Shown here: positions 1 to 52,458 of the stretch, in pieces
Layout of the letters: each line of letters opens with the position of its first letter
Position numbering within the stretch: position 1 is the stretch's first letter
Assembly (NCBI GenBank): GCA_021736475.1
Contig: JAIPFV010000008.1
Coordinates: 1-52,458 of the forward strand
From: Spirochaetia bacterium
GTDB taxonomy: Bacteria > Spirochaetota > Spirochaetia > DSM-16054 > Sediminispirochaetaceae
Length of the DNA stretch: 52,458 nucleotides
Direction: 5' to 3'
Made by a program: the position numbers and the translations under genes
The notes under the pieces: generated by a model
Seen by the model: the letters and a program-made list of their open reading frames with translations, nothing else
Databases searched by the model: none
Told to the model about the DNA's origin: nothing

Positions 1-114
1 CACCAGCAGTCCCAGCAGAACCAGTATACCGACACCGGCACCGATGGTTTGCTTAGTGCTTAGTGAGTTAGCCGCTTGTCCTTGTGAGTTATCTTGAGAA
101 TTTTGGGTAGCCAT
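1..114 (-). CDS. N-terminus of a small membrane protein (cut by window edge)
   Basis: Only the first 38 codons lie in the window. The product starts MATQNSQDNSQG, a polar stretch rich in Gln, Asn and Ser. From about residue 24 it becomes a Gly/Leu/Val-rich segment (TIGAGVGILVLLGLLV) that looks like a transmembrane helix. An AGGAGG ribosome binding site lies about 7 bases before the ATG, which supports the start. The family cannot be recognised from this fragment. It is divergent from the ATP-grasp gene that begins at 337. Confidence 0.6.
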   Translation of the reverse strand, partial: MATQNSQDNSQGQAANSLSTKQTIGAGVGILVLLGLLV

Positions 115-266
115 GCTACACCTCCTAAAAATATGTACAGATAACAGATTCATACGTTCGGTCATGTATAACAGCCCCATATCTAAGTGAACATATAAAA
201 CCTGTAACTCAAATTTAATCAGATATATTAGTTTCTTCAACCCCTAATTCCATTTCTGCTTAATTC

Positions 267-297
267 TTGACATTTTAATGTAAAGGCTACATATATA
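267..297 (+). promoter_or_regulatory. Putative sigma70 promoter of the ATP-grasp/hydrolase pair
   Basis: A perfect TTGACA -35 box lies at 267-272. Possible -10 boxes are CATATA at 290-295 (17-base spacer) or TATATA at 292-297 (19). The -10 area is a self-complementary AT run (ACATATATATATGT, 289-302) that could also be an operator. An AAGGAGGAG ribosome binding site precedes the ATG at 337. Confidence 0.45.
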
Positions 298-336
298 TAT
301 GTAAGGGCAAAGGTAAAAAAAAGGAGGAGTTGGAGT

Positions 337-1662
337 ATGATAAACAAAAACGTCTTCGTTGTCGGTTTGGATGATGCAAACCGCCGTTTATTAGAAAGAA
401 CCCCGCACGCTTCGGAATATATTTTTCACGGTTTACTCAGCCATGCGGATCTGTTTGAGACTTACGACTTTCCTATAGCAGATATGATTCGCCGCAGTAT
501 CGAGCAGATCCGGGAGTTTCAGAAAAGGACCAGCCAGTCGGTAGATGCTATCTGCGGCTATAACGATTTTCCGGTAAGCACCATGCTGCCAATAATCTGC
601 CGAGAGTTTGGAACACGTTCACCGAGTCTCGAATCCTTGATGAAGTGTGAACACAAGTACTGGAGCCGTGTTGAACAGCAGAAAAGTATCCCGGAGCACA
701 TTCCCCCTTTTACTGCGTTTGATCCATTTGACGAAAATGCTTTAGATAAAATACAGCTTGATTACCCCTTCTGGATAAAACCGATTAAATCTTCCGGCTC
801 TTTTCTCGGATTCAGAATAGAAAATGAGAATGAGTTTCTTGAAGCTGTACCCCTAATCCGTGAGCAGATAGGACTTATCAGTGACCCCTTTGGCTATGTC
901 TTAGAGCAGCTTCAGCTTCCGGCAGAGATACGCTGGGTTCAACCTCACTACTGCATGGCCGAAGGAATTATCGGCGGCCGGCAATGCACCCTGGAAGGCT
1001 ATGTCCTAAATGGTTGGATAGAGAGTACCGGAATAGTTGACTCAATCAGGTATGAGAACGGAATAAGCTTCTTCCGTTATGAGTATCCCTCCAGCCTTCC
1101 GTATAAAATTCAGGAGCGCATGATCCGTATTACCGAGAAAATTTTGTCTTCGATCGGCTTCGATAACAGCGCCTTTAACATTGAATATTACTGGGATCGG
1201 GGAAGAGATAAAATTTGGCTGTTAGAAATTAATACCAGAGTAAGCGAATCCCACTCCGATATTTTTGAAAAAGTAGACGGGGCTTCAAATCAGTCCATAA
1301 CTGTAGATGTTGCGTTAGGTCGTGACCCGGAATTCCCCTATCAGAAGGGAGAATTTCCGCGGGCCGCCAAGTTCTTCTGGCGAGTATTTGAGAATGGAGT
1401 TGTAAAAGCCGTACCTACCGAAGAGGAAATACAGCGAGTTGAGCGTGAGATTCCCGGTACGGTAATACGGCCGCAGGTAAGTCCCGGCATGCGCTTAAAT
1501 GAGCTATTAGAGCAGGACAGTTACAGTTATGCCATCTGTTACCTGTTTATAGGCGGAGAGGATCAAAAAGATCTTCTAGATAAGTATATTCGCTGCCAGG
1601 AGATGCTGACATTCGAGATAGAGCCTATTGAAACAGGAGAATTAAGTGAAAATAAGGCATAA
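337..1662 (+). CDS. ATP-grasp family carboxylate-amine ligase
   Basis: The product is a 441-residue soluble ATP-grasp enzyme. Such enzymes activate a carboxylate as an acyl-phosphate and join it to an amine or thiol. The ATP-grasp core shows a nucleotide-binding lysine region FWIKPIKSSGS near residue 145, a YVLEQ adenine-contact segment near 190, and the Mg-binding LEINTR motif near 296. The first ~110 residues form a separate pre-ATP-grasp domain. The C-terminal ~90 residues resemble the tail of biotin carboxylase-like ligases. The start has a strong AAGGAGGAG site. The gene overlaps the following CocE-type hydrolase by 17 bases, so the two are probably translated together and may make and break the same amide or ester. 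The substrate is unknown. Confidence 0.8.
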   Translation: MINKNVFVVGLDDANRRLLERTPHASEYIFHGLLSHADLFETYDFPIADMIRRSIEQIREFQKRTSQSVDAICGYNDFPVSTMLPIICREFGTRSPSLESLMKCEHKYWSRVEQQKSIPEHIPPFTAFDPFDENALDKIQLDYPFWIKPIKSSGSFLGFRIENENEFLEAVPLIREQIGLISDPFGYVLEQLQLPAEIRWVQPHYCMAEGIIGGRQCTLEGYVLNGWIESTGIVDSIRYENGISFFRYEYPSSLPYKIQERMIRITEKILSSIGFDNSAFNIEYYWDRGRDKIWLLEINTRVSESHSDIFEKVDGASNQSITVDVALGRDPEFPYQKGEFPRAAKFFWRVFENGVVKAVPTEEEIQRVEREIPGTVIRPQVSPGMRLNELLEQDSYSYAICYLFIGGEDQKDLLDKYIRCQEMLTFEIEPIETGELSENKA

Positions 1663-3667
1663 ATTCCCCCGGAAGGTGCATGAGATTGCACATTTTACCA
1701 TTAGAATGAGTGATGGAACCCAGTTGGCGGCCCGAATGTGGCTTCCCGCGGATGCAGAATCCAACCCGGTCCCGGCTATCCTCGAGTATATACCCTACCG
1801 CAAGCGTGATCTGACGGCCGCTCGGGACGTGGGACACCATCCATATATCGCCGGATACGGGTATGCGTCAGTGCGTGTTGATCTGCGGGGAAGCGGCGAA
1901 TCGGAGGGGATATTAACCGATGAGTACCTGCAGCAAGAGCTGGACGACGGGGTAGAGGTCATTAACTGGCTGGCGCAGCAGAAATGGTGCAGCGGAGCCG
2001 TAGGAATGATTGGAATATCCTGGGGCGGTTTTAACGGCCTGCAGTTAGCAGCTCTGCAGCCGGAGCCTCTGAAGGCAGTGGTAAGTATCTGCTCTACCGA
2101 CGATCGCTATACCGATGATGTGCATTATATGGGCGGCTGCCTGCTTGGAGACAACCTCTCTTGGGCTTCGACAATGTTTGACCAGAATACCCATCCCCCG
2201 GATCCCCTGTTGGTAGGGGAAAAATGGCGGGAAATGTGGATGCAGAGGCTCGAGAAAAGCGGTTTGTGGCTGGAAAAATGGATGCGCCGGCAGCATAGGG
2301 ACGAGTACTGGAAGCACGGTTCGGTGTGTGAAGATTATACGGCCATCAAGTGTCCGGTAATGGCGGTAAGCGGCTGGGCGGACGGCTACTCCAACACCGT
2401 GTTTCGGCTGATGTCACATCTCTCGGTTCCTCGTAAGGGCCTGATTGGGCCCTGGAGTCATAAGTATCCCCACGAAGGAGTTCCCGGACCTGCGATCGGC
2501 TTTCTGCAAGAGGTTCTCAGGTGGTGGGACCGCTGGTTGAAGGCGGAGGAAAACGGGATCGAAAATGAGCCAATGTTTCGAGTGTGGATGCAGGACAGCG
2601 TTCCTCCAACTACCAGTTACCGGGAGCGGCCCGGCCGTTGGATCGCTGAGGACAGTTGGCCGAGCAAGAACATTCTTGAGCACACCCTTATTCTGGATCA
2701 AGGGAGATTAGCTTCGACGACGGAAGAGGTCCCTGAAAAACCGCTCACAATTCAATCCCCCCTGTCGGTGGGGTTGTTTGCTGGAAAATGGTGCAGCTAT
2801 CAGGCTCCACCTGATCTGCCCCATGATCAACGCCAAGAGGACGGCGGTGCATTGGTGTTTGAAAGTGAGGCGCTTGAGGCGGACCTTGAAATTTTCGGTT
2901 CGCCGAAAGTGGAATTGGAGTTCTCATCTAACCGGCCGGTGGCTATGGTGGCTGCACGCTTATCCGATGTAGCCCCGGATGATAAAGCAACACGGGTAAC
3001 CTACGGACTGTTGAACCTTACCCATCGGGCAAGTCATGAGAACCCTCAGCCCCTCGTACCGGGAAAACGCTATACGACGTCAGTAGTGCTGAATGGAGTA
3101 GCCCAGCGGTTTCCCAAGGGGCATCGCCTGCGATTATCTCTTTCAACCAGCTACTGGCCCCTGGCGTGGCCGTCTCCTGAACCGGTACAGCTTACTGTAT
3201 ATGCCGCTTGTAGTTCTTTTCTGCTCCCTCTTCGGGCTCCGCGCAGCGAAGATGCGGACTTGCGTCCCTTCGATGAACCTGAAGCAGCAGCTCCTTTACC
3301 CATTACCTTGATTCGGCCGGGGGAAGAGTCCTGGAAGGTTATCAAAGAGTTGGGGAAGGATATTTCGACCATGGAGGTGCTGCTCGATACAGGCACAACC
3401 CGTTACGATGAAATTAATCTGGAGATCAGTTCTCGGACTCGAGAGACCTATAGTTTTACCAACGATGAATACAACTCTCTCTCTGGTGAGACGCGTTGGG
3501 AACGGAAGTTCAAGCGGGAGGACTGGGAAATTCGGACGGTTACCCGCACTCTGCTCACCTCTAACGAAACCGAGTTCCGCATCCGAGCAGACTTAGATGC
3601 GTATGAGGGGCCGAGCCGGGTTTTTAGCCGCAGTTGGGACAGTCGAATACCCCGCAATCTGGTATAA
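1646..3667 (+). CDS. CocE/NonD family hydrolase (X-Pro dipeptidyl-peptidase-like serine hydrolase)
   Basis: This 673-residue protein has the layout of the CocE/NonD family: an N-terminal alpha/beta-hydrolase fold and a C-terminal jelly-roll domain (from about residue 370). The nucleophile elbow is GISWGG with Ser125. An SGWADGY segment near residue 242 probably carries the acid, and GPWSHKYPHE near 265 the histidine. No signal peptide is visible, so it is probably cytoplasmic. Translation starts at a GTG preceded by AGGAGA. The last ~100 residues extend past the usual jelly roll. Family members cleave acyl esters or N-terminal dipeptides; the overlap with an ATP-grasp ligase suggests an amide-type substrate. 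The exact reaction cannot be told from sequence. Confidence 0.85.
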   Translation: MKIRHKFPRKVHEIAHFTIRMSDGTQLAARMWLPADAESNPVPAILEYIPYRKRDLTAARDVGHHPYIAGYGYASVRVDLRGSGESEGILTDEYLQQELDDGVEVINWLAQQKWCSGAVGMIGISWGGFNGLQLAALQPEPLKAVVSICSTDDRYTDDVHYMGGCLLGDNLSWASTMFDQNTHPPDPLLVGEKWREMWMQRLEKSGLWLEKWMRRQHRDEYWKHGSVCEDYTAIKCPVMAVSGWADGYSNTVFRLMSHLSVPRKGLIGPWSHKYPHEGVPGPAIGFLQEVLRWWDRWLKAEENGIENEPMFRVWMQDSVPPTTSYRERPGRWIAEDSWPSKNILEHTLILDQGRLASTTEEVPEKPLTIQSPLSVGLFAGKWCSYQAPPDLPHDQRQEDGGALVFESEALEADLEIFGSPKVELEFSSNRPVAMVAARLSDVAPDDKATRVTYGLLNLTHRASHENPQPLVPGKRYTTSVVLNGVAQRFPKGHRLRLSLSTSYWPLAWPSPEPVQLTVYAACSSFLLPLRAPRSEDADLRPFDEPEAAAPLPITLIRPGEESWKVIKELGKDISTMEVLLDTGTTRYDEINLEISSRTRETYSFTNDEYNSLSGETRWERKFKREDWEIRTVTRTLLTSNETEFRIRADLDAYEGPSRVFSRSWDSRIPRNLV

Positions 3668-3706
3668 GGCAGCTGTGCATGTAAGCTGTACTGACGATTC
3701 GAGGTG

Positions 3707-4276
3707 TTATTCGCTCTGAAAGCGAACTATCATATATATTTCCGACTCACCTTCGTGGATATTTTCGATGGTATGCTCAATATCGGCGTGATACTGGATG
3801 AAGTCCCCCTCAGATAGTTCGGCTACGTTCTTGCCGGCTGAAACCTTGATTGCCCCTTTCAGAACGGTGAGAAACTCTTTAGTGCGCGCGGCATGGGGAC
3901 TGGAAGGCAGGGACTGCCCGGCTTGAAAAGTAAGAATATACATCTCAAGGTCCTCAGCCATGGAGAGGGGACTTAAGACTCTGATATGTACTCCCTCCTC
4001 CTGGGTTTCCAGACGGGTAATATACTCCTTACGGCTGACCTGAAAGCTGCGCTGAAGGTGCTCCTGTCCGGTTAACAGCGAGTCGATATCGACATCTAGG
4101 CCTTTAGCAATCTTCCAGACTGTAGCAATTGTAGGGTTTACTTTCTCTGATTCTATCTGAATGAGCATGTTTTTGCTCACCCCGCATCTTTCGGCCAATA
4201 TGCTCTGGGTAATCTGGTGTTTCTCACGAATATTTTTAATATTCTTACCAATGTGAAGCGGAGCTTTTTTATCCAT
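3707..4276 (-). CDS. XRE-family regulator with C-terminal cupin domain
   Basis: The 189-residue protein has an N-terminal helix-turn-helix of the XRE/HTH_3 type (about residues 12-66, ending SLLTGQ) and a C-terminal cupin sensor domain (about 110-185, with EFLTVLKGAIKV and YHADIEHTIEN). XRE-cupin proteins often regulate amino acid or polyamine metabolism by binding a small ligand in the cupin. It is a clear paralogue of the divergent gene at 4473: both share VNPTIAT-WKIA in the HTH region and EEGVHIRV-SPLSMAEDLE in the linker. A good promoter lies upstream. Its role may be to control the divergent tdh-kbl operon, itself, or the CocE gene it faces tail to tail; this is inference. Confidence 0.88.
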   Translation of the reverse strand: MDKKAPLHIGKNIKNIREKHQITQSILAERCGVSKNMLIQIESEKVNPTIATVWKIAKGLDVDIDSLLTGQEHLQRSFQVSRKEYITRLETQEEGVHIRVLSPLSMAEDLEMYILTFQAGQSLPSSPHAARTKEFLTVLKGAIKVSAGKNVAELSEGDFIQYHADIEHTIENIHEGESEIYMIVRFQSE

Positions 4277-4299
4277 AGCCTCTCCTTATGACTGTGTAA

Positions 4300-4329
4300 A
4301 TAGTAGTACCCCCATTCAGTGCGTGTCAA
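4300..4329 (-). promoter_or_regulatory. Promoter of the minus-strand XRE-cupin gene
   Basis: Read on the minus strand, a perfect TTGACA (4329-4324) is followed after 18 bases by TACTAT (4305-4300). The ATG is 24 bases beyond the -10 and has an AAGGAGAGG site. Confidence 0.65.
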
Positions 4330-4388
4330 GCTGAACTTGAACAGGAAAGAGCTTGTGGGGTGGATGGCGGTTTTGATTTATAAATTTC

Positions 4389-4424
4389 TTGACAGATGAA
4401 CAAACCGATACTAATATTCAGTAT
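4389..4424 (+). promoter_or_regulatory. Promoter and putative operator of the XRE-tdh-kbl operon
   Basis: TTGACA at 4389-4394 and TAATAT at 4412-4417 are separated by 17 bases. An inverted repeat ATACT-N7-AGTAT (4408-4412 and 4420-4424) covers the -10 box, the expected place for a repressor. The XRE-cupin protein encoded just downstream, or its divergent paralogue, is the natural candidate to bind it. Confidence 0.6.
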
Positions 4425-4472
4425 ACTAAAATAACATCAGTTTAATAAAAAGATTGAAAAACAGAGGGGCGT

Positions 4473-5048
4473 ATGCAGAACAATTCCCATCCAAGCATCG
4501 GCAGCAGTATTCAGAAAATGCGTAAAGCCCATAAACTTACTTTAAGTTCGCTTTCGCAGAAAAGCGGGGTTTCTGCAGCCACCCTTTCCCAGATTGAGGC
4601 TGACAAAGTCAATCCGACAATTGCCACCTTATGGAAAATAGCCGAGGGCCTTGAAATAGATATTCAATCTCTGCTCTCCGGTTTAGAGAAACAGCGACCG
4701 ATGTTTGACATTAGCCGAAAAGATGAAATTACCCGTTTTGATACCGAGGAGGAGGGAGTCCACATTCGGGTTTTTAGCCCCCTTAGCATGGCTGAAGATC
4801 TGGAAGTGTACACCCTCACCTTTAAGCCTGGGCAGAAGCTCCTGTCGCAAGCCCATCCTGCAAAAACTGAAGAATTCCTAACCGTGGTGCGGGGGAATAT
4901 CAGGGTGAAAGCGGGGGAGAACGAGGCTCAACTGGGACCGGGAGATTTTATTCGCTACCATGCGGATGTGGAACACCATATTGAAAATTTCGGAGCAGAG
5001 ACGGCACTCATCAATATGGTGGTTCGCTTTAAAAAGGGAGGAGAATAG
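4473..5048 (+). CDS. XRE-family regulator with cupin domain, first gene of tdh-kbl operon
   Basis: This 191-residue XRE-cupin regulator is a paralogue of the divergent protein at 3707-4276. Its HTH spans about residues 10-66. The cupin spans about 112-187 and keeps EEFLTVVRGNIRV and YHADVEHHIEN. The stop codon overlaps the GTG start of tdh by one base (TAGTG), and an AGGGAGGAG site serving tdh lies inside its last codons, so it is very likely co-transcribed with tdh and kbl. That makes it a good candidate for a threonine- or glycine-responsive regulator. The ligand is not visible in the sequence. An inverted repeat over its own -10 box suggests autoregulation. Confidence 0.9.
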   Translation: MQNNSHPSIGSSIQKMRKAHKLTLSSLSQKSGVSAATLSQIEADKVNPTIATLWKIAEGLEIDIQSLLSGLEKQRPMFDISRKDEITRFDTEEEGVHIRVFSPLSMAEDLEVYTLTFKPGQKLLSQAHPAKTEEFLTVVRGNIRVKAGENEAQLGPGDFIRYHADVEHHIENFGAETALINMVVRFKKGGE

Positions 5049-6001
5049 TGAAACGGATTTTAGTAAGCGGTGCATTAGGGCAGATCGGCTCGGAACTCAC
5101 CGTCTTACTCAGGCAGCTTTACGGCCGGGACAATGTGCTTGCCACGGATATTCGTGATGATGTAAACCGGGAAGTCATTGAAAGCGGTCCCTTTGAACTA
5201 CTAGATTGCCGGGATGGTAAGGGACTGTCGGAACTGATCGGGATTCATCGAATCGATACGATATATCATCTAGCAGCACTGCTCTCGGCCACGGCCGAGC
5301 AAAAACCTCAGATGGGCTGGGATATTAACATCAATGGTTTGTATACAGTCCTTGAGGTGGCTAGAGAAAACCGTTGCGCCGTGTTTATTCCGAGTTCAAT
5401 CGGATCTTTTGGGCCAACTACTATAAAAGACCATACTCCCCAGGATTCCCCTCAGCGTCCCAGTTCGATGTACGGGGTAACAAAGGTAGCCGGCGAACTG
5501 TTGTGCGATTATTATTATCACAAATTCGGTGTCGACACCCGCGGAGTAAGGTATCCAGGACTCATCTCGAACAAAACTCCTCCCGGCGGGGGGACTACCG
5601 ACTATGCGGTGGATATTTACTATGGGGCTGTCGAAAAAGGGCATTATACTTGTTTTCTAAAGGGCGATACCTACCTGGACATGATGTACATGCCGGATGC
5701 CCTTAAAGCGGCTGTTGATATTATGGAGGCAGATCCGGCTTCGCTTCGCCACCGTAATGCATTTAATGTGACGTCCATGAGTTTTTGCCCGGAAGATCAG
5801 GCTGCCTATATTCGTAAGCATATTCCGAACTTTGAAATTTCTTATGACATCGATCCGGTACGGCAAGCCCTTGCAAACTCCTGGCCTAACAGTCTGGAAG
5901 ATTATGCGGCCAGGGTAGAGTGGGGTTGGGCCCCGGACTTTGGTTTGGAGATGATGACCGAGGATATGTTGGGGACGCTGGAAAAAAGAAAAGGGGGATG
6001 A
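5048..6001 (+). CDS. tdh: L-threonine 3-dehydrogenase, NAD-epimerase type
   Basis: This 317-residue protein is an extended short-chain dehydrogenase. It has a Rossmann motif GALGQIG at residues 8-14 and the catalytic Tyr142/Lys146 pair (MYGVTKVAGE), with an SSIGSFG segment upstream. Length and segments such as TPQDSPQRPSSMYG fit the short-chain, UDP-galactose-epimerase-like threonine dehydrogenases, which oxidise threonine to 2-amino-3-oxobutyrate with NAD. The next gene is the matching ligase kbl, which makes the assignment strong. Start is GTG with a GGGAGGAG site inside the upstream regulator gene; the kbl ATG follows after one base. The known alternative for the family is a nucleotide-sugar epimerase, unlikely beside kbl. 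Confidence 0.9.
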   Translation: MKRILVSGALGQIGSELTVLLRQLYGRDNVLATDIRDDVNREVIESGPFELLDCRDGKGLSELIGIHRIDTIYHLAALLSATAEQKPQMGWDININGLYTVLEVARENRCAVFIPSSIGSFGPTTIKDHTPQDSPQRPSSMYGVTKVAGELLCDYYYHKFGVDTRGVRYPGLISNKTPPGGGTTDYAVDIYYGAVEKGHYTCFLKGDTYLDMMYMPDALKAAVDIMEADPASLRHRNAFNVTSMSFCPEDQAAYIRKHIPNFEISYDIDPVRQALANSWPNSLEDYAARVEWGWAPDFGLEMMTEDMLGTLEKRKGG

Positions 6002-6002
6002 G

Positions 6003-7190
6003 ATGTACGGTAAAACACAAAAAAGCCTACAGGACGCAATCGAACAGCTGAAGCGTGAGGGACTCTATAAGAACGAGAGAGTGCTTACTTCCCCGCAAAG
6101 CGGCACTATTGAGGTCGCCGGCGGTACAAGGGTAATCAACTTTTGTGCGAATAACTATCTAGGCTTGTCAAACAATCCGGGGATTATTAAGGCCGCCCAG
6201 GAGACAATGGAAAAATGGGGATACGGACTCTCGTCGGTGCGCTTTATCTGCGGAACCCAGCAAATTCATAAGGATTTAGAGCAGAAGGTTTCGTGGTTTT
6301 TGGGTACTGAGGACAGCCTTTTGTATGCCGCCTGTTTTGATGCCAATGGAGGGGTGTTCGAGCCGCTGATAGGTCCGGAAGATGCGATTATCTCCGATGC
6401 CTTGAACCATGCGTCTATCATTGACGGGGTGAGACTTACTAAATCACAACGCTTTAAATACTCCCATTCGGATATGCAGGAGTTGGAACAGGCCCTTAAA
6501 GAGGCTGATTCGGCCCCGCGGAAGATAATTTGCACCGACGGTGTGTTTTCAATGGACGGGGACATTGCAAAACTCGATAAGATATGCGATTTAGCCGACC
6601 GTTACGGGGCATTGGTACTGGTGGATGATTCCCACGCCACCGGCTATATCGGGCCCGGAGGAAGGGGCACCCCCGCTTACTACGGTGTACAGGATAGAGT
6701 TGATATTGTTACCACCACCTTTGGCAAAGCCCTGGGCGGTGCCTCCGGTGGCTGTACTTCCGGACGCCGGGAGATTATCGAGATGTTGCGACAGCGCTCG
6801 CGGCCCTACCTTTTTTCAAATACCCTGGCCCCGGCTGTAGTCGGAGGTACTATAAAAGCGCTGGAGCTGGTAGAGGAGAACCCCGATCTGCCGGAACTGG
6901 TACTTGAGAATGCCGAGTATTTTAAGAAGCAGATGAGAACAGCAGGCTTCGATATTGTACCCGGCGAGACGGCGATTGTACCGGTTATGCTGTACGATGA
7001 GCAGTTGGCCCTGTCTATGTCCGATGCTCTGCTGGAGGAGGGCATCTACGTGATCGGATTTGTGTATCCGGTAGTACCGAAGGGAAAGGCCCGTATTCGG
7101 GTGCAGCTGTCAGCCGCCCATAGCCGGGAAGAAATTGATAAAGCGGTGGCTGCATTCACCAAGGTGGGAAAGGACTTAAAAGTTATTTAG
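6003..7190 (+). CDS. kbl: Glycine C-acetyltransferase (2-amino-3-ketobutyrate CoA ligase)
   Basis: The 395-residue product is a PLP enzyme of the alpha-oxoamine synthase family, close in length to E. coli Kbl. The PLP lysine is Lys242 in TFGKALGGASGG. The cofactor aspartate region is VDDSHATGY (from about 207), and NFCANNYLGLSNN near residue 46 is typical of the family. It cleaves 2-amino-3-oxobutyrate with CoA into glycine and acetyl-CoA, completing the threonine pathway begun by tdh one base upstream. 8-Amino-7-oxononanoate synthase belongs to the same family, but the tdh neighbour and the GTQQIHK region favour Kbl. A hairpin starts at its stop codon. Confidence 0.93.
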   Translation: MYGKTQKSLQDAIEQLKREGLYKNERVLTSPQSGTIEVAGGTRVINFCANNYLGLSNNPGIIKAAQETMEKWGYGLSSVRFICGTQQIHKDLEQKVSWFLGTEDSLLYAACFDANGGVFEPLIGPEDAIISDALNHASIIDGVRLTKSQRFKYSHSDMQELEQALKEADSAPRKIICTDGVFSMDGDIAKLDKICDLADRYGALVLVDDSHATGYIGPGGRGTPAYYGVQDRVDIVTTTFGKALGGASGGCTSGRREIIEMLRQRSRPYLFSNTLAPAVVGGTIKALELVEENPDLPELVLENAEYFKKQMRTAGFDIVPGETAIVPVMLYDEQLALSMSDALLEEGIYVIGFVYPVVPKGKARIRVQLSAAHSREEIDKAVAAFTKVGKDLKVI

Positions 7191-7220
7191 TTTCGCTTGC
7201 CGTGTAGCGGCAACCGAAAC
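7190..7220. terminator. Hairpin between convergent kbl and rnf operon (weak terminator)
   Basis: GTTTCG and TTGCCG pair with CGGCAA and CGAAAC, with one C/C mismatch and a TGTAG loop. It begins on the last base of the kbl stop codon. It sits where two operons converge, but neither side has a proper run of T, so it may act only as a 3'-end stabiliser or a weak bidirectional terminator. Confidence 0.45.
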
Positions 7221-7234
7221 AAAGAAAATCCAGA

Positions 7235-7735
7235 CTAATTGTCATCCGGCTTTTCGTCGGAGTAGGTACGGTAATAATAGTCATGTTCATTCTCCGTGTC
7301 TGAAAGCGGTTCGGTTCGGTAGCGCACGCGGCCGGCCGTTTTTTTATCCAGGCGGACTATCGGCAGCCAGAAGACAGCAACCAAGATTAAACCTGTGGCA
7401 AAGGAGCCGAGGGCTCGCCCGGCTTCCGCTGCCTGGGGGAACAAGAGAAAATTACCTATCAGCAGCCCGCTCACAAACAAAGCCAGCGGGATTCCGTAGA
7501 CAATTCCAGTTAAACCGAGCAGGCTGGTGTTCTCCATCTTCAGCTTTACTGTTTTACCCGGTGTAAGTTCGTCTGCAGGTATACCTTTTAAGCCTGACCG
7601 TGAAATGCGCAGCAGTCCGCCGTCGCGGTAGCACTGTTCCGACAAATCACAGCTTTCACAGGCCTCTTCGCCAGTCACCTGAAAAACCACCTGCTCCTGT
7701 CCGACTTCAACTACCGCGGCTTTTTCTTCGATCAT
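7235..7735 (-). CDS. RseC-family (SoxR-reducing system type) membrane protein at end of rnf operon
   Basis: The 166-residue protein matches the RseC/MucC layout: an N-terminal beta-rich domain with a cysteine cluster (CESCDLSEQC, residues ~24-33), then two transmembrane helices (about 83-105 and 110-131) and a short polar tail. RseC homologues are often encoded with rnf and in E. coli help reduce SoxR. Its ATG overlaps the rnfB stop, so it is the last gene of the operon. The Cys cluster could bind a metal or Fe-S centre. Here it is more likely an accessory or assembly protein for Rnf than a SoxR reductase, since no soxR is in the window. Confidence 0.75.
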   Translation of the reverse strand: MIEEKAAVVEVGQEQVVFQVTGEEACESCDLSEQCYRDGGLLRISRSGLKGIPADELTPGKTVKLKMENTSLLGLTGIVYGIPLALFVSGLLIGNFLLFPQAAEAGRALGSFATGLILVAVFWLPIVRLDKKTAGRVRYRTEPLSDTENEHDYYYRTYSDEKPDDN

Positions 7736-8616
7736 TCTTTAGTGCTCTCTCCGGCAGGGGCTTTCTCTTTTGGCTTATCCTTGACGAAACTCTCATAGTT
7801 TACGCTGTTCTTGCGGCTACTGTAGGCATCGGTGGGGCACTTTTGGCCATACTCAGCTTTAGCCGTATAGTTTTCGGTATTTACCACTGCCAGGTTCCCA
7901 TTCATTGTAACGGCCTCGGGGTTATCGTCCGCAGCGGCGGCCTTTACACAAATTTTACAGGCGATGCACGCCTTTTTACATACCTTTCTGGCAATAGCAC
8001 CGGGGTCTTGCGATTTACAGTACACGAAGGCCTCATGGGTAACCGGATGAAGTTCAATAAGGTCGCGCGGGCAAGCGGTTACACATTTACCGCAGGCAGT
8101 GCATTTTTCCGCATCTACATAGGGGATGCCCGTCTCACTCAGATGTATTGCATCGAAGGGACAGGCATTTACGCATGAACCGAGACCCAGGCAGCCGTAT
8201 TTACAACGTTTGGCTACATCCTGGGAGTAAACCGCAGCCGCACAATCGAGTATGCCGTGGTACTCACCGGGAAAACCGGCGGCCTCGGAATCTCCCTGGC
8301 AGAAGACAACTGCCACCAGCTTCTCTTTGTCTTCGCCGGCGACCTCGACCCCCATCACATGGGCGATCATAGTAGTTGTTTCGGCACCGCCGACAACGCA
8401 GAGGTCGATATCCTCGCCGTTTTCCGCTACTGCCTCGGCATAGGCGGCACAGGAAGGATAGCCGCAGCCGCCGCAGTTTACCGCAGGCAGCACCTCTTCG
8501 ACTTCATCTACTTTGGGGTTGGTCTCGACATGGAAGCGTTTATTGGCAAATCCCAGGAAAACTGAGAAGCCTACTCCGAGAACACCCATGAGAAGTATTG
8601 CTTGTATGATGATCAT
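7732..8616 (-). CDS. rnfB: Rnf complex electron-entry ferredoxin subunit RnfB
   Basis: I place the start at the ATG at 8616 (MIIIQAILLMG), which has an AAGGAG site six bases upstream; the frame is open further out but without support. The protein (~294 residues) has one N-terminal membrane helix and then the Fe-S domain with CGGCGYPSC and its partner Cys (NGEDIDLC). Several [4Fe-4S] ferredoxin motifs follow (CKYGCLGLGSCVNACP, CTACGKCVTACP, and a Cys-rich KKACIACKICVKA). RnfB accepts electrons from reduced ferredoxin and feeds them to the rest of the complex. The C-terminal ~30 residues are Lys/Glu-rich. It overlaps the RseC-family gene by four bases. Confidence 0.95.
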   Translation of the reverse strand: MIIIQAILLMGVLGVGFSVFLGFANKRFHVETNPKVDEVEEVLPAVNCGGCGYPSCAAYAEAVAENGEDIDLCVVGGAETTTMIAHVMGVEVAGEDKEKLVAVVFCQGDSEAAGFPGEYHGILDCAAAVYSQDVAKRCKYGCLGLGSCVNACPFDAIHLSETGIPYVDAEKCTACGKCVTACPRDLIELHPVTHEAFVYCKSQDPGAIARKVCKKACIACKICVKAAAADDNPEAVTMNGNLAVVNTENYTAKAEYGQKCPTDAYSSRKNSVNYESFVKDKPKEKAPAGESTKE

Positions 8617-8632
8617 ACCTAACTCCTTATAA

Positions 8633-9211
8633 CTATGCGGACACCAGTCCGGTAAATCCCATGAAAGCCAATGCAAGCACTCCGGCGACAATCAAAGTAA
8701 TTGCCGCACCGCGGAAGGGCCGTGGGATGTCGGCTACCTCCAGTTGCTCTCGAATGCCAGCCATAATTACGATTGCCAGAGTAAAACCGACCCCTGCTCC
8801 AAAGCCAAAGGCGATACTGGTAATAAACCCGTACGCACGCATAGCCTGGATGAGTGCAACAAACAGAATTGCACAGTTGGTGGTAATTAGAGGTAGAAAT
8901 ATACCTAAGGTTTTGTAAAGTTCGGGAAAGGTTTTTTTGATGAACATTTCCAAAAACTGAACTAACGAGGCAATTACTACGATATAGGAGACATACTCGA
9001 GAAAGGGGAGTCCGAAGGGTATCAGCACCAGGTTATTAATTAACCAGGTAACCGCCGCGGTGATGGTCATTACAAAGGTAACCGCCATTCCCATACTTGT
9101 GGCGGCATCGACCTTTTTAGAGACGCCGATAAAAGGACAGATTCCCACAAAATAATAGAGCACAAAGTTGTTTACTAAAACCGCTACAAAAAAAACAGCA
9201 ACTATCTGCAT
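8633..9211 (-). CDS. rnfA: Rnf complex integral membrane subunit RnfA
   Basis: This 192-residue protein has about six membrane helices and the conserved start (FVAVLVNNFVLYYFVGICPFIG) of the RnfA/NqrE family. The ICPF cysteine in the first helix and a second Cys in TNCAILFVALI near residue 110 are the positions that hold the membrane [2Fe-2S] cluster at the RnfA-RnfE interface in related structures. It moves electrons across the membrane and takes part in ion translocation. The gene lies two bases after rnfE and 16 bases before rnfB, in a tightly packed operon. Confidence 0.95.
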   Translation of the reverse strand: MQIVAVFFVAVLVNNFVLYYFVGICPFIGVSKKVDAATSMGMAVTFVMTITAAVTWLINNLVLIPFGLPFLEYVSYIVVIASLVQFLEMFIKKTFPELYKTLGIFLPLITTNCAILFVALIQAMRAYGFITSIAFGFGAGVGFTLAIVIMAGIREQLEVADIPRPFRGAAITLIVAGVLALAFMGFTGLVSA

Positions 9212-9212
9212 A

Positions 9213-9836
9213 TCAACCTGCCTTCCTTAAAATCGGTAAATCCTTCTCTTGCAAATGATTGAAGAGAGCCATCAAAATCCCCAGGACAAGAAAGGCTCCG
9301 GGAGGTAGAATCATGATCAGCATCGGGGGATAAGCAGAGCCAAGAATGACAGCGCCGAAAATCTCACCTGCTCCCAAGAGTTCACGGACGGCACCCAGAA
9401 TCATCAGAGCAGCGGTAAAACCGGCTCCCATTCCAAGGGCGTCAGCCAGCGAGGGGAGGAAGGGGTTGCGGGTTGCAAAGGCTTCAATGCGTCCCAGAAT
9501 CATACAGTTTACCACAATCAGAGGTACATAAGGTCCGAGTGCTGCCGATAGCGGAGGAAAAAAGGCTTTTAAGATCAGGTCGGCGATCGTCACAAAGGTA
9601 GCGATTATTACCGCATAGACCGGAATTCGCACCTGACTGGGGACGATCACATTGACCAAAGTGGCGATAGCAGCTGAGAAAAAAAGTACAAAAGTAGTAG
9701 CCGCCCCCATGGCAAGGCCGTTCACTGCACTGGTTGTAACTGCAAGTGTTGGACACATACCCAGCACTTGCACAAAAACCGGATTGTTTTGTATCAAACC
9801 CTTTCCAAAATGGGTCAATAGCGTTTCGTTTTTCAT
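9213..9836 (-). CDS. rnfE: Rnf complex integral membrane subunit RnfE
   Basis: The 207-residue, six-helix protein shows the RnfE/NqrD signature: NNPVFVQVLGMCPTLAVTTSA near the N-terminus, with the cluster-type Cys of GMCP, and VVNCMILGRIEAFA near residue 110 with the second Cys. It is the partner of RnfA; the two inverted-topology subunits form the central membrane core. Its start overlaps the rnfG stop by one base. Length and motifs are normal, with no sign of damage. Confidence 0.95.
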   Translation of the reverse strand: MKNETLLTHFGKGLIQNNPVFVQVLGMCPTLAVTTSAVNGLAMGAATTFVLFFSAAIATLVNVIVPSQVRIPVYAVIIATFVTIADLILKAFFPPLSAALGPYVPLIVVNCMILGRIEAFATRNPFLPSLADALGMGAGFTAALMILGAVRELLGAGEIFGAVILGSAYPPMLIMILPPGAFLVLGILMALFNHLQEKDLPILRKAG

Positions 9837-10408
9837 TATTCCTCTCCCTCTCCGGCTCGATCGGTAAGTGCCGGAAGTGCGGAATCTAGGGTCTTGTTGA
9901 TTCCGCTGACAACCGCATCGGTAGAGATGGTTGCTCCCGAAATCGCTTCTATCGAATTCTCTTTAGCCTGGGTATCTCCGCCTTTCACATAGGCAATATC
10001 CTGCTGAGGTTGTAGTCCTTCGAACTGTTCCTTAAAGGAAGGCTCGTCAATTTTACCTCCCAAACCGGGAGTTTCAACATGTTCTACCACTTCCATTCCG
10101 GTAATCCGTTCCAGGTTGGGGCCAATACCAACCAACAGGCGGATTTCACCACCGTAGCCGGTAGTTACAACTCGCACTGCGTAGCCTATCACTTGGCCCT
10201 CTACGCGGGCTCGATAGATCGTCGGACCCTCGGTTTCGATTTCAGAAAATTCAGGGCTCTCTCCCTGTTCGAAGAGTGCACCCAGAGACCGCTCCAGGGC
10301 AACCTGCTGATTATGCTGGATAAGCGGCAGGAAGGCCGAATAGGCGATTGCCAGGGTAGTACCCGATATAATCGCCACCGTAGTAAGAACGATAATCATT
10401 TTTTTCAT
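9836..10408 (-). CDS. rnfG: Rnf complex flavin subunit RnfG
   Basis: The 190-residue protein has one N-terminal membrane anchor (about residues 4-24) and an exported FMN-binding domain. The covalent flavin site is SGATISTD near residue 150, where the Thr of SGAT carries FMN through a phosphoester bond. Upstream segments HVETPGLGG and YGGEIRLLVGI are typical of RnfG/NqrC. FMN attachment needs an ApbE transferase, which is not in this window. The gene overlaps rnfD by four bases and rnfE by one. Confidence 0.94.
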   Translation of the reverse strand: MKKMIIVLTTVAIISGTTLAIAYSAFLPLIQHNQQVALERSLGALFEQGESPEFSEIETEGPTIYRARVEGQVIGYAVRVVTTGYGGEIRLLVGIGPNLERITGMEVVEHVETPGLGGKIDEPSFKEQFEGLQPQQDIAYVKGGDTQAKENSIEAISGATISTDAVVSGINKTLDSALPALTDRAGEGEE

Positions 10409-11397
10409 GAGACCGCTCCTTTCCCGGAGGGGCTGCCGAAGGTCTTAGGCCGGGTGTATCGGTTAATTAAGGGAGTTACCGCGTTCATAAGGAGAATCGA
10501 ATACATCACTCCCTCCGGAAATCCTCCGAACAGGCGGATAACTACTACAATCAGACCCGCACCGACTCCAAAAACAACGTTGCCCCAGGGAGTGTAGGGG
10601 GATGTAGCCATGTCAGTGGCCATATAAAAGGCCCCTAACATCAGACCTCCGGAGAGCAGATGAAACAGCGGAGAAGGATATGTACCCGGATCGATTAGAT
10701 AGAATAGGCCCGTCAGCAGAAAGACCGTTCCGAGGTATGCCAGTACCAATTGCCAGTCAACTATTTTCAATGCTATCAGCACAAGACCGCCGATGATAAT
10801 CAACAGAGCACAAGTTTCGCCGATACTCCCACCTATCTGACCCAGGAGGAGTGATTTTAGTGGTGTCACCACTCCCTCGAATCGAGCCGCTGCAAGGGGT
10901 GTTGCCCCTCCGGCTGCATCTACCCCGCCTGCAATGGGGAATAGTGCCTGGGGTTGGGAGTAACTGGTCATTTGCACCGGATAGGAGGCCGAGAGAAAGG
11001 CACGTCCGACCAAGGCCGGATTAAATACGTTTGCTCCAAGTCCTCCGAAGACTTCCTTACCGATGAAAATAGCCACAAAGGCCCCGAGGGCAACAAACAC
11101 AGGGGACAAATCCGGGGGAACTACCATTACCAACAAGAGCCCGGTGATAACGGCACTGCCGTCATAAATGCTGTGGATGCTTTGGCGGCGGGCCGCTTTT
11201 ACGGCAGCCTCGGTCGCCACAGCTGTAGCTATTGAAACTGCATACAACAGTAACACCTTCATTCCAAACAAAAGTATCGATACTATGGCCACCGGTAAAA
11301 GGGTGGCGAGTACCGTATACATTATTTTTGGGGTAGTAGAAGATGAGAATAGGTGGGGGGATGAGGTTAGAATATAACCTTCTTTTTTTTCCGTCAT
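10405..11397 (-). CDS. rnfD: Rnf complex flavin-binding membrane subunit RnfD
   Basis: This 330-residue membrane protein of the RnfD/NqrB family has about ten helices. It carries a flavin attachment site of the GGATPL type near residue 168 (VDAAGGATPLAAARF), in which the Thr binds FMN. Other family segments are FGGLGANVFNPALVGRAFL near residue 120 and GALGAFVAIFIGKE-like residues before it. It takes electrons from RnfC and forms part of the ion path. The ATG has an AGGAG site; a 102-base gap separates it from rnfC, the only real gap inside the operon, and I see no feature in it. Confidence 0.94.
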   Translation of the reverse strand: MTEKKEGYILTSSPHLFSSSTTPKIMYTVLATLLPVAIVSILLFGMKVLLLYAVSIATAVATEAAVKAARRQSIHSIYDGSAVITGLLLVMVVPPDLSPVFVALGAFVAIFIGKEVFGGLGANVFNPALVGRAFLSASYPVQMTSYSQPQALFPIAGGVDAAGGATPLAAARFEGVVTPLKSLLLGQIGGSIGETCALLIIIGGLVLIALKIVDWQLVLAYLGTVFLLTGLFYLIDPGTYPSPLFHLLSGGLMLGAFYMATDMATSPYTPWGNVVFGVGAGLIVVVIRLFGGFPEGVMYSILLMNAVTPLINRYTRPKTFGSPSGKGAVS

Positions 11398-11499
11398 CTA
11401 ATTGCAACTCCTTTCCTGAGCGTGCATAGGTCAGAACGCAAAGACCGATTCGGCCGCCGCCTAAGCTGAATGCAGCCCGGCATTTCTGCGTCCTCTATC

Positions 11500-12819
11500 T
11501 CAGAGTCCACGTATATTGATAAAGTTTTTCGCATAACGAATCCAGGCGACCAGACGTATTTTTGCCGGACAGCCATAGGCGCAGGCACCGCACTCCACGC
11601 AGGAGGTAGCATCATACTCCTTGGCATCGGCGTACTGCTCGGCTTTCGCCAGTGCTGCGATACGTAGGGGAACCAAGTTCATAGGACAGGCCTGTACGCA
11701 TCGTCCGCACATAATACACGGCCCCTCTTCCGGTACCGAGGGTCTGTCAAAGAGAAGGTAGCCCGAAGAACCTTTCATCACTGAATAGTCGATAGTCGGC
11801 AAGGCAATTCCCATCATAGGTCCGCCGGCGATCATTTTTCGGGGTTCGCTTTTCATCCCGCCGCAAAACTCATAGAGTTTTGCAATTGGAGTGCCAAGGG
11901 GAGCGCGGATATTCTTTGGTTCGGCAATACCGTCTCCTGTAACTGTAAGAACCCGTTCTATCAAGGGTTTCTCCCGGTAGAAGGCTTCGTACATGGCATA
12001 CACGGTCTGTACGTTTGATACAACCGCTCCCACTTCAAGCGGGAGTTTGCCCATGGGAACTATCCGCCCGGTAAGGGCCTGGATAAGCATCTTTTCCGCC
12101 CCTTGGGGATACTTTACCTTAGTGGTGATCACTTGAATCGGAAGATCCTGATATTTATCGGCCTCTTCCTTAAGAGCCTGTGCGGCGTCACTTTTGTTCT
12201 CTTCTATACCCACGAGTATTTGTTCAAAGGCGTACGCTTTATGGAGTATTCTGATTGCAGCCATAATTTCCGCAGCATGCTCAAGCATCATCCGATGATC
12301 GCAGGTAAGATAGGGCTCGCATTCCGCCCCGTTAATAATTAGGCTGTCTAATGTCTTTCCTTTCGGGGGAGTAAACTTTACATTTGCAGGAAAGGTTGCC
12401 CCGCCCATGCCGACTATTCCGGCTTCCTTTAGTGCTTGTGCTACTGTCTCCTGAGTGGCATTTTCTAGGTCAAACTCTTTCTCGGGGAAACTGAAAGCCT
12501 CGGTTGCCTCTTTGTCAACTTCGATCTCCATGTACTCACCCATGCGCCCGCCGGGAAGCGGAAGCTGGACCAGTTTTTTTATCTTTCCCGAAACTGGAGA
12601 GTGGACATGGGCAGAGATGAAGCCGTCGGCCTCACCGATTCGCTCACCCACTGTCACCGTATCACCCCGGCCTTTGGTCGCCTTTGCAGGTTTACCAAGA
12701 TGTTGTGAAAGGGGGATCAGAATCTTCTCTGGAAGAGGTAAATCGGTGATTGGAATGTTTGAAGTGCGGTCTTTCTCTTCTGGAGGATGGACTCCCTTAG
12801 GAAAACTCGTTTTTACCAT
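11500..12819 (-). CDS. rnfC: Rnf complex NADH-interacting subunit RnfC
   Basis: The 439-residue protein is the peripheral subunit that exchanges electrons with NAD(H). Its N-terminal barrel-like domain carries HVHSPVSGK near residue 71. The Nqo1-like nucleotide and FMN region contains GMGGATFPANVKF and INGAECEPYLTCDHR. Two [4Fe-4S] motifs follow near the C-terminus (CIMCGRCVQACP and CVECGACAYGCP). It is the first gene of rnfCDGEAB-rseC, the common order in bacteria with this operon type. It lacks the long repeat-rich C-terminal extension seen in some proteobacterial RnfC. A promoter candidate lies about 35 bases upstream. Confidence 0.95.
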   Translation of the reverse strand: MVKTSFPKGVHPPEEKDRTSNIPITDLPLPEKILIPLSQHLGKPAKATKGRGDTVTVGERIGEADGFISAHVHSPVSGKIKKLVQLPLPGGRMGEYMEIEVDKEATEAFSFPEKEFDLENATQETVAQALKEAGIVGMGGATFPANVKFTPPKGKTLDSLIINGAECEPYLTCDHRMMLEHAAEIMAAIRILHKAYAFEQILVGIEENKSDAAQALKEEADKYQDLPIQVITTKVKYPQGAEKMLIQALTGRIVPMGKLPLEVGAVVSNVQTVYAMYEAFYREKPLIERVLTVTGDGIAEPKNIRAPLGTPIAKLYEFCGGMKSEPRKMIAGGPMMGIALPTIDYSVMKGSSGYLLFDRPSVPEEGPCIMCGRCVQACPMNLVPLRIAALAKAEQYADAKEYDATSCVECGACAYGCPAKIRLVAWIRYAKNFINIRGL

Positions 12820-12853
12820 AGTTTCTTACTTCCTGTTGGCAGATATCAATATG

Positions 12854-12882
12854 AGCATACAAAAATGAACAAAAAGGGACAA
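12854..12882 (-). promoter_or_regulatory. Putative promoter of the rnf operon
   Basis: On the minus strand TTGTCC (12882-12877) and TATGCT (12859-12854) are 17 bases apart. The rnfC ATG is 35 bases downstream with an AGGAAG site. Confidence 0.5.
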
Positions 12883-13087
12883 GACTATTACCGGTCTTTT
12901 AGGCAAATTTAGCGGCTCAGAAATTAAAAATCTCTATATTCTGTGCTATCCATTCAAATCTATTTTACAAATTAGGGTTTGCAAAGAATCAATCGGTGTT
13001 TTTGCAGTTTATAGAACTATAGATAAGCTAAATGATACTGAATTTAGATTAAACATTACAAAAATTGTAATAAATTACTCTTTTATC
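12883..13087. other. AT-rich region between the rnf and ilv operons
   Basis: With its flanking promoters this is part of a roughly 350-base gene-free stretch between two divergent operons. I found no open frame of interest, no T-box elements and no riboswitch pattern that I recognise. The only clear structure is the palindrome at 13055-13071. Confidence 0.5.
13055..13071. promoter_or_regulatory. Perfect palindrome upstream of the ilv promoter
   Basis: ATTACAA and TTGTAAT flank a central AAA. The site ends 16 bases before the -35 box of the ilvB promoter, a usual position for an operator. No candidate regulator gene is adjacent. Confidence 0.45.
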
Positions 13088-13116
13088 TTGACAACACCCT
13101 GGGGCGAACATATGGT
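13088..13116 (+). promoter_or_regulatory. Promoter of the ilvBN-leuCD-ilvD operon
   Basis: A perfect TTGACA (13088-13093) and TATGGT (13111-13116) are separated by 17 bases. The predicted transcript start is near 13123, about 50 bases before the preferred ilvB ATG at 13173. Confidence 0.6.
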
Positions 13117-13172
13117 TTTAAGCATATTTGTTTAAATATCGCCTGAGTATGTGTGCGAAAAGGATAGTGTGT

Positions 13173-14867
13173 ATGAGTACTGCAAAAAAGACAGGGGCCC
13201 AGGTATTGGTCGAAAGCATTCAGAATCATGGCGTAGAGTACATATTTGGTTTGCCCGGGGGAGCGGCCATTCCGATTTTCGATGCCCTGGTGGATTCTCC
13301 GGTTGAGTTGGTGCTCACCAGGCACGAGCAAGGAGCAGCCCATATGGCCGACGGTTTTGCCAGAGCTACGGGAAAACCCGGGGTGGTGTTGGTTACTTCC
13401 GGACCTGGAGCCACTAACACGATCACCGGAATTCTTACAGCCCACATGGACTCGGTACCGATGATTATTCTCTGCGGACAGCAGACCACGGATAATCTCG
13501 GTCTCGATGCGTTTCAAGAGGCGGATGTCTCGGGTATATCCTTTCCTCTGGTCAAGCATTCCTACCTTATCAAGGATATTCAAGACCTTCCCAGAATAAT
13601 ACACGAAGCCTTCTACCTTGCCCAAAGCGGCCGTCCCGGGCCGGTGCTCATTGATATCCCTAAGGATGTGGCCGCTGCATTTATCGATTGCGACTATGAT
13701 GAGGCGTTTCAGCTGCCGGGCTACACAGTTCCGGTCGAAGGAGATAGTGAGGATATCCAGAGAGCAGCTTTACTGCTCGAAAGAGCCCGTCGACCACTGC
13801 TGCTAGTGGGGCATGGGGCGGTTATATCCGGTGCTGAACAGGCAATTGCTTTGTTTGCGGAGCAAATGAAGATACCGGTAACCAACTCTCTGCTTGGAAA
13901 GGGGGGCTTTTCCGAAACCCATCCATTGAGTCTGGGCATGCTGGGTATGCATGGGACTGCCTACGCGAATATGGCCGTGCAGCATTGCGATCTGATTATG
14001 TCCATTGGTGCTCGTTGGGACGACCGCATAGTGGGCAATTTGGAAAAGTTTTGTCCCGATGCGGTGAAGATGCACATCGATATTGACCCCTCGGAGTTCA
14101 ACAAAACCCTGCATATGGACTGCACTATCCTTGGTGATGCCCGGCATGTGGTAAAGAGCCTTTCTTCAATTGTACAGCCCGGTGATACCCGTCAGTGGCT
14201 TGAGCAGGTAGAGGAGTGGAAGCAACGTTACCCCCTCAAGTACAATAAAACGGGTAAGCTGCGGGCAGAGCATGCGATTGACGAAATATACCAACAGAGT
14301 GGCGGACATGCCTATGTAGCCACTGATGTAGGACAGCACCAAATGTGGGCTGCCCAGTACTTCAAGACAAATGACCGGTTTCACTGGATCTCCTCCGGCG
14401 GGGCCGGTACGATGGGATTCGGATTTCCCGCGGCAATTGGCGCACAATTTGCCCATCCGGGTGAAACCGTGATAGCGGTGGTCGGAGACGGCGGGTTCCA
14501 GATGACCCTCTATGAACTTTCCACGGCCGTGGTACACAAGCTTCCGATAAAGATTCTGCTAATTAACAATAACTATCTTGGAATGGTACGGCAGTGGCAG
14601 AGCCTTTTTTATGACAACCGGCTCTCGGGAGTGGAATTGCAGGGAAACCCCGATTTTATTAAGCTTGCCGAGAGCTACGGCTGTCGGGCATACCGAATAT
14701 CTCGCAGTGAAGATGTGCAAAGAACTATTGCCAGTGCCCTTGAATATCGTGAAGGTCCTTGCCTTATCGATGTAGAGGTTGAGAGAGGGGATAATGTTTT
14801 TCCAATGATACCATCGGGTGCATCCTATGCCGAAATGATTATTGAAGCACCGAAGGAGAGAGTATGA
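13173..14867 (+). CDS. ilvB: Acetolactate synthase, large catalytic subunit
   Basis: I choose the ATG at 13173 ([10 protein letters not shown]), which is preceded by AAAAGGA; in-frame ATGs at 13128 and 13149 lack a site. The ~564-residue protein is a thiamine-diphosphate enzyme that condenses pyruvate to acetolactate (or with 2-oxobutyrate), the first common step of Val, Leu and Ile synthesis. It shows [12 protein letters not shown] with the catalytic Glu in [17 protein letters not shown], a central domain, and the TPP-binding [14 protein letters not shown] to [12 protein letters not shown] segment near residue 460. The C-terminal [12 protein letters not shown] is typical. Its stop overlaps the ATG of ilvN. 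Confidence 0.95.
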
Positions 14868-15193
14868 ACACAGTTATTCATGGAGCCTGCAGGGGTGAGG
14901 TAAAACGTCATACCCTGAGTCTTTTTGTGGCGAATAAGCCGGGGGTGCTCATTCGTATCGCCCTGGTGTTTGCACGCCGTGGGTATAATATAGACAGTTT
15001 GGCTGTTAATGAGTCACAGGACCCGCGTTATTCAACCATGACCATAGTAGTGGCCGGTGACGAATACTGTCTCGACCAAATTCTCAAGCAGCTGAACAAG
15101 CTGGTCAATGTTCTGCAGGCTGAGGATCAAACTGAATTTACTGAGGATCGAGGAACAGATGGAGGAACAGATGTCGAAAAACCTATTCAATAA
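14864..15193 (+). CDS. ilvN: Acetolactate synthase, small regulatory subunit
   Basis: The 109-residue protein has a single ACT domain (about residues 12-85: [31 protein letters not shown]). It binds the large subunit, activates it, and usually confers valine feedback inhibition. At this length it is the short IlvN-like form and lacks the second C-terminal domain of IlvH-type subunits. The ATG overlaps the ilvB stop (ATGA), and its 3' end overlaps leuC by 23 bases, so expression is tightly coupled. The last 20 residues, rich in Glu, Asp and Gly, are encoded by the stretch that holds the leuC ribosome binding site. Confidence 0.92.
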
Positions 15194-16607
15194 GATCTGG
15201 GACCTTCACAAAGTCGGGGCCCTTCCTACGGGACAGGACCAGTTATTCATTGGTCTGCATCTGATTCATGAGGTAACCTCGCCCCAGGCCTTCCAGATGC
15301 TGGAAGAGCGGGGGCTGCCGGTTATGTATCCGGAACGCACTTTTGCCACGGTGGATCATATAGTTCCTACAGCAAACCAGGCTCGCCCATTTGAAGATTC
15401 TCTGGCCGAGGAGATGCTGCTGGCCCTTGAGCAAAACACTGAAAAGCATGGAATTGAGTTCTTTGGTCTCGGTTCAGAACATCAGGGCATTGTGCACATG
15501 ATTGGTCCTGAGCTTGGCCTGACCCAGCCCGGGATGACGATTGCCTGTGGAGATTCTCATACTTCCACCCATGGGGCCTTTGGGGCTATCGGATTCGGTA
15601 TTGGGACATCCCAGATAAGAGATGTGCTCGCAAGCCAGTGTATAGCTATCAATCGGCCACGGGTTCGTAAAATTGATGTAAGTGGTACCCTTGGTCCTGG
15701 CGTCTTCGCCAAGGATATAGTACTGAAAATAATTGCATCCCTGGGAGTACACGGTGGTATCGGTTATGCCTACGAATATGCCGGAGAAACGATTCGCCGA
15801 TTATCGATGGAAGAGCGCATGACCATTTGTAACATGAGCATTGAAGGGGGCGCACGGGTTGGGTACATAAACCCGGACCGCACCACCTTTGAATATCTGA
15901 AGGGCAGGGCCTATGCACCGGCTAATTCCGCTTTTGATGATGCAGTCGCTTTTTGGAACAGTATCGCCTCGGAAGAGGATGCGGAATACGATGATGTGTT
16001 TGAACTGAATGTAGATGAGCTCGAGCCTATGGTCACTTGGGGCATCAATCCGGGACAGGCAATTGGTATAACGGAAAACATCCCGCGTTTAAGCTCGTTG
16101 GCAGAAGAACAGCGGGAGGTAGCGAAAAAAGCCTATGCCCATATGGATTTCGAGGAGGGCAGCCCCATGCGGGGGCGCAAAATTGATGTTGCCTTTGTCG
16201 GTTCCTGCACAAACGGTCGAATCAGTGACCTACGCGAGGCGGCAGAGCTGGCCAAGGGACGCAGGGTTCATCCGGATGTGAAGGCTCTGGTGGTACCGGG
16301 TTCTGCACAGGTGGCTGCCCAAGCAGAGCGCGAGGGGCTGGACAAGGTTTTTGCTGAGGCAGGCTTTCAGTGGAGGGGCGCCGGGTGCTCTATGTGTCTG
16401 GCCATGAACCCCGACAAACTGCAGGGACGTGAGCTGTGTGCCAGCTCTTCAAACCGTAATTTTATCGGTCGGCAGGGCTCCCCCACGGGAAGAACTCTGC
16501 TAATGAGTCCGGCTATGGTAGCAGCCGCGGCTGTGTCCGGGGAAGTTGTAGATATACGGGATTTTACCCCCGGGTACGGACTGAACCATGGAGGGGAGAG
16601 AGTATGA
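15171..16607 (+). CDS. leuC: 3-Isopropylmalate dehydratase, large subunit
   Basis: The ATG at 15171 ([15 protein letters not shown]) is chosen because GGAGG lies six bases upstream; the frame is open further upstream but only over ilvN. The ~478-residue product is an aconitase-family enzyme that isomerises 2- to 3-isopropylmalate in leucine synthesis. Conserved segments include [22 protein letters not shown], and the [4Fe-4S] cysteines in [13 protein letters not shown] and [14 protein letters not shown]-terminal [11 protein letters not shown] is a substrate-contact region. Length is normal for the bacterial LeuC type. Its stop overlaps the leuD ATG. Confidence 0.95.
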
Positions 16608-17245
16608 AGAAAAGGGCTCACGCAAAGGAACATGACACCCAGAGGGTAAGCCGCATCGTTGGTACTGCCCTGCCCTTAAGGGGAAACGACATCGATACCG
16701 ACCAAATTATACCAGCCAGGTTTATGAAGGTGGTTACCTTTGATGGGCTGGGGCAGTATGCCTTTTACGATGTCCGCTTTGATGAAAATGGGCAGGAGAA
16801 CCGACACCCCTTCAATGAAAGGGAGTATAAAGGCGCCAATATTCTCATTAGCAACAGTAACTTTGGCTGTGGTTCCTCCCGGGAGCATGCTCCACAGGCG
16901 CTGATGCGCTTTGGCATAGAGGCGGTTGTCGCCGAATCTTTGGCCGAGATATTTGCCGGAAACTGTGCGGCCATGGGGGTACCGGCAGTACGTATGACGA
17001 GGGATCAAATTGAGGAGCTGCAGACTGCTGTGGAGGCTGACCCGGGGTTACAGATAGAGATTGATCTTCTGTCTGAGAGTTTGAAGGCCGGCGCAAGGGA
17101 ATATCGCTTTCATATCTCCTCTTCCTACCGCAGTGCGCTGCTGAATGGAAGCTGGGACTCCACCGCGGTGCTGCTTTCGCAAAGCGAGGCTATACGAAGG
17201 AAGGGCAAGAGCCTGCCTTATTTAAACGAAAACCCATTTAAATGA
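16604..17245 (+). CDS. leuD: 3-Isopropylmalate dehydratase, small subunit
   Basis: The 213-residue product is the swivel-domain partner of LeuC. It shows [16 protein letters not shown] near residue 28 and the conserved [15 protein letters not shown] near 85, which carries substrate-binding Ser and Arg. The extra N-terminal ~18 residues ([14 protein letters not shown]) are very basic and polar. Start codon overlaps the leuC stop (ATGA). The 3' end runs into a 16-base tandem repeat, which encodes the last residues (NENPFK) and supplies the stop codon, so the C-terminus could have been changed by repeat slippage. Confidence 0.94.
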
Positions 17246-17266
17246 AAACCCATTTAAATGAAAACC
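17228..17266 (+). repeat. 16-base tandem repeat spanning the leuD stop codon
   Basis: Two exact copies of GAAAACCCATTTAAAT (17228-17243, 17244-17259) and a partial third (GAAAACC) join leuD to ilvD. The core ATTTAAAT is palindromic. The ilvD ribosome binding site follows directly. Because the unit is not a multiple of three, copy-number change would alter the leuD tail or the spacing. Confidence 0.85.
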
Positions 17267-17278
17267 TAAGGAGTTCAC

Positions 17279-18955
17279 ATGTCTGAAAAATATAATATAC
17301 GCAGTCGAGTTATGACCGAGGGGCTCTCCCGAACGGCCAACCGGGCTATGTTTAGGGCTGTCGGTTTCGAAGATGGAGATTTTGAAAAGCCCATAGTTGG
17401 TATTGCTACCGCTGACAGCGATGTCTCCCCTTGTAACGTGCATTTGGCCGAGCATGCGGAAATTTCGAAGAAGAGACTCAAAACACTGGGTGCAATGCCG
17501 GTGAGTTTTCATACCTTTGTGGTCACCGACGGTCAGGCTATGGGTCACGAGGGGATGAAGTGCTCGCTCATCAGCCGGGATACCATTGCCGACATCATCG
17601 AGCTCGATGCGCGCGGACATCGTATGGATGCGCTTATCGGGGTAGGGGCCTGTGATAAAACAATACCCGGTACGGTGATGGGCCTTGCCAGGGTTGATGT
17701 CCCCGCGGTGTTTATCTACGGCGGGTCGATCAAGCCGGGATCTTATAAGGGGAAACCGGTAGACATTGTATCGGCCTTTGAAGCGGTAGGTGCCTACAGT
17801 GCGGGAAAAATTAGCGAAGATGAGCGCCACGGAATCGAATCGGCAGCCTGTCCCGGCCCCGGGGCTTGCGGAGGGATGTATACCGCCAACACTATGGCTT
17901 CGGCCATGGAGGCTATCGGGATGGGCATTCCCGGCAGCGCCTCGGTGCCGGCGGTAGAGGAGGCCAGGCGGAACATCATGGAAGATTCGGCGGATGCTCT
18001 GTATGAGATGATCCGTCGGGGAATAAGCCCGCGGCAGATAATGACACGGGAGGCCTTTGAGAATGCCATACGAGTTGTCATGGCCCTTGGAGGTTCTACC
18101 AATTCGGTGCTGCATCTACTGGCTTTAGCACGAGAGGTAGGGGTAAACCTTACGATCGATGACTTTAACCGGTTTTCCGATACTACTCCTATTCTATGTG
18201 ATATGAAGCCCGCCGGCAGGTATGTGATGGCGGACCTGTATGAGGCAGGGGGGCTGCAGATGGTAATGAAAATGCTGCTGGAGCGAGGTATGCTGCACGG
18301 ACATTGCCTGACGGTAAACGGTAGAACTCTGGCGGAGAATCTAGAGTCGGTAGAGGTTAAATTAGAGGGGCAGGAGGTAGTCCACAGCTTTGAGGAACCG
18401 GTAAAAACTACCGGACCGATTGTTATTCTGAAGGGCAATCTGGCCACCGAGGGCGCTGTGCTTAAAACCTGCGGTTTACAGGAGGTTGTGCATACAGGAC
18501 CGGCCCGGGTTTTTGACAACGAAGAGGAAGCCCTCGATGCGATTCTGAACGGCCGTATTACCAAGGGCGATGTAGTGGTTATACGCTATGAAGGACCTCG
18601 CGGCGGGCCGGGAATGCGCGAGATGCTCTCTCCTACATCGGCAATTGCCGGAGCCGGACTACTACATGAGGTAGCCCTCATTACCGACGGGCGTTTCTCA
18701 GGCGGCAGCCACGGCATGGTAGTTGGACACGTGGCACCGGAGGCGCAGGCCGGCGGAATTATCGCCCTACTGCGGGAGGGGGATATGGTTACCATCGACA
18801 GTAACCGAAAACTTCTGGCTGTAGATGTGAGTGACAGTGAGCTTATCGAGCGCAAAAAGGGCTGGTCTCCCAAGAAAATTGCCTACACCTGGGGGGCACT
18901 GGCAAAGTATGCAAAACTGGTATCTTCGGCCAGCGAAGGTGCGGTAACCGGATAA
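17279..18955 (+). CDS. ilvD: Dihydroxy-acid dehydratase
   Basis: This 558-residue IlvD/Edd-family Fe-S enzyme dehydrates dihydroxy-isovalerate and -methylvalerate to the keto acids of valine and isoleucine. Cluster and metal regions are visible: [15 protein letters not shown] near residue 42, [15 protein letters not shown] near 120, and [20 protein letters not shown] near 195. The C-terminal domain has [21 protein letters not shown] near 470. An AAGGAG site precedes the ATG. It closes the ilvB-ilvN-leuC-leuD-ilvD operon; ilvC, ilvE, leuA and leuB are not in the window. No terminator is evident after it. Confidence 0.95.
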
Positions 18956-19017
18956 GTCAAAGAGCGAAGTTTAAAATAAATATTGCATAAGCTTTTAGGA
19001 TTAACTATGATCGAATT

Positions 19018-20796
19018 ATGAAAAATTCAATCCAAATGAGAATAGCTGTAGCAGGCGTTATCTCTATAGTTATAATTGCGGCGGCTACTATAGGTACATC
19101 GATATTTTTCTTTAAGAGCGAAGTTGAACAGCTCTATAGACAGGATTTTCAAAGTAGAATCCGGGGAATTGAGTATGAATACACCGATATTGATGCTTTG
19201 GGGGCCGCCTCTGAAGAGGTGAATAGGCTGCAGACTGAGCTGCTGGATCAACTATCCCGTCGTTTCGAGCAAAATGAGGGGATACAACCCTTCATCATAA
19301 ACGGTTCGCTTGAGCTGATTCTCTGGCCAGAGGCCTTAGAGATAGATAAAGAGTATGCATCTGAAATTCTCGATCAGGCTGATCAAAGTGATACCATAGA
19401 CACAGTCATTAATACAAATGCCGGAGAGTATTGGTTTATTGCTAACTATTACGAGCCCTGGGACTGGTACACCGGGTATGCGGTTGCCGAATCGGAGCGC
19501 TTCGGGATTCTGAATAAGTTTTTTGTTGTAATTTTCCTTGTAACTGCTGCAATCGCTCTTATGGCAATATTCAGTTACTATTTAATTATCCGCAACTCCT
19601 TGCAACCCCTCCGATCCATAGATTCGGCGATTGGCCTTTACACTGAAGGTGACCTGCGTACTCGAATTTCAGTAAAACGGGAGGATGAAGTCGGGCGAAT
19701 TGCCAACGGTGTGAATCAGTTTGCCGAGCGCCTAAGTGCCATTGTGAGCAGTATCAAAAACAGCTCTGAGCTAAATGTGACCATCGAAAAACAGTTGAGC
19801 GAGTCGAGCCAAACTGCGGGCGAGAAGATGGAAAAGATTACTGCCGATTCCGATGTCATTACCGAGCAAGTGGGGCAGTTGAACCAACTGACAGAACAGT
19901 CTCACAGTTCGATTGAGCGGATAGGAAGTGAAATAGCAAAATTAACCGATCGAATTCAAGAGCAGGCTTCCGCAGTCAACCAGTCTACCGCCAGTATCGA
20001 AGAGATGAACAGCTCGTTGGAGAATGTAGCTGCTATTACTCAATCTAAACAAACTTCGAGCACCAAACTTATACAAACCGCCCATGAAGGCGGTGAGCGG
20101 CTGGATAAAACCAACCAGGCCATTCAGCTGATGTTGTCGAGGGTCGATTCAATATCCGAATTTGTCTCTGTAATTCAGAATATTGCCGGTCAAACCAATT
20201 TGCTAGCCATGAATGCTGCCATTGAAGCCGCCCATGCCGGTGAGTCCGGCCGGGGCTTTGCCGTAGTAGCCGATGAAATTCGCAAACTGGCCGAACAATC
20301 GGGCTCTCAGTCAAAACAGATCAGCGGAGGAATTAAAGAGATTGTCGAAACTATTAATGTCGCCGCAAGCTCCGGAGATAAGACCCGGCTTGCCTTCCAG
20401 GAGATTGAACAGGAGATTCAGACGGTAGTAAATTCTTTTGAGGAGATATCCTCAAACACCTCCGAGCTGACTATCGGCAGCGGCGAGGTGATGAACGCGA
20501 TGCAGATTCTTCAAGAAATCTCGAACGATGTCCAAACCGGGGCAGAATCTGTAAAGAGTGAAACCTCTACAGTTGAATCTGCTGTGAAGCAGCTTGCTGA
20601 GCTTTCTGCAAGGGTACACGAACTTACATCAGCTATCACGCAGCAGGCCGGTTCTGCCTCAGAGGTCATCTCGCAAGTATCTGTAGCCTCGGAGAACCTG
20701 GAAGAAGCCAGCCGGAGCTTAAATGCCCAGGTTGATATTTTTTCCATAGACAATGAAACCACTGATTTAGAAGATGAGCAGGGGGATCCGGAATAA
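19018..20796 (+). CDS. Methyl-accepting chemotaxis protein with periplasmic Cache-like sensor
   Basis: The 592-residue chemoreceptor has an N-terminal membrane helix (about 8-30), a periplasmic sensing region of ~130 residues ([21 protein letters not shown] resembles a single Cache domain), a second helix (about 168-190), a HAMP domain, and a long signalling domain. The conserved hairpin tip is [35 protein letters not shown] near residue 395. It relays ligand binding to CheA through CheW. No strong ribosome binding site precedes the ATG. It converges on the ODP-diguanylate cyclase pair, a suggestive neighbour because ODP proteins work with chemoreceptors in other spirochaetes. The ligand is unknown. 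Confidence 0.9.
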
Positions 20797-20847
20797 GCTT
20801 TCTTTTGAAGCTAATCAGGATTATAGCCAAATGTGTAGACATATACT

Positions 20848-21921
20848 TCAAGACGTAACAACCCTGTTTCTGCCTTCTTTTTTAGCTTTATAAAGAGCCT
20901 CATCGGTACGCTTTATTATATTTTCTTTCGTATCGTTCTTTACGCTAGAGGTGAGTCCGAAGCTGCAGGTAATGTGTCCGACCTTCGGGAACCGCTTCTT
21001 TTCGATTGCTGCTCGGATGCGTTCTCCTAAGAAAGCTGCCTCTGAAAGCTCTGTGTGCGGCAGGAGGATAATAAACTCCTCTCCCCCCCAGCGTGCCAGC
21101 AGATCGCTCTCGCGTATCTGGGTTTTTACCAATTCAACCAATTCAACCAGTACGATGTCACCTATATCATGTCCATGAGTATCATTTACCTTTTTAAAAT
21201 GATCTATGTCGAACATAAGCACAGAGAGTACATGACCGTACCGTTGGAATGTTCGAAGCTCTCTTTCAAAGGCGGAGTTAAACTTTAGTCTATTGGCTAT
21301 CTGAGTCAGGTGGTCGGTTTGAGAAACGCGGGTGAGCTCCTGTTCGCGAGAAAGACTGTTGCTTACATCTACAAAGGTAGCTACAACCGCGGTGGGGTGT
21401 GGATCCTCCGCACTTATAACCGGCTGTGAGTTGACCGAAATCCATGCGAGGCCGCCGTCAGGTTTGTGTACTCCCAAAATAACGCCGTGTTGAGGCTCTC
21501 CGCTTTGGAGAGTGATAATTGCCGGATGTTCCTCGACTGGGTAAGGGCTGCCGTCCTGGTGTACCGCCCTCCACCTCGGATCGGTAGAGGTTCTGCCTAG
21601 AAGCTGGTCTCGAGTGAGGCCGAGAATTTGTTCGGCGCTTCGATTGTAGGTTACTATTTTACCGTTACGATTGTAAATTACAATTCCCTCTTCCATAGCA
21701 GCGATTACAGAACGATAAAGATGCTCGCTTTCCCTGAGCCTTTCGGCGTTATGGTGGTAGTCCTGAATTAACTCGCGTAATAGCTCGTTATTTATGCGGG
21801 AGTCTTTTTCCTGTGCGCCAGCCTCGAGGAGGGTTTTAAGCAGTTCTTTATGCTGCAGTATGTCCGTCCTGCTGAGGCGGCTGAGCAATTCTCCGATGCT
21901 GTCGTTAGGGCTCATAGGCAT
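20848..21921 (-). CDS. PAS-GGDEF diguanylate cyclase
   Basis: The 357-residue protein has an N-terminal helical segment (1-65), a PAS domain (about 66-185, with GIVIYNRNGKIVTYNRSAEQILG and a PAC-like tail) and a C-terminal GGDEF domain (about 195-355) whose active-site loop reads ARWGGEEF near residue 285. The FDIDHFKKVNDTHGHDIGD metal-binding segment is intact, so it should make c-di-GMP from two GTP. No membrane helix is seen. Its start overlaps the end of the ODP gene by 17 bases, implying that the two are translated together and that the cyclase may be driven by the redox or oxygen state seen by ODP. That link is inference. Confidence 0.9.
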   Translation of the reverse strand: MPMSPNDSIGELLSRLSRTDILQHKELLKTLLEAGAQEKDSRINNELLRELIQDYHHNAERLRESEHLYRSVIAAMEEGIVIYNRNGKIVTYNRSAEQILGLTRDQLLGRTSTDPRWRAVHQDGSPYPVEEHPAIITLQSGEPQHGVILGVHKPDGGLAWISVNSQPVISAEDPHPTAVVATFVDVSNSLSREQELTRVSQTDHLTQIANRLKFNSAFERELRTFQRYGHVLSVLMFDIDHFKKVNDTHGHDIGDIVLVELVELVKTQIRESDLLARWGGEEFIILLPHTELSEAAFLGERIRAAIEKKRFPKVGHITCSFGLTSSVKNDTKENIIKRTDEALYKAKKEGRNRVVTS

Positions 21922-22729
21922 CTATTCCCACGGCAGGCAGTTTATCAAGCGCATTAATGACCAAATCAATGTCCTCTGTCTGATTGAGTATGCTGCCGTG
22001 TTGCGGAGCGATTCGTGAAATCGCTAGCTGCTTTGTCTTGCCCATGGCATAGGAGAGAGCTTTACCGGAGGTCATGATGCGTCTGTGAAAATTGTAAATT
22101 CCATAGAGCGGACAGTAGCGTTTGAATTGATCGCACTCCGCCTGTATATGGTCACACGAGTGGCACTCACTTGGAAGTTTTAAGAAAAGCTCCCAATGAA
22201 CGTCGTAGCTGCCGAAGAGATCACTACTGAAGAGGGTTTTGGTCTGGCTGTCGTAGGTCATGAAGCTGCCCGCCGAATGTGCATAGGGGGTGTGGATAAA
22301 ACTAAGCTCCCTGCCTGTGGCAAAGGTAAACCGGCTCGAGAGTGCATTGATGTCCAGGAGGGGAGAGCTATTGCCGTAGTAGCGTATAAACACGTTGTTC
22401 TCGCGGTGGGAAATAATTTTCAGATTATTAGAATTGATGATCTCCTCAAAATTGGGAATGCTGCTGCATAAGTCAGGGTCATAATGCTGATATATGAGCC
22501 TGAAAATATTTTGCGGCAGAATACCGGTTTGTAGTATTTTTAACATTACAATGCTGAATTCAGGCCTGCTTCCTCCGTCGATGAGTACCGCCTCATCCCC
22601 TTCTACGATAAGGTAGGGGTTACAATGCAGGTTCCGTTCTCGGTCTACGTATCCCACCCAGAAGATGCCCTCCGCCAGTTCTATTGGCTCTTCGTATGAA
22701 ATACCACCTTCAGTATCACTATCTTTCAC
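21905..22729 (-). CDS. ODP-type di-iron metallo-beta-lactamase-fold protein (oxygen/iron sensor-like)
   Basis: The protein has the metallo-beta-lactamase fold of flavo-di-iron and ODP proteins: GIFWVG near the start, NPYLIVEGDEAVLIDGG, the metal motif HYDPDLCSS in place of HxHxDH, a later His in THPYAH-like FIHTPYAHSAGSF, and SSDLFGSYD with its Asp. There is no flavodoxin domain, as in spirochaetal ODP, which binds Fe and O2 and acts with a chemoreceptor. I choose the GTG at 22729, which has AAAGGA seven bases upstream; the frame stays open to 22819 (TTG) and has an ATG at 22765, both without good sites. It overlaps a diguanylate cyclase gene. Confidence 0.8.
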   Translation of the reverse strand: MKDSDTEGGISYEEPIELAEGIFWVGYVDRERNLHCNPYLIVEGDEAVLIDGGSRPEFSIVMLKILQTGILPQNIFRLIYQHYDPDLCSSIPNFEEIINSNNLKIISHRENNVFIRYYGNSSPLLDINALSSRFTFATGRELSFIHTPYAHSAGSFMTYDSQTKTLFSSDLFGSYDVHWELFLKLPSECHSCDHIQAECDQFKRYCPLYGIYNFHRRIMTSGKALSYAMGKTKQLAISRIAPQHGSILNQTEDIDLVINALDKLPAVGIDAYEP

Positions 22730-22824
22730 TACAAAATCCTTTTTATATGCAAGTTGCATTCTCATTTTGGCTTTGTTCTTTAGTGTATACCTTGTTGCTT
22801 TAAAGAGCAAATTAAGCAAAATGA

Positions 22825-23982
22825 CTATTGTTTCTGAGTAACAGGATAAAGCTGTCCTACGAACACTATCTCACTCCCATCCGGTTGGATATCACACCTG
22901 ACCTTGCCCTTGTCGACATTCCTACGGGAATCGTAAACACCGTTGCGGTAGATTTCTACCGAACGCCAATGTTCCGGTACAACGAACTCAATACTGAGGG
23001 GCTGTGAATACACTTCATCCTCCAGGTTGTCTTCCACTGCAAGGGTTATAGTAGTGAGTGTCTGATTTAGCAGTTTTACCGATACGAAATTTCTTTCCCT
23101 GATATACCGGAGAACATTTCCAAATGGGGCAATCCAAAAATTCTTATTTTCAATGTAATCGAGGACAGCCTTAAAGTGGTGGAACGAAAGGGGATCCCAG
23201 CCAAGAGCTTCTTTGGGGATATTGCCGTTGTCAATGCCGTGAAAGCCGCCTATCAACCAGTTTCCTTCCTCGAAGGCTCGGTCCCCGAGTCTCTTCATCT
23301 CTCGAACTTCGAATTTTTCACTTACCCGCATAGAATTGATCTGATAAAAGTTTTGCGGAGTCTTTTGGGGGATACCGCCGAATCTGTGGGGGTACTGGCT
23401 GAGCCTTCCACCGCCTGATCTTGCCCCAATAAAATAGGTATGTGCAATTTCTTGGTTTGCAGCGCTACTGCGCCAGTACGGCCAGCTGAAGGTCATTCCC
23501 CTTGGGAGCGCAGGAATGTGCATCCTGATTGTCTCTCGCGACTTTTCGAGTTCTCTATGGGCCTTTACAGATAAATCGGCATGGGTGCTGCTGTGGCTTG
23601 CGATTTCATGTCCAGCGGCGGCCATGGTTCGGGCTTGTTCCCAAGAAAACAGTAATCTCTCGATAGATCCGTCTTTCCATATACCGGTTTCTCTAAAATC
23701 GGTAATAAGGAAGAAAGTAGCCTTGATATTACGCTTCTCCAGTTCTGGAAAAGCTAGGAGATACTGGTCGAGGGTTCCATCATCGAAGGTTATGGAACAA
23801 GCCGAAGTCCTAAACCCGTACCAGGGGGCTATCCTATACTCGAAGCTATATTCTGAGATTTCTTTGTCAAAATCTTCATCTACCGAGGAGGTGGAGGCGC
23901 ATCCGCTTAGAAGAAGAACTATAAATATCCCAATTGAGAGGGTTGAGAGAAACACATGTCCGCGAGCGCTGTTTCTATTCAT
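22825..23982 (-). CDS. Lipoprotein polysaccharide deacetylase (NodB fold)
   Basis: This 385-residue protein has a signal peptide ending in a lipobox (LLLSGC near residue 28). It carries the NodB deacetylase motifs: SITFDDGTLDQYL near residue 64 (catalytic Asp-Asp) and the metal-binding SHSSTH (H-x4-H) near 130. It probably removes acetyl or N-acetyl groups from an extracellular or periplasmic glycan. The C-terminal ~90 residues (from about 295) form a beta-rich domain. The start overlaps by eight bases the stop of the PIG-L deacetylase gene upstream, so the two deacetylases probably act on the same material. Confidence 0.88.
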   Translation of the reverse strand: MNRNSARGHVFLSTLSIGIFIVLLLSGCASTSSVDEDFDKEISEYSFEYRIAPWYGFRTSACSITFDDGTLDQYLLAFPELEKRNIKATFFLITDFRETGIWKDGSIERLLFSWEQARTMAAAGHEIASHSSTHADLSVKAHRELEKSRETIRMHIPALPRGMTFSWPYWRSSAANQEIAHTYFIGARSGGGRLSQYPHRFGGIPQKTPQNFYQINSMRVSEKFEVREMKRLGDRAFEEGNWLIGGFHGIDNGNIPKEALGWDPLSFHHFKAVLDYIENKNFWIAPFGNVLRYIRERNFVSVKLLNQTLTTITLAVEDNLEDEVYSQPLSIEFVVPEHWRSVEIYRNGVYDSRRNVDKGKVRCDIQPDGSEIVFVGQLYPVTQKQ

Positions 23983-25471
23983 TGCCTGAGAGATACTCCT
24001 CTACAGTTATAGGGTAGTTCCACAGTTCAATACTATAATATTCGTACTGCACGTCAAGTGTATGGGCGAGTGCTATAATCGAAGCATCCTTTTGTGTTCG
24101 GTATTGGCGCAGAGCCTGGGCTTTGATTCTCTTGGGAGAGAAACCTGTTACGGCGGTTTCCATCATTGAAATGGCCGCTATAGCAGGGTAGGGCTCACCT
24201 CCTATAGTATCTCTTAAAGAATCGACCGGAATCAGGTGTCCCTTGATGAAACTCTGGCCTTCTTCCATCAGTTGATCAATGGCTTTGTTAACAAGGTAAC
24301 CTACCGTTTTATGTTCAAAATGCTCATACGCTTCACTGTCGTTTTTGGGCGAAAGGATAACTGAAGGGCTGTAACCCCGGATCAATTCTGTAAGCTTTGT
24401 TATTAGGCCGGCTTCTCCTCCCCAGGCATCAAGGACTTCCTCTATGCTGAGAACTTGGGTATTGCTGCTGTAGGGGTGATTCTTCAAACCTAAACGAAGG
24501 TATTCCACCACCCCGAGGTGGCTTAGAGCTTTTTCGGTTTCTCCTACTCTGATTTCCGCCAGCTCAGGAGGTGAGGGGTACTGACCAGGAAAGTCACTCC
24601 TTACAACACCTGACTCCCCATCAGTAAAAAGAACGGTAATGATTTTTTTCCCCTGACGCGAAGCTTTAGCCGTAAAGCCGCCGAAATCTATCGATTCATC
24701 ATCCGGGTGAGCATGGATGCACATAATATCCGCATCGAAGTACTCCGGGGTTTCTCCGGGACCGATCATGTGTGGCTTGAGGAGTGGGAGGCTTCCGAAC
24801 TCTTTGGCAGCATCGTAGAGAGCTGGATAAGCAGTTTTAGTAACAGTATTGCTGGTTTCTGATTCTATTGTTCCGGAGAGACTTTGAAGTGCAAGACCCG
24901 CAACAAGTGTGAGCAATACTGCAAAAATGGGGAGGCTATAGGTAGGAAGAAAATCCGGCTTTTTTTTAGGGTATACGATGACATTATGGGTACCCTTGAA
25001 AAGAATTCGTTCAGAGCCCCATGCAATTCTGCTTCCCGGAGAAAGCTTCTTGTGCTTAGCAGCGACCCCGTTTATCAGAAGAAAATCCGGAGAGCTAAAA
25101 AATACTCCCGTCTCCCTAGTTTCAATGGAAAACTTCTCAGGCCTAGTGTTTCCTTTCTGTTTCCGCAGTTTAAGGTCGGCATCTTGAACAGTTCCGGCAA
25201 TTATTTTGGGTCCCGGTAAGGAAAACTCCTGCTGTTTACCTTTTTCAGGGGACAATAGTATCAGATCGAGATAGTGAAACATTTGAGGCTGTGGGTGCGG
25301 CTCTTCCAAGGAGCTTCGATTTTGGTAATATCTGCTTACCGCGAAGGCTATAAGGAGCAAAGCAATAAGTCCCAAGAGCGCTGCTACCAATATACCTCTC
25401 AAGTTGAGCAACTCTTGGGTGAGGAAGGAAAGTTCCCTAAACATATTACCGCTAAGAAATTTGATCACCAT
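23975..25471 (-). CDS. Membrane protein with FHA-like domain and PIG-L deacetylase domain
   Basis: The 498-residue protein has an N-terminal membrane helix (about 28-46), an FHA-like beta domain (about 65-165, ending SPGSRIAWGSERILFKG), a second helix (about 175-200), and a C-terminal PIG-L/LmbE deacetylase domain (from about 245). That domain has the zinc motif HAHPDDE near residue 252 and FTDGESG near 283. PIG-L enzymes remove N-acetyl groups from sugar conjugates. The position between two helices suggests that the FHA-like part is cytoplasmic and the catalytic part external. Start is the ATG at 25471 or the GTG at 25468 just after AAGGACGG. FHA plus PIG-L is an unusual pairing. Confidence 0.82.
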   Translation of the reverse strand: MVIKFLSGNMFRELSFLTQELLNLRGILVAALLGLIALLLIAFAVSRYYQNRSSLEEPHPQPQMFHYLDLILLSPEKGKQQEFSLPGPKIIAGTVQDADLKLRKQKGNTRPEKFSIETRETGVFFSSPDFLLINGVAAKHKKLSPGSRIAWGSERILFKGTHNVIVYPKKKPDFLPTYSLPIFAVLLTLVAGLALQSLSGTIESETSNTVTKTAYPALYDAAKEFGSLPLLKPHMIGPGETPEYFDADIMCIHAHPDDESIDFGGFTAKASRQGKKIITVLFTDGESGVVRSDFPGQYPSPPELAEIRVGETEKALSHLGVVEYLRLGLKNHPYSSNTQVLSIEEVLDAWGGEAGLITKLTELIRGYSPSVILSPKNDSEAYEHFEHKTVGYLVNKAIDQLMEEGQSFIKGHLIPVDSLRDTIGGEPYPAIAAISMMETAVTGFSPKRIKAQALRQYRTQKDASIIALAHTLDVQYEYYSIELWNYPITVEEYLSGNE

Positions 25472-25519
25472 CCGTCCTTATTGTACATTATCTTTCTATG
25501 TGGCACAAAGGCACATTTG

Positions 25520-25548
25520 TTGACTTTTCCGTATCGGTATTCTACAAT
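25520..25548 (+). promoter_or_regulatory. Strong promoter, nearly leaderless, for the histidine kinase
   Basis: TTGACT (25520-25525) and TACAAT (25543-25548) are 17 bases apart. Transcription would start near 25555, only about two bases before the ATG at 25557, and no ribosome binding site is visible. Confidence 0.65.
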
Positions 25549-25556
25549 CAAACATA

Positions 25557-27425
25557 ATGGACAAAATAAACGTAATTCTCGTTACTGAAGATAATTATTT
25601 AGAAAATGCTATTAATGAACAGTGTCGGCAGTGCACAAATTTAGAGCCTCTGGTGGTTCACCACAATATCGCAAGCATAGAGTGGGAAGATATAGGTGAG
25701 TATCGGGCTTTTATAATTGATCTTCCTTCTTTGAGCAGCGATCCCATGGAAATATTAGGCCAGATAGATGGCGAGGCTGTGGTGCTGCTTACAGATTTCA
25801 AACGCAATAAGCTGGTAGAAGAAATAATCGGAAAATACGAATTACAGCTGCTCGTAAAAGATCCTCAAAATGGGTATCTTCAGATGGTATCCATGTTTAT
25901 ACGTAAGGCGCTCAAAGTTAAGGATAAAGAAAACTCTACCATGGAGGTGATACATCACATCCACAAAAGAAAGTACGACTTCCTAAATGCCGTTCCGGAT
26001 ATTGTCTATCAGCTTGATTCTCAGGGCAATTTTGTATATCTAAATGATGCGGTACGAACTATGGGCTACACTCCGGAAGAGCTTTTAGGCCGTCACTTTT
26101 CTACCATTGTGGTGGAAGAAGACAGGCAGAAGGCCGCCAGATCTTCCGTGTTGCCCAAATACTCCGGTAAAGTTACAGGCTACGAGGGTTCTCCAGGGCT
26201 TTTTGATGAAAGAAGGTCTAGGGAGAGAGCTACCAGAGAGCTTGAGGTCAAGCTAAAAAAAAGAGTTCGCGGAAATGAAGTTGATAAAGCCACCCTTGGC
26301 TCCATAATTGCGTATGGAGAGGTTACCGCTACAGGCCAATATACCAGGGAGAATAAAAAGAGAACTTTTATCGGGACTGTGGGTATTATAAGGGATATTA
26401 CTACCCGGAGAAAATCCGAGAAACTTCTGCATCTTCTCTCATTTGCTTTAGAACAGAACCCCTCAGGTATCTGTATTATCGATGCTGAGAAGAAAATTGT
26501 GTACGTGAATCCTTATTTTTCTAATAAGTTTGATGTCCCCTATGACATGGTCAATACTCTTTCCGTTGATGGAGTATGGAAAAAAATATTTGGAAAGAGT
26601 GGGTTTAACGAAGTAGTGGAAGAGATAGAAGAAAACGGATTTTGGCACCAGGACCTACGTATAGATGCTCCAAGGGGGTTGGCTGAGTGGTATTCGGTAA
26701 TGCTCTATCCAGTAGCTTTTTTTAATGATGCTACCCACTATGTCTTAATTTTAGTTGATATAACTGAGAAAAAAAGCTCGGAAGTGAGGTTGAAGAAGGA
26801 GTTGGATGAGAAAGATATTCTTCTTAAAGAGATACATCATAGAGTAAAAAATAACCTGAATATCATATCAAGCCTGTTCAACTTACAGATGAACGATTCA
26901 TCCCAGAACGAAGAGCTTAACGGTATTCTCTTAGCGAGTCAGAATCGAATACACACCATGGCCAGAGTTCATGAGCAATTGTATAATGAAGATTCATTTT
27001 CTTATATCAATATCTCAACCTACATATCCTCTTTAGTTCCGGAGATTCTGAATGCTTATGGCAGTGTGAGTCATATCAAACTGAAGATTGATGTAGATGA
27101 AGTGCACCTTCCTCTCACCCAGGCAATTCCTTGTGGGCTGATAATAAATGAACTTATCACTAATGCGTATCAACACGCCTTTCCCAACAAGCAAGCAGGC
27201 AAGATCACTGTGTCTTTGGAGCTTGATGATAAGCAAAAGTGTGTACTCAAAGTGCATGATAATGGGGTAGGGTTACCACACAATTTTATTCCTCAGCAAT
27301 CCGAGACTCTAGGAATGCAGCTTATTCATGGCTTATGCGAACAGCTCAACGGGAAAATTGAATTTTTACAGGAGAGCGGTACAATTGCAAAGTTAGTACT
27401 CTCAGACCCGAATTTAAGAGGTTAG
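25557..27425 (+). CDS. PAS sensor histidine kinase of the HisKA_2 type
   Basis: The 622-residue cytoplasmic kinase begins with a receiver-like but degenerate domain (about 1-125; [16 protein letters not shown], with no clear phospho-acceptor). Two PAS domains follow (about 140-290 and 300-410), then a HisKA_2 dimerisation domain with phospho-His in [16 protein letters not shown] near residue 427, and a HATPase domain (N-box [13 protein letters not shown] near 530, G-box DNGVGLP near 567). HisKA_2 kinases often phosphorylate stand-alone or atypical response regulators. No partner regulator is adjacent; the next gene is convergent cysK. Its first domain suggests control by another kinase or a binding partner. 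Confidence 0.88.
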
Positions 27426-27441
27426 TAAAAAAAGGCGATTT

Positions 27442-28371
27442 TTATCCCCCGTTTTCAAACAACCATGTTGAAAGGTACCTTTCTCCAGCATCCGGCAGCA
27501 GAGCAACGATGAGCTTGCCACTGTTCTCTGGACGTTTTGCAAGCTCTAACGCGGCTTGGAGGGCGGCTCCCGATGAAACCCCTACTAATATTCCCTCTTC
27601 AACTGCTAATCTTCGTGCGATCTCACCTGCGGACTCGTCCTTCATTCTAATAACCTCATCGATTACATCTGTCTTAAGTACCTCCGGCAAAAATCCTGCT
27701 CCGATTCCTTGAATTTTATGGGGACCCGGCTCGCCTCCTGAGATAACCGGAGATTTTTCCGGCTCGACAGCTACTACCTGCACAGTTGCTTTGCGTTTTT
27801 TCAATTCCTCGCCTACACCGGTAATGGTTCCACCGGTTCCGACCCCGGCAACAAAAATGTCAACACTGCCCTCCGTATCCCTCCATATCTCATCCGCGGT
27901 AGTTTTACGGTGCATATCGGGATTTGCCGGATTTGAAAATTGTTGAGGTATGAAGCTACCATCAATGGAAGATTGCAGCTCTTCGGCTTTTGCAATAGCT
28001 CCCTTCATTCCCTGTTTCCCATCGGTTAGCACGAGCTCTGCCCCTAGAGCTTTTAAGAGCTTCCGCCGTTCAATGCTCATTGTATCGGGCATGGTAAGGA
28101 TAACCTTGTATCCTTTTGCGGCGCCCACATAGGCCAGTGCAATTCCTGTGTTTCCGCTGGTCGGTTCGATAATCACCGAGCCGGGGTGCAACACACCGCG
28201 TTTTTCAGCTTCGTCTATCATGGCAAAACCGATGCGATCTTTGACACTGGAGAGCGGGTTGAAGGACTCAAGTTTTACTGCCACTTTTGCCGCACCACCC
28301 TTGTTGAGCTTATTAATACGGACGAGGGGTGTGTTACCGATTAAATCTGTAATGTTATCTGCAATATTCAT
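27442..28371 (-). CDS. cysK: Cysteine synthase A (O-acetylserine sulfhydrylase)
   Basis: This 309-residue PLP enzyme makes cysteine from O-acetylserine and sulfide. PLP lysine is Lys44 ([11 protein letters not shown]); the substrate loop is PTSGNTGI near residue 69, and the phosphate-binding [10 protein letters not shown] lies near 176. [11 protein letters not shown] near 262 and length are typical of CysK rather than CysM. It lies 27 bases downstream of an Rrf2-family regulator gene on the same strand, forming an operon with the promoter at 28857-28885. In Firmicutes, CysK and an Rrf2 protein (CymR) form a regulatory complex, which may also hold here. Confidence 0.93.
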
Positions 28372-28398
28372 ACTGTCTACCTCTCTTGATTTGTGTAC

Positions 28399-28809
28399 CT
28401 ATATAACATAGGTAAATTGACGGTTCCGGTTATTCTGAACCACAGTTTCCAAATTTATGCTCTCTAGATAATCCGAAATGGCCTTATCAAGACCGCTCCA
28501 CACATCCCATGTAGGGTTTAATGGATTCTGTATGTCTTCCACCGGGGATGCATCACCCTCCAGCACATCAACGATCTGTTTGACCGTGATTTTTTTCGGC
28601 TCGCATGCAAGGCTATAGCCGCCACGTGCCCCTCTATAGGTATTAATAAGGCCACTGCTCTTGAGAGGAATGACCAGTTTACTAAGGTATTTCTCCGAAA
28701 TATTCTGTCGCTCGGCAATATCTCTAAGCAAAACCGGTCTTTCCTTACTGTGAAGTGCCAGTTCAAACATGAACTGTAAACCGTATCGGCTGCGGGTCGA
28801 CATTTTCAT
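28399..28809 (-). CDS. Rrf2-family regulator, CymR-like
   Basis: The 136-residue protein starts with the Rrf2 winged helix (MKMSTRSRYGLQFMFELALH, recognition region ISEKYLSKLVIPLKSSGLI, wing RGARGGYSL). It has only one Cys (Cys69), so it cannot hold the three-Cys iron-sulfur cluster of IscR. Its position directly before cysK suggests a CymR-type role in repressing sulfur assimilation genes. The ATG follows GGAGGATAT. An in-frame ATG two codons later is an alternative start. The overlapping divergent promoters upstream could let it also affect the membrane-protein gene at 29024. Confidence 0.88.
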   Translation of the reverse strand: MKMSTRSRYGLQFMFELALHSKERPVLLRDIAERQNISEKYLSKLVIPLKSSGLINTYRGARGGYSLACEPKKITVKQIVDVLEGDASPVEDIQNPLNPTWDVWSGLDKAISDYLESINLETVVQNNRNRQFTYVI

Positions 28810-28856
28810 ATATCCTCCAGGAATTTCATAATTACTACCAAAAAGGTCTACAAAGA

Positions 28857-28885
28857 AGTGTATAAAAACTTACTATAATTGTCAA
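28857..28885 (-). promoter_or_regulatory. Promoter of the Rrf2-cysK operon
   Basis: On the minus strand a perfect TTGACA (28885-28880) is followed after 17 bases by TACACT (28862-28857). The ATG is about 47 bases downstream. Confidence 0.65.
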
Positions 28886-28902
28886 GAATAATCTATATTT
28901 TC

Positions 28903-28932
28903 TTCACAGTTCGTTCACTTTTTTGCTATACT
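28903..28932 (+). promoter_or_regulatory. Promoter copy 1 of a duplicated module
   Basis: TTCACA and TATACT are 18 bases apart. The stretch from here to the ribosome binding site at 28961 aligns with 42645-42704 upstream of the secreted-protein gene, including TTAGG and a shared AACTAAAAC block. It lies back to back with the Rrf2-cysK promoter. Confidence 0.55.
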
Positions 28933-28970
28933 TTAGGGTACGCAACTAAAACCGACTTATAGGAGAGCCT

Positions 28971-28997
28971 ATGGAAGGTGAGAGAGTTTGTAATTAG
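28971..28997 (+). pseudogene. Nine-codon scar of a deleted secreted-protein gene
   Basis: After the shared promoter and an AGGAGAG site, an ATG opens a frame of only eight residues, MEGERVCN. Its GGTGAGAGAGT bases match the inside of the intact gene at 42716 (DGERV, near 42846). This is what an internal deletion of the exported-protein gene would leave. It may still be translated as a short peptide, and may place ribosomes just before the downstream gene at 29024. Confidence 0.55.
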
Positions 28998-29023
28998 AAA
29001 TCAATCTGTGAGGAGCACTATAT

Positions 29024-29395
29024 ATGATGATGAATGGATTTGGATTCGGGTTTCCTTTTTTTATGGGAGGCCCCTTCTTGTGGCTGATAATTGGTCTTGG
29101 CGGGTATTTTATTATGCGCCGTTTCTTTAATTCCAAAGGCAGGAGACAGCAGGCTTCCCCCGATAGAACCCAAAACTATGGGAGAGGTCAAGAATCTATT
29201 GAAACATCCATATATCGCTTAGCCGGAAAACTTGGAGGTACAATTACTGTCTCCGACCTAGTTACACATATGGGTATTGAACCAAAAAGGGCTGAAAAAA
29301 CACTGGAATCTATGGCCGACGGTGTGCGAGTTCGTATGGAAGTGGATGACGCGGGAATAGTGTATTACGAGTTTCCGGAATTGAAATCCAGATAG
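29024..29395 (+). CDS. Small membrane-anchored winged-helix-like protein, copy 1
   Basis: The 123-residue protein starts with a Phe/Gly-rich segment (MMMNGFGFGFPFFMGGPF) and one membrane helix (to about 33), then a polar linker, then a soluble C-terminal domain (about 60-120). The soluble domain (SIYRLAGKLGGTITVSDLVTHMGI, then an EKTLESM helix and a VRVRMEVDDAGIVYYEF wing) looks like a winged helix, so it could bind DNA, RNA or a protein at the membrane. It is a close paralogue of the protein at 43292-43657. ATG follows GAGGAG by eight bases. It converges on copB. I do not recognise a named family. Confidence 0.8.
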   Translation: MMMNGFGFGFPFFMGGPFLWLIIGLGGYFIMRRFFNSKGRRQQASPDRTQNYGRGQESIETSIYRLAGKLGGTITVSDLVTHMGIEPKRAEKTLESMADGVRVRMEVDDAGIVYYEFPELKSR

Positions 29396-29418
29396 ATGAG
29401 TGAGGGGCTCAGTGCGCT

Positions 29419-31416
29419 TTATGATGTCGCTTCTTCAAGCTCCTCCTTCTTTACTCGCAGCAGTTGCGCGTTAACGGCAACAATAACCGTGGACATGGAC
29501 ATGAGAATTGCTCCCACTTCGGGGGACAGAACGATTCCCACGCTGTACAGAACGCCTGCGGCCAGAGGGATGGCGATCACGTTGTAGCCGGTAGCCCATA
29601 TCAGGTTCTGGACCATCTTGCGGTAGGTTGCGCGTCCGAACAGAATCAGTGCCGTGATATCGAGGGGATTGGAGTTTACCAGCACTATATCGGCGGAGGC
29701 AGCGGCAATATCGGTGCCGGAGCCCACCGCCACTCCTATCTGGGCCTGGGCCAGGGCGGGGGAGTCATTTACTCCGTCGCCGGTCATAGCCACGTACTCG
29801 CCCTGTTCCTGCAGTTCCTTGATTTTGTCCTGCTTTTGATCGGGCAGTACCTCGGCGAAATATCCGTCCATGCCGAGTTCCTTTGAAACAGCCTCCGCGG
29901 TTTCACTGTTATCACCGGTGAGCATCCAGCACTTGATTCCCCGTTTCTGCAGGGCTTGGATTGCCTGGTGCGATTCGGGGCGGATAGTGTCGGAGAGGGC
30001 AAGCGAGCCGGCAACCTGCTTATCGACCAATACGAAGACCCTTGTTACGCCGCCCTGTCGGCCGGCATCCTTCGGTTGTTCAAGATTCTGTTCTTCCAGG
30101 TAGCCCGGACTCACCACCGCTATCGACTTTTTATTCACGGTTCCCTGCACGCCCTTGCCTTTGATCGCCTCGAAATTATCGGCCGATCCGATCGAAACAC
30201 CCGCATCTTTAGCGGCGGAGACAATTCCTTTGCCAATCGGATGTTCGGATTGTCCTTCCAGTGCCGCGGCAAAGCTGAGAATATCGTTCTTTTCATACTG
30301 TGTGTCGTGAACATCCACGCTTCCGACCTCGAACACCCCCTTGGTCAATGTACCGGTTTTATCGAAGACAACGGTGGTAATTTTTCGGGCATTCTCGAAG
30401 GCCGTGCGGTTGCGGATCAACAGTCCGTTCTGGGCCGATTTAGCGGTTGACTGGGCCACTACCAGTGGAATTGCTAATCCAAGGGCGTGGGGGCAGGTGA
30501 TAATCATGACCGTGGCCATTCGGGCAATCGAGAACTGAAGCCCCGCTCCGGTTATCAGCCATCCGGCCAGTGTCGCCGCTCCGACGGTAAGTGCAACAAT
30601 GGTGAGCCACATCGCCGCCCGGTCGGAAAGCGCCTGAGTTTTAGATTTCGCGGACTGGGCTTCGCGGACCATGTTGATCACTTTGGACAGGTAAGAATCC
30701 TCTCCGGCTCCTTCCACTTGAAGTTCAAGAGAACCGTCACCGTTGATCGAACCTCCGATCAACTCATCCCCCTCAGCTTTGCTGACCGGACGCGATTCAC
30801 CGGTAAGCATCGATTCGTCAATGTAACTGCTGCCTCTCACAACCTTGCCGTCGGAGGGAATTTTCTCGCCCGGTTTAATTACCAGGACATCTCCCTTTCG
30901 CACTTCCGACAAGGGAATATCTTCGGTCTCTCCATCCTTCTTGCGATGAGCCTCGCTGGGCATGAGTTGGGCGAGTTTCTCCAATGCTGAGGAAGCACTG
31001 ACCACCGAGGCCATTTCGATCCAGTGTCCGGCCAGCATAATTGCGATCAGGGTGGCCAACTCCCAGTAGAAGGGCGTCCCCTCAAGGCCGAAGGTAACCG
31101 CAGCGCTGTATACATAGGCTACGGTGATGGCAAGTCCGATCAGGGTCATCATCCCCGGGACTCTGGATTTGAGTTCATCCACCAGTCCCTTGAGAAATGG
31201 CCAGCCGCCGTACACGAAAATCGCAGTGGCAAGTACAAATACAAACATACTGTCGCCGGTGAATTCGAGGCTGAACCCCAGAAACTGCTGTATCAGCTCC
31301 GAGAGCGCCAGCACAGGTATACTCAATACAAGGGTGATGTAAAATCGCTTCCTGAAATCACGAATCATCATCCTGTGGTGCTGGGTATGGTCATGGTGAG
31401 TGTGTTCGGTATTCAT
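29419..31416 (-). CDS. copB: Copper-exporting P1B-type ATPase, CopB subtype
   Basis: The 665-residue P-type ATPase has a His-rich N-terminus (HTHHDHTQHH, residues 5-14) instead of CxxC metal domains, and a CPH metal site in the membrane (Cys308-Pro-His310), which mark the CopB subtype (Cu(II)/Ag or Cu(I) efflux). Other motifs are the TGES actuator loop near 205, the phosphorylated Asp352 in DKTGTLTKG, an HP motif (SEHPIGKG) and GDGVNDSPAL. About eight helices are visible. It is the last gene of a copper-type cluster and has its own promoter with an overlapping palindrome (31431-31471). Confidence 0.92.
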   Translation of the reverse strand: MNTEHTHHDHTQHHRMMIRDFRKRFYITLVLSIPVLALSELIQQFLGFSLEFTGDSMFVFVLATAIFVYGGWPFLKGLVDELKSRVPGMMTLIGLAITVAYVYSAAVTFGLEGTPFYWELATLIAIMLAGHWIEMASVVSASSALEKLAQLMPSEAHRKKDGETEDIPLSEVRKGDVLVIKPGEKIPSDGKVVRGSSYIDESMLTGESRPVSKAEGDELIGGSINGDGSLELQVEGAGEDSYLSKVINMVREAQSAKSKTQALSDRAAMWLTIVALTVGAATLAGWLITGAGLQFSIARMATVMIITCPHALGLAIPLVVAQSTAKSAQNGLLIRNRTAFENARKITTVVFDKTGTLTKGVFEVGSVDVHDTQYEKNDILSFAAALEGQSEHPIGKGIVSAAKDAGVSIGSADNFEAIKGKGVQGTVNKKSIAVVSPGYLEEQNLEQPKDAGRQGGVTRVFVLVDKQVAGSLALSDTIRPESHQAIQALQKRGIKCWMLTGDNSETAEAVSKELGMDGYFAEVLPDQKQDKIKELQEQGEYVAMTGDGVNDSPALAQAQIGVAVGSGTDIAAASADIVLVNSNPLDITALILFGRATYRKMVQNLIWATGYNVIAIPLAAGVLYSVGIVLSPEVGAILMSMSTVIVAVNAQLLRVKKEELEEATS

Positions 31417-31430
31417 ACTTCCTCCTTACC

Positions 31431-31471
31431 TTAGTAATATAATTATACTAATAACCGAGCTCAGTTTTCAA
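31431..31471 (-). promoter_or_regulatory. copB promoter with overlapping palindromic operator
   Basis: On the minus strand TTGAAA (31471-31466) and a perfect TATAAT (31447-31442) are 18 bases apart, inside the 3' end of the SHOCT gene. A 21-base near-palindrome with TTAGTA/TACTAA arms (31431-31451) covers the -10 box and the expected transcript start. This is a classic repressor position. Confidence 0.65.
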
Positions 31472-31639
31472 ATGTTCGTATTCATCTCGGCTGATCTCGC
31501 CGTTTGCATAGCGTGCTTTTGCGATCTCGAGTGAGGATGAATCCTCACTAAAGGAAGTCCACTCTGAAGGGTTCCTCTGATAGTTGTTATACGCAATATA
31601 TGCAATCGCAATAATTCCTAAGATCAATATAATTCCCAT
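31448..31639 (-). CDS. Small SHOCT-domain membrane protein
   Basis: The 63-residue protein has one N-terminal membrane helix (IILILGIIAIAYIAYN, about residues 3-18) and a C-terminal SHOCT motif (SLEIAKARYANGEISRDEYEHLKTEL, about 35-62; read as two blocks). SHOCT motifs are short helical hairpins found at protein ends and thought to promote oligomerisation. The same motif ends the exported protein at 32186-32710, so the two may bind each other. It sits between DUF302 and copB on the same strand, with a good AAGGAGCGG site before the ATG. Confidence 0.75.
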   Translation of the reverse strand: MGIILILGIIAIAYIAYNNYQRNPSEWTSFSEDSSSLEIAKARYANGEISRDEYEHLKTELGY

Positions 31640-31660
31640 GTTCCGCTCCTTTTAATTCAT

Positions 31661-32056
31661 TTATTTGGTCGTCAAGCGATCAATTACTTTCTGCAATTTG
31701 TCTTTGATCTCACCGGCGATCGTTTCAATCTCCGTATTGGAAACCCCCTGCATTGAAGCCTGCGGGTCAACCGCAGCAACTTCGATTGAGTTAGGTTCAA
31801 TTTCCTGCACGATCACATTACAGGGAAGCAGGGTTCCGATTTTATCCTCGGCCTGCAGAGCCTTATGTGAAAAGGGAGGATTGCATGCCCCCAGTATTCG
31901 GTACTTACGAAAATCAACTCCGAGCTTTTTTTGTAAGGTTGCTTCGACATCGATATCGGACAGCACTCCGAAACCTTCCTCTGCCAGCTCCGATTTTACT
32001 TGTTCGATTGTCGCCTCAAAATCTCCGTTTACCTTTGTGCTCATATAATATTTCAT
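31661..32056 (-). CDS. DUF302 family protein
   Basis: The 131-residue protein is a DUF302 domain: MKYYMSTKVNGDFEATIEQVKSEL at the start (read in parts), a GFGVLSDIDVEATLQKKLG segment, YRILGACNPPFSHKAL near residue 55 with one Cys, and LLPCNVIVQE near 80 with a second Cys. No signal peptide or membrane helix is present. DUF302 proteins are common near copper and sulfur genes and are often described as heavy-metal or redox-linked, but their reaction is unknown. The two conserved Cys could bind copper. It lies between the SHOCT peptide and the small membrane peptide. Confidence 0.85.
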   Translation of the reverse strand: MKYYMSTKVNGDFEATIEQVKSELAEEGFGVLSDIDVEATLQKKLGVDFRKYRILGACNPPFSHKALQAEDKIGTLLPCNVIVQEIEPNSIEVAAVDPQASMQGVSNTEIETIAGEIKDKLQKVIDRLTTK

Positions 32057-32077
32057 GGTATTCCTCCTTATAGAACC

Positions 32078-32182
32078 TTATAAATTTCTTTTGGGAAATA
32101 GCAGCATTACTGCTGCTATTCCTATCAGGATGATGACGATCCATCCCGCATACATCTCCGGGCATCTGATGAGCCATTGCAT
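32078..32182 (-). CDS. Possible 34-residue single-helix membrane peptide
   Basis: Between the SHOCT-protein and DUF302 genes a short frame reads MQWLIRCPEMYAGW, then a hydrophobic helix IVIILIGIAAVMLLF, then PKRNL. The ATG is only three bases after the stop of the upstream gene, so translation could be coupled; the nearest site is a weak GAAG about ten bases before the ATG. One helix with a basic tail fits a small membrane subunit, perhaps a helper for the CopB ATPase, as small peptides do for other P-type ATPases. That role is speculative, and the frame could be chance. Confidence 0.42.
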   Translation of the reverse strand: MQWLIRCPEMYAGWIVIILIGIAAVMLLFPKRNL

Positions 32183-32185
32183 AGT

Positions 32186-32710
32186 TTAACGCTTCAAATC
32201 TTCTATGGCCTGCAGGTACTCTTCGCGGCTGATTTCACCACGGGCGTAGCGCTGTTTCAGAACCTCTTCAGGTGAGTTATAGGGGATCGACTGGGCGGCA
32301 GACCCATTTTGGCTCCATCCACGACCCATCATTCCGGGGCCCATCATTCCCATGCGTCCCCCACGGTAGCCGTACTCCGAACCGTCCGTGAGATATCTGT
32401 ATCCCATCCAGCGGTGGGCCGATGCCAGGGACTCGGAACCTTCACCGCCCATCATTCTGTCCATCCATGAATGAACGCTCTCGTTGGGGTGAACCTCCGA
32501 CATAACGGCATCACCGAGTTCTTCGAGTAGCGGGTCAGGGACCTTTTCAGGATCAATAGTCTCCTCTGAACTCAGCCCCATCTTATTCCGAATCTCATTG
32601 ATTACCTGATTTGGATTTGCGGAATGTTCGTCGGACTGGGTGTCGGAGAGCGACCACGCCAATACTGCAACTGTTAATAAAGCTAAAGATAAAATTACTG
32701 TGCGTTTCAT
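32186..32710 (-). CDS. Exported Met/Gly-rich SHOCT-domain protein
   Basis: The 174-residue protein has a signal peptide (MKRTVILSLALLTVAVLAWSL), a helical Glu/Asp-rich region (about 30-110), a Met/Gly-rich patch RMGMMGPGMMGRGW near residue 122, and a C-terminal SHOCT motif (EVLKQRYARGEISREEY). Methionine-rich patches in exported proteins are typical Cu(I) ligands. It is the first structural gene after the two-component pair, with direct repeats upstream that look like a binding site for the OmpR-type regulator. The seven-residue GPGMMGR patch recurs at the end of the exported protein at 42716-43225. A periplasmic copper-binding role is likely but inferred. Confidence 0.78.
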   Translation of the reverse strand: MKRTVILSLALLTVAVLAWSLSDTQSDEHSANPNQVINEIRNKMGLSSEETIDPEKVPDPLLEELGDAVMSEVHPNESVHSWMDRMMGGEGSESLASAHRWMGYRYLTDGSEYGYRGGRMGMMGPGMMGRGWSQNGSAAQSIPYNSPEEVLKQRYARGEISREEYLQAIEDLKR

Positions 32711-32736
32711 ATTTCTTCTCCTCTTGAATGGTGTGT

Positions 32737-32775
32737 AGTATGAATATAGGGAAGGAGTATGAAGCTAAGTTGAAG
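32737..32775 (-). promoter_or_regulatory. Direct-repeat operator for the OmpR-type copper regulator
   Basis: On the minus strand the core TTC recurs four times at 11, 10 and 9 base intervals. Two copies are the exact octamer TTCATACT (32763-32756 and 32744-32737), and TTCAACT lies at 32774-32768. Helical-turn direct repeats are the usual pattern for OmpR/PhoB-family regulators. The SHOCT protein ATG is 27 bases downstream. Confidence 0.55.
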
Positions 32776-32800
32776 GAGATATTACGGGAATATGACAAAA

Positions 32801-33916
32801 TTAGTTGTTCAGGGGAAGAGTGAAATAAAAACGGCTGCCTCTGTGCAGTCCGGGGCTTTCAGCCTGCAAACTGCCTCCGTGGGCTTTGATAATATGATGT
32901 GCTATTGTCAGACCGATACCACTTCCACCGCCGACGCGGGACCGGGATTTATCAACCCGGTAGAATCTTTCGAAAATTTGATCTATCTCACTATCACTTA
33001 GACCAATACCGTTATCTTCGACACCGCAGACTATCATATCGTGTTTGGACTCAGCATAGATTTGAACCGAGCCATGGGGAGGCGTATACTGTAGAGCATT
33101 GCCGAGAAGGTTGATGAGTACCTGCTGTATGCGTTCCCGATCAGCCTTTACTCTGAGTGCAGACTCCGGGAGTTCAATTTTAAGGTCGATCTGCTTTTCC
33201 GAGAACTGGGGTTTTAACCTTAGCACAACTTGTTCCAGTAGATTGTTCAGGTCGAACTCTTTTATATTCAGTTTTATCTGCCCCGATTCCGCCTGTGATA
33301 GATTCTCTAAGTCCCCGACAAGACGTTGTAATCGTGTAAGTTCGGTCTGAACCGCCGAGTATGTAGAAAAATCCGCCGGCAATACCCCGTCGATCATACC
33401 CTCCATAAGGCTGCGCATTGAAGCAAGAGGAGTCCTTAATTCGTGGGCGACATTGCCAATGAGCTCAATGCGGCGGGTTTCAGTGGAATGCAGCTCCTCC
33501 GCCATCCGATTGAAGTTTTGGGCCAGCTCGCCAATTTCGTCATCCCATACGAAGTGGGCCCGCTGGCGGTAATCTCCGTCTGCAATCTGTACCACCGTTT
33601 TTATCATCGAGCGGATGGGAAAAACTATTCGCCAGGCGACAAAACTACTAATTATAACGGCTGCAAGTAAGGCACCGGACGCAGCGATTAGGAGAACCTC
33701 ATTTAGGGCAGCCTGAAAAGTGTTCATTAAATTCTGTCGTAACACATCGCTCTCACCAATGAGGTGCTCCATCTGCCGGATATGCTGGTTCAATGCATAC
33801 GGTGCTTGTAGGCGGGCGGTGAGCAACAGGATAACAACCCCAACCCCGATTACTATTAGATGTGAAACAAAGATTTTGCGGCCTAAACGGCTTGTCAGCA
33901 GTTCTTTTATTTTCAC
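32801..33916 (-). CDS. Sensor histidine kinase of the copper locus
   Basis: The 371-residue kinase has two membrane helices (about 14-33 and 73-95) around a short periplasmic loop of ~40 residues, a HAMP domain (about 96-150), a HisKA domain with phospho-His158 (NVAHELRTPLAS), and a HATPase domain (DNGIGLSD N/G boxes, GSGIGLTIAHHIIKAHGG). The small loop has a His and Met (HIRQMEHL) that could bind metal. It starts at a GTG overlapping the stop of the regulator gene (GTGA). The pair probably senses periplasmic copper or envelope stress and controls the downstream SHOCT-DUF302-copB genes. Confidence 0.88.
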   Translation of the reverse strand: MKIKELLTSRLGRKIFVSHLIVIGVGVVILLLTARLQAPYALNQHIRQMEHLIGESDVLRQNLMNTFQAALNEVLLIAASGALLAAVIISSFVAWRIVFPIRSMIKTVVQIADGDYRQRAHFVWDDEIGELAQNFNRMAEELHSTETRRIELIGNVAHELRTPLASMRSLMEGMIDGVLPADFSTYSAVQTELTRLQRLVGDLENLSQAESGQIKLNIKEFDLNNLLEQVVLRLKPQFSEKQIDLKIELPESALRVKADRERIQQVLINLLGNALQYTPPHGSVQIYAESKHDMIVCGVEDNGIGLSDSEIDQIFERFYRVDKSRSRVGGGSGIGLTIAHHIIKAHGGSLQAESPGLHRGSRFYFTLPLNN

Positions 33917-34596
33917 TGTTCCCCCTCGAAACGATAGCCGCTTCCGCGAACAGTTGTAATGTATTCCCTGTCTTCCTCGGATAGCCTCATCTTATTGCGT
34001 AACCGGCGGATATGTACATCAACTACGCGCTCTTCGATAAAATATTCATCTCCCCACACATGCTCGATCAGTTGATCACGGCTGAGCACTCGGCCACTGT
34101 TTTCCATCAAAGTGAGTAGCAAATCAAACTCAATCCGGGTGAGCTCGAGTTCATGTCCTTCCCGCCAGGCTCTTCTGGCGGCCGGATCGATAGAAAACTC
34201 GCCACTCTGTATCGTCTCAAGTTCATTGTCGCTCTGTTTTCTCTGTCGACGGACGATTGCCTGCACCCGGGCTACCAACTCGCGGGGACTGAAGGGTTTT
34301 TGAACGTAATCGTCGGCCCCCATTTTAAGACCGATTATCCGGTCGTCTTCGCTCGTTTTAGCAGTTAGTAATACGATATAAGGGTCGGCGTTTCGCCTGA
34401 GTTCCCGCAATACCTCCAGTCCGTCAATTCCAGGGAGCATTATATCCAATACCACCACATCCGGTCTAAATGTACGGGCGATCGTAAGCGCCTGCTGTCC
34501 TTCGAGGGCGCTTTTGACCTCATAGCCCTCGCGCTCGAAATAGGCTTGAACTGTAGTTACGATGGCGGTTTCATCATCCACGACCAATATCTTCAT
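33913..34596 (-). CDS. OmpR-family response regulator of the copper locus
   Basis: The ~227-residue product has a receiver domain (phospho-Asp51 in VVVLDIMLPGIDG, Lys in VQKPFSPREL) and a C-terminal winged helix of the OmpR type (ELTRIEFDLLLTLMENSGRVLSRDQLIEHVWG, cited in parts, and VDVHIRRLRNKM). I choose the ATG at 34596 (MKILVVDDE), which follows AGAGGTGGG; the frame also has a TTG two codons upstream. It is the first gene of the locus and overlaps the kinase by four bases. Its likely DNA target is the set of direct repeats at 32737-32775. Confidence 0.92.
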   Translation of the reverse strand: MKILVVDDETAIVTTVQAYFEREGYEVKSALEGQQALTIARTFRPDVVVLDIMLPGIDGLEVLRELRRNADPYIVLLTAKTSEDDRIIGLKMGADDYVQKPFSPRELVARVQAIVRRQRKQSDNELETIQSGEFSIDPAARRAWREGHELELTRIEFDLLLTLMENSGRVLSRDQLIEHVWGDEYFIEERVVDVHIRRLRNKMRLSEEDREYITTVRGSGYRFEGEQ

Positions 34597-34620
34597 GTGC
34601 AACCCACCTCTCCATAATTC

Positions 34621-34649
34621 AGTATCTTAATTTAGCGGTGCAGTGTCAA
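34621..34649 (-). promoter_or_regulatory. Promoter of the copper-locus two-component genes
   Basis: On the minus strand a perfect TTGACA (34649-34644) and GATACT (34626-34621) are 17 bases apart. The regulator ATG is 24 bases beyond the -10 box. Confidence 0.6.
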
Positions 34650-34710
34650 ACCGAATATATATAAGCTAAGCTCTTGAATACAGCGCGGCTGCTATGCAAT
34701 AAAACAGTAT

Positions 34711-36000
34711 ATGAATTTTAAAAGCAATGTGCTGCTGCACTACTCTATAGTTACCCTCCTTATCACCCTTGTGGTTACCTTTAGTACGGGGATCTATATG
34801 GGGTATAAAAGTAAGCAGCATCTTATAGAAACGCATCTGGATCTGTACCCAAACCTGGTACAGCATTTTACAGAAAGCGATGCTTCCATTGTCTCTTATT
34901 TCAATAATCCGGCAGAATACGCTTTACCAGAGGATCTGGATGACCACTTGCAACTGCTCTTTAAAATAGAGACAGTTTTCAGGGTCAAGCTGTGGAACAG
35001 GAATAACACCGTTATTTGGAGCGACCGGGAAGAGCTGATCGGCAGAACTTTTCCGGAAGAAGATATTTTCGAGCAGGCGGCTGGAGGGAAACTCATTTAT
35101 GAGCTTACCGAACCTCATGCTGACGAACATCAATTTGAAGAGGACGTAGAGCTTTTCCTTGAAATCTATATCCCTGTACTCCACAGAGGCGAGGTGATAG
35201 GGATCGTAGAGATATATGAAAATGATAAAGAACTCACAGAGAAAATTAGAGAACTGGTGCGGGTGAACTATATAATAATAGGCGCTTCCGGTGCTCTGCT
35301 TTATCTACTTCTTTTTAGTATTTTTGCGGCTGCATACAGGCGCCAGAAGCATGCGGTCGAACAAATGAAGAAAACTGAACGGGTAACGATATATGCTCTA
35401 GCATATCAGGCTGGGCTCAGAGATGAGGAGACCGGAGAGCACCTGAAGAGAACGACCGAGTATGTGAGAATTATTGCCCGGGAGCTGGCTAGGGACCAGC
35501 AGTATAGCAAGTATATGAAAGGAACCTATCTCGAAGATCTGGTAAGATCGGCACCTCTCCACGATATTGGAAAAGTGGGGATTGAAGATAGCATCCTTAG
35601 AAAACCCGGTAAACTTACAGAGGAGGAGTTCGAGCGAATAAAGGAACACTGCGAACTGGGTGCACGAATACTCGAGCAGGCACTGGAGGATATCTCGTTC
35701 CGCTCATTCCTCGACATCGCAATACACCTCGTTCGTTTTCATCATGAGAGGTGGGACGGCGGGGGGTATCCGCAGGGCTTGAAGAGAGAGGAAATTCCTA
35801 TTTCCGCCCGTATAATGGCCTTGGCCGATGTATACGATGCGCTGCGTTCGGAGCGTGCGTACAAACCCGCATTCTCCCACGAAAAATCCGTGGAGATAAT
35901 TAAAAGGGAACGGGCAAAGCAGTTCGATCCTAAAGTAGTGGATGCCTTTCTCTTGTGGGAAAGTGGTTTCAAGCATATCTCAGAGTCCTTAGCAGATTAG
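34711..36000 (+). CDS. Membrane HD-GYP cyclic-di-GMP phosphodiesterase
   Basis: The 429-residue protein has an N-terminal membrane helix (about 8-30), a periplasmic sensor region of ~150 residues, a second helix (about 188-208), and a cytoplasmic HD-GYP domain. The catalytic HD is in PLHDIGKVGIEDSILRKPGKL near residue 283, and the GYP motif is HHERWDGGGYP near 350, followed by ARIMALADVYDALRSERAYK. It should hydrolyse c-di-GMP, opposing the cyclase at 20848. No clear ribosome binding site lies before the ATG; a weak TTGAAT-N17-CAATAA promoter would give a nearly leaderless mRNA. It is divergent from the copper regulator. Confidence 0.9.
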   Translation: MNFKSNVLLHYSIVTLLITLVVTFSTGIYMGYKSKQHLIETHLDLYPNLVQHFTESDASIVSYFNNPAEYALPEDLDDHLQLLFKIETVFRVKLWNRNNTVIWSDREELIGRTFPEEDIFEQAAGGKLIYELTEPHADEHQFEEDVELFLEIYIPVLHRGEVIGIVEIYENDKELTEKIRELVRVNYIIIGASGALLYLLLFSIFAAAYRRQKHAVEQMKKTERVTIYALAYQAGLRDEETGEHLKRTTEYVRIIARELARDQQYSKYMKGTYLEDLVRSAPLHDIGKVGIEDSILRKPGKLTEEEFERIKEHCELGARILEQALEDISFRSFLDIAIHLVRFHHERWDGGGYPQGLKREEIPISARIMALADVYDALRSERAYKPAFSHEKSVEIIKRERAKQFDPKVVDAFLLWESGFKHISESLAD

Positions 36001-36114
36001 ACTTGCAAACTCTCATACACTGAAGGCGATTATTAAAAAGAGTCCACCCGGATGAACTTTTTTTATTCTTCAAAAGCTGCATATATGAGACGATACTATT
36101 GGAAATGAACTATT

Positions 36115-37212
36115 ATGTTGGATCTGTATAAAAATATGAGCAATAAAATATTCCTAGTAGAAGATGAGATGATTCTCAATGAGGGATTAAAAAGGTTTCT
36201 TCAGAAGAACGGATATCCCGTGGAGATATTCGCCCACGGAGAGCCCTGTTTAGAAAGATTAGATTCGGGACCGCTCCCCGCCCTCATACTAATGGACATC
36301 AACCTTGGGAAGGGCCGGATGGATGGGCCCTCGGTTACAAAAAAGATTTACGAAAAGTATGATATTCCGGTAGTCCTGCACTCTGCCTATACCGATAAAG
36401 CAACCCTTGATACAACCAGAGACATGACAAAATATGGATACATCCAAAAAGTTCCTGGGAACGAGCAGTTTATCTTGGCAACTATTGATATGGCCCTGAA
36501 ACTATTCGAGAGTAAGCGCGCTCATATTAAGAGTGAGAATAAATACAAAGAATTGCTGCGACATCAACAAAATATTCGAGAGGAACAGAACGCCTTCATT
36601 GCTCAAGAGGTCCATGACGAGTTGGGGCAATCTCTTACGTCTCTTCAGATGGGTCTAGCGATCATTGAAAGTGATTTTAGTACCGTTGAAAGTTCGTGCG
36701 AATGTGCGAGTATTCAGGAGACGATTTGTGAAATGAAGGAGACACTGGAGGACACGATTAAAAGAACTAGAGAACTATCATGGCAGTTAAAACCAGTGGT
36801 GCTGGATTCTTCAGGAATAATTGAAGCTCTGGGTTTGCAGGTATCTGAATATAAAAGGAAACTCAATCTGCCGGTCACCTTCATTAAACCGAGGCAGGAT
36901 TGCACATTAGATAAGAACAAATCCCTTGCAATATATAGAATTGCCCAGGAAGCACTCACAAACTGCGCCAGATATGCCGGGGCGTCTGAAGTGGGAATAG
37001 AAGTACTTTTAGATGACGAGAAAATCGAGGTATTAATTAAAGATAACGGTATAGGTTTCGACCCGAAGAGTTTGGATCTGCATGATTCATTTGGTTTAGT
37101 AGGAATGAAAGAGAGGGCTAAACAGTTTGGGGGCAATGTGAGTATAAAAAGTGAATATGGAATCGGTACGGAAGTACATATGCAAATGCCTATTAACGGA
37201 GATGAAGATTGA
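36115..37212 (+). CDS. Receiver-histidine kinase (NarX-type HisKA_3 kinase with N-terminal receiver)
   Basis: The 365-residue soluble protein has an N-terminal receiver (acidic EDE near residue 16, phospho-Asp about 60 in LILMDINLGKG), a short coiled linker, a HisKA_3 domain with phospho-His in AQEVHDELGQSLTSLQMG near residue 167, and a HATPase domain (IAQEALTNCARYAGAS and DNGIGFDPKS). HisKA_3 kinases pair with NarL/LuxR-type regulators, and one follows directly, overlapping by four bases. Having the receiver before the kinase suggests that another kinase tunes its activity. A second in-frame ATG lies seven codons in. A TTCAAA-N17-GATACT promoter is possible at 36069-36097. Confidence 0.88.
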   Translation: MLDLYKNMSNKIFLVEDEMILNEGLKRFLQKNGYPVEIFAHGEPCLERLDSGPLPALILMDINLGKGRMDGPSVTKKIYEKYDIPVVLHSAYTDKATLDTTRDMTKYGYIQKVPGNEQFILATIDMALKLFESKRAHIKSENKYKELLRHQQNIREEQNAFIAQEVHDELGQSLTSLQMGLAIIESDFSTVESSCECASIQETICEMKETLEDTIKRTRELSWQLKPVVLDSSGIIEALGLQVSEYKRKLNLPVTFIKPRQDCTLDKNKSLAIYRIAQEALTNCARYAGASEVGIEVLLDDEKIEVLIKDNGIGFDPKSLDLHDSFGLVGMKERAKQFGGNVSIKSEYGIGTEVHMQMPINGDED

Positions 37213-37844
37213 TACATGTGATTGTTGTTGATGATCACCATTTAATCCGAAGGGGATTAAAGCAGTATATTGAGCGGATAGGCGATATTGAAGTGGTTGC
37301 GGAAGCGGCAACCGGTGAAGAGTTGTTACATTTTTCTGCTCTCAAATCTTGCGATGTTATTCTACTCGATATAGGCCTGCCCGATAAAAACGGAATAGAA
37401 CTGTTAAAAGAAATAAAGAATTATTATCCGGATATGCACATACTCGTTTTAAGCATGCACCCTGAAGAGCGGTATGCACTCAGGGCTTTAGAAAACGGGG
37501 CCTGCGGCTACATCACAAAAGGCAGTTCACCGGAAGAATTAGAGAGGGCGATACGAAAAGTAGCCACGGGCGGTACCTATATAAGCGAAGCATTAGCTGA
37601 GAAATTTGCCTCGGGGGTAATAGAAAAACAGACAGCCCAACCGCATAGCATGCTCTCTGACCGTGAGTTCCTAATTCTTACAAGGTTAGGGAACGGAGAG
37701 GCAGTTAAAAGTATTGCCTGGTCGCTCAATATTAGTGTGAGTACCGTACATACCTATAAACAACGCATTATGGAGAAACTGAAACTCAAACATAATGCTG
37801 ATCTCATCCACTATGTAGATACCCATAATCTGGATGAATCATAA
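37209..37844 (+). CDS. NarL/LuxR-type response regulator
   Basis: The 211-residue protein has a receiver (VIVVDDHHLIRRGL at the start, phospho-Asp in VILLDIGLPDKNG near residue 55, KGSSPEE) and a LuxR-type helix-turn-helix (about 148-205; LSDREFLILTRLGNGEAVKSIAWSLNISVSTVHTYKQRIMEKL, cited as family match only). Start is a TTG that overlaps the kinase stop (TTGA) and has GGAG seven bases upstream; a GTG three codons later is possible. It forms a two-component pair with the preceding kinase. A perfect palindrome six bases after its stop (37850-37867) may be its own target site. Confidence 0.92.
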   Translation: MIHVIVVDDHHLIRRGLKQYIERIGDIEVVAEAATGEELLHFSALKSCDVILLDIGLPDKNGIELLKEIKNYYPDMHILVLSMHPEERYALRALENGACGYITKGSSPEELERAIRKVATGGTYISEALAEKFASGVIEKQTAQPHSMLSDREFLILTRLGNGEAVKSIAWSLNISVSTVHTYKQRIMEKLKLKHNADLIHYVDTHNLDES

Positions 37845-37849
37845 TCCTG

Positions 37850-37890
37850 TGTAGCAAATTTGCTACAAAAAGTTCATAAATTTTGCTACA
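37850..37890 (+). promoter_or_regulatory. Perfect 18-base palindrome plus half-site before the receiver-MCP-CheW genes
   Basis: TGTAGCAAATTTGCTACA (37850-37867) is a perfect palindrome. Its right half recurs as AAATTTTGCTACA at 37878-37890, about two helical turns downstream. It has no loop, so it is more likely a protein-binding site than a terminator. The downstream genes begin at 37941. Confidence 0.65.
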
Positions 37891-37940
37891 TATTTCCTGC
37901 ATACTATTCTATATGCTGTACATGAGGGTAAATAGAATAG

Positions 37941-38315
37941 ATGCATGTTCTGATAGCTGACGATTCAAGTTTAATACGAAAAAATCTAATCAAATTAATT
38001 AAGCCCATAGAAGGTGTAACTCACATATCCGAGGCTGAGGATATCTCGCCTACTGTTAAAATACTCAATACTACACTCCCAGAGGTACTTATACTAGACC
38101 TGCAGATGCCGGAAGGCAACGGTTTGGAAGTGCTGTCTTACATACAAGAGAAGCATTTAAAGGTGAAGGTTATTGTGCTCACCAACTATGTGACCGAATA
38201 TTACCGGGAAAAATCGATGGAATTAGGGGCTGAGTATTTTTACGATAAGTCGAATGAGTTTCATAAGGTTATTACACTGCTTAGCAGTATGAATATTAAG
38301 AGAGAAGGAACATAA
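37941..38315 (+). CDS. Stand-alone receiver (CheY-like) protein
   Basis: The 124-residue protein is a single receiver domain: IADDSSLIRKNLIK at the start, phospho-Asp in EVLILDLQMPEGNG near residue 53, Thr/Ser region VLTNYVTEYY near 82, and Lys in YFYDKSNEFHKV near 102. It has no output domain. It lies just before an MCP and cheW, so it may act in chemotaxis or adaptation. The YDKSNEF pattern is closer to receivers linked to LuxR-type systems than to classic CheY, so it may instead be a phosphate sink. Twelve bases separate it from the MCP gene. Confidence 0.85.
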   Translation: MHVLIADDSSLIRKNLIKLIKPIEGVTHISEAEDISPTVKILNTTLPEVLILDLQMPEGNGLEVLSYIQEKHLKVKVIVLTNYVTEYYREKSMELGAEYFYDKSNEFHKVITLLSSMNIKREGT

Positions 38316-38327
38316 AAGGAGAGGAAT

Positions 38328-40541
38328 ATGGCTCAGATGAAAATGCGTACAAAGATCACAGGCGGCTTCGTGCTGATGATAGCGCTCTTGCTGCTTGTAA
38401 GCGGAGTTGCTGTGTATTTCCTGAACCGGGCGTCTTCAGATTTCGTTCAGTACAGGGAATGGGCGGTCGATTCGAACATGGTAAATGAACTTCAAGAAAA
38501 CATGTTAATGGTCCGGATGAATGTGAAGGATTTTCTCATCAGAGGGGAAGAGAAAGAGGTGGAAGAGGTCAATGAGTATTATGAGGAGACAGTCTCTCTT
38601 GTTGATACTGCCCAGGAAAGTATTCAGGACCCCGAACGCATCCCCCTTGTTGATACGATCGATGAGGAACTGAAGCAGTATAAGGGGTATTTTGAACAGG
38701 TGGTTGAACTTCAGTACCAGCGAGATGAGAGGGTGATAAACGGTATGGATGTGGTGGGGCCGGAGATCGAAGAGGACCTTACCGCCATTCTCACCTCTGC
38801 CGAGGAAGATGGAGACATGGTGGCAGCCTACTACAGCAGTTTAGCTCTGCGGAATATAATGCTTGTCCGGCTCTATGCATTTAAATTTCTCGATTCCAAT
38901 ACCAAAGAAGATGAGCAGCGAGTTCTTACCGAATTGGAGAGTTTTGATAAAAATCTGTCGATACTCGACAGTGAGGTACAGAATCCAGAGAGACTGGCGT
39001 TGCTGCAGGAGGTCCGGGAGGGAGAGAATAAATACCATACCTATTTTAACGAAGTTACATCTATTATCTACGAGCGCAACGACTATGTGACCAACTATCT
39101 GGATGTAATCGGACCGGATATTGCAGATGTAGGTCAGCAGATTATTGCCTCAATTACCGCCGACCAGGACCGTTTGGGACCTGCGCTTCAGGCAGCCAAC
39201 CAGAGGGCAATCATGATTGCCATAGCAGTATCGATCGTTGCATTGGTACTCGGTGTTTTCCTGACCCTCTTCATCACCGGAAGCATTCTCAAACAGTTAG
39301 GGGCTGATCCCTCTGTAATTGAGGAAATTGCAGGCCGTATTGCTATTGGAGACCTTGATATACAAATAAGGGATGAGAACATAAAAGGCGTGTATCAGTC
39401 GGTTAAGGAGATGGTCGACGCCCTTCGCTACAAGGCTAGTATAATTGAGCAGGTGGCCAACAAAGATCTTTCCGTAGAAATCGATGTAGCCTCCGATAAG
39501 GACGTACTTGGCAAATCGCTGGTTACCATGAAAGAAGCGCTGAACGAACTGCTCGGCCAGGTAAACAGTTCGGTGGAGCAGGTGAACAGCGGGGCCGACC
39601 AGGTAAGCCAGGCCAGCCAGAACCTCAGTCAGGGGGCCACCGAACAGGCCAGCAGCCTTGAGGAGATCACAAGTTCCACCAACGAGATCAACAGCCAGTC
39701 TAAACAGAATGCAGAGAATGCCACCGAAGCCCACGGTATAGCCAAACAGGCTACCGAGGATGCTGAGAAGGGCAACGCCCAGATGCAGCAGCTCAACGAG
39801 AGTATGGAGAAGATAAACGCCTCCAGCGATGAGATCAACAAAGTGGTAAAGGTAATAGACGACATCGCCTTCCAGATAAACCTTTTGGCCCTTAACGCCA
39901 ACGTAGAGGCAGCCCGGGCCGGTAAATACGGGAAGGGTTTTGCCGTAGTGGCCGACGAGGTGCGGAACCTGGCGGTAAAGAGTACCGATTCGGTAAAAGA
40001 AACCACCCGAATGGTAGAAGATACGGTGACCAATATTAGACAGGGTACCGAAGCGGCGGAGGCGACTGCCCAGCAGCTCACTGCTATAGTGGACGGTTCG
40101 GGAAAGGTGGCGAACTTTTTAGAGGAGATAGCCCAGGCGAGCCGTGAGCAAGCCCAGGCTATAGAGCAAATTACCGAGGGGCTTGATCAGATTGATGAGG
40201 CCACCCAGGCAAGTACCGCAAGTGCCGAGGAGAGCGCATCGGCCTCCGAAGAACTGGCCGGACAGGCCCAGCAGCTAAGAAGTATGGTTGCTCAGTTCAC
40301 CCTGGACAGCCGCTACTCCGGTGGACAAAGATTGCTCGCGCAAGGCAGTCATTTGAACAAGCTCGGGCATCAGCAACAGGGCTCTTCACAGAAACGGCAG
40401 AAGCCCCAACAAAAAACACAACAGAATTCTACCGCGGGTTGGAATAATAAGGGCCAAAAGGCTAAGAATGAGACAGGGATCACCCCGGTAAAACCGGAAG
40501 ACCAGATATCCCTTGAGGATGATGATTTTGACCGATTCTAA
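38328..40541 (+). CDS. Methyl-accepting chemotaxis protein with helical (HBM-type) sensor
   Basis: The 737-residue chemoreceptor has a first membrane helix (about 12-32), a large all-helical periplasmic domain (about 35-285) with the repeated four-helix layout of HBM sensors, a second helix (about 287-315), HAMP, and a long signalling domain with the tip [33 protein letters not shown] near residue 520 (cited as match). The C-terminus has a Gln/Lys-rich linker and an acidic end DDDFDRF, which could be a tether for CheR/CheB. HBM receptors bind organic acids such as TCA intermediates in other bacteria. It is followed by cheW. Confidence 0.92.
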
Positions 40542-40579
40542 GAATATTTTAACAATGAAAAGAGGCACTGGAGGCGGAT

Positions 40580-41092
40580 ATGAGTAAAGAAGAGATGCAG
40601 GACAGTGATTTTTTTGATGAGACCGATGATGAGATCCAAGAGAACAAGTTCCTTATGTGTAAGATAGGAGAAGAGACCTACGGGATCGACATACAACATG
40701 TAACCGACATCATAGAACTGCAGAAAATCACTGAAGTGCCGGATATGCCCGAGTATGTAAGGGGAGTGATAAATCTGCGGGGCAAGGTAATACCGGTAAT
40801 AGACATGCGACTGCGTTTTGGTATGGATTCGAAGGAGTTTGATGACCGGACGGTAATAACTGTGGTCAATATAAAAAGCTACTCAATTGGTTTTATTATA
40901 GATACAGCCACCGAAGTAGTGGACATTCCCGAGAAAGACATTGATCCTCCGCCAACGTTTCAGGAAAATGGGGAGGGTAATAAATACATTGCCGGATTGG
41001 GAAAACTGGAAGATCAGGTAATTATTTTGCTTGATATGGAAAAACTCGTTGGAGAAAAAGAGATCGAGTCTATTCAGTCCGGTGTGAGCTAA
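40580..41092 (+). CDS. cheW: Chemotaxis coupling protein CheW
   Basis: The 170-residue protein is a CheW domain (about 22-160): KFLMCKIGEETYGIDIQHVTDII, VPDMPEYVRGVINLRGKVIPVIDMRLRFG and a C-terminal KLEDQVIILLDMEKLV (each a family hallmark). CheW links receptors to the CheA kinase. The N-terminal ~20 residues are acidic and probably disordered. It lies 38 bases after the MCP gene with a GGAGGCG site, and a strong terminator follows, so receiver-MCP-cheW forms one unit. No CheA is in the window, so it must serve an array encoded elsewhere. Confidence 0.95.
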   Translation: MSKEEMQDSDFFDETDDEIQENKFLMCKIGEETYGIDIQHVTDIIELQKITEVPDMPEYVRGVINLRGKVIPVIDMRLRFGMDSKEFDDRTVITVVNIKSYSIGFIIDTATEVVDIPEKDIDPPPTFQENGEGNKYIAGLGKLEDQVIILLDMEKLVGEKEIESIQSGVS

Positions 41093-41114
41093 TTTACCGT
41101 TATAATTAACAAAT

Positions 41115-41145
41115 GCGAAGGGCCTCTAGTGCAGAGGTCCTTCGC
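41115..41145 (+). terminator. Rho-independent terminator after cheW
   Basis: GCGAAGGGCCTCT pairs with AGAGGTCCTTCGC (13 base pairs, one G-T wobble) around an AGTGC loop, followed by TATATATTTGT. Confidence 0.85.
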
Positions 41146-41166
41146 TATATATTTGTGTCTGTAAAT

Positions 41167-41195
41167 TTGCATACCCTAAACCAAAACACTATAGT
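41167..41195 (+). promoter_or_regulatory. Promoter of the ferredoxin-like remnant
   Basis: TTGCAT (41167-41172) and TATAGT (41190-41195) are 17 bases apart, 29 bases before the ATG at 41225. The decayed gene thus keeps an intact-looking promoter. Confidence 0.55.
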
Positions 41196-41224
41196 CTTAA
41201 GTTAGATACTAATGGAGTTTTTTT

Positions 41225-41431
41225 ATGAAAACAGAGCAACAGCCTCTAATTGAAGTAGTAGAAGATAAATGCGTAAACTGTCATCGTTGCATTAGTGTTT
41301 GCCCGGTAAAGATGTGCAACAACGGCTCAGGGGATCATGTAGAGGTAAACCACGATTTGTGTATGGGTGCCAGCGGTTTTTCCGCACCCCAAGGATATAA
41401 TGGAATTAGCAGAGGTAAATATATTTCATGA
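41225..41431 (+). pseudogene. Truncated [4Fe-4S] ferredoxin-like N-terminus of a larger sensor/hydrogenase-like gene
   Basis: The frame encodes 68 residues. It starts like the ferredoxin part of spirochaetal proteins that join a 2[4Fe-4S] domain to an iron-hydrogenase-like domain: EDKCVNCHRCISVCPVKMC, then VNHDLCMG. The second cluster motif should continue with further Cys, but instead the frame turns into ASGFSAPQGYNGISRGKYIS and stops. The stop overlaps the ATG of the next gene (ATGA), so this tail may be the original C-terminus joined by an internal deletion. Only one complete Cys motif remains, so the product is unlikely to do the full protein's work. Confidence 0.65.
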
Positions 41432-41694
41432 GAGTCGGTAATCTCAAGGTCGAAGGAAAGATTATTCTCGTAATTATACCCTTTATTATCAGCATTATCC
41501 TTGTGCTTTCATTGCTGGATGGATATGCGATGCGGCGGTTATACAGAACGTCGATGTCCACTTATCTCAATCATCTACTTGAGATGTACATTCATGAATA
41601 TCCTCGGCATCTGCAAGGATTATTGGAGGATAACGGACTCGATGAGGCCGCTCTCATTCGATCAAAAAAAGGATCATTTTGTTGTAGCATGTAG
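41428..41694 (+). pseudogene. Truncated N-terminus of a membrane sensor (Cache-type) gene
   Basis: The 88-residue frame begins with a cytoplasmic start (MRVGNLKVEGK), a strong membrane helix (IILVIIPFIISIILVLSLL, about 12-30) and then the first helix of a periplasmic sensor (RTSMSTYLNHLLEMYIHEY). It breaks off after ~85 residues in the unlike sequence GSFCCSM. No second membrane helix, HAMP or output domain follows in any frame. It looks like the 5' end of a Cache-type receptor or kinase gene cut by a deletion. It overlaps the ferredoxin-like remnant by four bases, so both pieces belonged to one operon. Confidence 0.6.
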
Positions 41695-41741
41695 AGTAAG
41701 TACCTTACATTTAGGTTAAACCACTAAAAATACTATTTAAA

Positions 41742-41770
41742 TTGACTTTCCGGTAAAACAAGAATAGAAT
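41742..41770 (+). promoter_or_regulatory. Promoter of the exported protein gene at 41824
   Basis: TTGACT (41742-41747) and TAGAAT (41765-41770) are 17 bases apart. AAAGGAGGAAGG precedes the ATG. Confidence 0.65.
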
Positions 41771-41823
41771 TCTTTATTATAACAAGTCGATGTAGTGTAG
41801 CCTTTCAAAAGGAGGAAGGTTGG

Positions 41824-42618
41824 ATGAATCGGCTATCTGCTTTTATTGTTCTTACGTTACTGTTTGCAACAGTTCCGTTTAGTCTTTACTCCAAAGAAAA
41901 TACGGTTTCTTTTATCATTGCGCCACCACCTGTCGGATATCCCCTTTTTGTGAGAGGGGAAAAGACGCTCCAAACCGGAGGTGACCTACTCTATCTGAGC
42001 ATGGATGTGATGGAAGAGAAGATGAAGATATTCGGAGGGACCGCTTTTGGAAACTATCAGAGTTGTCTTTCCGATAGAGCAGCCGTAAAGGCTTCATTTG
42101 GAGGAGCTCTCCTTTTCGGGAATAAGTACAATTTGATGACTGGACGGCTTCCTCTGCAGATCAGCGGTATAGTACAACCGGTAAAGACAAACCATCTGTC
42201 AATTTTCCTGTTTGCCGCCGCCGGAGGAGATATAGGACTCACGGACATGACGCTTACCGTTCCACAGCTGGTTCCGATGACTTCCACATTTATCGATGAC
42301 GAAACATCGGTCATAACCACTTCGGTGAATGGACTGATAAACGGTGGGGCCCAAGTAAACATCATCACCCGGGATTTCATCATCTCTCCTTTCGGCAGTT
42401 GGACGTATACTGGCGGGACCTATTCTACCACCCAAACCTCCAGCATGTCCTATGAGTATCCTTCCGCCTCAGGATCTATCGAGAACTATTCAAGCCTGAT
42501 CTTCGGCTTCGATATTCTCTATGTACCAAAGAGCATTGCATTGAGCTCTCAACTGCGCACCACCGACAACTACACAATGGTTTCAGTTGCGCTGAAGTGG
42601 CTTTTGAAGGGAAAATAA
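41824..42618 (+). CDS. Exported protein, probably outer-membrane beta-barrel
   Basis: The 264-residue protein has a signal peptide (MNRLSAFIVLTLLFATVPFSLYS) and no later membrane helix. The mature part alternates polar and hydrophobic residues in short strands with Gly, Ser, Thr and aromatic residues (for example SYEYPSASGSIENYSSLIFGFDILYV and MVSVALKWLLKGK at the end, cited in part). That pattern suits a beta-barrel or a beta-rich periplasmic protein. It has its own strong promoter and an excellent ribosome binding site. I do not recognise a family, and its neighbours (a broken sensor operon, then the copper-like module) give no firm clue to function. Confidence 0.75.
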   Translation: MNRLSAFIVLTLLFATVPFSLYSKENTVSFIIAPPPVGYPLFVRGEKTLQTGGDLLYLSMDVMEEKMKIFGGTAFGNYQSCLSDRAAVKASFGGALLFGNKYNLMTGRLPLQISGIVQPVKTNHLSIFLFAAAGGDIGLTDMTLTVPQLVPMTSTFIDDETSVITTSVNGLINGGAQVNIITRDFIISPFGSWTYTGGTYSTTQTSSMSYEYPSASGSIENYSSLIFGFDILYVPKSIALSSQLRTTDNYTMVSVALKWLLKGK

Positions 42619-42644
42619 GCACTACATAAAAATTCCATGTTTCC

Positions 42645-42700
42645 TTCACATTTTGTTTACAATTTTACTCTACATTAGGATCAGAAACTAAAACTGATCC
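42645..42700 (+). promoter_or_regulatory. Promoter copy 2 with perfect inverted repeat
   Basis: TTCACA (42645-42650) and TCTACA (42669-42674) are 18 bases apart and align with promoter copy 1 at 28903. Just downstream GGATCAG (42678-42684) and CTGATCC (42694-42700) form a perfect inverted repeat around AAACTAAAA; this would be an operator at the transcript start or a 5' hairpin. Copy 1 has lost the symmetry. Confidence 0.6.
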
Positions 42701-42715
42701 TTTAGGAGGGGTTAC

Positions 42716-43225
42716 ATGAAACGAAGTATAGTTCTTATGATGTTGGTAGCGATTGTCGGTATGTTCTCTATCTCCGCGGTAATGGCGGAAGGGGCACAAG
42801 AGAGATGGGATGGAACAGCCCCAGCTCAGAGTCCGTACTACGATGGTGAGAGAGTAAGTGTGAGCGGCACGGTCGAGTTGACCGCCGGTGGTGTAGAGCT
42901 GAAGGCGGCCGATGGGCAGGAGTACGAGCTGATGTACCCGCGTTATCTCGCTGAAGATGTGCAGGTAAAAGATGGTGAAACTGTGACGGTAGAAGGCTAT
43001 CTTGTTCCCGGACCGAGATGGGATTGGGGCGAAGATGAGAACCATCTTAGAGTTGACAAAGTTACACTCAACGGAAAAGAGTATGATCTTGCCGCGAACT
43101 TTGGACCTGGGTATGGTTCCCGCGGTGGCTGCTGGGGATACGGAAACGGTAGTTATGGACCCGGGGCACGCGGCTCAATGGGTGGGTATGGCGGCCGAGG
43201 CCCCGGCATGATGGGGCGTTGGTAG
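42716..43225 (+). CDS. Exported small beta-domain protein with Gly/Met-rich tail
   Basis: The 169-residue protein has a signal peptide cleaved after about residue 23 (SAVMA|EGAQ), a beta-rich domain (about 40-125) that resembles an OB-like fold (VSVSGTVELTAGGVELKAADG, TVTVEGYLVPG), and a Gly-rich tail ending RGPGMMGRW. The GPGMMGR patch is shared with the exported copper-locus protein at 32186, suggesting metal binding by methionine. It is followed after a strong hairpin by a membrane winged-helix-like protein. The whole module is duplicated at 28903-29395, where this gene is reduced to a scar. I do not know a named family for it. Confidence 0.75.
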   Translation: MKRSIVLMMLVAIVGMFSISAVMAEGAQERWDGTAPAQSPYYDGERVSVSGTVELTAGGVELKAADGQEYELMYPRYLAEDVQVKDGETVTVEGYLVPGPRWDWGEDENHLRVDKVTLNGKEYDLAANFGPGYGSRGGCWGYGNGSYGPGARGSMGGYGGRGPGMMGRW

Positions 43226-43237
43226 TGCGTAATAGAG

Positions 43238-43268
43238 AACCGGTTGGTGTACAGAGCACCGGCCGGTT
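43238..43268 (+). other. Stable intergenic hairpin between the exported and membrane protein genes
   Basis: AACCGG-TTGGTG pairs with CACCGG-CCGGTT over 12 base pairs with two G-T wobbles and a TACAGAG loop. It is followed by AATTGTATAAAT, not a T run, so partial termination or mRNA processing that sets different levels of the two proteins is more likely than full termination. Confidence 0.6.
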
Positions 43269-43291
43269 AATTGTATAAATAGGGAGTGAAT

Positions 43292-43657
43292 ATGATGATG
43301 CATGGCTTTGGATTTCCCTTCTTTATGGGAGGTCCTTTCGTATGGTTAATTCTTTTAATTGGAGGAAATTTTCTTATTCGAAGATTTATTCTGCCTCATG
43401 TACATGAAGTGTCACGGGGCGGAAGGGGTTATTCAAGGGAATCCTCCTTCGGATCAACGGAGACGAATATTTACCGCTTGGCCGCCACACACAATGGAAA
43501 GGTTACCGTCTCGGATGTGGTTACGGAGTTGGGTATTGAACCAAAGAAAGCGGAGAATATATTGGAGTCTATGAGCGACGGGATGAGAGTACGGATGGAG
43601 GTGAGCGAGGATGGTAATGTCTATTACTCCTTCCCGGAACTGCAAAGACGAGCGTAA
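43292..43657 (+). CDS. Small membrane-anchored winged-helix-like protein, copy 2
   Basis: The 121-residue protein (ATG at 43292, five bases after GGGAG) is a paralogue of the protein at 29024: the same GFGFPFFMGGPF start, a membrane helix (to about 30), a linker that differs, and a conserved C-terminal domain (NIYRLAATHNGKVTVSDVVTELGIEPKKAENILESM, MRVRMEVSEDGNVYYSFPEL; cited as matching blocks). The linker is the fastest-changing part, as expected if the tip regions are under selection. A GTG two codons upstream (43286) would also read in frame. Function is unknown; a role next to copper genes is suggested by its location and by its paralogue. Confidence 0.8.
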   Translation: MMMHGFGFPFFMGGPFVWLILLIGGNFLIRRFILPHVHEVSRGGRGYSRESSFGSTETNIYRLAATHNGKVTVSDVVTELGIEPKKAENILESMSDGMRVRMEVSEDGNVYYSFPELQRRA

Positions 43658-43720
43658 AGAGTAGTGGTTTGACGATAGTATATGCTACGAGTTGGATTGT
43701 AGAAGAGGCAGAGAAAGATG

Positions 43721-43739
43721 ACCCGAACAAGAATCGGGT
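43721..43739. terminator. Short hairpin between convergent genes
   Basis: ACCCGA and TCGGGT form a six-base-pair stem around ACAAGAA between two convergent genes. There is no T run, so it is at best a weak terminator. Confidence 0.35.
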
Positions 43740-43799
43740 AAGTATTACGGTCCTATTTGGAGTAGTTTAAAAGCTTTCCTGTGAAGGCGTTCCGATATA

Positions 43800-44465
43800 C
43801 TATTCTCTGAGTTTTGCTTTCAATTTTCTATCCGTTGCTTCCAACTCTATAAAAATGTCTTCTCTCCTTTCCTTTTCGCATAAATGGGGATCCTGGCTGA
43901 CAAGGCTTGGTACGGTCTCCGGGCAAATCTCGGTATCCCGAGGAAAAATGTACCACACTCCCGCTACTTCGCATACCGAGGCAAAGCCGCATTTGAAACA
44001 GGCGTAGCTACCCTGTACATCCACCGTATCGATTACGTGAATGCGGGCATCTTTAAAGAAAGCCGAAAGGTCGCGAATAGCTGCCGAAGCATCTCCATGT
44101 CCGGCGATTCCGATTAAGATCCCGGAAAGATGCTGTAATGGAAAGGCGCTATTGTGTCGCCCCATAAAACAGACCCGCTCCCAGAAGGCACGGGCTTTCG
44201 CGTGGACTCCATCCCAATACTCCGGTGCGGCAAAAACCAGTGCCGAAGCTTCACATAGTTCATCCACTATCTCGTTTATACCGTCATTCTTCACACAACG
44301 GTGGGTAGTCAAACATCCCAGGCAGGCATCGCAGGTTTCGAGGGGAAGATCAGTAAGAGAAAAGACTTTGTACTCCTCTCCTGTGTGTTTTAGGAGATAT
44401 CGGAGGGCACTTTCTGAAGTCCTGCCCCTCCGTCCCGAATGTATTCCGACTACCACTGTGCTCAT
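43800..44465 (-). CDS. Flavodoxin-fold NAD(P)H-dependent reductase-like protein
   Basis: The 221-residue protein has the flavodoxin/NADPH-FMN reductase start (STVVVGIHSGRRGRTSESALRYLL) with the phosphate-binding loop SGRRGRTSES, a Cys-rich loop CDACLGCLTTHRC near residue 46 that could bind an Fe-S cluster or take part in thiol chemistry, and an APEYWDGVHAKARAFWERV flavin-contact region near 80. The C-terminal part has further Cys (CFKCGFASVCEVAGV). Iron-sulfur flavoproteins of this kind reduce quinones or small molecules. It is divergent from a DsrE gene, with a strong promoter that overlaps the DsrE ribosome binding site. Confidence 0.8.
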   Translation of the reverse strand: MSTVVVGIHSGRRGRTSESALRYLLKHTGEEYKVFSLTDLPLETCDACLGCLTTHRCVKNDGINEIVDELCEASALVFAAPEYWDGVHAKARAFWERVCFMGRHNSAFPLQHLSGILIGIAGHGDASAAIRDLSAFFKDARIHVIDTVDVQGSYACFKCGFASVCEVAGVWYIFPRDTEICPETVPSLVSQDPHLCEKERREDIFIELEATDRKLKAKLRE

Positions 44466-44508
44466 CTCCCTGCAGCATTGACTTAAGCTTATTGTTTCTC
44501 TAATGTTT

Positions 44509-44538
44509 ATTATAGTGAATCGTGAACCGTAATCTCAA
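44509..44538 (-). promoter_or_regulatory. Promoter of the flavodoxin-fold gene
   Basis: On the minus strand TTGAGA (44538-44533) and a perfect TATAAT (44514-44509) are 18 bases apart. The -35 box overlaps the ribosome binding region of the divergent DsrE gene. A possible opposite promoter is TTGACT at 44479-44484 with a poor -10. Confidence 0.65.
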
Positions 44539-44549
44539 GGGAGGAGAAG

Positions 44550-44891
44550 ATGATGAATGAGAAATTAGTAGTAGTGTGGACCAGTGGGGACAAGGATGTG
44601 GCCAAGAACATGGTCTTCATGTATACCCTCAATGCGAAAAAAAGGGGCTGGTTTGAGGATGTGACCTTCATTGTGTGGGGACCTTCTTCAAAACTCCTCT
44701 CCGATGATGCGGAGTTACAAGGCACTGTGAAAGAGATGATCGAGGAGGGGGTGAAGCTTGAGGCCTGCCTGCGCTGCGCCGAGAACTATGGTGTGGTGGA
44801 GAGATTGAAGGATATGGGCATCGATGTAAAACTCATGGGCGAGCCTCTCAGCAATTACCTCAAAGATGATCGTAAGGTCATCACTTTCTAA
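44550..44891 (+). CDS. DsrE-family sulfur-relay-like protein
   Basis: The 113-residue protein has a DsrE/TusD-like fold: EKLVVVWTSGDKDVAKNMVFMYTLNA (first strand and helix), a WGPSSKLLSDDAEL segment, and a conserved Cys pair in EACLRCAENYGVVE near residue 72, the position that carries persulfide in this family. DsrE proteins move sulfur or act near it. Start ATGATG follows a strong GGGAGGAG site. It ends tail to tail with the peroxiredoxin-like gene; the stop codons overlap. A second DsrE gene lies at 46424. Confidence 0.85.
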   Translation: MMNEKLVVVWTSGDKDVAKNMVFMYTLNAKKRGWFEDVTFIVWGPSSKLLSDDAELQGTVKEMIEEGVKLEACLRCAENYGVVERLKDMGIDVKLMGEPLSNYLKDDRKVITF

Positions 44892-45394
44892 GCTTCTCCT
44901 CGAGCCGGGTAGTTGTTCTTTTGTATGAAGTCTAGCGCTCCCAAAAGTTCGTTGAGAGGCGGTCTGGCAAAGGGCATGCTCTGTATAAACTCAGCGTAGA
45001 GAGTGCCGTCAGGACTCACAATAAAGACTCCCGGTTCAATAAACCATTCCGGCTCTCCTTCTTTGATGCCACGGGAAATAAACAGGCCTAATTCCCTTGC
45101 TGCCTCGATAGACAGACCGTAGTACAATCTCAGACTCTTCAACTCCCATTCATCAATAGTTTGTTGGGCTTTTTCCTTTGTATCCGAACTGAAGGGAACT
45201 AACTCAACATTCCGTTCGCTGAATTGTTTTACCATTTTGTCGAGTTGCTGCAGATAAGTCTTGCAGACTGGGCAATGATGCCCACGATAGGCAATAAGCA
45301 GCTTATAGGTGGCATCATTTTTTTTGAGTTCCCAGTCTCCTCCATCCACACCTGTGATCGAGATCTGGGGAAATACACTCCTTGGTTTATACAT
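44888..45394 (-). CDS. Peroxiredoxin-like (AhpC/TSA family) protein
   Basis: The 168-residue protein has a thioredoxin fold of the AhpC/TSA-like type with a CPVC redox motif (YRGHHCPVCKTYLQQL, near residue 35). Typical segments follow (VELVPFSSDTKEKAQQTI, RELGLFISRG, FIVSPDGTLYAEFIQSMPFARPP). It probably reduces peroxides or protein disulfides; the CPVC pair is closer to thioredoxin-like redox enzymes than to classic one-Cys peroxiredoxins. It has a strong promoter and converges on a DsrE gene, in a cluster rich in thiol-active proteins, which suggests a role in oxidative or sulfur stress. Confidence 0.82.
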   Translation of the reverse strand: MYKPRSVFPQISITGVDGGDWELKKNDATYKLLIAYRGHHCPVCKTYLQQLDKMVKQFSERNVELVPFSSDTKEKAQQTIDEWELKSLRLYYGLSIEAARELGLFISRGIKEGEPEWFIEPGVFIVSPDGTLYAEFIQSMPFARPPLNELLGALDFIQKNNYPARGEA

Positions 45395-45426
45395 AAAAAT
45401 GCTCCGTTTACATAAAAGTTACTAAA

Positions 45427-45455
45427 ATTGTAAGCTTAAGGGTTGATCCAGTCAA
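45427..45455 (-). promoter_or_regulatory. Promoter of the peroxiredoxin-like gene
   Basis: On the minus strand TTGACT (45455-45450) and TACAAT (45432-45427) are 17 bases apart. It overlaps the divergent promoter at 45443-45471. Confidence 0.65.
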
Positions 45456-45471
45456 TATATTAGATGATATT
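45443..45471 (+). promoter_or_regulatory. Promoter of the lipoprotein gene, overlapping the divergent one
   Basis: TTGATC (45443-45448) and GATATT (45466-45471) are 17 bases apart. ATTAGTAAGGTAA follows the -10 box and matches ATTACTAAGGTAA after the copB -10 box at all but one base, hinting at a shared regulator. The -35 boxes of the two divergent promoters interleave, so only one polymerase could bind at a time. Confidence 0.45.
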
Positions 45472-45512
45472 ATTAGTAAGGTAATAAGAAAACACTCTAC
45501 AGGAGGTATGTA

Positions 45513-46046
45513 ATGAAACGGATACAGGTATTAGGAATAGCAACGGCTCTACTATTATTGATCACCCTTATAGGCTGCGGTAACAAAGAATCGGCAGACA
45601 CAGCAGAGGAGACGAAAGAGGCGGATGCGGTAAGTACTGCTTCAATTGTTGATACCGCACAAGGTTTCCTAAAGGCGGCAGGAGAGGACGGAACCTGGAT
45701 AATCGCTGTGACACAGGATATAACCACGGATCAGGAAATTGTAGTAGATGGACAGTTTACCCGTCGGGATGAAATCTATCGAAAAATTGCTCTTTACGCA
45801 CAAGATGAAGATCGAAATGTAACGGATCGCTATACCCTCACTGCTCCTAAACTGACCGTTCGAAGCGAGAATACCCGAATACAGGGCGGAACCTTCGTCG
45901 GCGATGTGTATGTCGAGGCGAACAAATTCCACGTATATGACGGAAAGGTAGAAGGAAACATCTACTTTGCCACAGAGGAGTATAAATCCTCATTCAGCCT
46001 GCAGGAAGGCGGCGAGGTAACCGGAGAACTAAAGGTGCTGGAGTGA
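45513..46046 (+). CDS. Lipoprotein with beta-solenoid-like C-terminus
   Basis: The 177-residue protein has a lipoprotein signal ending at Cys22 (LLLLITLIGC), an acidic linker, and a beta-rich domain with short repeats of alternating residues (LTVRSENTRIQGGTFVGDVYVEANKFHVYDGKVEGNIYF, cited in blocks) that look like a small beta-helix as in polymer-forming or right-handed beta-solenoid proteins. The CAAX-like tail is absent. It is followed, overlapping by four bases, by a thioredoxin-like gene. ATG has an AGGAGG site. No named family is recognised. Confidence 0.72.
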   Translation: MKRIQVLGIATALLLLITLIGCGNKESADTAEETKEADAVSTASIVDTAQGFLKAAGEDGTWIIAVTQDITTDQEIVVDGQFTRRDEIYRKIALYAQDEDRNVTDRYTLTAPKLTVRSENTRIQGGTFVGDVYVEANKFHVYDGKVEGNIYFATEEYKSSFSLQEGGEVTGELKVLE

Positions 46047-46354
46047 TAGAGTTTCAATACTTTAACGGATGTCCAAATTCGACGGAAACCTTAGCCAATC
46101 TTAAGAAACTAGTGAATCATGGCTTTATTGACGAGGAAGAACTGCATATTATTGAGGTACCAGATGTAGAATCGGCGGAGAGACTGAATTTTCAGGGCTC
46201 TCCCACAATCCTCTACAACGGCTATGACATATATACAAAGGCAGTACCGCAATCTTACAGTTTTAGCTGTCGAGTCTACAAAATTGGTGGAAAGCACACG
46301 GGCATCCTATCTAAAGACTATATTAGAACTCAGCTGGAGCTGTTGAGAGGTTAA
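46043..46354 (+). CDS. Thioredoxin-fold protein (alkylmercury lyase/DUF2703-like)
   Basis: The 103-residue protein begins IEFQYFNGCPNSTETLANLKK: a Cys in FNGCPNS at the start of a helix, as in thioredoxin-like proteins, then FQGSPTILYNGYDIY with a cis-proline-like position near residue 55. Only one Cys is at the redox site (CPNS), so it may form mixed disulfides or persulfides. Start is a GTG overlapping the lipoprotein stop (GTGA). Similar small proteins often accompany mercury or sulfur genes. With the DsrE proteins nearby, a sulfur carrier or thiol-reductase role is plausible. Confidence 0.7.
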   Translation: MIEFQYFNGCPNSTETLANLKKLVNHGFIDEEELHIIEVPDVESAERLNFQGSPTILYNGYDIYTKAVPQSYSFSCRVYKIGGKHTGILSKDYIRTQLELLRG

Positions 46355-46423
46355 GTTTTTTCATACTTACTCCCTAAAATATGGAGTAGGAAAAATATTT
46401 CTTAACTGGATAGGAGCATAGAC

Positions 46424-46777
46424 ATGAAATCGCTGTTTATCTTGAACGACCCTCCCTACGGGACGGAGCGGACCTACAACGGAATGCGAATGGCCACGAA
46501 CCAGTACAAGAAGGATGAGACCGCCGAGGTGACGGTCTTCCTCATGGCCGATGCCGTCCTCACCGCCAAGGCGGGGCAGAACACCCCGAACGGCTACTAC
46601 AACCTCGAGAGAATGCTGAAGGTTCTTCTCAAAAAGGGCGGCAGAGTACTTCTCTGTGGCTCTTGCATGGACGCACGCGGATTGAAAGAAGAGGAACTTC
46701 TGGAAGGATGCGAGCGCAGCACCCTCGACGCCCTTACCGAAGCATCTATGGAGACCAAGAAGGTATTCGTATTTTAA
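46424..46777 (+). CDS. DsrE-family protein, second copy in the cluster
   Basis: The 117-residue protein matches the DsrE/YchN type: SLFILNDPPYGTERTYNGMRMA at the start, an AVTVFLMADAV-like strand, and a conserved Cys in LLCGSCMDARGL near residue 80, the persulfide position. It differs clearly from the DsrE protein at 44550. A cysteine desulfurase remnant begins immediately after its stop codon; in an intact ancestor the pair would supply and carry sulfane sulfur. The loss of the desulfurase raises the question of which enzyme now feeds it. No strong upstream promoter is visible. Confidence 0.85.
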   Translation: MKSLFILNDPPYGTERTYNGMRMATNQYKKDETAEVTVFLMADAVLTAKAGQNTPNGYYNLERMLKVLLKKGGRVLLCGSCMDARGLKEEELLEGCERSTLDALTEASMETKKVFVF

Positions 46778-47048
46778 GTACCGGAGGTATTTGATGAGAT
46801 GCTGCCATGGCTGAAGAGTCATTTCGGTAATCCTTCCAGCAACTGCGCGCCCGTGTGAGTGCCTGGGGGTGAATACCGAAGGAGTGGTTCTGCCCGATGA
46901 GCTCATAAACCATGGGGTCGAGAATATTGACCTGCTCACCGTCATGCGTGCCAACAAAGAAACAGGAACTATCATGCCGATACGAGCCGTACGGTTGTCT
47001 CTAGGCCGGGGAACTACCAAAGAGGATGTGAGAGAAGGTGTGGTATGA
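46778..47048 (+). pseudogene. Cysteine desulfurase (NifS/IscS-like) remnant with internal deletions
   Basis: Fragment 1 (46778-46858) reads VPEVFDEMLPWLKSHFGNPSSN, the N-terminal family motif, and ends at a TGA. Fragment 2 (46863 on, different frame) reads VVLPDELINHGVEN and LLTVMRANKETGTIMPI, the central family motif, and then runs in frame into VRLSLGRGTTKEDV, the C-terminal motif. The PLP-binding Lys region and the active-site Cys loop are missing, about 200 residues. So at least one frame break and one in-frame deletion have occurred. It directly follows a DsrE gene. The product cannot be an active desulfurase. Confidence 0.8.
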
Positions 47049-47170
47049 GAAATCAGGCAATGTTAGTCTGTTTGATGCCCATTCCTACACGTACCCATTT
47101 AGGATTTTCATTATTGGTAAGGGGTAAGTGAAGGGGGAGTATCTTATAGATGAACATAAAATAAAGAAAG

Positions 47171-47587
47171 CTATTTATCCGTCAGTGCGAATTTCTTGAT
47201 TTCCTGCACGAATCGTTCTCGGTTGGGAATAAAGAAGAGATGGCCTCCATCCTGAAAGGTTGCCAATTCCGCACCCGGAATAATTCCTTCATACGGTGCC
47301 ATCCGGTCTGTCTTGCAGTGGAGAATGAGAGTCGGTACTTGTATTTCCTCCAGCCTCTCCTTCGGAAAGGCATTGTTTCTGCTGAGGTCGTTAAACACTC
47401 CCTCCTGCCCCACGCTCATGGGAAAACTGTTCTTCATCAAGCGAACGGCGAACTCGAAACTCTCGGGATTTTCGAGTATTTTGCCGGCGGAATCTGGAAA
47501 AAGCCTCTCTATAGCTTTGCGAGGTTCATCTTCGAGGCGATGGTAGTTGCGATAACCCGCTCGATCCGAAAGAGCCCTTTTCATCAT
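47171..47587 (-). pseudogene. C-terminal half of an alpha/beta hydrolase gene
   Basis: The 138-residue frame starts MMKRALSDRAGYRNY and holds only the C-terminal part of an alpha/beta hydrolase: IQVPTLILHCKTDRMAPYEG (the strand that carries the catalytic Asp) and FQDGGHLFFIP (the catalytic His). The N-terminal half with the oxyanion loop and the GxSxG nucleophile is absent; the reading frame continues upstream for about 30 codons without a plausible start. It is therefore a 5'-truncated gene. It lies just beyond the cysteine desulfurase remnant, in a stretch with several decayed genes. Confidence 0.65.
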
Positions 47588-47706
47588 GAACCTCTGGACT
47601 ACGTTGAACTCTTCGTAGAGCAGAGGTCCTATTACTTCTCCGGCGAGGCAAGGATGTGCCCTACATAGTAGGTATCCTCTTTCTCTTTAAGTTTCTGATC
47701 AGGTAG

Positions 47707-48747
47707 TTACTCTAAGATTGTGTAGCTGATCATTTCCTCAGCCCGTAGCTCGTTCTTCTGTTGTACGGCGAGCCCGCGAGTCAAGATTTTAGCGCTGGCT
47801 GTTCCGATGTTCCGAAAAGCCTCTTCAATCTCATAGAACTGTCGTGTTGACGCGACTATCTTAATGAATTCGGTGCCGTAGGGGGCTCCGAGTACGAAAC
47901 GGAAAGGGTAGTGTTCGTCTGGTATGGCGTAAACCTGTCCCGCCTCTATGCGATTGTCTGAATAATACTCGTTCGGGAATATGAGCGAGGTTTTCTTGTG
48001 TACATCAATATGGTACAACTTGATGAAGCAAGCCCTGTTAGCAAAAAAGTGGATAACCAAGTTCTCATCGCCTTTGTAGGTGGCACCGTTCCCCCTGTCG
48101 GACCACGCGAATATCGATAACCCCTCTGTAGACTCAGCCATCATGTTCGAGAGCTCTTCGAGCACCTCCTGTGCATTGGCGTAGTTTTCTGGCAGCAGTG
48201 AGAGATCAACGTGGATGTGTTCTTTGTGAAGGGAAAAGCGGGTGCCTGCGACGCTAAGTCCGCTTTCCACCTCCGTGAGTTCGAGTTCGACTTCTATCTC
48301 GGTACCCATATCGTAGTAGGTTCCTTCGAGAAGTGTCGTTGCGGTGCGCAGTTTGCCGATTTCCGGGCCCTGTGACTTGTCGGTAAACCCCGATATGGCG
48401 AGTTTCATCTGCTCCATTATCTTGTCAAGATTTCGGTTGTCTGAGACCAAGAAATGGTCATGATCGCGCAACGAGTCTCTCAGTTTTTCACCAATGTAGG
48501 CGGAGAACTCGCTTCCAATTCCCGTGTTGGCATAGGTAATCGTGCCTACTACTACCACTCGGCCACGGTTTATCTTGCTTCGAGGATCTGAATTCTGCTG
48601 CTGGTCCGCATTCTCATGCAGCCCTGCCTCGCGCGCAAGAGCATCCACAGCCTGCTTGAGCTTTCCATTTATTTCGTCGATCCCCCAGAGATGATGCGTG
48701 ATTATCATCGTCGCAATAACAACCATTGCAAGTTTTTTTCCTCTCAT
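47707..48747 (-). CDS. Exported DUF4384 protein with CsgG/FlgO-like N-terminal domain
   Basis: The 346-residue protein has a signal peptide (MRGKKLAMVVIATMIITHHLWG), then a domain about 45-175 that resembles CsgG/FlgO-type envelope proteins (VVVGTITYANTGIGSEFSAYI, LRDSLRDHDHFLVSDNRNLDKIMEQMK, LLEGTYY; cited as blocks), and a DUF4384 domain (about 215-310; NLVIHFFANRACFIKLYHID, LIFPNEYYSDNRI). DUF4384 domains are often encoded beside caspase-like peptidases. It follows the WD40-caspase gene by 18 bases on the same strand, so it is very likely its functional partner in the periplasm or outer envelope. The precise role is not known. Confidence 0.78.
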   Translation of the reverse strand: MRGKKLAMVVIATMIITHHLWGIDEINGKLKQAVDALAREAGLHENADQQQNSDPRSKINRGRVVVVGTITYANTGIGSEFSAYIGEKLRDSLRDHDHFLVSDNRNLDKIMEQMKLAISGFTDKSQGPEIGKLRTATTLLEGTYYDMGTEIEVELELTEVESGLSVAGTRFSLHKEHIHVDLSLLPENYANAQEVLEELSNMMAESTEGLSIFAWSDRGNGATYKGDENLVIHFFANRACFIKLYHIDVHKKTSLIFPNEYYSDNRIEAGQVYAIPDEHYPFRFVLGAPYGTEFIKIVASTRQFYEIEEAFRNIGTASAKILTRGLAVQQKNELRAEEMISYTILE

Positions 48748-48765
48748 AACCCGCCGTCTCCTATT

Positions 48766-51700
48766 TCAGTACTGTCCCAGGTAGAAGTCGTCGCCGAACA
48801 TGTACATCGAGGGCGACTGCTCGATTCCCAGGTACTTGTATGCAGTGTCGCTGGTGATCCTTTGTACGCTTGACAGAAGCTTGCCCAGGGAGATGTTGCC
48901 TTTTATCGCGATTTCATTCCTCTTCGTCTTGAGTGTTTCGATAATACTGTAGGTGAAGATACCGTTTCCCAGTTGAGGAATCTCGTACGCGTACTCGTCT
49001 GCCGCAGATGCAGAGAAGACCGCGATACCCTGTGCTTTCGCCAGTCTGGCTATCTGTCGCTCTTCATCGATGGATCTTGACATAGCCATTCTTCCGAGCG
49101 ATTTGACTGCGGCCCCGCTTTGACAGGTATCGAGGAACACGGCAATCTTCTTTGCGGGTATCTTCTTGACATATGAACCAAGGTTCTCGACGCTTATAGC
49201 CGTTTCCGCCAGCTCGATGATGTCGGTGTCGTAAGGAAGAAAGTAGTATATCCCGTCCTCCACAAATCCGTGTCCAGCGAGAAAGAGAATCACCACATCT
49301 GTTTCCACGGCCTGTGCGGAGATTTTTTCGAGCTCACCGAGGATACTCTCCCTGATCCCTTCCTGGTCAATCAACGTTTTTACCTCGACCTCGTCATAGA
49401 GCTTGTCGCCTATCTCGCGGATGACCTCTGCAAGCTCCTGCGCATCCTGTGAGGGACTCTTTAGGCTGATGGCTGCATCCCGATAAGTGCTCACCCCCAC
49501 ACTCAGGATGTGCATGTCGGGCAGGGGGAAATGCTTCGGTTCGTAGTAGATAATCTCGACGCCGCTGATACCGTAAACAGTGTTCGTTTTGTCGTAAATG
49601 CCGGCTTGAACCGTGTTCTTTCCTTTATTCAGGGTGATGGTGTATCTTTTGAGTTTCTCGCTCGCCACTACCTCTATGCCTCTGACTTTCTCGTCTACTA
49701 TCCGTCCGTTGTGGAGGATGAAGTAATCTCCAGTTGTAGTGTTGTCACCCCTTGGTGCAACCGTGACCTCCAAGCGGGGATCACCCTCTCCGTAGTGCCT
49801 TTCTATTTTCATGGCCACCTTCGGCACGGAATCATAGACGTCTTCGAAATTTCTCGTCTCTGGATTGTCTCCTCGGAGAAACGAGATAACCAGGTCTGGA
49901 GAGAAAAACCTCTCCCACAGCTGGTCAGGCCTGATGACGCTGAGTCCCTTTACAAATCGCAGGTGCTCGTAGCCCTTTGAGGAACAGTCGAAGGAACCCC
50001 CGGAGTGTCGTACGAACCACTCCCCGTTAGTAAAGGCCGTTAGCTCGAGGTATCCTCTTTTTGCACCCGAAAGGTCGCGGATCATAATGGTTCCGTTACG
50101 AGAGATACTTGCCACACTGCCGGTCACGAATCCGACCTTCACAACCTCATCCTTTTGTTCGAACTCGGTTTCCAGGGAGTAATCTTTAGTATTCCACACT
50201 CGTGTCCTACGGTCGCTTCCACCTCCTGCGACATAGTGGCCGTCGCGGCTGAAGGCTACTGTGGTGACTTTATTTGAAAACCCCGAGAGTATCTTCACTG
50301 CTCCCCGCTCGAGGTCCCAGACAATTACCTTCCGATCCCTGCCTCCGCTGACAAAGTAGTTTCCATCGGGCCCGAAGGCCAAGCTCATTACATCGTCATC
50401 ATGTCCCTTGAAAGATCTGATATAGCTGCCCTCGATGGTCCAGAGGTGAATGTCGTCCCCGCCGCTGTTGGTCATCAGGAAGAACCGTCCATCTGGGCTC
50501 ACTGAGAGCAGTTCGAAATTTTTCATTTCCTTGGCTTCAATGATGTTTTCTATGTCGCCTTCGATGCTGCGGACCTCTATACCATCTTGACTGGTGGTGC
50601 AGAGCAATCCTCCGCTTCCCTGCAAAAAGTGCGCTCCCTTGTATTGCACGCCGTACCGTCCGAAAGAAGTAACTAACTGTCCCCTCGTGTCCCACACCTT
50701 TATCATACTTCTACTTCCAGCGAGCAGTAGCTCGGAGTTCTCTGCAAATTCTACAAAGCTCACTTCTTTCGAGTAGCCTCCTAGCACGCGGACCTTTTTT
50801 CTGCTCGTGTTCCACAAGTTGACGATTCTGCCCATGCTATGTGCGAAAAATTTCCCGTCCGATGTGACTGCCATATCCGTGGCCGGTTTAAGATAGCCCC
50901 TGATTTTGCGGGTGCGGACGATATGCCGGGTATCGTCCTCTGTGCCGAGCGCAGAGAGATCGACAAGCGAAAAGGTGTGATCGCTCTCCATGTGGGTGTC
51001 CTCGCCCTCAGCGTAGACGAGGCTTTTTCCGTCGGGAGAGAATGAAAGGGAGTTTACTCTCATTCCTCTGGGTAACTGGTGCAGCTTATTCCAATTCCGG
51101 TCCCAGATTTTTAGAGTATTACTGAAGGTCCCGCCGGCGATCATCTCGCCGTCCGGACTCACAGCAAGACTCCTGAGGTGCTCGTCGATCTCTATTTCTC
51201 GTTCATATCCGTCTTTAAGTCCCCGCGTGATTACTTTCATGCCGTTGTAGATGCCCCTCACTACCTCTATCTTCGTCAAAAAGGTGATGCGTGTCCCGTC
51301 CCTGCTGAAGAAGAAATGTTCAAGTTCTTCATGACCGAAGCGGGCCACTTCTTGGCCCGAAGTAGCATACACCTTTATAATCTGCCCCAGTTCCCTACTC
51401 CCGCCGCTGCTGGCGATGTAGCGGCCATCGGGGCTGAAGCACAGGCCAGAGACAAAACTGTCGTGTTTTGTGAAGGTTTTGAGGAGCTCCCCTTCGATCG
51501 ACCACAGCCGTACAGTCCTGTCTCCGCCGCCGCTGGCGATGTATAGTCCGTTAGGACTGAATGCCAGGTGGAGCACCTTGTTGGTGTGGCCCTCGAACTT
51601 GCGCACCAGCCGGCCATCGATACTCCACAGGTTGATGTGGTTGCCACTATCGCAGGCAATGTAGCGGCCATCGGGGCTGAAGACTGCCGAAGAGACCGTA

Positions 51701-52011
51701 TCCTCGTTGCCGGTGAAAGTTCGTATGAGTCTGCCGTCTGAGTTCCACAGCTTGAGTGTTTTGTCGTTGGAGGCGGTCAGGATGAGGCTGCCGTCGGGGC
51801 TGTAGGAGATCGTCATGATCTTGTCGTAATGCCCGTCCTGTAGCACGATTTCCACCGGCGCGTTTTCCTCGTAGCTTTCATAATCCACGAGTTCGGGTAG
51901 GTCTTCCGGGCCTTCTATGTGGGTCGGTGGGCCGGACACGCAGGCGGAGAAGAAGAAGAGCGTGAGGACAGCAGAAACTAACGCACTAACGAAATGATAT
52001 TTGTTTTTCAT
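48766..52011 (-). CDS. Lipoprotein with ~14 WD40 repeats and a C-terminal caspase (C14) domain
   Basis: The 1081-residue protein has a lipobox (FFFSAC, Cys24), then about 14 WD40-type repeats (residues ~50-645, marked by FSPDG and LW/IW endings; some in the middle are degenerate), enough for two seven-bladed propellers. A linker and a beta domain (about 650-810) follow, then a caspase-fold peptidase (about 835-1070) with the catalytic pair His914 (LAGHGF) and Cys963 (DTCQSG). It is predicted to be membrane-anchored outside the cytoplasm, which is unusual for caspase-like enzymes. The propellers probably recognise a partner or substrate. It is co-transcribed with the DUF4384 gene. Start has GGGGGAAC before the ATG. 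Confidence 0.88.
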   Translation of the reverse strand: MKNKYHFVSALVSAVLTLFFFSACVSGPPTHIEGPEDLPELVDYESYEENAPVEIVLQDGHYDKIMTISYSPDGSLILTASNDKTLKLWNSDGRLIRTFTGNEDTVSSAVFSPDGRYIACDSGNHINLWSIDGRLVRKFEGHTNKVLHLAFSPNGLYIASGGGDRTVRLWSIEGELLKTFTKHDSFVSGLCFSPDGRYIASSGGSRELGQIIKVYATSGQEVARFGHEELEHFFFSRDGTRITFLTKIEVVRGIYNGMKVITRGLKDGYEREIEIDEHLRSLAVSPDGEMIAGGTFSNTLKIWDRNWNKLHQLPRGMRVNSLSFSPDGKSLVYAEGEDTHMESDHTFSLVDLSALGTEDDTRHIVRTRKIRGYLKPATDMAVTSDGKFFAHSMGRIVNLWNTSRKKVRVLGGYSKEVSFVEFAENSELLLAGSRSMIKVWDTRGQLVTSFGRYGVQYKGAHFLQGSGGLLCTTSQDGIEVRSIEGDIENIIEAKEMKNFELLSVSPDGRFFLMTNSGGDDIHLWTIEGSYIRSFKGHDDDVMSLAFGPDGNYFVSGGRDRKVIVWDLERGAVKILSGFSNKVTTVAFSRDGHYVAGGGSDRRTRVWNTKDYSLETEFEQKDEVVKVGFVTGSVASISRNGTIMIRDLSGAKRGYLELTAFTNGEWFVRHSGGSFDCSSKGYEHLRFVKGLSVIRPDQLWERFFSPDLVISFLRGDNPETRNFEDVYDSVPKVAMKIERHYGEGDPRLEVTVAPRGDNTTTGDYFILHNGRIVDEKVRGIEVVASEKLKRYTITLNKGKNTVQAGIYDKTNTVYGISGVEIIYYEPKHFPLPDMHILSVGVSTYRDAAISLKSPSQDAQELAEVIREIGDKLYDEVEVKTLIDQEGIRESILGELEKISAQAVETDVVILFLAGHGFVEDGIYYFLPYDTDIIELAETAISVENLGSYVKKIPAKKIAVFLDTCQSGAAVKSLGRMAMSRSIDEERQIARLAKAQGIAVFSASAADEYAYEIPQLGNGIFTYSIIETLKTKRNEIAIKGNISLGKLLSSVQRITSDTAYKYLGIEQSPSMYMFGDDFYLGQY

Positions 52012-52302
52012 TGTTCCCCCGGCAATTACGACATATGAAACCTGCGGGTACTGATAATTATATTACCCCACATTAGGTTCAGGAGCAACAAAAAAATCAT
52101 TAGGAAGTTACCACTGCTTAAAATGGGCGCGGTGGGGCCATGTAGCACAAGTTTAGCTAAAAGACATAAATTTTCACAAAAGTCAAAAAGCAAATACTAA
52201 ACAGATGATTCTCAATGTATCAGAGTTTCTCACATGAGAAGCTTTTATCATGGAAATTGAAAAATTCTCTGACTGTTATATGGGGCGAAGCATTTTTTAA
52301 AA
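52012..52302. other. Gene-free AT-rich stretch upstream of the caspase gene
   Basis: I see no convincing gene. On the minus strand a TATAAT lies at 52062-52057, about 45 bases before the caspase ATG, but no good -35 box stands 16-18 bases before it. A TTCTCA-CA-TGAGAA inverted repeat lies at 52226-52239. Confidence 0.45.
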
Positions 52303-52333
52303 TAAAAAAAACACCCTGTTAATTAGGGCGTTT
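52303..52333 (-). terminator. Rho-independent terminator on the minus strand
   Basis: Read on the minus strand, ACGCCCT (52331-52325) pairs with AGGGTGT (52317-52311), including one G-T wobble, around a seven-base loop, and then eight T follow. It lies immediately after the stop codon of the partial gene at the window edge. Confidence 0.8.
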
Positions 52334-52458
52334 TATTGCTTGTGAAATAAGGTGTTATATTGCTGCAGAAAGGACTTGGTCTCCGGGAGCAGGCTTCCTG
52401 CCTTTACCCTCCGACCCACATCCTCTCCTACAGCCGCATCCCTGCGGCTGTGTGCTTC
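52333..52458 (-). CDS. C-terminus of a protein cut by the window edge
   Basis: The last 41 codons of a minus-strand frame lie in the window (EAHSRRDAAVGEDVGRRVKAG at the visible start, ending NTLFHKQ). A terminator directly follows the TAA, which supports a real gene end. The fragment is basic and polar and shows no family motif I recognise. It is upstream of the caspase gene on the same strand, but the terminator separates the two. Confidence 0.4.
   Translation of the reverse strand, partial: EAHSRRDAAVGEDVGRRVKAGSLLPETKSFLQQYNTLFHKQ

Follow-up and report, generated by a model that had tools for sequence, protein, structure and literature searches.

Our analysis reports on a 52,458-nucleotide stretch of DNA from a member of the Spirochaetia (GenBank assembly GCA_021736475.1, contig JAIPFV010000008.1; here the window, contig C17 of a 3.2-Mb draft genome), which carries two related copies of one transcription unit. 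By comparing them we find it probable that a unit of promoter, leader, a gene for an exported protein (exp) and a gene for a membrane protein (memb) was duplicated in this lineage, and that the exp coding region was then deleted from copy 1. The deletion would have left the promoter, leader, ribosome-binding site and a short in-frame remnant in place, making memb1 the first real gene behind an exp promoter whose box is likely activated by a two-component system encoded on contig C83. Copy 1 is thus most likely a promoter switch, in which a membrane winged-helix protein remains part of an envelope regulon of the copper or silver type but has no exported protein as its partner; memb1 would be under metal-stress control and uncoupled from periplasmic Exp, of which copy 2 and a second paralogue on contig C52 would remain sources. 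The scar represents a minor instance of promoter capture through gene deletion after operon duplication, an ordinary event and a modest evolutionary relic. The poorly described class-wide box and regulon are the more useful part: the exposed promoter element, apparently uncharacterised, predicts a metal-envelope regulon across the Spirochaetia and assigns a likely function and regulator to several nearly unannotated families (exported OB-fold and membrane winged-helix proteins).

Table 1. Features of the two copies and of the adjoining copper operon, in window coordinates.
Feature	Position	Strand	Description
Copy 1	28903-29395	+	Promoter, leader (~40 nt), RBS, nine-codon frame, 26 nt, memb1
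Copy 1 promoter	28903-28931	+	TTCACA-N5-TTCACT, 11-bp period, plus -10-like TATACTTT; presumed response-regulator box
Copy 1 leader and Shine-Dalgarno	28932-28970	+	TAGGAG at 28960-28965; homologous to copy 2 leader
Nine-codon frame	28971-28997	+	MEGERVCN*; ATG GAA GGT GAG AGA GTT TGT AAT TAG; presumed exp remnant
memb1	29024-29395	+	123 aa, one TM helix (residues 18-35), cytoplasmic winged-helix domain (ORF, AlphaFold model, tree)
Copper-translocating P-type ATPase	29419-31416	-	Convergent with memb1; TIGR01511, 612 bits (cut-off 397)
DUF302 protein, copper operon	31661-32056	-	Pfam PF03625, E = 7e-25
Exported Met/Gly-rich SHOCT protein	32186-32710	-	First gene of copper operon; Pfam PF09851
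Box before copper operon	32746-32774	-	TTCAAC-N5-TTCATA-N7-CCTAT, 2 mismatches; intergenic, 36 bp upstream of the start at 32710
Copy 2	42645-43657	+	Promoter, leader, RBS, exp, 66 nt, memb2
Copy 2 promoter element	42645-42673	+	TTCACA-N5-TTTACA-N7-TCTAC
Copy 2 leader and RBS	42674-42715	+	Inverted repeat GGATCAG/CTGATCC at 42678-42700
exp	42716-43225	+	169 aa, signal peptide, OB fold (46-124), disordered Gly/Met-rich tail (ORF, DUF5818, predicted structure)
memb2	43292-43657	+	memb1 paralogue; start at second ATG of listed ORF, RBS just upstream

The original prediction, made from the letters of the window, held that the promoter, leader and ribosome-binding site of the two copies align and that the membrane proteins downstream are paralogues, and both claims are borne out. 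Positions 28885-28970 (86 nt) align locally with 42627-42715 (89 nt) at a score of 73, which was not reached once when either side was dinucleotide-shuffled 3000 times. The homology also holds outside the promoter: the leader alone, taken after the -10 element and with the ribosome-binding site excluded, has 18 identities in 23 positions (0/3000 shuffles), and TTAGG...AACTAAAAC is common to both leaders. The score of the operator alone was likewise not reached in 3000 shuffles, and in a DNA pattern search the copy 1 promoter, which aligns with that of copy 2, lies three mismatches from the relaxed box consensus. What had been described as a TTCACA-N18 layout we reread as an 11-bp direct repeat, TTCAYA-N5-TTCAYA, placed before a -10 element and without a -35 box; this is the arrangement that response regulators of the OmpR family use, with an orthologue of the C83 system as the candidate activator. 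The perfect 7-bp inverted repeat in the leader of copy 2 is confined to that copy and may form a hairpin before the ribosome-binding site.

On the other side of the missing exp gene, Memb1 and Memb2 share 57% protein identity over the match (E = 1e-37) and 65% nucleotide identity, and are sisters with 99/99 support in an 81-row tree, so that copy 1 has homologous flanks both 5' (promoter and leader) and 3' (memb paralogue) of the gap. A third memb copy, on contig C60, falls outside this pair and clusters weakly (86/87) with memb genes from the same genus and family. The AlphaFold model of the C-terminus has an H-H-H-beta-wing fold (pLDDT about 96 in the domain), and the best-ranked Foldseek matches, none below E = 0.001, include the winged-helix proteins PagR, ArsR and Z-alpha; no Pfam or NCBIfam profile gave a hit above cut-off. 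A plasmid origin of memb was considered and rejected, there being no match in PLSDB. Our best guess is that Memb is a membrane-tethered regulator or adaptor, and a role in metal homeostasis is plausible.

The exported protein resembles the DUF5818 family of bacterial OB-fold exported proteins in its predicted OB fold and in a single Pfam match (PF19135, E = 2.9e-6) lying just above the cut-off (27.2 against 27 bits); it differs from that family in that only one of 18 Exp homologues matches and in its Gly/Met-rich tail. Fold searches returned weak OB-fold-like matches only, and a limited search of open-licence papers yielded none with DUF5818. The paralogue of exp on contig C52 is its sister, with support of 0.99.

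The distribution of the box indicates whose promoter was duplicated. The pattern TTCAYA-N5-TTYAYA-N7-YCTAT is found upstream of exp homologues in unrelated families of the Spirochaetia; with up to three mismatches it precedes 39 of 82 exp homologues in the class, against none in shuffled controls, while only one of 84 memb homologues has it, which equals the shuffled control. Because the box accompanies exp homologues in this way, and memb homologues not beyond chance, the sequence comparison assigns the promoter to exp across the class, which is the chief ground for concluding that copy 1 most likely lost exp. The leaders point in the same direction, as the copy leader fits the ATCAGA-CTTAA motif found in the exp leaders of genomes G038 and G045. 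The exact pattern occurs at 28 sites in 395 genomes, the reversed-pattern control at a handful; most of the 28 lie in front of exp or of genes for small SHOCT proteins, for exported DUF2202-like proteins or for an OmpR-type response regulator.

Gene order in relatives bears on how the two genes came together and apart. Of the 395 Spirochaetia genomes, 61 have a homologue of memb and 71 one of exp, and a profile scan of fetched loci covering most of these homologues found the two adjacent in only two genomes: the present one and G284, of another family, where a TTCAAA-N5-TTCACA promoter is followed by exp and, after 15 bp, by memb. The memb of G304 is sister to that of G284 and has no exp, so association and separation of the two genes have happened more than once. 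Since the module is rare, an older free-standing arrangement is likely, and the ancestral exp-memb unit may have arisen recently and in this lineage only. The search of relatives suggested at the outset thus produced an intact promoter-exp-memb unit, but not a counterpart of copy 1: at the DNA level the 395 genomes returned just pieces of memb coding sequence and short matches due to chance.

Between the leader and memb1 lies the nine-codon frame, which the original prediction took for a remnant matching the inside of the exp gene. The best match of the frame in exp is GATGGTGAGAGAGTAAGT (codons 43-48, GAT GGT GAG AGA GTA AGT), with 15 of 18 nucleotides identical and in the same reading frame; it ranks first among 408 overlapping window segments outside the frame itself, by a small margin (63 against 59). 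The correspondence is in frame, but the match is weak: shuffling puts p at about 0.005 when the 27-nt frame is taken alone, at 0.02-0.03 when all 53 nt of the gap are included and at 0.0005-0.007 when the reading frame is respected. Neither the 3' end of exp nor the sequence beyond it is matched significantly by positions 28986-29023, the 3' side of the gap (about 0.1), so that the right-hand boundary of the presumed deletion is invisible. Taken by itself the scar match is weak evidence, which supports a loss of exp and does not decide it.

These data have to be set against the opposite polarity, in which the duplicated unit consisted of promoter, leader and memb, exp was inserted between the leader and memb2, and the likeness of the scar to exp is due to chance. 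The separation of exp and memb in nearly all relatives, the modest p-value of the scar and the unmatched 3' side of the gap all agree with such an insertion. We nevertheless consider it unlikely: the box is a hallmark of exp promoters in relatives, the copy leader is of the exp type, and exp would need to have arrived without a box of its own, exactly behind a box of the same kind. That copy 1 lost exp is the direction of change that the data support best, and we hold it with moderate confidence, because the box marks the exp family, an intact unit exists in G284 and the scar matches exp in frame. The same three observations support the earlier claim that the exported and membrane proteins are separable and that the membrane protein was kept in copy 1.

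Copy 1 adjoins a copper operon that carries the box itself. Exactly three sites within three mismatches occur in the window, before copy 1, the copper operon and copy 2; as 1.3 are expected by chance, their number alone is no evidence, whereas their positions are. The orthologous operon of genome G019 (locus L113; SHOCT-exported, DUF302, copper ATPase), again with the SHOCT gene first, has a box with one mismatch. Elsewhere the box precedes genes for small SHOCT membrane proteins, exported DUF2202-like proteins (a name that comes from sequence inspection, not from a profile match), a Met/Gly-rich exported protein and an HMA-domain transporter-like protein; in the present genome a further box stands before an exported DUF2202-like gene on contig C136. 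Two promoter-like sites with three mismatches on contigs C14 and C70 were set aside, one lying inside an unrelated frame and the other before no related gene. Since the copper operon shares the box and copper-linked relatives of memb exist, the position of copy 1 beside the copper locus is probably no accident. At C136 (L269) the DUF2202-like gene is followed by a gene for a polyferredoxin membrane protein resembling NapH/CcoG, which might reduce or handle copper.

The occurrence of the box before genes other than exp, including the copper operon of the window, means that memb1 could have acquired its box independently. Membership of a shared regulon alone could also explain the likeness of the two promoters, with no common exp-memb ancestor beyond the duplication of memb; this reading is distinctly improbable, given that the leaders of the two copies are homologous outside the operator too, unlike that of the copper operon in the window, and that sister memb genes follow both. 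It is more improbable still that the nine codons, which may be translated, are a functional leader peptide or translational-coupling device and no scar: the frame has a good Shine-Dalgarno sequence at proper spacing and stops 26 nt before the memb1 start, but an intact ribosome-binding site is expected anyway after a deletion limited to the exp coding region, codons 43-48 of exp resemble the frame, and a DNA-level search of 395 Spirochaetia found no comparable frame.

The regulator of the box can be sought among the genes that the box accompanies. The box precedes genes for OmpR-type response regulators in genomes G033, G008, G025 and G129, and exp adjoins one in G038. These box-carrying or box-adjoining regulators are closest to the product of C83:20337-21032 in the present genome, at 52-56% identity compared with at most 42% for the next. 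The two-component system of the window itself (32801-34602) was rejected as the box regulator because the box-linked regulators, to which its regulator has just 38-42% identity, are C83 orthologues. These sequence relationships make an orthologue of the C83 system the most likely activator of the box; the C83 locus itself (L266, G000 C83:16500-22500) lacks a clear box upstream. The C83 kinase has a Met-rich extracytoplasmic loop, GMNPMGAMGQMGHMG, and such loops are also present in the kinases of G038 (RQMMRGMMRQNNRM) and G025. Met-rich sensor loops are typical of Cu(I)/Ag(I) sensing, and by analogy with Met motifs in copper proteins the loop suggests a Cu(I) or Ag(I) signal.

Tandem activator boxes of the PhoB/OmpR type include the PhoB box, the tor boxes of TorR and the WalR box. 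The box described here shares with them two direct hexamer repeats, one helical turn apart and just upstream of a -10 element, in place of a -35 box; it differs in that TTCAYA-N5-TTCAYA-N7-YCTAT is tied to metal-envelope genes in the Spirochaetia and is a predicted site with a candidate regulator. The likeness to the copper envelope two-component systems CusRS and CopRS lies in an OmpR-type regulator, a periplasmic sensor with a Met-rich loop, and a copper ATPase and Met-rich exported proteins among the likely targets. Unlike those systems, no CusCFBA efflux was seen, and the C83 proteins are assigned by orthology only; the CusR site is a palindrome, whereas the box is a direct repeat. From these comparisons we tentatively put forward the possibility of an undescribed Cu/Ag envelope regulon across the Spirochaetia, in which the TTCAYA-N5-TTCAYA box and an OmpR/Met-rich-kinase pair would co-induce exported OB-fold, DUF2202-like and SHOCT proteins, and into which a membrane-tethered winged-helix protein would have been captured through deletion of the upstream gene. 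A limited search of open-licence papers returned nothing relevant on DUF302, SHOCT and copper, on spirochaete copper two-component systems or on TTCATA direct repeats.

Relatives of memb directly adjoin a copper ATPase in L083 and L086. Other spirochaete copper loci (L086/L129 and L089) appear to be under CsoR. They resemble the present locus in having relatives of memb beside a copper ATPase or, in L089, divergent from a SHOCT exported protein; they differ in that memb stands beside csoR (L086/L129) behind CsoR-like palindromes, read by eye, and not behind the TTCAYA box. These palindromes, located before memb genes beside copper genes at L086 5562-6384 and L089 5700-6000, suggest to the eye an alternative copper control of the memb family in two relatives.

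Divergent from copy 1, at 27442-28809, lies a cysK-like gene with a CymR/IscR-like Rrf2 regulator, and the intergenic gap at 28810-28902 may therefore carry a second regulatory input to memb1. An MCP and CheW pair at 38328-41092 of the window closely resembles another such pair on contig C14 (L009), and an 88-aa frame at 41428-41694 has the look of a membrane sensor or chemoreceptor truncated to its N-terminus.
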